From positions 1 to 37,549 of the forward strand of contig JAUSOD010000061.1 in NCBI GenBank assembly GCA_030656215.1: a stretch of 37,549 nucleotides of DNA. Direction: 5' to 3'. The notes under the pieces are model-generated. The model searched no databases. It saw only the letters and a list, made by a program, of their open reading frames with translations, and was not told the origin of the DNA. Source of the DNA: Azoarcus sp. (GTDB taxonomy: Bacteria; Pseudomonadota; Gammaproteobacteria; Burkholderiales; Rhodocyclaceae). This document shows positions 1-37,549 of this stretch, piece by piece (position 1 is the stretch's first letter; each line of letters begins with the position of its first letter). The position numbers and the translations under genes are program-made.

Positions 1-1310
1 CGATACAGCATCGAGGCGACGGCATCCACCCGCAGGCCGTCGATGCCATAGCGTTCGATCCAGTAGAGCGCATTGCCGACCAGGTAATTGCGCACCTCGC
101 TGCGGCCGTAGTTGTAGATCAGCGTGTTCCAGTCCTGATGGAAGCCCTCGCGCGGGTCGGCATGCTCGTACAGATGGGTGCCGTCGAAATCGGCGAGTCC
201 GTGATCGTCGGTCGGAAAGTGGGCAGGCACCCAGTCGAGAATCACGCCGAGGCCGGCCGCATGAGCGGCGGTGGTGAAGGCGCGAAAATCCTCCGGGGTG
301 CCAAAACGCGAGGTCGGGGCGTACAGCCCGGTGGGCTGGTAGCCCCACGAGCCGTCGAAGGGGTGTTCGTGCACCGGCATCAGCTCGATATGGGTGAAGC
401 CCTGGGCGACGACATAGGGGATCAGCCGCTCGGCGAGTTCGCGGTAGCTCAGCCACTCGCCACGCTCGTTGCGCTGCCACGACGCCAGGTGGACTTCGTA
501 GATGCTGATCGCTGCGTCGAGCGTATTGGCCTGCCTGCGCTCCTCGTCAATGGCGACGCCGGGTAGCAGGCGCTGCACCACCGAGGCCGTCTGCGGGCGC
601 ATCTCGGCGCGAAAGGCAAAAGGGTCGGCCTTGATCCGAAGCACCTTGTCCGCACCCACTACTTCAAATTTGTACAGATCGCCTGCGCCAACCTGGGGGA
701 GGAAGATCTCCCATACCCCGCATTCGTGCCGTAGCCGCATCATGTGGCGGCGGCCGTCCCAGCTGTTGAAACTGCCCACCACCGACACCCGGCGCGCGGC
801 CGGCGCCCACACTGCAAAGCGTGTGCCGGCAACGCCGTCGACCACCACCGGATGCGCGCCCAGCCATTCGTAAGGCCGGTGATGAGTGCCCTCGGCCAGC
901 AGCCAGACATCGAGGTCGCCGATCCCGGGACCGAAGCGATAGGGGTCTTCCAGTTCGGTGGTGTCGCCGGGGCTAGCGTCGGCGCCGCCCCACTGCACCC
1001 GCAGGCGGTAGGCGAAGGGGTTGCAGCGGCGCGGCATCACTGCGGTGAACAGCGAACTGCCGTCCTGAGGGGCGAGCGCGGCGATACGTCGCCGGCGAAC
1101 ATCGAGGACCTCCACCTTCAGCGCACCGGGCAGCAGCGCACGTACAACGATGGCCTTGCCGGCGCGGTGCATGCCGAGTACTTCGAACGGGTTGCCATGC
1201 ACGGCGCCGGTCAGCGCGGCCAGCGTTGCGGCGTCGACCCGGCTGTCGTCGTTCGCCGCCAGCGGTATCGATTGCCCGATGCGCTCCTCGAGCTTGCTGC
1301 TCATGTCCAT
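1..1310 (-). CDS. glgB: 1,4-alpha-glucan (glycogen) branching enzyme, C-terminal part outside window
   Basis: GlgB cuts alpha-1,4 glucan chains and re-attaches the segment through an alpha-1,6 bond during cytoplasmic glycogen synthesis. About 436 codons are in the window. The N-terminal carbohydrate-binding modules are present (motifs such as [11 protein letters not shown] and [24 protein letters not shown]). The GH13 barrel follows with [28 protein letters not shown] and, close to the left edge, [16 protein letters not shown], which holds the nucleophile Asp. The frame is open to base 1, so roughly the last third of a normal-length protein is missing only because the window ends. Two in-frame ATGs (1310 and 1304) are possible. 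A purine stretch (AAGGACAGGA) precedes both, and its spacing suits 1304 slightly better. It is the last gene seen of the minus-strand block, 88 bases after gpmA. Confidence 0.93.
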
Positions 1311-1398
1311 GTTCCTGTCCTTGTCGCGGGCGCGGGCCGTGCGTCTGCAGTTGATCGTCGGGTGCCGTGGCCGGCGGCAAGGCTAGTCTGGTGCGGGA

Positions 1399-2085
1399 CT
1401 ACAGGTAATAGCTGCGGATCGGCTTGAGCTCGTCGGTGAGCTCGTAGATCAGCGGCGTGCCGGTCGGGATGTTGAGCTCGATGATGTCCTCATCGCTGAC
1501 CTGGTCCAGATGCTTGATCAGCGCCCGCAGCGAGTTGCCGTGGGCGGCGACGACGACGCGCTCGCCGCTGGCTACCGCCGGCGCGATCACCTGCTCCCAG
1601 TGCGGGATCAGTCGGTCGACGGTGTCCTTCAGGCATTCGGTGAGCGGCAGCGCTGCGCCCGACAGCGCGGCATAGCGGCGGTCGAACGAGGGGTGGCGCT
1701 CGTCGTCCGCGGCGAGCGCCGGCGGCGGCACGTCGTAGCTGCGGCGCCACAGTTTGACCTGATCGTCGCCGAACTCGGCAGCAGTCTCGGCCTTGTTCAG
1801 GCCTTGCAGCGCGCCGTAGTGGCGCTCGTTCAGACGCCAGCTCGGGTGGACCGGAATCCACGGCTGCTCCATCTGCTCGAGCACCAGCCACAGGGTGTGG
1901 ATGGCGCGTTTGAGTACCGAGGTGTGGGCGACGTCGAACACGAAGCCGGCGTCCTTCAGGCGCTTGCCGGCGGCGCTGGCCTCGGCGCGGCCCTGGTCGG
2001 ACAGGGCCACGTCGGTCCAGCCGGTGAAGCGGTTCTCCTTGTTCCACACGCTTTCGCCGTGGCGTAGCAGCACGAGCTGTTTCAT
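1399..2085 (-). CDS. gpmA: 2,3-bisphosphoglycerate-dependent phosphoglycerate mutase
   Basis: This enzyme interconverts 3-phosphoglycerate and 2-phosphoglycerate in lower glycolysis. The 228-residue product starts [20 protein letters not shown]; the RHGES motif carries the phosphohistidine (His9). [11 protein letters not shown] supplies the conserved acid and substrate contacts, and [16 protein letters not shown] the second catalytic His. This is the usual length for the cofactor-dependent type. The open frame continues far upstream into ndh, but the start is set at 2085 because AAGGAACGAAG lies just before that ATG and homology begins there. Only 17 bases separate it from ndh, so the two are probably co-transcribed. 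It acts between GapN (which makes 3PG) and enolase, both encoded upstream in the same block. Confidence 0.95.
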
Positions 2086-2102
2086 CTTCGTTCCTTGGTC
2101 TG

Positions 2103-3428
2103 TCAGTGAAGTTTTACGTGGGGGTCGGTATGCCGCCGCATCCAGCCGGTGACCGTGTCGAGCGCGGTCTTCCGGAAGCCGTTGAGGGCGATCAGGTGGC
2201 TGCGATAAAGCAACCAGTACATGAAACTTGCCACCATGCCCTCGATGCGGATGCCCTTGCCGCGCACGAAACCCATCAGGTTGCCCAGGGTGTCGTGGTG
2301 GCCGATCGAGACCAGCGAGCCGTAGTCCTTGTAGCGGAAAGCGGGCGGCGACTCGCCGCGCACCCGCGCTGGCAGCGCACGGGCCAGGTAGCTGGCCTGC
2401 TGATGCGCGACCTGGGCGCGTGGTGGCAGGGTGGCGTCGCCGTCCTGCCAGGGCGAAGCCGCGCAGTCGCCGAAGGCGTAGATGTTGGCGTCGCGCGTGC
2501 TCTGCAGATGGGCGTTGACCGCCAGGCGGTCGATGCGGTCGGTCTCCAGCCCGTCGATGTCGCGCAGGAAGGCGGGCGCGCGGATTCCGGCAGCCCACAC
2601 CACCAGATCGGCGGGCAACACCTCGCCGGATGCGGTGTGAACCGCGGTCGGCGTCACCTCGGTGACCTTCACGCCGGTGTTTACGGTGACGCCGATGCCG
2701 GACAGGATGCCGGTCACCGCCGTCGACAGGCTCTCCGTCAGGCCGGGCAGAATGCGCGGCCCGGCTTCGATCAGCCGGATGCGGATGTGGCGATCAGGGT
2801 CGAGATTGCGCAGACCGTAGGCGGCGAGCACCCGGGTGGTGTTGTGCAGCTCGGCGGCCAGTTCGACTCCGGTCGCACCACCGCCGACGATGGCGATGTC
2901 GAGGTGGGCACCCGAGCCGGGCAGATGGTAGTTGGCGCTGAAGCACGCATTCACCAGCTTGCGGTGGAACAGGTGCGCTTCCCAGGCGGCATCGAGCTTG
3001 TAAGCATGCTCGGCAACGCCGGGGGTGCCGAAGTCGTTGCACAGCGAGCCCACCGCGATGACCAGGGTGTCATAGGCAATCCGCCGTTCGGGCAGAACCA
3101 GTTCGCCGTCGTCGCCGCGGACCTCGCCCACGATGATCTCGCGCTCCACCCGGTCGAGCTCGCGCATCGCACCCCGGCAGTACTCGAAGTGGTTCCAGCG
3201 CGCCTGATAGAGGTAGTCGATCTGCTCTTCGTGGATGTTCAGGCTGCCCGCGGCGACTGCGTGCAGCAGTGGTTTCCACATATGGGTGCGGGTGCGGTCC
3301 ACCAGCACGACCTTGACGGTGCCGCGTCGCCCGTGGCGCCGGCCCAGCCGGGTGGCGAGTTCCAGTCCGCCCGCTCCGCCGCCCACAATGACGATGCGGT
3401 GCGGGTTTGCGCTGTGGGCTCGGGTCAT
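2103..3428 (-). CDS. ndh: type II NADH:quinone oxidoreductase (NDH-2)
   Basis: This is a single-subunit FAD enzyme on the inner face of the membrane that passes electrons from NADH to quinone without pumping protons. The 441-residue protein has an N-terminal FAD Rossmann motif ([18 protein letters not shown], about residues 12-29). A second dinucleotide fold for NADH ([18 protein letters not shown]) lies near residue 180, and the FAD-site motif NIYAFGDCA is present. The C-terminal stretch [17 protein letters not shown] looks like the amphipathic membrane anchor of NDH-2. Its place between eno and gpmA suggests a role in clearing NADH made during sugar oxidation. A strong terminator-like hairpin (3525-3576) lies between eno and this gene, so it may have its own promoter, though I could not identify one confidently. 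Confidence 0.9.
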
Positions 3429-3524
3429 TGCATGTCTCTCCGTACTTCGCCTGTTTTCGTTATGGTGTCCGGGCTGCGCGCCGGGTGGTCCGGACGGAGC
3501 CGCTGGACAGCTCAGGTCCGGCGC

Positions 3525-3576
3525 AAAAAAGGTCCGGCACCACCGCCGAGGGAGGGAGCGTTGATGTGGTGCCGGA
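3525..3576 (-). terminator. Rho-independent terminator after eno
   Basis: Read on the minus strand, an 11-bp perfect stem (TCCGGCACCAC with GTGGTGCCGGA, arms at 3566-3576 and 3533-3543) is followed by CC and six T (A tract at 3525-3530 on plus). The loop is long (22 bases), but the stem and T-run are convincing. It lies 26 bases after the eno stop and would separate the zwf-to-eno transcripts from ndh-gpmA-glgB. Confidence 0.68.
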
Positions 3577-3601
3577 TCAGGGCAAGCGTATCGGTGGCGC
3601 C

Positions 3602-6648
<3,047 letters not shown>

Positions 6649-6709
6649 GATTGGGGTTTCCTTGCGTGGGGTTCGGTTGTTTTTTGTAGTGTCTGGGGTG
6701 GGCGGCGGG

Positions 6710-8143
6710 TCAGGCCGCAAGGGCTGCGGTCGTCGGCCAGGCCAGGCGCAGCAGGTTGGTGGAGCCGGGCGTACCGAAGGGCACGCCGGCGGTGACGATC
6801 ACCGCCTCGCCGTCGCGTAGCAGCTGATCGCGGCGGCAACTGGCCACGGCGGCGTCGACCATCTCCTCGACCGTGCCGGTGGCGGTCGAGACTCGTGCTC
6901 GGATGCCCCAGGCCAGCGTCAGCCGGCCGGCGACGCGCGCCGACGGCGTCAGGCACACGATGCGGGACTGCGGGCGCTGGTGCGCGATGCGCAGCGCAGT
7001 GGCGCCCGAGGCGGTGAAGGCCACGGTGGCGCACACCGGCATCATCGCGGTGATGCTGCGGATCGCGGTGCCGATGGCGTCGGTGCCGCCCGCCTGCATG
7101 TTGGCCGCCACCGTCTCGACGTACTGCCGATGCAGCGGGTCGGCTTCGGTGCGGCAGATGATGCGCGACATCATTTCGACCGCTTCCAGCGGGTACTGAC
7201 CGGAAGCCGATTCCGCCGACAGCATCACCGCATCGGCACCGTCGAACACCGCGGTGGCCACGTCGGACGCCTCGGCGCGTGTCGGGGCCGGCGCCGACAC
7301 CATCGATTCGAGCATCTGCGTCGCCACCACCACCGGCTTGCCGGCGGCGCGCGCCAGGCGCACCAGCTTCTTCTGCAGGCCGGGCACTTCCTCGGCGGGC
7401 ATCTCCACGCCGAGGTCACCGCGGGCGACCATGATCCCGTCGGCGAGCGCGAGGATGCCCTCAATGTCGGTGATCGCCGACGGCTTCTCGATCTTGGCCA
7501 TCAGCGCCGCGCGCCCGGCGATCAGTTCCTGCGCCTGGGCGACGTCGGAGGCGCGCTGGACGAAGGACAGGGCCACCCAGTCGACGCCCAGCGACAGTGC
7601 GAACTCGAGGTCGATCAGGTCCTTCTTTGTCAGCGGCGACAGGTCCAGCGTGGCCGAGGGCACATTGACGCCCTTGCGGTTGGACAGGGTGCTGTCGTTG
7701 AGTGCCACCAGTTCGAGCGCATCGGCATGGGCGACCGTCACCTGCAGGCGAACCCGGCCGTCGTCGAGCAGCAGTTCGTCGCCTGCCTTCGAGGCGGCGA
7801 TGATCTCGGGGTGGGGCAGGCACACGCGGGTCTGATTGCCCGGTGCGGGATCTGCGTCGAAGCGGATCGTGTCGCCGCGCCTGAGCGTCACCGCACCGTC
7901 GGCGAAGGTGCCGATGCGCAGCTTGGGGCCCTGCAGGTCGGCGAGGATGCCGATCGGGCGCCCGGTCTCGGCCGCGATCTCGCGGATCTGCGCCGCGCGG
8001 GCGGCGTGGTCCTCATGGCTGCCGTGGCTGAAGTTCAGGCGAAACACGTCGGCTCCGGCCAGGTGCAGCGCGCGGATGGTAGCGGTGTCCGAACTGGCGG
8101 GACCGAGGGTGGCGACGATCTTGGTATTGCGCGAGGTATTCAC
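6710..8143 (-). CDS. pyk: pyruvate kinase
   Basis: Pyruvate kinase transfers phosphate from phosphoenolpyruvate to ADP. The 477-residue product begins TKIVATLGPASSDTATIR and has the active-site segment FRLNFSHGSHEDH. MAKIEKPSAI carries the catalytic Lys, IMVARGDLGVEMP the metal ligands, and VVATQMLESM and DAVMLSAESASGQYP follow. The C-terminal regulatory domain is present to the end. A GTG at 8143 is chosen as start: AGGAG lies five bases upstream and homology begins at the next residues. The upstream ATG at 8206 would add 21 unlikely residues and has no ribosome site. It probably belongs to the zwf-pgl-glk-pgi transcript, 82 bases after pgi. In the GapN route it is the only substrate-level ATP-forming step. 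Confidence 0.95.
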   Translation of the reverse strand: MNTSRNTKIVATLGPASSDTATIRALHLAGADVFRLNFSHGSHEDHAARAAQIREIAAETGRPIGILADLQGPKLRIGTFADGAVTLRRGDTIRFDADPAPGNQTRVCLPHPEIIAASKAGDELLLDDGRVRLQVTVAHADALELVALNDSTLSNRKGVNVPSATLDLSPLTKKDLIDLEFALSLGVDWVALSFVQRASDVAQAQELIAGRAALMAKIEKPSAITDIEGILALADGIMVARGDLGVEMPAEEVPGLQKKLVRLARAAGKPVVVATQMLESMVSAPAPTRAEASDVATAVFDGADAVMLSAESASGQYPLEAVEMMSRIICRTEADPLHRQYVETVAANMQAGGTDAIGTAIRSITAMMPVCATVAFTASGATALRIAHQRPQSRIVCLTPSARVAGRLTLAWGIRARVSTATGTVEEMVDAAVASCRRDQLLRDGEAVIVTAGVPFGTPGSTNLLRLAWPTTAALAA

Positions 8144-8225
8144 TGCATCTCCTGTGGGGCCGGGGGCCGTATCCTTGTTGTGTGAGTCGGTGCCGAAAAG
8201 GGGCACTGGTCGGCCGCTCGGTGGG

Positions 8226-9893
<1,668 letters not shown>

Positions 9894-9916
9894 GATCGAA
9901 GGATCCTTTGCGGGAC

Positions 9917-10987
9917 TCAGTCCTGAATGGGGGTGCTGGCGGTAAGCACGGCATCGGGGGCCGCGGTCGCGGGGCTCCACGAGCGGGCGTCGCAGCCCAT
10001 GGTCAGCGGCGTCTCCAGCGCGCGGGCGGCACCGAGCAGGGCCGGGTAGGGCGCGTTGATGACGTAGGTCGGGACATCGGCCAGATAGGCGGCGAATCGT
10101 CCCTTGGCCTCGAAGCGCCGGCGGAAGTCGGAAGCGGCGAAAAAAGCACCGAATCGGGGCACGATGCCGCCGCCGATATACACCCCGCCGCGGGCGCCGA
10201 GGGTCAGCGCGAGATCGCCCGCCACGGTGCCGAGCATCGCGCAGAAGGTATGCAGGGTCTCGATGCAGATCGCGCAGCTGGCGGCGAGCCCGCGGGCGCT
10301 GATCTCGGCACTGCTGAGTTTAGCCGCCGGTTCGCCCGCCAGTGTGCGGATCGCATCGTGCAGTGCAACCAGGCCGGGGCCCGACAGCACGCGCTCGGCC
10401 GACACGTGTCCATAGCGTTCGGCAAGGAGGGCGATGATCCGCGCCTCGCGTGCGTCGGCCGCGGGCAGGGTGACGTGACCGCCTTCGCCGGCAAGCGGCA
10501 CGTGGTCGGCGCCGCACGGTACCAGACCGGAGATGCCCAGTCCGGTGCCGGCCCCTACCAGGCCGATCGCATGGCCCGGGAGCGCACTGCCACCACCGAC
10601 CTGCGTGCGTTCGTGTGGCTGCAGTTGCTGCAGCGACAGGGCGAGCGCGGTGAAGTCGTTGATCACGAGCAGCCGTTCCAGGCCGAGGCTGGCGCGCAGC
10701 GTCTCGACCGAGAATGCCCAGTGGTGATTGGTCATCGACACATGGTCGCCGGTGATCGGGGTGGCGATGCCGAACGCGGCAAGCGGCGGCACCGCAAGCC
10801 CTTCGAGCGCGAGGTAGTCGCAGATGGCCTCTTGCGGACCGTCGTAGTCGGCGCAGGGCAGGGTGCGGACATGGGTCGGCTGGGCACCGGGTGCGGCCAC
10901 GATCGCGAAGCGGGCATTGGTGCCGCCGATGTCGCCGACCAGGCGCGGATAGTGTTCAGCGCGTCGTTCAGAGTGTCCAGAAGACAT
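9917..10987 (-). CDS. glk: glucokinase (intact, stand-alone)
   Basis: This enzyme phosphorylates free glucose with ATP to glucose-6-phosphate in the cytoplasm, and belongs to the bacterial Glk family. The 356-residue protein keeps every canonical motif: [10 protein letters not shown] (phosphate 1), [10 protein letters not shown] with the catalytic Asp, [26 protein letters not shown] and [10 protein letters not shown] (phosphate 2). It is slightly longer than the E. coli enzyme (about 321 residues). The ATG at 10987 lies inside pgl (20-base overlap), which indicates translational coupling. The order zwf-pgl-glk-pgi fits glucose released from alpha-glucosides by the hydrolases of this window. 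It is the functional counterpart to the degenerate kinase domain fused to HexR at 15968-17887. Confidence 0.93.
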
Positions 10988-11663
10988 GGCAGGGCACCTG
11001 ATCCTGTTGAATGATGGTACGAACCGGAAAGGTTTCGACCGCTCCGGGTTTGAGGGCTTCGCACAGCACCGACCATTTGCCGGCGCCGGTGAAGTGCAGC
11101 GCGATCAGCCGGCTGTCGAGAAGGGCGGCCGGCGTCAGCGACAGGCGGTCGTGGGGCGCCTTGGCCGGCCGGATACCGATGCAGTCGGCGCAGGTGGCGC
11201 TCGATGGCGGCGGCAGCGTGTCGGCGGCGGGGAACAGCGAGGCCGTATGGCCGTCCTCGCCCATGCCCAGCACCACCACGTCGAAGGGACGCGGCAGCTC
11301 GGCGAGCGCGGCGCGGGCCGCATCGAGACCGGCCCACGGATCGGCGGCGCCGTTGTACAGGGGGATGAAACGCGCGGCGGCGGCCTTGTCCTGCAGCAAT
11401 ACGCTGCGGACGGTGCGCTCGTTGCTGTCCGCGTGATCGGGTGGTACCCAGCGATCGTCGGCCAGCGTGATGCAGACCCGATCCCATGCCAGGTCGGTGG
11501 CGGCGAGGCGGGCGAACAGGCCGCGCGGGGTACGCCCTCCGGATAGCACCAGGCTGGCGCTGCCACGCCGGGCGATGCCCTCGCGCAATTTTTCGACCAC
11601 CATCCCGGCCAGTGCGTCGTCCAGCGCGGAGGGGTCGGCGTAGCGCTTCAGTTCGAGTGCCAT
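10968..11663 (-). CDS. pgl: 6-phosphogluconolactonase
   Basis: This enzyme hydrolyses 6-phosphoglucono-delta-lactone, the product of Zwf, to 6-phosphogluconate. The 231-residue protein has SLVLSGGRTPRGLF near the N-terminus, ITLADDRWVPPDHADSNER, VVLGMGEDGHTASLFP and LHFTGAGKW, the normal motif order of the DevB/SOL family. Its ATG at 11663 overlaps the zwf stop codon by one base (TAATG), and its end overlaps glk by 20 bases, so zwf, pgl and glk form one tightly coupled operon. Confidence 0.95.
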   Translation of the reverse strand: MALELKRYADPSALDDALAGMVVEKLREGIARRGSASLVLSGGRTPRGLFARLAATDLAWDRVCITLADDRWVPPDHADSNERTVRSVLLQDKAAAARFIPLYNGAADPWAGLDAARAALAELPRPFDVVVLGMGEDGHTASLFPAADTLPPPSSATCADCIGIRPAKAPHDRLSLTPAALLDSRLIALHFTGAGKWSVLCEALKPGAVETFPVRTIIQQDQVPCHVFWTL

Positions 11664-13123
11664 TACAGCTCCTCGTGCCAGTGGAAGCCCTCGCGGCCCG
11701 GCAGTGCGGTCGATGCGGCCGGTCCCCAGGTGCCAGCGGTGTAGGTCTTGGGCGGATCACTCGACTCGTTCCAGCTCGACATGATCGGCTCGACCCACTT
11801 CCACGCTGCCTCCTGTTCGTCGCGACGCACGAACAGGGTCAGGTTGCCGCGCATCACGTCCATCAGCAGGCGCTCGTAGGCATCGAGACGACGGCTCTGG
11901 GAGCCCTCGGCAAAGTCGAGGTCGAGCGAGACCGGGTTGAGCACCATCTGGTCGCCCGGACGCTTGGCCTGCAAGTGCAGTTTTACGCTCTCGTCGGGCT
12001 GCATCGTGATCACCAGGCGGTTGTTCTGCAGTGCCGCCGCGCGCTTGCCGAAAATGGAGTGGGGCACGGCGCGGAAGTTGATGACGATCTCCGCCAGCCT
12101 CTCCTGCATGCGTTTGCCGGTGCGCAGATAGAAGGGCACGCCCGCCCAGCGCCAGGTGTCGATGTTGGCCTGCAGGGCGACGAAGGTTTCGGTGCGGCTG
12201 GCGGCTGCGACTCCGGGCTCTTCCAGATAGCCCGCCACCGGCTGGCCGCTGCTGGCGCCGGCACGGTACTGGCCGCGCACGGTGCGCAGCGGCACTTCGT
12301 CGGTCGCGATCGGGCGCAGCGCACGCAGGATCTTGAGCTTTTCGTCGCGAACGGCGTCGGCGTCGATCGAGGCCGGCGGCTCCATCGCGACAATGCACAG
12401 CAGCTGCAGCAGGTGGTTCTGCACCATGTCGCGCAGGGCGCCGGTCTTGTCGTAGAACTCGGCGCGCTGTTCGACGCCGATCTGCTCGGCCACCGTGATC
12501 TGCACGTCGCTGATCCATTCGCGGCGCCACAGCGGCTCGAACAGGGCATTGCCGAAACGCAGTGCGAGCAGGTTCTGCACCGACTCCTTGCCCAGGTAGT
12601 GATCGATGCGATAGATCTGCGCCTCACCGAAATAGCGTCCGACTTCGTCGTTGATCTGGCGCGAGGAGGCGAGATCGTGTCCGAGCGGTTTCTCCAGCAC
12701 CACCCGACTTTCGGGCGTGATCAGGCCTGTCTCGTGAAGGTTGCGGCAGATCGACGTGAACAGTGCGGGTGCGGTGGATAAGTAATAGACCTGGCTGCGG
12801 CGTCCGACATCGCCCAGGCATTCGGCCAGTGCGCCGAAGGTGGCGGGATCGCGGGCATCGAGCGGACGATATTGGATGCGCGCTTCGAAGGCGGGCCACT
12901 GTGCTTCGTCGAAGTCGGTCTTGAGAAAGCGCCGGCACTGCTCGAGCGCGATCCTGCGGTATTCGGCGGTGTCGATCGACTCGCGGGCAATGCCAATGAT
13001 CGACACATCGCTTGCGAGCATGGCGTGGTTGTGCAGTTGATAGAGCGCCGGGAGCAGCTTGCGCATCACCAGGTCGCCGGTGCCGCCGAAGAGCACGACA
13101 TCTTGTCCGGGTTGTTCTGACAT
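11663..13123 (-). CDS. zwf: glucose-6-phosphate 1-dehydrogenase
   Basis: Zwf oxidises glucose-6-phosphate to 6-phosphogluconolactone and is the entry step of the oxidative pentose phosphate and Entner-Doudoroff routes. The 486-residue product opens with the dinucleotide fold VVLFGGTGDLVMRKLLPALY. It has the active-site signature RIDHYLGKESVQNLLALRF (substrate Lys and catalytic His region) and the FYLRTGKRM motif. The start at 13123 (MSEQPGQD) is chosen over 13222 because GAGGT lies six bases upstream and the extra 33 residues would run through the promoter/operator. NADP versus NAD preference cannot be decided by eye. It is first in the minus-strand block and is controlled by a promoter with a HexR-like operator in its spacer (13169-13197). 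Confidence 0.96.
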   Translation of the reverse strand: MSEQPGQDVVLFGGTGDLVMRKLLPALYQLHNHAMLASDVSIIGIARESIDTAEYRRIALEQCRRFLKTDFDEAQWPAFEARIQYRPLDARDPATFGALAECLGDVGRRSQVYYLSTAPALFTSICRNLHETGLITPESRVVLEKPLGHDLASSRQINDEVGRYFGEAQIYRIDHYLGKESVQNLLALRFGNALFEPLWRREWISDVQITVAEQIGVEQRAEFYDKTGALRDMVQNHLLQLLCIVAMEPPASIDADAVRDEKLKILRALRPIATDEVPLRTVRGQYRAGASSGQPVAGYLEEPGVAAASRTETFVALQANIDTWRWAGVPFYLRTGKRMQERLAEIVINFRAVPHSIFGKRAAALQNNRLVITMQPDESVKLHLQAKRPGDQMVLNPVSLDLDFAEGSQSRRLDAYERLLMDVMRGNLTLFVRRDEQEAAWKWVEPIMSSWNESSDPPKTYTAGTWGPAASTALPGREGFHWHEEL

Positions 13124-13168
13124 CTTGACCTCGCTGGGTAAGGGTGCGCCGAAGCGCTGTTGAATCAA

Positions 13169-13197
13169 ACTATAAGTAGTAAGACTACAGAAAGCAA
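13169..13197 (-). promoter_or_regulatory. zwf promoter with HexR-like operator in the spacer
   Basis: On the minus strand, TTGCTT (-35, 13192-13197) and TATAGT (-10, 13169-13174) are exactly 17 bases apart. The 15-base operator TGTAGTCTTACTACT (13175-13189, five paired positions per arm) fills the spacer. A transcript would begin near 13162, about 38 bases before the zwf start. Binding by HexR is inferred from the motif and the linked hexR gene. Confidence 0.65.
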
Positions 13198-13269
13198 GAG
13201 GGAAATTTAACTTTTCTTGCAAGCAGTGCAGATGTCCCGGGATCTCGTGCGAGCTGTGTGGATCTATCT

Positions 13270-13296
13270 GAAATCGCCATTAATTAAGCTGATTTC
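13270..13296. repeat. inverted repeat around an AT-rich core in the zwf-edd region
   Basis: GAAATC (13270-13275) and GATTTC (13291-13296) are perfect inverted copies around a core that contains the palindrome TTAATTAA (13280-13287). It lies between the zwf and edd promoters. It could be a site for a second regulator, but no regulator can be named. Confidence 0.25.
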
Positions 13297-13339
13297 GGTA
13301 ACTGGAGAGAATTTACGGTAGGCGTGAGACAGAAAAGTT

Positions 13340-13368
13340 TTGATTTTTGAATGTAGTTAAACTACACT
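13340..13368 (+). promoter_or_regulatory. edd promoter with perfect HexR-like palindrome
   Basis: The 15-base sequence TGTAGTTAAACTACA (13352-13366) is a perfect palindrome of two 7-base arms around one base. A plausible promoter, TTGATT (13340-13345), 17 bases, TACACT (13363-13368), places the operator in the spacer and over the -10. The operator call is strong; the exact promoter boxes are weaker (four of six matches each). Confidence 0.6.
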
Positions 13369-13398
13369 ATAGCCACATCTTGATCAGTGAGTACTGCG

Positions 13399-15222
13399 AT
13401 GTCCATTCATCCCACCCTTCAATCCGTCACCGAGCGCATCCGGGCACGCAGCGCGGCGTCGCGCCAGCGCTATCTGCAGCGTATCGACGACGCTTCGCGT
13501 GTCGGCCCCCTGCGCGGGTCCCTGTCATGTACCAATCTTGCGCACGGTTTCGCGGCGGCACCGGCGGGCGACAAGATCATGCTGCGCGAGCAGCGCCGGC
13601 CGAACATCGCCATTGTGTCTTCCTACAATGACATGCTGTCGGCACACCAGCCGATGCAGGTGTATCCGGAGTGGATCAAGGAGGCGGCGCGCGAGGCCGG
13701 CGCCACCGCACAGTTCGCCGGCGGCGTGCCGGCGATGTGCGACGGAGTCACCCAGGGTCAGCCCGGCATGGAGTTGTCGCTGTTTTCACGCGATGTGATC
13801 GCGATGGCCACCGCGGTGGCGCTGTCGCACAACATGTTCGACGCCGCACTGTGCCTGGGGGTGTGCGACAAGATTGTTCCCGGATTGCTGATCGGCGCGC
13901 TCGCTTTCGGCCATCTGCCGACGATCTTCGTGCCTGCGGGGCCGATGGGCTCGGGTCTGTCGAACAAGGAGAAGGCGGCAATCCGCCAGCGCTACGCCGC
14001 GGGCGAAATCGGCAAGGCCGAGCTGCTCGAGGCTGAAACCCGCGCTTACCATTCGGCCGGCACCTGCACCTTCTACGGCACCGCCAACAGCAACCAGATG
14101 TTGATGGAGGTGATGGGTCTGCATCTGCCGGGCGCGGCCTTCGTTTCACCAGGTACCGCGTTGCGTGAGGCGCTGACGCGCGAGGCGGCGCGCCAGGCCG
14201 CAGTGATCAGCCGCGAGGGCAGCCGATTTACACCGGTCGGGCGGATGATCGACGAACGCAGCATCGTCAATGCCATCGTCGGCCTGCTGGCGACCGGCGG
14301 CTCCACCAATCACACCCTCCATCTGGTGGCAATCGCACGCGCGGCGGGCATCGTCATCGACTGGAACGACTTCGACGAGCTGTCGTCCTGCGTGCCCCTA
14401 CTGGCCCGCGTCTATCCCAACGGCAGCGCGGACGTGAATGCCTTTCACGCCGCGGGCGGAACGGGTTTTCTCATCGGCGCCCTGCTCGATGCCGATCTGT
14501 TGCATGAAGACGTCGATACGGTGGTCGGTCGCGGCCTGTCGCGGTACCGGACGCAGGCGGTGCTCGAGGACGGGCGGCTGCAGTGGCTGCCGAGCCCGGC
14601 CGAGAGCGGTGATACCAGCGTGCTGGTTGCGGCGGGGCAGGCCTTTTCCGCCGATGGCGGGCTCAAGGTACTCGACGGCAACCTGGGGCGCGCAGTCACC
14701 AAGGTGTCGGCGGTGAGTCCGGATCTGCGGGTGGTCGAAGCGCCGGCGCGCGTGTTCGAGTCGCAGGAGGGGCTGATCGAGGCCTACAAGCGCGGTGAGC
14801 TCGACGGCGATTTCGTCGCCGTGGTGCGCTTCCAGGGCCCCAAAGCCAACGGCATGCCCGAGCTCCACGGCCTGACCCCGACGCTGGCCAACCTGCTCGA
14901 CAAGGGGCAGCGCGTGGCGCTGGTGACCGATGGCCGCATGTCGGGCGCGTCGGGCAAGGTGCCGTCGGCGATTCATGTGACCCCCGAAGCCTGCGATGGC
15001 GGCGCGCTCGCCCGCGTGCGCGACGGCGACATCATTCGCGTCGATGCGGAGACGGGCGTGCTGGAGGTCAAGCTCTCCGCCGACGAGCTGGCGCGGCGGC
15101 CGCTTGCAACGGCTGATCTCGCCGGCAATCAGACCGGCATGGGGCGCGAGCTGTTCGGCAGCTTCCGCGCGGTCGTGTCCGGAGCAGAAGACGGGGCGAT
15201 GACGTTCGGGCTGTCCGCCTGA
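13399..15222 (+). CDS. edd: 6-phosphogluconate dehydratase
   Basis: Edd is the first dedicated Entner-Doudoroff enzyme and dehydrates 6-phosphogluconate to 2-keto-3-deoxy-6-phosphogluconate (KDPG). It belongs to the IlvD/Edd iron-sulfur dehydratase family. The 607-residue protein has the family signatures [17 protein letters not shown] and [18 protein letters not shown]. It also has [32 protein letters not shown] and [20 protein letters not shown], which contain Cys residues able to hold the cluster. The ATG at 13399 is preferred; a GTG at 13387 in frame has no better ribosome site and adds four residues. Length is normal for Edd (about 600). It heads the plus-strand edd-eda-hexR operon, divergent from zwf. 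Confidence 0.96.
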
Positions 15223-15269
15223 GCGCCGTCGAGACTAAGCGAAAACAGAATCCACCATAGAGGTTGTTC

Positions 15270-15911
15270 ATGGACTCAAAGGAAATGATGCTGGATGGCA
15301 TCCTGGGGCTCGGCCCCGTCATGCCGGTGCTGGTGATCGAAAATGTGGCCGACGCCGTACCGCTGGCGCGGGCGCTGGTCGATAACGGCATTCGTGTGCT
15401 GGAGGTCACCTTGCGTACCCCCAATGCGTTGGCTGCGATCGCCTGCCTGGCCGAAGCCGTGCCCGAGGCGGTGGTGGGCGCCGGCACGGTCGTGTCGCCC
15501 GAGCAGCTTGCTGCGGTCGAACGTGCCGGAGCGCGCTTCGCGGTGTCGCCCGGGCTTACCCCCAGGCTTATCGCCGCCGCCCGCGATACCGCGCTGCCGC
15601 TGCTGCCGGGGGTGATGACGGCGTCCGAGGCGATGACCGCGGCGGAGAACGGCTTCACCCGCCTGAAACTGTTCCCGGCCCAGCAGGCTGGCGGCGTAGG
15701 CATGCTCAAGGCGCTGTATGGTCCCTTGCCCGAGCTGCGCTTCTGCCCGACCGGGGGCGTGACAGTGGATAATGCGTGCGAGTTTCTCGCGCTGCCGAAT
15801 GTGATGTGCGTTGGCGGGTCGTGGCTCGCCCCCGATGCATTGATGCGTTCCCGGGACTGGGCCGAGATCGGGCGGCGCGCCCGGGCAGCATCGGTGCTAC
15901 GCCCTCGCTGA
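15270..15911 (+). CDS. eda: KDPG aldolase (2-keto-3-deoxy-6-phosphogluconate aldolase)
   Basis: Eda splits KDPG into pyruvate and glyceraldehyde-3-phosphate, completing the upper Entner-Doudoroff pathway. The 213-residue class I aldolase has [13 protein letters not shown] with the catalytic Glu, [34 protein letters not shown] with the Schiff-base Lys, and [11 protein letters not shown] for phosphate binding. The ATG at 15270 is chosen because GAGG lies seven bases upstream; a TTG at 15264 in the same frame would add two residues. Forty-seven bases separate it from edd. The glucokinase-like/HexR gene follows after 56 bases. Confidence 0.95.
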
Positions 15912-15919
15912 GGCGAGAC

Positions 15920-15950
15920 GGTGGTGGAACCGGGCGGCGCATCCATCACC
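15920..15950 (+). other. stem-loop in the leader of the hexR fusion gene
   Basis: GGTGGTGG (15920-15927) and CCATCACC (15943-15950) can form an eight-pair stem with one G-U pair. It lies between eda and the fusion gene and just ahead of its GGAAAG ribosome site. It could tune translation or transcript stability of the regulator; no function is shown. Confidence 0.25.
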
Positions 15951-15967
15951 GAAAATTGGAAAGCACT

Positions 15968-17887
15968 ATGGGACGAGTAGAGGATCTGAACCAGGATCTG
16001 GACCAGGATCTGGGCCGGCTGAGGCGCACGCAAGCGTATGCCGGCGGACCGCGGCTGATCGCCAATGTCGGCGCGAGCAGCGCCCGGTTCGCGCTGGAGA
16101 CGGCCCCCGGGCGTTTCGTGCAGGCTCGCAGCTTTGCCTGTTCGGATCATGCCGGCATCGTCGAGGTCTGCCGTGCCTATCTGGCGACCATCGAAGGCCC
16201 CGCGCCGATTCACGGGGTGATGGCGCTGGCCACGCCGATCGAGGGCGACCTGGTGCGCCTGACCAATCGCGACTGGATGTTCTCGATCGAAGCCACCCGC
16301 GCCGAACTCGGTTTGCAGACCCTGCTGGCGGTAAATGATTTCATGGCCATGGCCATGGCTTTGCCGCGGCTGCGCGATGAGGACCGGCACCAGGTCGGGG
16401 GCGGCAGTCCGCGTGCCGACGGCGTGATCGGCTTGCTGGGCGCCAGCACCGGGCTCGGTGCATCGGCGCTGATACCGCGTGGCGGGCGCTGGATCACGCT
16501 GGCATCCGAGGGCGGGCATGTGAGTTTTTCGCCCTCCAACGAAACCGAACTCACCATCCTGCGCCACGCCTGGAAAACCTGGCCTCACGTGTCGGCCGAG
16601 CGCCTGATTTCGGCCTCCGGGCTGGTTCTGATGCACGAGGCGCTGGCGGCTGCCGAAGGGCACGCAGCCGCATCGGCGGCACTGGGCCCGGAGGAGATCA
16701 TTCGGCGCGGACTGGAGGAGGGCGACGCGTTGTGCGTGAGGGTGCTCGAGTGCTTCTGCGAGATGCTGGGCACTCAGGCCGCGAACCTGGCGGTGACGCT
16801 TAACGCGACCGGTGGAATCTATGTCGGCAGCACGCTCATTCGCCTCCTCGGCGATTTTTTCGCGCGCTCGAATTTTCGTCGTGCCTTCGAGAACAAGGGG
16901 CGCTTCTCCGGGTTTGCCGCATCGGTGCCGACCTACATGATCCTGACCGACCAGTGCTCCCTGCTCGGCGCGGCCCAAGTGCTGCGCGACCATCTCGACG
17001 ATCAGTCCGGATCCGGCATGCTGCTGGATCGCATCCGCGCCGAGATGTCGACCCTGACCCCGGCCGAGCGCCGCGTGGCGGCCCTGGTGCTGGAGCAGCC
17101 ACGCACGGTGCTCAACGAACCGGTGGCCGGGATCGCGGCGAAGGCCGACGTGAGCCAGCCGACGGTGATCCGCTTCTGTCGCTCGCTCGGCCTGCAGGGC
17201 CTGTCGGACTTCAAGCTCAAGCTCGCGTCCGGGCTCACTGGCGCGGTGCCGGTGCAGCACAGTCAGGTCCGGGTGGACGACAATGCCGGCGACCTCGTCA
17301 GCAAGGTGCTGGACAACACCACCTCGGCAATCATGAAGCTGCGCGACGAGCTCGATGCAAAGGCGGTGGATAGTGCCATCGGCATGCTGTCCGCCGCGCG
17401 CCGTATCGAACTCTACGGGGTGGGCAACTCGAGCGTGGCCGCGCTCGATGGGCAGCACAAGTTCTTCCGCTTCAGTATCCCGACCAATGCCTACATCGAC
17501 TCCCACATCCAGTTGATGGCGGCGGGCATGCTCGCCAAGGGTGACGTCGTGGTGGCGATCTCGAAGTCGGGCAATCTGCCCGAGATCCTGCAGGCCGCCG
17601 ACGCAGCCCTGCAAGCCGGCGCCAGCGTGATCGCCATCACCGCCGCGGGTTCGCCGCTGGCGCGCCGCGCCACGGTGGCGCTCGAGGTGAAGCATCAGGA
17701 GCAGGGCGCGGGCTATCTGTCGATGGTGTCCCGCATCCTGCATCTGCTACTGATCGACATCCTTGCTGTCGGCGTTGCGATGCGCCGGATTTCCACGGCC
17801 GGCGAAGCGCGGGAGGAAACCGACCTGCATCGCGAACTCGAGCTGCTGCAGGCGCGGTTTGAGGCGCTCATCTCGCACGCGAGCTAG
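15968..17887 (+). CDS. hexR: fusion of a glucokinase-like domain and HexR (RpiR-family) regulator
   Basis: The 639-residue protein has three parts. A Glk-family domain spans about 27-345, an RpiR-type helix-turn-helix about 350-425 (LTPAERRVAALVLEQ ... VSQPTVIRFCRSLGLQG), and a SIS sugar-phosphate domain about 465-600 (IELYGVGNSSVAALDG ... DVVVAISKSGNLPEILQ). HexR proteins repress zwf/edd-type genes and release DNA on binding KDPG; such Glk-HexR fusions are known in Burkholderiales. Here the kinase motifs are altered: NVGASSARF (33-41) replaces DxGGTNARF, GASTGLG (158-164) replaces GAGTGLG or GPGTGLG, SASGL replaces SGPGL (215-219), and YVGSTLIR (285-292) replaces IGGGIVPR. Residues expected to touch glucose remain (Asn123, Asp124, Glu181, His184, Glu211). 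I infer a sensor or weak kinase. The start at 15968 has GGAAAG upstream; the longer frame from 15776 overlaps eda. Confidence 0.9.
   Translation: MGRVEDLNQDLDQDLGRLRRTQAYAGGPRLIANVGASSARFALETAPGRFVQARSFACSDHAGIVEVCRAYLATIEGPAPIHGVMALATPIEGDLVRLTNRDWMFSIEATRAELGLQTLLAVNDFMAMAMALPRLRDEDRHQVGGGSPRADGVIGLLGASTGLGASALIPRGGRWITLASEGGHVSFSPSNETELTILRHAWKTWPHVSAERLISASGLVLMHEALAAAEGHAAASAALGPEEIIRRGLEEGDALCVRVLECFCEMLGTQAANLAVTLNATGGIYVGSTLIRLLGDFFARSNFRRAFENKGRFSGFAASVPTYMILTDQCSLLGAAQVLRDHLDDQSGSGMLLDRIRAEMSTLTPAERRVAALVLEQPRTVLNEPVAGIAAKADVSQPTVIRFCRSLGLQGLSDFKLKLASGLTGAVPVQHSQVRVDDNAGDLVSKVLDNTTSAIMKLRDELDAKAVDSAIGMLSAARRIELYGVGNSSVAALDGQHKFFRFSIPTNAYIDSHIQLMAAGMLAKGDVVVAISKSGNLPEILQAADAALQAGASVIAITAAGSPLARRATVALEVKHQEQGAGYLSMVSRILHLLLIDILAVGVAMRRISTAGEAREETDLHRELELLQARFEALISHAS
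15983..16013 (+). repeat. 12-base tandem repeat in the 5' end of the hexR fusion
   Basis: GATCTGAACCAG and GATCTGGACCAG follow one another, then a partial third copy (GATCTGG). This encodes the repeated DLNQ/DLDQ/DLG at residues 6-16. It lies before the kinase-like domain, so copy-number changes would keep the frame and alter only the N-terminal tail. Confidence 0.55.
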
Positions 17888-17889
17888 CA

Positions 17890-17901
17890 GGCGGGCCCGC
17901 C
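17890..17901. terminator. short GC palindrome between convergent genes
   Basis: GGCGGGCCCGCC is a perfect 12-base palindrome in the 16 bases between the stops of the hexR fusion and ppc. It could slow both polymerases, but it has no T-run and essentially no loop, so a true terminator is doubtful. Confidence 0.25.
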
Positions 17902-17903
17902 CG

Positions 17904-20672
17904 CTAACCGCTGTTGCGCAGACCGGCTGCGATGCCGTTGATCGACAGATGGATGCCGCGCTGGATGCGTTCGTCCGCGGCGCCTTCGCGCTGACGGCGC
18001 AGGAGTTCCACCTGGACGTGATTGAGCGGGTCGAGGTAGGGGAAGCGGTGACGGATCGAGCGCTTGAGCAGGGGGTTTCCGTCCAGCAGTGCCGCCTGTC
18101 CGGTGACTTGAAGCAATGCGGTGGTGGTGGCGTGATGTTCGGCGCGGATGCGGGAGAAGATCGTATCGCGCAGGCTTGCGTCGCGCACCAGGCTTGCATA
18201 GCGGCCGGCGATTGCGATGTCGCTCTTGGCCAGCACCATGTCCATGTTCGACAGCAGCGTGGCGAAGAACGGCCAGTTGCGGTGCATGGCCTGCAGTCGT
18301 TCGAGGCCGGCGTCGCCATGGCGGGCCAGGTAAGCGTCGACCGCGGCGCCGAAGCCGAACCAGCCGGGCAGCATCAGGCGGCACTGCGCCCAGCTGAACA
18401 CCCACGGAATGGCGCGCAGATCCTCGATCGCAAAGATCTGCTTGCGCGCGCTCGGGCGCGAGCCGATGTTCAGGTGAGCGATTTCGTCGATCACCGTCGA
18501 CTCGCGAAAATAGCGTTCGAAGCCGGGCGTTTCATAGACCAGGTCGCGATAGGCGCGAAATGCGGTCGCGGACAGTTCGTCCATCGCCGCAAGCCAGCAC
18601 GGCTCGGCTGTGGCTTCGCGGTCGGCCAGCAGGCTGGCTTCGAGCGTGGCCGACACCAGCACCTCGAGGGTGCGCCGGCCCACTTCCGGATTGCCATACT
18701 TCGCCGCGATCACTTCGCCCTGTTCGGTCAGGCGGATCTGGCCCTGCACCGCACCGGCGGGCTGGGCCAGGATGGCGTCGTAGCTCGGTCCGCCGCCGCG
18801 CCCGACCGAACCGCCGCGTCCGTGGAACAGGCGCAGCCGCAGGCCGTGGCGGCGAAAGGTCTCGACCAGTGCGATCTCGGCCTTGTACAGGGACCAGCCC
18901 GAGGTCAGGAAACCACCGTCCTTGTTCGAATCGGAGTAGCCGAGCATGACCTCCTGTGTCTGCGCACGCGATTCGAGCAAACGGCGGTAGTCCGGCAGCG
19001 CCAGCAGACCATCCATCACCTCGGCACTTGCCTCGAGGTCGGCGATGGTCTCGAACAAGGGCACGATATTCACCGCGAGGCGGCCTTCGCGCGGATCGAG
19101 CAGCCCGCTCTCCTTCAGCAACAGGGCGACTTCCAGGACGTCCGAGACCCCTTCGGCCTTGGAGATGATGCAGTTGGGCACGGCTGCCGGTCCAAAGCGC
19201 CGATGGGCATCGCGCGCAACGCGCAGGATCGCCAGTTCGTCGGCCGTCTCCTGCGAGTAGGTGACGAAGGGCGAATGCAGCGGGCGGCTCGAGGCGATCT
19301 CTTTGCGCAGAAGCGCGATACGTGCCGCTTCGTCGAGACTGAGGTAGGCCGTGCCCGGGTGCGCATGTTCCAGTAGCTCGGCGACGACCCGTTCATGGAC
19401 GTCCGAATTTTGCCGCAGGTCGATCGGAGCGAGATGAAATCCGAACACCGACACCGCCCGTCGCAGTCGCCGCAAGCGTCCACGCGCGAGTGCAGTCGAC
19501 CCGTTGGCGACCAGCGACTGGTGCACCACATCGAGATCGGCACCGAGTGCCGCCGCGCTGTCGTAAGCCTGTGTCGGGCGCGGACTGTCCGGTGCGGAGG
19601 CAGGACCCGACAGCCGCTCGTGGGTTGCGGCCAGCCGCGCCTGGATGGCGCCGAGCGCACGCCGGTAGGGCTCGTCGCTGCGGTGTGGCGAATCATCGGG
19701 CGACGCTGCGGCCAATGCGAGCAGTGCCGCGGATGCCGGTACCAATTGCGACGCCAGCGACAATTGCGAGGTCAGTGTGCTCAGTTCCTGCAGGTAGTGA
19801 TTGAGTGCGCACGCAGACTGCAGGGCGAGCGTTGTGGCCAGCACCTCGGCAGTGACGAAGGGATTGCCGTCGCGATCGCCACCGATCCAGCTGCCGATGG
19901 TCAGGAAGGGCGGAAGCTCCGGGCGGATCGTATTTGCGCCAGACGCTGCCAACTGATCCTCGATCGCGGCGTAGACGCGCGGTAGTTCCGTGAAGAAGGT
20001 CTGGCGGTAGAAGCTGAGCCCGTTGGTGACTTCGTCGGAAACCGAGAGCTTGGCCGGGCGCAACATGCGCGTCTGCCACAGCGTGAGTACACCGCGCCGC
20101 AGCGCTTCGTCGTTGGCTTCACGTTCTTCGGGGGTGAGCGTCATGCGGTCGCGGGTATCGAGCAGGCGCGCGATCGCGGTCCGGCAATTCAGAATGCTCT
20201 TGCGCTGCACCTCGGTGGGGTGCGCGGTCAGGACTGCACCGATCAGTGCCGATTTGAAGAAGTCGGCCAGCGCAGCCGCATCCAGGCCATTCTCGGCCGC
20301 GCGGTTCAACGCGTGCGCAAGGCTGCCGGGTCGGGGTGCGGTGCCGGCGATCAGATGCGTGCGCGAACGGCGGATGTGATGCTGATCCTCGGCGATGTTC
20401 GCCAGGTGGGAGAAATAGCTGAAGGCGCGGACCACGTGCAGGGTGTCGTCCTCCGACAGGGTATCGAGCGCGCCCTCCAGTGCCTGGCGGGCGTCCGCAT
20501 CCTCGTCGCGGCGAAAGCGGATCGAGTGTTGGCGGATGTGCTCGATCCGGCCAAACACCTGTTCGCCTTCCTGCTCGCGCACGGTGTCGCCGAGCATGCG
20601 GCCAAGCAGGCGGATGTCCTCTCGCAGTGGGAGGTCCTTGCTTGCGTAACTCGCGTCATGGTCTTCCATCAT
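17904..20672 (-). CDS. ppc: phosphoenolpyruvate carboxylase
   Basis: Ppc adds bicarbonate to phosphoenolpyruvate to give oxaloacetate, refilling the TCA cycle during sugar growth. The roughly 922-residue protein has [15 protein letters not shown] with the catalytic His, [74 protein letters not shown], and the C-terminal [14 protein letters not shown] that carries the inhibitor/aspartate site. Three starts are possible. The ATG at 20690 overlaps the aldo/keto reductase stop (ATGA), while 20672 and 20669 lie just after AGGAG. I chose 20672, with the site spaced best for 20669. It is co-transcribed behind the reductase, and so probably under the same HexR-like promoter. Confidence 0.95.
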
Positions 20673-20686
20673 CGACTCCTGGGTGT

Positions 20687-21694
20687 TCATTCTGTCGGTG
20701 GGGCCTGCAGCACGTGATCGATCCCGGCCAGCTCCTCGGCGGTGAACTCCAGCCGCTGCAAGGCGCCGATGGCGTCGTCGATCTGGCTTGTGCGGCTGGC
20801 GCCTATCAGCACCGAACTCATGCCGGGATGCCGCAGCACCCATGCCAGCGCCATCTGTGCAAGGGACTGACCACGAGTGCTGGCGACGGCATTCAGTTGC
20901 TCGATGCGTGCCAGCCGGACGGGGGTCACGTCCGCCGGTGTCAGGAAGTACCCGCGGGCGGCGCGTGAGTCGGTGGGTATCGTCCCGCCCAGATATTTGT
21001 CGCTCAACAGGCCCTGGGCTAGCGGCGAAAACGCGATACAGCCCACTCCTTCGTGAGCCAGCGCATCGAGCAGGCCAGTCTCGATCTCGCGGTCGAACAT
21101 GTTGTAGCGCGGTTGGTGGAGCAGGCACGGGGTTCCGAGCGCGCGCAGTGCAGCGGCGGCTTCGCGGAACAAGGCCGGCGGGTAGTTGGACAGGCCGACG
21201 TACAAGGCGCGGCCGCTGTGCACGATGTGTTCGAGTGCCGCCAAGGTTTCGTCCAGCGGTGTGTCGGGGTCGGGGCAGTGGTGATAGAAGATGTCCACGT
21301 AGTCCAGCCCGAGCCGGCGCAGGCTCTGGTCCAGGCTCGAGATCAGGTATTTGCGCGATCCGCCGACACCATAGGGACCGGGGCCCATTGGAAAGCCGGC
21401 CTTGGTCGAAATGATCAGTTCATCGCGGTAGCCGGCGAGGTCCTGGCGCAGGATTTCGCCGAAAACGGACTCCGCCGATCCGGGCGGTGGCCCGTAGTTG
21501 TTGGCGAGATCGAAGTGGGTGATGCCGAGATCGAACGCATGCCGGATCAGTTCGCGGGCATTGTCGAAACGGTCTGCATGGCCAAAGTTGTGCCACAGCC
21601 CGAGCGATACGGCGGGCAGTTTCAGGCCGCGCCGGCCGCATCGGCGGTAGGGCATCGCATCGTAGCGGCCAGAGGCCGGCAGGTAGCTGAGCAT
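20687..21694 (-). CDS. aldo/keto reductase, YghZ-like (L-glyceraldehyde 3-phosphate reductase family)
   Basis: This NADPH-dependent oxidoreductase of the aldo/keto reductase superfamily is closest in motifs to E. coli YghZ/Gpr and the Kv-beta-like group, which reduce L-glyceraldehyde-3-phosphate or methylglyoxal-type aldehydes. The 335-residue protein shows the catalytic tetrad regions: [17 protein letters not shown] (Asp and Tyr), ISTKAGF (Lys) and IFYHHCPD (His). The cofactor segment [16 protein letters not shown] is near the C-terminus. The start at 21694 ([14 protein letters not shown]) has AGGA upstream; the frame is open to 21796 but has no ribosome site there. Its ATGA overlap with ppc and a HexR-like promoter suggest detoxification of triose-phosphate by-products when the Entner-Doudoroff flux is high. 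The exact substrate is unproven. Confidence 0.85.
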
Positions 21695-21851
21695 TGACGG
21701 TTTCCTGATGAGTTGTCTCTCGCGGCACGGTTCGGACGGGCAGGTGTGCACCACCTGATCGCCTGTGCCACCAGGCAGCACGGCATCCTGTTTCATCTGC
21801 CCGGCAGGCCCGGTGTCGCCGAATTGTGGGTGAAGTGCGCGCCGCCAGGAA

Positions 21852-21881
21852 ATATTAAAGTAAGAAAACTACATTAAGCAA
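21852..21881 (-). promoter_or_regulatory. AKR-ppc promoter with HexR-like operator
   Basis: On the minus strand TTGCTT (-35, 21876-21881) is followed by TTAATA (17-base spacer) or TAATAT (18-base spacer) as -10 (21852-21858). The spacer holds TGTAGTTTTCTTACT (21859-21873), an imperfect HexR-like site with one perfect arm. The arrangement is the same as at the zwf promoter, including an identical -35. The transcript would have a leader of about 150 bases before the reductase start at 21694. Confidence 0.55.
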
Positions 21882-22032
21882 GTGCTTTGGGCAAAGTTTG
21901 TTAGCTCGCGACCCTCGCAGGGCGTGCTTGCCTAAAGAGTAGATTTCGAACTGTTATCTGGCCAAAAGCGCAAACAAACCATAAGCCCTGGGGCTTCGAT
22001 GCACGAGTGACGAGATTGGCGAAAGAAAAGTC

Positions 22033-22061
22033 TTGCGCTTTAAAAGTAGTTTTACTACTAT
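22033..22061 (+). promoter_or_regulatory. HexR-like operator with possible rightward promoter
   Basis: AGTAGTTTTACTACT (22045-22059) is a 15-base palindrome with six paired positions per arm. On the plus strand TTGCGC (22033-22038), 17 bases, TACTAT (22056-22061) gives the same geometry as the edd promoter, but no plus-strand gene follows: the lacI 3' end (stop at 22111) lies ahead in the opposite sense. It may instead act as a second, upstream operator for the reductase-ppc promoter about 186 bases away. Confidence 0.5.
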
Positions 22062-22110
22062 TCAGCCATCACTTCTATGAATGAGTGCATTCATGAATTC
22101 GTATCTCGAA

Positions 22111-23190
22111 TCAGTCCCTTTCGCTGACCACCTTTGCTGCCTTGGGCCGAGCCTTGAGTCTGGGCGCCTGAGGGGCGGCAAATGGCCCGTCGGTTCCGCC
22201 GGCTTCGATGCAGGGCTGCTCGAGATGCTGGAGATTGGCGATCGATTTGCCCCCGAGCAAGGCGACGACCATCTGTGCCATGGTCCGGCCCGACTTGGTT
22301 CCGGTAGGCTGCATCACCGCGGTGACCTTGTACGGAAGGGGTATGTCCGTCGATACTCCGTCGTAGACGATGACAGAGATATCGCGTCCGGGTTGTATGC
22401 CCTTGTCACCAAGCGCGCGCAGGGCGCCGATGCCGGCAAGATTGTTGTCGATCAGCAAGGCGGTGGGCGGGTTGTTGCCGGCAAGCAGATCGAGCATCGC
22501 CTGGTAGCCGCCGGTTCTGCTCAGCGAACTCTGCGTGATCAGGGTCGCATCGGGATTGATGCCCGCGTCACGCAGTGCGGCAAGGTAGCCGGCATGGCGC
22601 TGGGCGGCGAAGTTGAATTCGAGCGGTGGGTGAATCAAGCCGATGCGTCGATGGCCGAAGCCGAGCAGCCGCTCGACTGCAAGCCGCGCTCCGGCTTCAT
22701 TGTCGAAATCGAACCACGGGTAGGGGGCCTGGCTCATGGTCCGACCGTAGGCCAGAAACGGAAACTTGTGTTCCTGGAGCAAATCGATGCGCGCGTCCCT
22801 GGTCCGCGTCCAAGCGACGATCAGGGCATCCACGCGACGGCTGTCGATCAGGCGCCGATAGGTTGCCAGCTCCGTCTCGGGGCGGATCGGGATGATGCTC
22901 AGGTCGATGCCATGGGTGGCGAGGCCGTCGGTGAGGCCATCCACCACTTCGCCGAAACCGTGGTAGCCAAACTCGGTCGCGCCAAATGGAAACACCAGGC
23001 CGATCGTGTCGGTGCGCCCGGTCGCGAGCCGGCGGGCGAGGGGGTCGGGCTGGTAACCCAGGCTCCGGGCCGCTTCCATGACGCGATGGCGGGTCTTCTC
23101 GGCGACGTCCGAATAGCCGTTCAACGCACGACTGACCGTGGTTTGGGACAGGCCGAGCGACTCGGACAACATCTTTAGATTTACTTTCAC
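22111..23190 (-). CDS. LacI-family transcriptional repressor of the alpha-glucoside locus
   Basis: The 359-residue regulator has an N-terminal LacI helix-turn-helix (NLKMLSESLGLSQTTVSRALNGYSDV, residues about 4-29) and a hinge segment (GYQPDPLARRLATGRTDTIGLVFP). A periplasmic-binding-protein-like effector domain follows, with GYHGFGEVVDGL, GFGHRRIGLI and ISVIVYDGVSTD, expected to bind a sugar. The start is a GTG at 23190 with GGAGAG six bases upstream; the frame extends to 23226, but that part has no homology. It is divergent from the first alpha-glucosidase, and CAAAGCGCTTTG-type operators lie in the shared region. It resembles AglR/MalR/ThuR-type regulators; the inducer (maltose, isomaltose or trehalose) cannot be read from sequence. 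The C-terminal tail is rich in Ala/Pro/Lys. Confidence 0.9.
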   Translation of the reverse strand: MKVNLKMLSESLGLSQTTVSRALNGYSDVAEKTRHRVMEAARSLGYQPDPLARRLATGRTDTIGLVFPFGATEFGYHGFGEVVDGLTDGLATHGIDLSIIPIRPETELATYRRLIDSRRVDALIVAWTRTRDARIDLLQEHKFPFLAYGRTMSQAPYPWFDFDNEAGARLAVERLLGFGHRRIGLIHPPLEFNFAAQRHAGYLAALRDAGINPDATLITQSSLSRTGGYQAMLDLLAGNNPPTALLIDNNLAGIGALRALGDKGIQPGRDISVIVYDGVSTDIPLPYKVTAVMQPTGTKSGRTMAQMVVALLGGKSIANLQHLEQPCIEAGGTDGPFAAPQAPRLKARPKAAKVVSERD

Positions 23191-23221
23191 CTGACTCTCT
23201 CCGGGAAATGAGTCTGGAAGC

Positions 23222-23237
23222 CCCAAAGGGCTTTGGG
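23222..23237. promoter_or_regulatory. LacI-type operator O3 in the lacI leader
   Basis: CCCAAAGGGCTTTGGG is a near-perfect 16-base palindrome sharing the CAAAG-CTTTG core of O1. It lies 32 bases upstream of the lacI start, which suggests autoregulation or looping to O1/O2. Its centre is 77 bases from that of O1. Confidence 0.5.
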
Positions 23238-23292
23238 CTTCACCGGTCGGAGTTTAGCGGGTTAGCTGGCAAGAGTCCAAATTGAAATCGAG

Positions 23293-23336
23293 TTTACATT
23301 CAAAGCGCTTTGAACTAGCATCCAAACCGCTTTGAA
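23293..23336 (+). promoter_or_regulatory. alpha-glucoside operon promoter with tandem LacI operators O1 and O2
   Basis: TTTACA (-35, 23293-23298), 17 bases, TAGCAT (-10, 23316-23321) form a promoter whose spacer is almost exactly O1, the perfect palindrome TTCAAAGCGCTTTGAA (23299-23314). O2, TCCAAACCGCTTTGAA (23321-23336), is an imperfect copy covering the likely start of transcription. The two centres are 22 bases apart, about two helical turns, so two dimers would sit on one face. This is a standard repressor-blocked promoter for the hydrolase/transport operon. Confidence 0.7.
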
Positions 23337-23424
23337 TGATTTTATGAGTCTATTAATGCTGCTGATTGGAGTGCCGGGCCAAAGCCACGGCATGCGCCTG
23401 CCAGCCGGCCTCGAGGAGTCGAGT

Positions 23425-25074
23425 GTGGAAACGAAGTGGTGGCATGACGCCGTGGTGTATCAGATCTATCCGCGCAGCTTCAGCGATGCCAACGGTGATG
23501 GCATCGGCGATCTGGCGGGGATCATCGACAAGCTTGATTACCTGCAGGTCCTCGGGATTAACGTGATCTGGTTGTCGCCGGTGTTCCGCTCGCCGATGGA
23601 CGACAACGGCTACGACATCTCCGACTACTGCGACATTGCGCCCGAGTTCGGCACCCTCGACGAGATGGAGCGGCTGATCACCGAAGCTGCGCAGCGTCAC
23701 ATCCGCATCGTGATGGACCTGGTCGTCAATCACACGTCCGACGAACATCCCTGGTTCGTGGAGGCGAGAAAGTCGAAGGACAATCCCTACCGCGACTACT
23801 ACATCTGGCGCGCACCGCGCGCTGACGGCACGCCGCCGGATGCGCAGCGTGCAAGTTTTGGTGGCAGTGCGTGGGAATTCGACGAGGCCACCGGCGAGTA
23901 TTACTACCACCTGTTCTCCCGCCGCCAGCCGGACCTCAACTGGGCCAACCCGAAAGTCCGGGAAGAGATCTACCGGATGATGAACTGGTGGCTGGACAAG
24001 GGCATCGGTGGCTTCCGCATGGACGTGATCGACCTGATCGGCAAGGACGTCGACCGCGGCATCACCGCAAACGGACCGAACCTGCACCCCTACCTGCAGG
24101 AGATGAACGCGGCGACCTTCGGTGACCGCGATGTGCTCACTGTTGGCGAGACCTGGGCTGCGAACCCGGAGGTCGCGAAACTCTATTCCGACCCGCGCCG
24201 AGCGGAATTGTCGATGGTGTTCCAGTTCGAGCACGTGACCCTCACCCATGACCCGGTCGAAGGCAAATGGAAGCCGCGGCCCTTCGATCTGCTGGCGCTC
24301 AAGGAGGTCATGAGCAAATGGCAGACCGAACTTGCCGACGTGGGCTGGAACTCGCTGTTCTGGAACAACCACGACCTGCCGCGCGCGGTGTCGAGGTACG
24401 GCGATCCGGAACGCTATCGGGTCGAGTCGGCAAAGATGCTCGCCACCGCACTGCATTTCCTCAAAGGCACGCCCTACATCTACCAGGGCGAGGAGATCGG
24501 CATGACCAATGTGCGCTTCGACTCCATCGATGATTACCAGGACATCGAGTCGCTGGGTCTGTACCGGGAGCGCACTGCGGCCGGGGTGGCGCATGAAGCC
24601 ATGATGGAAGGCATCCATGCCAACGGCCGCGACAACGCCCGTACCCCGATGCAGTGGGATACGGGCAGCAACGCCGGCTTCTCGCGCGGCAGGCCGTGGC
24701 TGAAGGTGAATCCCAACTACCGCGAGATCAACGTGGTGGCCGCACTCGCCGATCCGGGCTCGATCCTTCATCACTACCGCAGGCTGATTCGGCTGCGCAA
24801 GGAACGTGCGGCCATCGTCCATGGTGACTACCAGCCGCTGTTCGACGCGCATCCGCAGGTTTTTGCCTATCAACGCCGCCTTGGCGACGAGCGCATCGTC
24901 GTCATCAACAACTTTTCCCCCGAGCCGGTCGCGCTCGATGTGCCGGAAGAACTGCGCGGGCTTGCGGGCGAATGCCTGGTGAGCAACTACGCGCCCCATC
25001 AACAACTCGGCGAGCGCCTGGCACTGCAGGCCTACGAGTCCTTCGCCATCGCTGCCCGCAGCGCGCTGGCCTGA
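23425..25074 (+). CDS. GH13 alpha-glucosidase, oligo-1,6-glucosidase/TreC-like
   Basis: This cytoplasmic glycoside hydrolase (549 residues, no signal peptide) releases glucose from short alpha-glucosides. The family motifs are in order: AVVYQIYPRSFSDANGDGIG, DLVVNHTSDEHPWF, GIGGFRMDVIDLIG with the nucleophile Asp, VLTVGETWA with the acid/base Glu, WNNHDLPRAVSRYG with the transition-state Asp, and the GRDNARTPMQWD region. Val directly follows the nucleophile, which in this group is associated with alpha-1,6 activity (isomaltose-type) rather than alpha-1,4. The start is a GTG at 23425 preceded by GAGGAG six bases upstream. An upstream in-frame ATG (23332) lies within operator O2 and is unlikely. 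It is first in the LacI-controlled operon; trehalose-6-phosphate hydrolase is an alternative, but no PTS is seen. Confidence 0.88.
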   Translation: METKWWHDAVVYQIYPRSFSDANGDGIGDLAGIIDKLDYLQVLGINVIWLSPVFRSPMDDNGYDISDYCDIAPEFGTLDEMERLITEAAQRHIRIVMDLVVNHTSDEHPWFVEARKSKDNPYRDYYIWRAPRADGTPPDAQRASFGGSAWEFDEATGEYYYHLFSRRQPDLNWANPKVREEIYRMMNWWLDKGIGGFRMDVIDLIGKDVDRGITANGPNLHPYLQEMNAATFGDRDVLTVGETWAANPEVAKLYSDPRRAELSMVFQFEHVTLTHDPVEGKWKPRPFDLLALKEVMSKWQTELADVGWNSLFWNNHDLPRAVSRYGDPERYRVESAKMLATALHFLKGTPYIYQGEEIGMTNVRFDSIDDYQDIESLGLYRERTAAGVAHEAMMEGIHANGRDNARTPMQWDTGSNAGFSRGRPWLKVNPNYREINVVAALADPGSILHHYRRLIRLRKERAAIVHGDYQPLFDAHPQVFAYQRRLGDERIVVINNFSPEPVALDVPEELRGLAGECLVSNYAPHQQLGERLALQAYESFAIAARSALA

Positions 25075-25096
25075 CCCCGTGGAGAGGATGTCTACA

Positions 25097-26803
25097 ATGA
25101 AAGAGCAAGGCAGTACGGCTGTGACGACGCAATGGTGGAAGGAGGCGGTGGCCTACCAGATCTACCCGCGCAGCTTCATGGATTCCAACGGCGATGGCAT
25201 TGGCGATCTCAATGGCATCACCGCGCGCCTCGACTATCTCAAATCGCTCGGTATCGACGTGATCTGGATCTGCCCGATGTACAAGTCGCCGAACGACGAT
25301 AACGGCTACGACATCGCCGACTACCAGGCGATCATGGAGGAGTTCGGCACCATGGCCGACTTCGATCGCCTGCTGGCCGAGGTGCACCGCCGGGGCATGC
25401 GCCTGATCCTCGATCTGGTGGTCAACCACACCAGCGACGAGCACGCCTGGTTCATCGAGTCGCGTTCGTCCCGTGACAACCCCAAGCGCGACTGGTACGT
25501 GTGGCGCGATGGCAAGGGCGGTGTCGGCGGTACCCCGGGCGACGAGCCGAACAACTGGGAGAGCATCTTCAAGGGCTCGGCGTGGAAGTACGACGAGACT
25601 ACCGGGCAATATTTCCTGCACCTGTTCTCGACCCGCCAGCCCGACCTGAACTGGGAGAACCTCGAGGTTCGCGCCGCAGTGAACCAGATGGTGTGCTGGT
25701 GGCTGGACAAGGGCATCGACGGCTTTCGCCTTGACGCGGTGAGCCACATGAAGAAGGTTCCGGACCTGCCCGACATGCCCAATCCGCAGGGACTCGAGCA
25801 TGTTCCGAGCCAGGACATGCACATGAATGTCGGTGGTGTGCTCGAGTACATGGACGACCTGTGCCGCAACAGCTTCCGCCACTACGACATCATGACCGTG
25901 GGCGAAGCCAACGGGGTGTCGGCAGAGCAGGCGCGCGACTGGGTCGGGACCGAACACCAGCGGCTCAACATGATCTTCCAGTTCGAGCACCTGCTGCTGT
26001 GGTCGAACGATCCGCAGGCCGGGCTCGATCTGGTGGCACTGAAGAAGATTTTCAGCCGCTGGCAGGACACCCTGCACGGGGTCGGCTGGAACGCGCTCTT
26101 TCTCGAGAACCACGATATCCCGCGCATCGTGTCGAAATGGGGCGATGTCGATCGCTACTGGCGCGAGAGTGCGACCGCGCTGGCGACGATGTACTTCCTG
26201 ATGGAGGGTACGCCGTTCATCTATCAGGGCCAGGAGATCGGGATGACCAATACCCGCTTCGACGGCATCGAGGATTTCGACTGCATCTTCGCCCGGAACG
26301 AGTTCGCGCTGCGACGGGCGCGGGGCGAGACCGACGAACAGATACTCGGCGCGCTCGCGGTGACGGCGCGCGACAACTCGCGCACCCCGATGCAATGGGA
26401 TGCGTCGTCGAACGCCGGTTTCACCACCGGCACACCGTGGCTGAAGGCGAACCCGAACTATCCGGCGATCAACGTCGCGCAGCAGGATGCGGACCCCGAT
26501 TCCGTCCTCAACTACCACCGCCGCCTGATCGCATTGCGCAAGGCCGAGCGGGTGCTGGTGCACGGGCGCTATGCGCTGCTGATGGAGGACGACCCGCAGA
26601 TCTATGCCTACACCCGCAGTCTGGGTGAGGCCCGGATCGTCGTGATCGCTAACCTGTCCGGCGAAACGGCGCGCTACACGCACGACGAATTTGCGCTGCG
26701 CCATGCCGGCCTGCTGCTCGCAAACCACGCGGTCGAGCCGCACCCGCCGACCGACACGCTCGCTCTGCTGCCGTACGAGGCGCGGGTGTACCGCATCGAC
26801 TGA
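25097..26803 (+). CDS. GH13 alpha-glucosidase, second copy (alpha-1,4 type)
   Basis: This is a 568-residue cytoplasmic GH13 enzyme paralogous to its upstream neighbour, which ends 22 bases earlier. Motifs: AVAYQIYPRSFMDSNGDGIG, DLVVNHTSDEHAWF, GIDGFRLDAVSHMKK with the nucleophile Asp, IMTVGEANGV with the acid/base Glu, LENHDIPRIVSKWG, and ARDNSRTPMQWD. Ala follows the nucleophile, the pattern linked with alpha-1,4 substrates such as maltose and maltotriose, whereas the neighbour has Val. The start at 25097 (MKEQGS) is preferred, with GGAGAGG nine bases before it. The ATG at 25088 touches that site, and the GTG at 25079 lies before it. Specificity is inferred from motif rules, not shown. Confidence 0.88.
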   Translation: MKEQGSTAVTTQWWKEAVAYQIYPRSFMDSNGDGIGDLNGITARLDYLKSLGIDVIWICPMYKSPNDDNGYDIADYQAIMEEFGTMADFDRLLAEVHRRGMRLILDLVVNHTSDEHAWFIESRSSRDNPKRDWYVWRDGKGGVGGTPGDEPNNWESIFKGSAWKYDETTGQYFLHLFSTRQPDLNWENLEVRAAVNQMVCWWLDKGIDGFRLDAVSHMKKVPDLPDMPNPQGLEHVPSQDMHMNVGGVLEYMDDLCRNSFRHYDIMTVGEANGVSAEQARDWVGTEHQRLNMIFQFEHLLLWSNDPQAGLDLVALKKIFSRWQDTLHGVGWNALFLENHDIPRIVSKWGDVDRYWRESATALATMYFLMEGTPFIYQGQEIGMTNTRFDGIEDFDCIFARNEFALRRARGETDEQILGALAVTARDNSRTPMQWDASSNAGFTTGTPWLKANPNYPAINVAQQDADPDSVLNYHRRLIALRKAERVLVHGRYALLMEDDPQIYAYTRSLGEARIVVIANLSGETARYTHDEFALRHAGLLLANHAVEPHPPTDTLALLPYEARVYRID

Positions 26804-26907
26804 TCAAACCCACGGTCGCGGGTTGCGGCCATAACGAAGTTTGCGCATCGGTATGAGGCGTCTTGCGCACATCAGAACCGACAAGTTGAAAAACAGGAGA
26901 CACGACA

Positions 26908-28176
26908 ATGAAATGGAAGAACCTTGCCCTTGCGGCCGTCATCGCAACCGGTGGCCTGACCGGCGCTCATGCCGCAACGGTGAAAATGGAATGCGGAAGT
27001 GGTGCGACGGTGCGCGAATTCTGCGACTACATCAAGGCGCGCTTCGAGACCGAGACCCAGCACAAAGTCGAATTCATCGACCTTCCGGCGGCCTCCGACG
27101 AGAAGCTGTCGATGTTGCAGCAGATCTTCGCCACTCGCGCGAACAACGTGATCGACGTGTTCGCGATGGACGTCATCTGGCCTGGCGTGATCGACCGTCA
27201 CCTGCTCGACCTGACCGATGCGATGAAGGATCTCGAGCCAGCCTTCTTCCCGTCGGCGTGGCAGAACAACGTCGTCAACGGTCGGATCAAGGGGGTGCCG
27301 AGCTTCATCGATGCCGGAATGATGTATTACCGAACCGATCTGCTGAAGAAATACGACGAAACGCCGCCGCGGACCTGGGGCGAGCTCGCACGCATCGCTG
27401 CGCGCATCCAGAACGCGGAGCGTGAGGCAGGCAATCGAACCCTGCACGGCCTCGTGTTCCAGGGCAAGGCTTACGAGGGTCTGACCTGCGTGGTGACCGA
27501 ACTGGTGGCATCTCATGGTGGCGGCAACTTCGTCGATCCGAAGGGCACTATCACCATCAACAATCCGCGTGCTGCAGAGGCGCTCGATACCGCCGCAAAG
27601 TGGATCGGCACGATCGCGCCGCGCGGGGTACTGGGCTACCAGGAAGAGGAAGCGCGTGCGGTGTTCCAGAACGGCGACGCCGTGTTCATGCGCAACTGGC
27701 CCTATGCCTGGCTGTTGAGCCAGGACGACACCAGCCCGGTGAAGGGCAAGGTCGGCACCATGCCGGTGCCGCGTGGTGGCGAAGAGGGGCAGCACGCCGC
27801 GGCGCTAGGGGGCTGGCAGTGGGCGGTGAACGTCAATACCACGGTGCCCGATGCGGCGATCGCACTGGTCCGGCTGCTTGCCGAGGCCAAGAGTCAGAAG
27901 CACAACTTCCTGGTGATGGGCGTTCCGCCTGCCCGCATGGATGTTTATGAGGACCCAGAGGTGAAGGCGAAGGGCCCTTACCTGGAAAATCTCCGTGCGG
28001 TGTTCGAGGCCGCCGTGCCGCGGCCCTCCACCGCGACGCGATCCCAGTATCCGCGCGTCTCCAACGCAATCTGGAACGCCACCTATGACGTACTGAGCGG
28101 GCGTACCGACGGCACGCGTGCGGTGGCCGATCTGGAGAACAGGCTCGGTCGTATCAAGGGACGTGAATGGCGGTGA
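26908..28176 (+). CDS. ABC sugar transporter, periplasmic binding protein (maltose/trehalose type)
   Basis: This 422-residue extracellular solute-binding protein captures the sugar in the periplasm and delivers it to the MalFG-type membrane pair encoded next. The signal peptide is clear: MKWKNLALAAVIATGGLTGAHA, with cleavage after AHA (about residue 22). The mature part has the family's hinge and ligand regions, such as VKMECGSGATVREFCDYIK, IDVFAMDVIWPG, GVPSFIDAGMMYYRTDLL and VFMRNWPYAWLL. AGGAG lies eight bases before the ATG at 26908. It resembles ThuE/AglE/trehalose-maltose binding proteins more than E. coli MalE. With a trehalase downstream, trehalose is a likely ligand along with maltose-type sugars. 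Confidence 0.87.
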   Translation: MKWKNLALAAVIATGGLTGAHAATVKMECGSGATVREFCDYIKARFETETQHKVEFIDLPAASDEKLSMLQQIFATRANNVIDVFAMDVIWPGVIDRHLLDLTDAMKDLEPAFFPSAWQNNVVNGRIKGVPSFIDAGMMYYRTDLLKKYDETPPRTWGELARIAARIQNAEREAGNRTLHGLVFQGKAYEGLTCVVTELVASHGGGNFVDPKGTITINNPRAAEALDTAAKWIGTIAPRGVLGYQEEEARAVFQNGDAVFMRNWPYAWLLSQDDTSPVKGKVGTMPVPRGGEEGQHAAALGGWQWAVNVNTTVPDAAIALVRLLAEAKSQKHNFLVMGVPPARMDVYEDPEVKAKGPYLENLRAVFEAAVPRPSTATRSQYPRVSNAIWNATYDVLSGRTDGTRAVADLENRLGRIKGREWR

Positions 28177-28185
28177 GTTAGCTGA

Positions 28186-28266
28186 CCCGCGCATCCGGCA
28201 CGGACAGGATGCGCGGGCGACGGGGCACAGACCCTGTGCGCGCCTCAAGCCCCGGGCCTGAGGCGC
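28186..28266 (+). repeat. three consecutive stem-loops between the binding protein and malF-like gene
   Basis: Hairpin 1 pairs CCCGCGCATCC (28186-28196) with GGATGCGCGGG (28207-28217), 11 perfect pairs. Hairpin 2 pairs GCACAG with CTGTGC (28225-28239). Hairpin 3 pairs GCGCCTCA with TGAGGCGC (28240-28266), with an inner GCCC/GGGC stem. No T-run follows. The place is the same as the REP elements of the E. coli malE-malF gap, which protect malE mRNA. Confidence 0.75.
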
Positions 28267-28296
28267 CGATTCCACCGAACCAAATGAGAGAACGCC

Positions 28297-29283
28297 ATGA
28301 ATCCGAAATCACCACCCATGACCGGCGTCGGGGCCCTTCCGGCCATGGTCCCGGCGTCGCGGGGCAAACGCAGTCTGCAGGCGCGGCGCAGCCGTTCCGC
28401 GTGGTTGCTGGTCGCACCGACCCTGATCCTGCTTGCCGGTGTTGCCGGCTGGCCGCTGGTGCGCACCGTGTTCTACAGTTTTACCGACGCACTGCTGGAT
28501 GCGCCCCACGAGTATCTGTTCGTCGGTCTCGCGAACTACCTTGAGTTCGCCGATGGCGAAGCCTATGGGGTGCTCGCCGACCCGGTGTGGTGGCGTTCGG
28601 TGCGCAACACCTTGTGGTTCACCTTCGTCTCGGTATCGATGGAACTGGTGCTTGGCATGGCGCTGGCGCTGTTGATGAACCAGAAGTTTCGCGGCCAGGG
28701 CCTGGTGCGCACCGCGATTCTGGTGCCCTGGGCGATTCCGACCATCGTCACCGCCAAGATGTTCAGCTGGATGTTCCACGACCAGTACGGAACCATCAAC
28801 GACCTGTTGCTGCGGGTCGGCCTGATCGACGCCCCACTGGCGTGGATCGCCGAGCCGGGTCTGTCGATGTGGGCGGTGGTGCTGGCTGACGTGTGGAAGA
28901 CGGTGCCCTTCATGGCGCTGATGCTGCTTGCCGCACTGCAAATGGTGCCATCCGACCTGTACGAGGCGGCTCGCGTCGATGGCGCCAGTGCCTGGCAGCG
29001 ATTCCGCCGCATCACGCTGCCGCTGATCATGCCGGCGATGATCGTCGCCTTGATCTTCCGCACCATGGATGCGTTGCGGGTGTTCGATCTGATCTACGTG
29101 CTCACGTCCAATAGCGAGGCGACGATCTCGATCTCGGGCTATGCGCGCAACCAGATGGTGGCGTATCAGGAAATGGGGGTGGGCTCTGCCGCCTCGGTGC
29201 TGGTGTTCTTGATGGTCGCCGGTGTGGCCGCGGTTTTCCTACGTATCGGACGGTTCTCGGAGCCCAGGGAGAAGCAATCATGA
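28297..29283 (+). CDS. ABC sugar transporter, permease subunit (MalF type)
   Basis: This inner-membrane permease of 328 residues begins with a basic cytosolic stretch (GKRSLQARRSR) and a first membrane helix around residues 36-60 (LVAPTLILLAGVAGWPLV). About six helices are expected. The coupling EAA loop is YEAARVDGASAWQRFRRITL near residue 225, followed by PLIMPAMIVALIF. It pairs with the MalG-type protein whose ATG overlaps its stop (ATGA at 29280). It lacks the extra N-terminal helices and large periplasmic loop of E. coli MalF, like the shorter MalF/ThuF/AglF proteins of other proteobacteria. GAGAG precedes the ATG. Confidence 0.9.
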   Translation: MNPKSPPMTGVGALPAMVPASRGKRSLQARRSRSAWLLVAPTLILLAGVAGWPLVRTVFYSFTDALLDAPHEYLFVGLANYLEFADGEAYGVLADPVWWRSVRNTLWFTFVSVSMELVLGMALALLMNQKFRGQGLVRTAILVPWAIPTIVTAKMFSWMFHDQYGTINDLLLRVGLIDAPLAWIAEPGLSMWAVVLADVWKTVPFMALMLLAALQMVPSDLYEAARVDGASAWQRFRRITLPLIMPAMIVALIFRTMDALRVFDLIYVLTSNSEATISISGYARNQMVAYQEMGVGSAASVLVFLMVAGVAAVFLRIGRFSEPREKQS

Positions 29284-30125
29284 AACTCACCCGCAAACAG
29301 AAGCAGAACGTGTCGCGCGTATGGATCTTCGCGGCCTCGGCGCTGGCGGTGGTGATCTGCGTCTTCCCGCTGTACTACGCGATCCTGACTTCGCTGCGCA
29401 CCGGCCAGGATCTGTTCCTGCCGAACTACCTGCCGACCACCTTCCACTGGGACAACTACTACACCGCGCTGGTGCAGAACGGTGTCGGCCGAAGCCTGCT
29501 GAATTCGGTGGTGGTGGCGACGGTGACGGTGGGGGCCTGCCTGCTGGTGTCGATCTCTGGTGCATTCGCACTTGCCCGCATCCGCTTCCGTGGGCAGAAG
29601 GGGATTCTCTTCACCGTGCTGTGCGTGTCCATGTTTCCGCAGGTCGCGGTGCTCTCGGGCATGTTCGAGCTGGTTCGCTTTCTCGGCCTGTACGACTCGC
29701 TCGGAGCGCTGATCCTGTCGTACGCGACCTTCTCGCTGCCCTTCACGATCTGGGTGCTGACCACCTTCATGCGCAATATTCCGGTGGAGCTCGAAGAGGC
29801 TGCGATCGTCGATGGCGCCAGCCTGTGGGTGATCATCACCCGCGTGTTCATGCCCATCCTGGGGCCTGCCCTGGTGACCACCGGCTTGCTCGCCTTCATC
29901 GGTGCATGGAACGAGTTCATGTTCGCGCTCACCTTCGTGCTGTCCACCGAGAACCGCACGGTGCCGGTCGCGATTGCGCTGCTGCAGGGCGCGTCCCAGT
30001 ACGAACTGCCGTGGGGCGCAATCATGGCCGCGTCGGTCACGGTGACGCTGCCAATCATCGTACTGGTGCTGATCTTCCAGAAACGCATTGTCGGTGGCCT
30101 GACCGCAGGTGCGGTCAAGGGCTGA
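29280..30125 (+). CDS. ABC sugar transporter, permease subunit (MalG type)
   Basis: This second inner-membrane permease (281 residues) has six predicted helices, starting with IFAASALAVVICVFPLYYAIL. The EAA coupling motif EEAAIVDGASLWVIITRVFMP lies near residues 175-195. WNEFMFALTFVLSTENRTVPV and a C-terminal IFQKRIVGGLTAGAVKG are typical of MalG. The start overlaps the previous gene by four bases, so the two permeases are translated together. A stable hairpin separates it from the ATPase gene. Confidence 0.91.
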   Translation: MKLTRKQKQNVSRVWIFAASALAVVICVFPLYYAILTSLRTGQDLFLPNYLPTTFHWDNYYTALVQNGVGRSLLNSVVVATVTVGACLLVSISGAFALARIRFRGQKGILFTVLCVSMFPQVAVLSGMFELVRFLGLYDSLGALILSYATFSLPFTIWVLTTFMRNIPVELEEAAIVDGASLWVIITRVFMPILGPALVTTGLLAFIGAWNEFMFALTFVLSTENRTVPVAIALLQGASQYELPWGAIMAASVTVTLPIIVLVLIFQKRIVGGLTAGAVKG

Positions 30126-30165
30126 GCGATCGTCCGTCCCTTGTTATCGACCTCATATGAAACAG

Positions 30166-30186
30166 GGCGCCCGTGCTTCGGGCGCC
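30166..30186 (+). other. stable intercistronic hairpin before the ATPase gene
   Basis: GGCGCCCG (30166-30173) and CGGGCGCC (30179-30186) form eight perfect pairs around a TGCTT loop in the 85 bases between the permease and ATPase genes. No T-run follows, so it more likely affects mRNA stability or partial read-through than full termination. Confidence 0.6.
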
Positions 30187-30210
30187 AAGCTGACCAAAAG
30201 GATCAAGATC

Positions 30211-33131
<2,921 letters not shown>

Positions 33132-33225
33132 AACCGCCCGCCACAAGCCGAAGCCATCGCCCCAAGCCCTGGCCTGAATCCCTACGCAGAAACCATTTTG
33201 CCGACCTCGTCCGGAACGCCCGATC

Positions 33226-34431
33226 ATGCTGCGCACCATTCCTCGACCCGTATGGGCATTGATAAACGGCTTCGCAGCCCTGGGCGCGGTCGGCAGCGTG
33301 CTGGTCGCTCGGCAGCCCGAGTTCCAGTCGCGGTGGGGGCTCGATGCTGCCGAGTGGGGATGGGTGCTGTTCGCCGCAGGCCTGGGTGGCATGCTCGCGT
33401 ACCCCGTCAACAAGTGGTTTCTCGCCTGCTGGGGCAGCCGCAAGATGTTGCATCGCTTCGGCACGGCAGGTGGGGTGGTGATGGCTGTCATTCCATGGCT
33501 GCCCGGCCTGCCCGGCTTGCTGCTGGGCATGTTCGTGCAGGGTCTGATCTACAACGGCGTCGGGGTGGCGGTGAATCACCAGGCGGTGGAGTGGGAGTTG
33601 CGCAGCAGTGCGCGGATGATGGGGCGCCTGCACGCGACATTCTATGTTGGCAGCATGCTCTCGGCTTTCGTCAGCGGTGTGTTGGCCGCAACCGGGCTGG
33701 CACTGAGCATTCACATGGCGGTTGTCGGTTTGCTCGCTGCACTGTTTCACCGTCATGCGGCCAAGTCCCTGCCGCGTGCGCTGCCACCCGACCCGGATGT
33801 GGCAGCGAGCGTCACGGTGCGGGGAGCGTGGCTGCCGCTCGGCGTTCTCGCGGCCTGCCATGGTGTTGTCGAGAGCGGCATCATGGGCTGGACCGCGATC
33901 TATCTGCACCAGTCCATGGGGGCCGGTGAAGGAGCCGCGGGGATCGGCCTGGCGCTGTTTGCTGGTGCCATGGCGCTGGGCCGCTTCGGTTCGGATGCGG
34001 TGGTGATGCGCTTCGGTCCGGCACCGGTGATCATCGGCGGTGCTGTCGCGTGCGCATTGGCGCTCGGCGTTTCCGCGGTGACGGCGTCGCTCACGCTTGC
34101 CCTGGCTGCACTGATCGTGTGCGGCTTCGGCCTTGCTGCGGCGGCACCGATCATCTTTTCCGCAGCCGGACGATTGGGCGGCGATGTGCTCGCACGAGTG
34201 TTTGCCGTGGGCGCAGTGGGCGGCCTGCTGGGACCGCTGGTGCTCGGACAGATCGCGAAAATTACATCACTCGACGCCGTGATGCTGGTGCTCGCCGTGG
34301 TCAGCGCGGTCATGGCGTGGCAGTCGCGCATCCTGCTCGACAAGCGCAGCGGTGCGCCGGCGACGGCGGATCGGGCCGGGGCAATGGCTGGTGTCGGATC
34401 GGGTGATCCCACAGGGAGTGATTCAAAATGA
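33226..34431 (+). CDS. MFS transporter
   Basis: This inner-membrane major facilitator of 401 residues shows about twelve hydrophobic segments: WALINGFAALGAVGSVLVA near the start, WVLFAAGLGGMLAYPV, LLGMFVQGLIYNGVGV, then a central charged loop (HRHAAKSLPRALPPDPDV, about 178-195) and a second set of helices. It resembles YbjJ/FucP-like MFS proteins of unassigned substrate. Its stop overlaps the trehalase start by four bases (ATGA), so it is tied to that gene and could import or export a sugar, perhaps trehalose or glucose. The ribosome site is weak. The 94 bases after the porin show no clear terminator, so it may be read from the upstream operon. Confidence 0.78.
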   Translation: MLRTIPRPVWALINGFAALGAVGSVLVARQPEFQSRWGLDAAEWGWVLFAAGLGGMLAYPVNKWFLACWGSRKMLHRFGTAGGVVMAVIPWLPGLPGLLLGMFVQGLIYNGVGVAVNHQAVEWELRSSARMMGRLHATFYVGSMLSAFVSGVLAATGLALSIHMAVVGLLAALFHRHAAKSLPRALPPDPDVAASVTVRGAWLPLGVLAACHGVVESGIMGWTAIYLHQSMGAGEGAAGIGLALFAGAMALGRFGSDAVVMRFGPAPVIIGGAVACALALGVSAVTASLTLALAALIVCGFGLAAAAPIIFSAAGRLGGDVLARVFAVGAVGGLLGPLVLGQIAKITSLDAVMLVLAVVSAVMAWQSRILLDKRSGAPATADRAGAMAGVGSGDPTGSDSK

Positions 34432-35921
34432 AGGACAAACATCCCCAGACCACGGGCGCCTTGTTTCAGGCGGTGCAGCTGGCGCGGGTTTTTGCGGATT
34501 CCAAGACGTTTCCGGACTGTGTCGCCCGCGAATCGTCCGCGGTGATAGAACAGCACTTCCGGGAAACGCTCGATGCTTTCGTTCGCGCCCATTTCGATCT
34601 GCCCCGAGATCCGCCCTCATCGGTACTCGCGCCAGCGATGACGCTGGCGGAACATATCGATCGGCTATGGACGGTGCTGACCCGTCCGCCGTCGGCGACG
34701 TCGGCCGCGAACGACACCCTGATCGGGCTGCCCCATGACTATGTCGTTCCTGGCGGACGGTTTCGCGAGATCTTCTACTGGGACAGCTACTTCACGTCGG
34801 TCGGCCTGATTACCTCCGGTCGCCTCGATCTGGTCGTGAGCATGATCCGCAACTTCGCCTCGCTGATCGATCGCTTCGGCTTCGTGCCCAACGGAAATCG
34901 CGCTTACTTTCTTGGTCGTTCCCAGCCTCCGACCTTCGGTCTGATGCTGGAATTGCTCGAGCAGGAGGCGGGCTTCGAAGCGATAAGACCTTTCCTGGCC
35001 AGTCTCGAGGCGGAGCACAAGTTCTGGATGAGCCGCGAGCCAGCCACCTACGATGGGTTTCCGATCGCCGACCGGCGCACCGTGCTGCTTGGTCCTGATC
35101 TGGTGCTCAACCGCTACTGGGACGACCATGATGGGCCGCGGGAGGAGTCCTTCGCCGAGGATGTCGAACTCGTCGAGCACGCCGCAGAGGACCGCCGGTG
35201 CGAGTTGTTCCGCAACCTCCGGGCCGGCGCGGAATCAGGCTGGGACTTCAGTAGCCGCTGGCTCGCAGCGGGGCAGGGGCTGGAGAGCATACGCACTACC
35301 GAGTTGATCCCGATCGACCTCAATTGCCTGCTCTACCGGATGGAAGTGCAACTCGGGCGCTGGCTGGCAATGGAGGGTGAGACACGTGCCGAGGCCTACG
35401 CGGAGGCTGCGGCCAGGCGAAAGGCCGCCCTGAACAGCTTGTGCTGGAGTGACGGCGACGGATGGTGGTTCGACTACGACTGGAAGGCCGGGCGTCGCCG
35501 GGAGTCGTGGACCCTGGCCGGCTCGTTTCCACTGCACGCCGGCGTGGTGGAAGGCGGCCAGGCCGACGCGATGGCCGCGACCATCGAGCGGCGCTTCCTC
35601 CAGCCCGGCGGCGTCGTCACCACGCTGACGCCATCGAGCGAGCAGTGGGACTGGCCCAATGGCTGGGCGCCGCTACAGTGGATGGTAGTCAGCGGCCTGC
35701 TCGACCACGGACACGAGCGTCTGGCAGGGGAGATCGCCGAGCGCTTCCTTGCGCTGGCCGAACGGGTCTACCAACGTACCGGAAAGCTCATGGAGAAATA
35801 CGACGTCTGCGACATGAGTCTCGATGCCGGTGGTGGCGAATATCCGGTCCAGGACGGATTCGGCTGGACGAACGGGGTGGTGCGTGCGTTTGTCGAGCGC
35901 TTCAGGGGTGGTGTCGCTTAG
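34428..35921 (+). CDS. treF: trehalase, cytoplasmic GH37 (TreF-like)
   Basis: Trehalase hydrolyses trehalose to two glucose molecules. The 497-residue protein carries both GH37 signatures: PGGRFREIFYWDSYF (signature 1) and QWDWPNGWAPLQ (signature 2). GWDFSSRWL holds the expected catalytic acid Asp, and GGEYPVQDGFGWTNGV holds the expected catalytic base Glu. There is no signal peptide (start MKDKHPQTTGALFQ), so it should act in the cytoplasm on imported trehalose, unlike periplasmic TreA. It overlaps the MFS gene by four bases. Glucose released here would go to the glucokinase encoded at 9917-10987. Confidence 0.93.
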   Translation: MKDKHPQTTGALFQAVQLARVFADSKTFPDCVARESSAVIEQHFRETLDAFVRAHFDLPRDPPSSVLAPAMTLAEHIDRLWTVLTRPPSATSAANDTLIGLPHDYVVPGGRFREIFYWDSYFTSVGLITSGRLDLVVSMIRNFASLIDRFGFVPNGNRAYFLGRSQPPTFGLMLELLEQEAGFEAIRPFLASLEAEHKFWMSREPATYDGFPIADRRTVLLGPDLVLNRYWDDHDGPREESFAEDVELVEHAAEDRRCELFRNLRAGAESGWDFSSRWLAAGQGLESIRTTELIPIDLNCLLYRMEVQLGRWLAMEGETRAEAYAEAAARRKAALNSLCWSDGDGWWFDYDWKAGRRRESWTLAGSFPLHAGVVEGGQADAMAATIERRFLQPGGVVTTLTPSSEQWDWPNGWAPLQWMVVSGLLDHGHERLAGEIAERFLALAERVYQRTGKLMEKYDVCDMSLDAGGGEYPVQDGFGWTNGVVRAFVERFRGGVA

Positions 35922-35982
35922 CCGGTTTCGTAGCGCCCCTCAGTCTCACTGTGGTTCAAAGAGCCTCCGCCGGGGGATACCG

Positions 35983-36204
35983 ATGCCTGAGCAATCGGTT
36001 CAGATCCTGTCAGGGATCACCGAGCGGCTTCTCCGCCGCGCGGACATGATCTACCTGATCTCCCGGTCCATCTGCCAGGGCTGCAAGGCGGGGGCGATCG
36101 CGCTTGTCGGGGTCATTGCGGCGCCGCTCGTCGACGGTGCCTTGCTGGCACAAAAGCCGACTGACGATGTCGAATCGGGTGCGCTCCATCCGTCTTTAAC
36201 TTAG
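35983..36204 (+). CDS. small hypothetical protein with one hydrophobic segment
   Basis: A possible 73-residue protein starts MPEQSVQILSGITERLLRRA. It has a Cys-x-x-Cys (SICQGCKAG) followed by a hydrophobic stretch AIALVGVIAAPLVDGALLA that could span a membrane. GGGGGA lies about five bases before the ATG at 35983. I do not recognise the family. The frame is open upstream to 35824, where it overlaps trehalase. The gap to the SRPBCC gene is 32 bases. Existence as a real gene is uncertain. Confidence 0.4.
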   Translation: MPEQSVQILSGITERLLRRADMIYLISRSICQGCKAGAIALVGVIAAPLVDGALLAQKPTDDVESGALHPSLT

Positions 36205-36236
36205 CCAACTAATGGCCCTTACATGAGGAGACGCAG

Positions 36237-36656
36237 ATGAAGATCACCATTAAAACCGTCGTGAAGGCAAGTCTGACTGCGGTGTGGGAAGCCTGGAACA
36301 CCCCGGAGGACATCAAGCAGTGGAACGCTGCGTCGGACGACTGGCACACCACGCGGAGCACCGTCGATCTGCGTGAAGGCGGATCTTTCTTGTCGCGCAT
36401 GGAAGCCAGGGATGGTAGCGCCGGCTTCGACTTCGACGGCATTTACACGCGCATCGTGCCGCTCAGGATCATCGCGTACCGGATGAGCGATGGGCGCGAG
36501 GTCGAGACCGAGTTCGTCGAGCGCGCCTACGGCGTCGTCGTGAAAACCGTGTTCGATGCGGAAACCGAAAATCCCGCGGAGATGCAGCGCGCCGGCTGGC
36601 AAGCGATTCTGGATAACTTCGCGCGCTACGTGGAGATGAAACGGCCACCGCGCTAA
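36237..36656 (+). CDS. SRPBCC-family protein (AHSA1/polyketide cyclase-like)
   Basis: This 139-residue START/SRPBCC-fold protein has the family's opening VVKASLTAVWEAWNTPEDIKQW, the DLREGGSFLSRMEARDGSAGFDFDGIY segment and the C-terminal helix GWQAILDNFARYVEMK, at full length for the AHSA1-like group. Members bind hydrophobic ligands in a deep cavity; no enzyme role can be assigned. GAGGAG lies six bases before the ATG at 36237. It has no evident link with sugar metabolism and marks the change to an unrelated gene region. Confidence 0.85.
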   Translation: MKITIKTVVKASLTAVWEAWNTPEDIKQWNAASDDWHTTRSTVDLREGGSFLSRMEARDGSAGFDFDGIYTRIVPLRIIAYRMSDGREVETEFVERAYGVVVKTVFDAETENPAEMQRAGWQAILDNFARYVEMKRPPR

Positions 36657-36699
36657 GGCAGTGTCGTAGCCCGAATGCTGTTCCGGAAAGCCGCCGGCC

Positions 36700-36856
36700 G
36701 CAGCCTACGATCGAGGTGGCGGGGCTGCACTGCCGGGCTTTGTCGTACAACGGGGTCGAGTTGGCTGCCGACAGCGTTCAGCCTGCCTATCTTGCGGCGC
36801 TCAACGGCCTGTTTGCGAAGGTCCTGTCCACAGACGAAATGCTCACCCACATCTGA
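36700..36856 (+). pseudogene. coding-like fragment without start
   Basis: One plus-strand frame reads PTIEVAGLHCRALSYNGVEL and continues through DSVQPAYLAALNGLFAKVLS to a TGA at 36854-36856. It looks like the C-terminal end of a protein, but no ATG or ribosome site precedes it in that frame. I do not recognise the family. It may be the remains of a deleted gene between the SRPBCC and VOC genes, or chance coding-like sequence in GC-rich DNA. Confidence 0.3.
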
Positions 36857-36908
36857 GTTGCGAGCGAGTCGGTGCGCGCGACCTCACCAGCTTGTAGCGG
36901 AGGGACAC

Positions 36909-37217
36909 ATGAGACTCCTGGTGAATATCGACGTTGACGATGTCGACAAGGCGGTGGACTTCTACGAATGTGGGCTGGGGCTGCAGGATCTGGATGGGGC
37001 CGTACACCGGGCCCGTGCCTCCTGCGCGGCGGACGAAGGCGGAATCCGAACCTTCCCATGGGGACGACTGGTGACCCTTAGCGACCCGTTCGGCCATGGA
37101 TTCTGCGATACCGGCGCCGTGTTTAATGAGTTATATCGCCACCTCACGGACGAGTCCGCAGATCTGCGGTCTACAACACGTTGGGCTTTGGAACAAATCT
37201 CGCGATTCAGTGAATGA
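36909..37217 (+). CDS. VOC-family (glyoxalase-like) protein, shortened
   Basis: This 102-residue protein starts like a normal vicinal-oxygen-chelate domain (MRLLVNIDVDDVDKAVDFYE) and later has the usual end motif FPWGRLVTLSDPFGHGFC. The part in between (CGLGLQ joined to DLDGAVHRARA) is about 45-50 residues shorter than in typical family members, as though the central strands had been removed in frame. The tail after GFC (DTGAVFNELYRHLTDESADL and on) does not match the family. GGAGGG lies four bases before the ATG at 36909, so it is probably still translated, but the fold may be broken. It is possibly a pseudogene. Confidence 0.6.
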   Translation: MRLLVNIDVDDVDKAVDFYECGLGLQDLDGAVHRARASCAADEGGIRTFPWGRLVTLSDPFGHGFCDTGAVFNELYRHLTDESADLRSTTRWALEQISRFSE

Positions 37218-37266
37218 CACCCCTCTCGACTAAATATCCGCTGGCTTGTCCGCCTAGGTGACCACC

Positions 37267-37549
37267 ATGATTCGACTGCTCTATATTAGCCAAGCCGCTT
37301 CCGGAGTAACTGAGGAACAAGTGAAGGACATCCTAGAGTCCGCGCAACGAAATAACTCAGCCGTCGGCCTCACTGGCGTCTTGGTCTACGGTGGACGTCT
37401 ATTCATGCAAGTCTTGGAAGGGCCGGAACAGGCTTTGCTCCGGAAGTATGTGAAGATCCTGGATGATCGCAGGCATAGCGATTGCGAGATTCTCCATATC
37501 TCACCCGCGAACGATCGGATATTTGAGAACTGGTCGATGGGAATCATCG
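37267..37549 (+). CDS. BLUF-domain blue-light photoreceptor, cut by the window edge
   Basis: The 94 codons visible encode a BLUF domain, which binds FAD and senses blue light. Key residues expected from PixD/AppA are present: the Tyr in RLLYISQ, the Asn pair in SAQRNNSAVGLTG, the Gln in RLFMQVLEGP, and the Trp and Met in FENWSMG. The frame is open to the last base, so any effector domain (or only the short C-terminal helices of a PixD-type protein) lies outside. AGGTGA precedes the ATG at 37267. The gene is visibly richer in A and T (first 54 bases about 46% GC by count) than the sugar genes, which hints at a different origin. Confidence 0.85.
   Translation, partial: MIRLLYISQAASGVTEEQVKDILESAQRNNSAVGLTGVLVYGGRLFMQVLEGPEQALLRKYVKILDDRRHSDCEILHISPANDRIFENWSMGII

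Follow-up and report, generated by a model that had tools for sequence, protein, structure and literature searches.

A glucokinase-HexR fusion with an altered nucleotide site beside the Entner-Doudoroff genes of Azoarcus sp.: a probable regulator with an inactive kinase module

Described fusions and related sugar-kinase regulators

The closest described relatives of the protein considered here are the bifunctional Glk/RpiR (HexR) fusions of family NF010701, which it resembles in domain order and homology and among which the altered clade to which it belongs is found to branch. It is encoded in a stretch of Azoarcus sp. DNA of 37,549 nucleotides, the whole of which we call the window. One paper (PMC12568896) names, in a passage on the in-silico pathway of Paraburkholderia xenovorans, a bifunctional glucokinase-HexR that uses ATP. 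Unlike the ordinary fusions, which keep Asp33 and Gly160 in 113 of 113 cases, the altered clade has a broken nucleotide site. The KDPG-responsive regulators HexR and RccR of the RpiR family share the HTH and SIS halves with the window's protein, and the palindrome at our locus equals the RccR site as it appears in an excerpt of the paper cited below; these regulators are standalone proteins, however, whereas the window's HexR half is fused behind a kinase domain.

Yeast Gal3 is an inactive galactokinase serving as a sensor, and its likeness to our protein would lie in the retention of an inactive sugar kinase for sensing, alongside an active paralogue. Gal3 requires ATP and acts via a partner protein, whereas the window's fusion has an altered nucleotide site and carries its DNA-binding domain within the same chain. 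In the ROK repressors (Mlc, NagC and Lmo0178) a sugar-kinase fold has likewise been made into a regulator, with the HTH preceding the kinase domain, and both Mlc and Lmo0178 are among the fold matches of our protein. They belong to a different Pfam family, however, and have no SIS domain, which the window's fusion does have; the ROK domain, which we take to be PF00480, is absent among the fusion's four Pfam matches (E 0.01). NagC and Mlc are identified as ROK repressors in a passage of PMC12696579. Among the open-licence papers listed by searches on Glk-HexR fusions or inactive glucokinase regulators, none, judged by title and abstract opening, concerns a kinase-dead Glk-HexR fusion.

For comparison, 84,980 species genomes were scanned with short peptides, and the best 80 of 203 related stretches correspond to 74 loci. 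Together with later genome searches this gave 161 kinase rows, which came down to 152 once 7 repeats and 2 entries with too little of the kinase domain had been removed. This collection, assembled by similarity, is rich in close Oxalobacteraceae sequences rather than being a census. The altered state occurs in 4 of these 152 rows: the window; L006, a Zoogloeaceae MAG (also G035); L007, a Rhodocyclaceae MAG (also G093) of one genus with L006; and L008, a MAG titled Thauera sp., in which the fusion is cut by the contig end. The clade is thus known from four sequences only, three of them from MAG records; its occurrence in four separate assemblies rules out a sequencing error or a one-genome oddity. 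The other 148 rows comprise 113 with a HexR half and 35 whose available sequence lacks a HexR half (some of these being cut fusions). Draws of 395, 399, 369 and 394 genomes (by family, order, class and family again, with larger groups sampled and the fourth draw largely repeating earlier genomes) yielded no clade members besides G000, G035 and G093, membership being judged by score gap (668 vs 404 bits in one draw) and by the motifs of loci-level matches, not of every match.

A preliminary description of this DNA had credited other such fusions with a canonical kinase motif, which calls for correction: 81 of the 113 read DIGATHAR, not DIGGTNAR, and two lack the catalytic Asp. Among the 35 other Glk rows, D(I/V)GGTNAR occurs in 28 and DIGGTNAR in 25. 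The prevalence of DIGATHAR (residues 33-40, numbered as in the window's fusion) hints at an altered kinase activity in the fusions generally. The nine commonest patterns also include isolated relaxations of the other motifs: a single fusion has SASGI, two have VGGAIVP and one has IGGSIPP. The fusions L032 (10001-11740) and L115 (frame matched from 1501, plus strand) have VNGF and VNNF, respectively, instead of VNDF, the catalytic Asp being replaced by Gly in the former and by Asn in the latter; both keep Asp33, and L032 has a separate Glk at 16510. Judging from these sequences, catalysis may have been lost more than once among Glk-HexR fusions, by another route in L032 and L115. A separate observation is that two Glk-HexR fusions lie 6.5-10 kb apart on one strand in L012, L014, L016, L020, L021, L023, L026, L030, L048, L052 and L053; these two-fusion loci are mostly from Oxalobacteraceae, and an alpha-amylase-family gene lies between the fusions in L012, L016 and L052, the three inspected.

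The fusion gene and its neighbourhood

The genes around the fusion are ordered pyk, pgi, glk, pgl and zwf on the minus strand, then the divergent edd, eda and fusion on the plus strand, the names pyk, pgi, pgl, zwf, edd and eda being assigned by us from sequence likeness:

9917..10987, minus strand: separate intact glk in the divergent operon (Pfam and NCBIfam)
11663..13222, minus strand: zwf, head of the divergent operon (homologues in relatives)
13387..15222, plus strand: edd (6-phosphogluconate dehydratase), same strand as the fusion, GTG start
15264..15911, plus strand: eda (KDPG aldolase), same strand as the fusion
15968..17887, plus strand: Glk-HexR fusion with a kinase half predicted to be inactive, 639 aa (open reading frame, Pfam and NCBIfam searches)
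16055..16990, plus strand: glucokinase domain PF02685, residues 30-341 (Pfam E 1.8e-88)
17021..17230, plus strand: HTH_6 (RpiR) DNA-binding domain, residues 352-421 (Pfam)
17384..17770, plus strand: SIS domain, residues 473-601 (Pfam and alignment to RccR)

The preliminary description had placed the fusion at 15968-17887 and an intact glk at 9917-10987. A 639-codon open frame does occupy the former interval on the plus strand and follows eda after a gap of 56 bp, and edd, eda and the fusion probably constitute one operon; the glk is also real, on the minus strand, and has the canonical IGGGIVPR. A GTG at 15776 is an upstream alternative start for the fusion frame, the ATG at 15968 being favoured by its MGR start, which is matched in L006 and L007; for zwf, the true start is probably an internal ATG (MSEQPGQD). 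The fusion is a single chain that runs from glucokinase through an RpiR-type HTH to SIS. Its nearest NCBIfam model is the bifunctional regulator/glucokinase NF010701 (PRK14101), with 764.9 bits over residues 21-616 and thus below the curated cut-off of 920 bits. The domain order of that class, glucokinase and then HTH_6 and SIS, is present, and the intact kinase motifs of the bifunctional Glk-RpiR class are, by motif alignment, missing. With the NCBIfam HexR model PRK11302 the fusion scores 232 bits, below the cut-off of 296.

The divergent region between zwf and edd contains two palindromes, both of which fit TGTAGT-N3-ACTACA:

13175..13189, no strand: palindrome AGTAGTAAGACTACA, zwf side
13352..13366, no strand: palindrome TGTAGTTAAACTACA, edd side, ending 20 bp before the edd GTG

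Two sites within one mismatch were seen in 0 of 100 shuffles of the window; the TGTAGT form was picked after inspection of the zwf-edd region and only later recognised as matching the published RccR site. In the 5.08-Mb genome there are three places within one mismatch of TGTAGT-N3-ACTACA, two of which are the zwf-edd pair, and 20 places for the same pattern read backwards. A similar pair is present in L008 (at 7256 and 7066) and in G035 (L172, at 1333 and 1508, with one mismatch each), and hence in all three clade members for which the zwf-edd region is available. The forms TGTAAT-N3-ATTACA and TGTART-N5-YTACA were rejected as sites, since their counts, equalled or exceeded in 7 and 42 of 100 shuffles, are close to chance. 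According to a passage of PMC5489143, the 15-bp RccR site is TGTAGT/ACTACA, the same sequence as the window palindrome. The fusion protein is predicted to bind the zwf-edd pair. A third, weaker palindrome with two mismatches (AGTAGTTTTACTACT, at 22045-22059) lies between the aldo/keto reductase and LacI genes.

In L008 the gene order is that of the window, with neighbours 71-90% identical. A separate intact glk is present in two of the four clade genomes (in the divergent operon of the window and of L008) and was not found in G035 and G093, both incomplete MAGs. In G035 edd and zwf are divergent and the contig ends about 350 bp past zwf, so that the missing glk says little there; in G093 (52% complete) neither zwf nor edd was found. 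Among five genomes of the window's genus the fusion occurs in G000 only; G115 combines edd (68%) with a standalone HexR, and G067, G150 and G180 gave no fusion or HexR match at E 1e-40 and have edd-like genes only 35-36% identical. This five-genome distribution indicates that the fusion or HexR goes with edd in the genus. Downstream of the fusion are a LacI-type regulator, two GH13 enzymes, a maltose-type ABC transporter, LamB and a trehalase. The two adjacent GH13 genes (23332-26803) score above the PRK10933 phosphotrehalase subfamily cut-off and below the TreC equivalog cut-off. It is plausible that uptake and intracellular hydrolysis of di- or oligosaccharides supply free cytoplasmic glucose, to which the inactive kinase domain might respond.

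The kinase and HexR halves

Compared with Glk of E. coli and with the intact Glk encoded in the window, the kinase half has DIGGTNARF changed to NVGASSARF, GAGTGLG to GASTGLG, SGPGL to SASGL and YIGGGIVPR to YVGSTLIRL. E. coli N99, D100, E157, H160 and E187 (the numbering of 9pyu chains plus one), which we take to be the glucose contacts, align with N123, D124, E181, H184 and E211 of the fusion. The names given to the four Glk motifs below (phosphate-1, phosphate-2, adenosine loop etc.) are likewise assumed:

16064..16090, plus strand: altered phosphate-1 motif NVGASSARF, residues 33-41 (Asp to Asn at 33)
16334..16339, plus strand: kept sugar contact N123 and catalytic Asp D124
16439..16459, plus strand: altered phosphate-2 motif GASTGLG, residues 158-164
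16508..16519, plus strand: kept sugar contacts E181 and H184 (EGGH)
16598..16624, plus strand: kept E211, then altered SASGL, residues 211-219 (SASGL 215-219)
16820..16843, plus strand: altered adenosine loop YVGSTLIR, residues 285-292

All four altered motifs and all five retained sugar-site residues thus stand as first reported. The preliminary description had further proposed that the fusions be aligned and the motifs mapped on a tree, and had regarded loss of the sugar-site residues in close relatives as evidence against a sensor. In the kinase-half tree (69 rows, thinned at 83% identity) the altered state forms a single clade of four (support 100/100), and the five residues are intact in every member. 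The clade is nested in an 11-row group with seven ordinary fusions (96/90), L115 being its weakly supported sister (84/51), and its stem measures 0.82 changes per column. The HexR-half tree, in which eight terminal branches are long and 19 of the 43 forks are starred, unites the same four (100/100) on a stem of 0.78; since this stem is about as long, a burst of change limited to the kinase half is ruled out.

At the phosphate-1 Asp position all 4 clade members have Asn, whereas each of the 113 other fusions and each of the 35 other Glk rows has Asp; Asp33 and Gly160 are both substituted in all four and in 0 of the 148 other kinases. Because three further genomes share this state and neither residue is ever replaced in the 148 others, the altered motifs exceed chance. 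N123, E181, H184 and E211 are kept in 148/148 other rows, and D124 in 146/148. Among the 84 kinase positions conserved at 95% or more in the 148, the four clade members all keep 61; a further 11 are mixed and 12 (33, 37, 126, 128, 160, 216, 279, 288, 289, 292, 306 and 316) are changed in all four. At ten of these twelve, the exceptions being 37 and 126, the new residue is identical across the clade (N33, M128, S160, A216, N279, S288, T289, R292, A306 and F316). The changed positions number 7 among 21 conserved nucleotide-motif positions as against 5 of 63 elsewhere (Fisher p 0.008, with motif ranges defined after the data were seen). A loss of kinase activity is, from these motifs, well supported. 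The probability that 5 of 5 sugar contacts survive by chance, given the general retention, is 0.19; taken alone, their retention is therefore weak evidence for the proposed glucose binding. Moreover, since T126 and L128 (close to the catalytic Asp), R306 and Y316 are replaced in all four, the pocket may have changed its ligand.

The altered kinase domain is under ordinary constraint and is selectively maintained. For five of the six clade pairs (all but L007/L008) its dN/dS is 0.145, 0.206, 0.213, 0.234 and 0.210 (Nei-Gojobori), within the 0.031-0.294 of seven motif-intact fusion pairs, two of which have dS near or past saturation; the intact glk gives 0.242 between the window and L008, and the HexR half 0.089-0.293 for the same five clade pairs. 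The two halves also diverge in step, the kinase/HexR path ratio being 0.49-1.28 in 6 clade pairs vs 0.41-2.24 in 12 ordinary pairs, and the kinase half is open in all four members. Both the dN/dS values and the relative divergence disfavour decay of the kinase half.

The HexR half is well conserved: 28 of 29 conserved positions in the HTH part (350-425) and 43 of 51 in the SIS part are kept in all four, and 3 in the latter are changed in all, L008, which lacks the last part, being counted only where letters exist. Its best solved relatives are the P. aeruginosa RccR chains 8ju9 and 8k3b, the second with KDPG. The serines that we assume to contact KDPG in the SIS domain, as in P. putida HexR, have counterparts in GNSS 486-489 and ISKSG 531-535 (RccR alignment). 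In an AlphaFold2 full-length model from 32 sequences (mean pLDDT 79.1, pTM 0.52) the kinase half matches glucose-bound E. coli Glk 1sz2 (TM 0.92 by target length) and the C-terminal half matches RccR (8ju9, 8k3b) and other RpiR proteins; at this pTM the relative placement of the halves is not reliable. Of the two E. coli structures, the glucose-bound one is closer to the model than the free one is, a difference that we do not count as evidence, coming as it does from a single model.

Proposed role and alternatives

The fusion is very probably a regulator with a dead kinase module. As the best explanation, about which we are evenly divided, we propose an Entner-Doudoroff repressor in which the SIS domain responds to KDPG and the dead kinase half gives a glucose-type second input. 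Such a protein would repress the Entner-Doudoroff genes locally, as a one-component regulator. Its HexR half would bind both TGTAGT-N3-ACTACA palindromes of the zwf-edd region, and would release the DNA once the SIS domain is occupied by KDPG or a similar phosphosugar. The kinase half would no longer bind or use ATP, phosphorylation being done by the separate Glk, but would still close around a sugar, most likely glucose, and the sugar-bound state would be passed to the repressor as its second input. The binding of both glucose and KDPG, the direction of the effect and the communication between the halves are all predictions of this scheme. That the kinase module senses glucose is, from its sequence, our leading though tentative reading. 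A single chain that takes two sugar inputs, free glucose at the dead Glk (the start of the pathway) and KDPG at the SIS domain (its committed intermediate), is possible, with some doubt on our part.

Selection on a domain that has lost its motifs might also reflect a scaffold, in which the dead kinase half determines oligomerisation or binds the intact Glk, making Glk itself, rather than the sugar, what the repressor senses. The intact Glk encoded in the divergent operon of the window and L008 fits this idea, as does a retention of the five contacts no better than chance for conserved positions; but in a pure scaffold the sugar contacts would be as dispensable as the nucleotide site, which is lost, whereas every one of them persists in all four members, and glk was not found in the (incomplete) genomes G035 and G093. 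We consider it unlikely, if worth keeping in mind. A pocket remodelled for some other small ligand, such as a hexose phosphate, gluconate or KDPG, would account for ten new residues fixed in all four, which resemble a new site more than a loss, and for R292, which adds a positive charge to the former adenosine loop; the five unchanged glucose contacts speak against it, and we regard it as quite improbable.

The idea that the kinase half is in decay and persists through its attachment to the repressor draws on the lost motifs, the separate glk and the long stem, but it is hard to reconcile with a dN/dS of 0.145-0.234, divergence in step with the HexR half, a frame open in all four, 61 of 84 conserved positions kept and a HexR-half stem of nearly equal length; it is very improbable. 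No more credible is a working glucokinase whose nucleotide site is unusual or which draws on a different phosphoryl donor: catalytic D124 and the sugar contacts are indeed kept and the fold model fits glucose-bound E. coli Glk, but the phosphate-1 Asp and Gly160 are gone throughout the clade and in none of the 148 others, the adenosine loop is altered, and a separate intact glk exists.

The automatic name "bifunctional glucokinase" would probably be wrong for the altered clade, and perhaps for the two D124-less fusions. If the glucose reading is true, the repressor would compute whether incoming glucose really flows through the Entner-Doudoroff route, and would be a bacterial counterpart of Gal3. 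It would then be a clean case of a metabolic enzyme turned into a sensor within the repressor of its own pathway, and this in the E. coli-type glucokinase family, not in ROK, with motif-intact fusions and an intact paralogue available for comparison.
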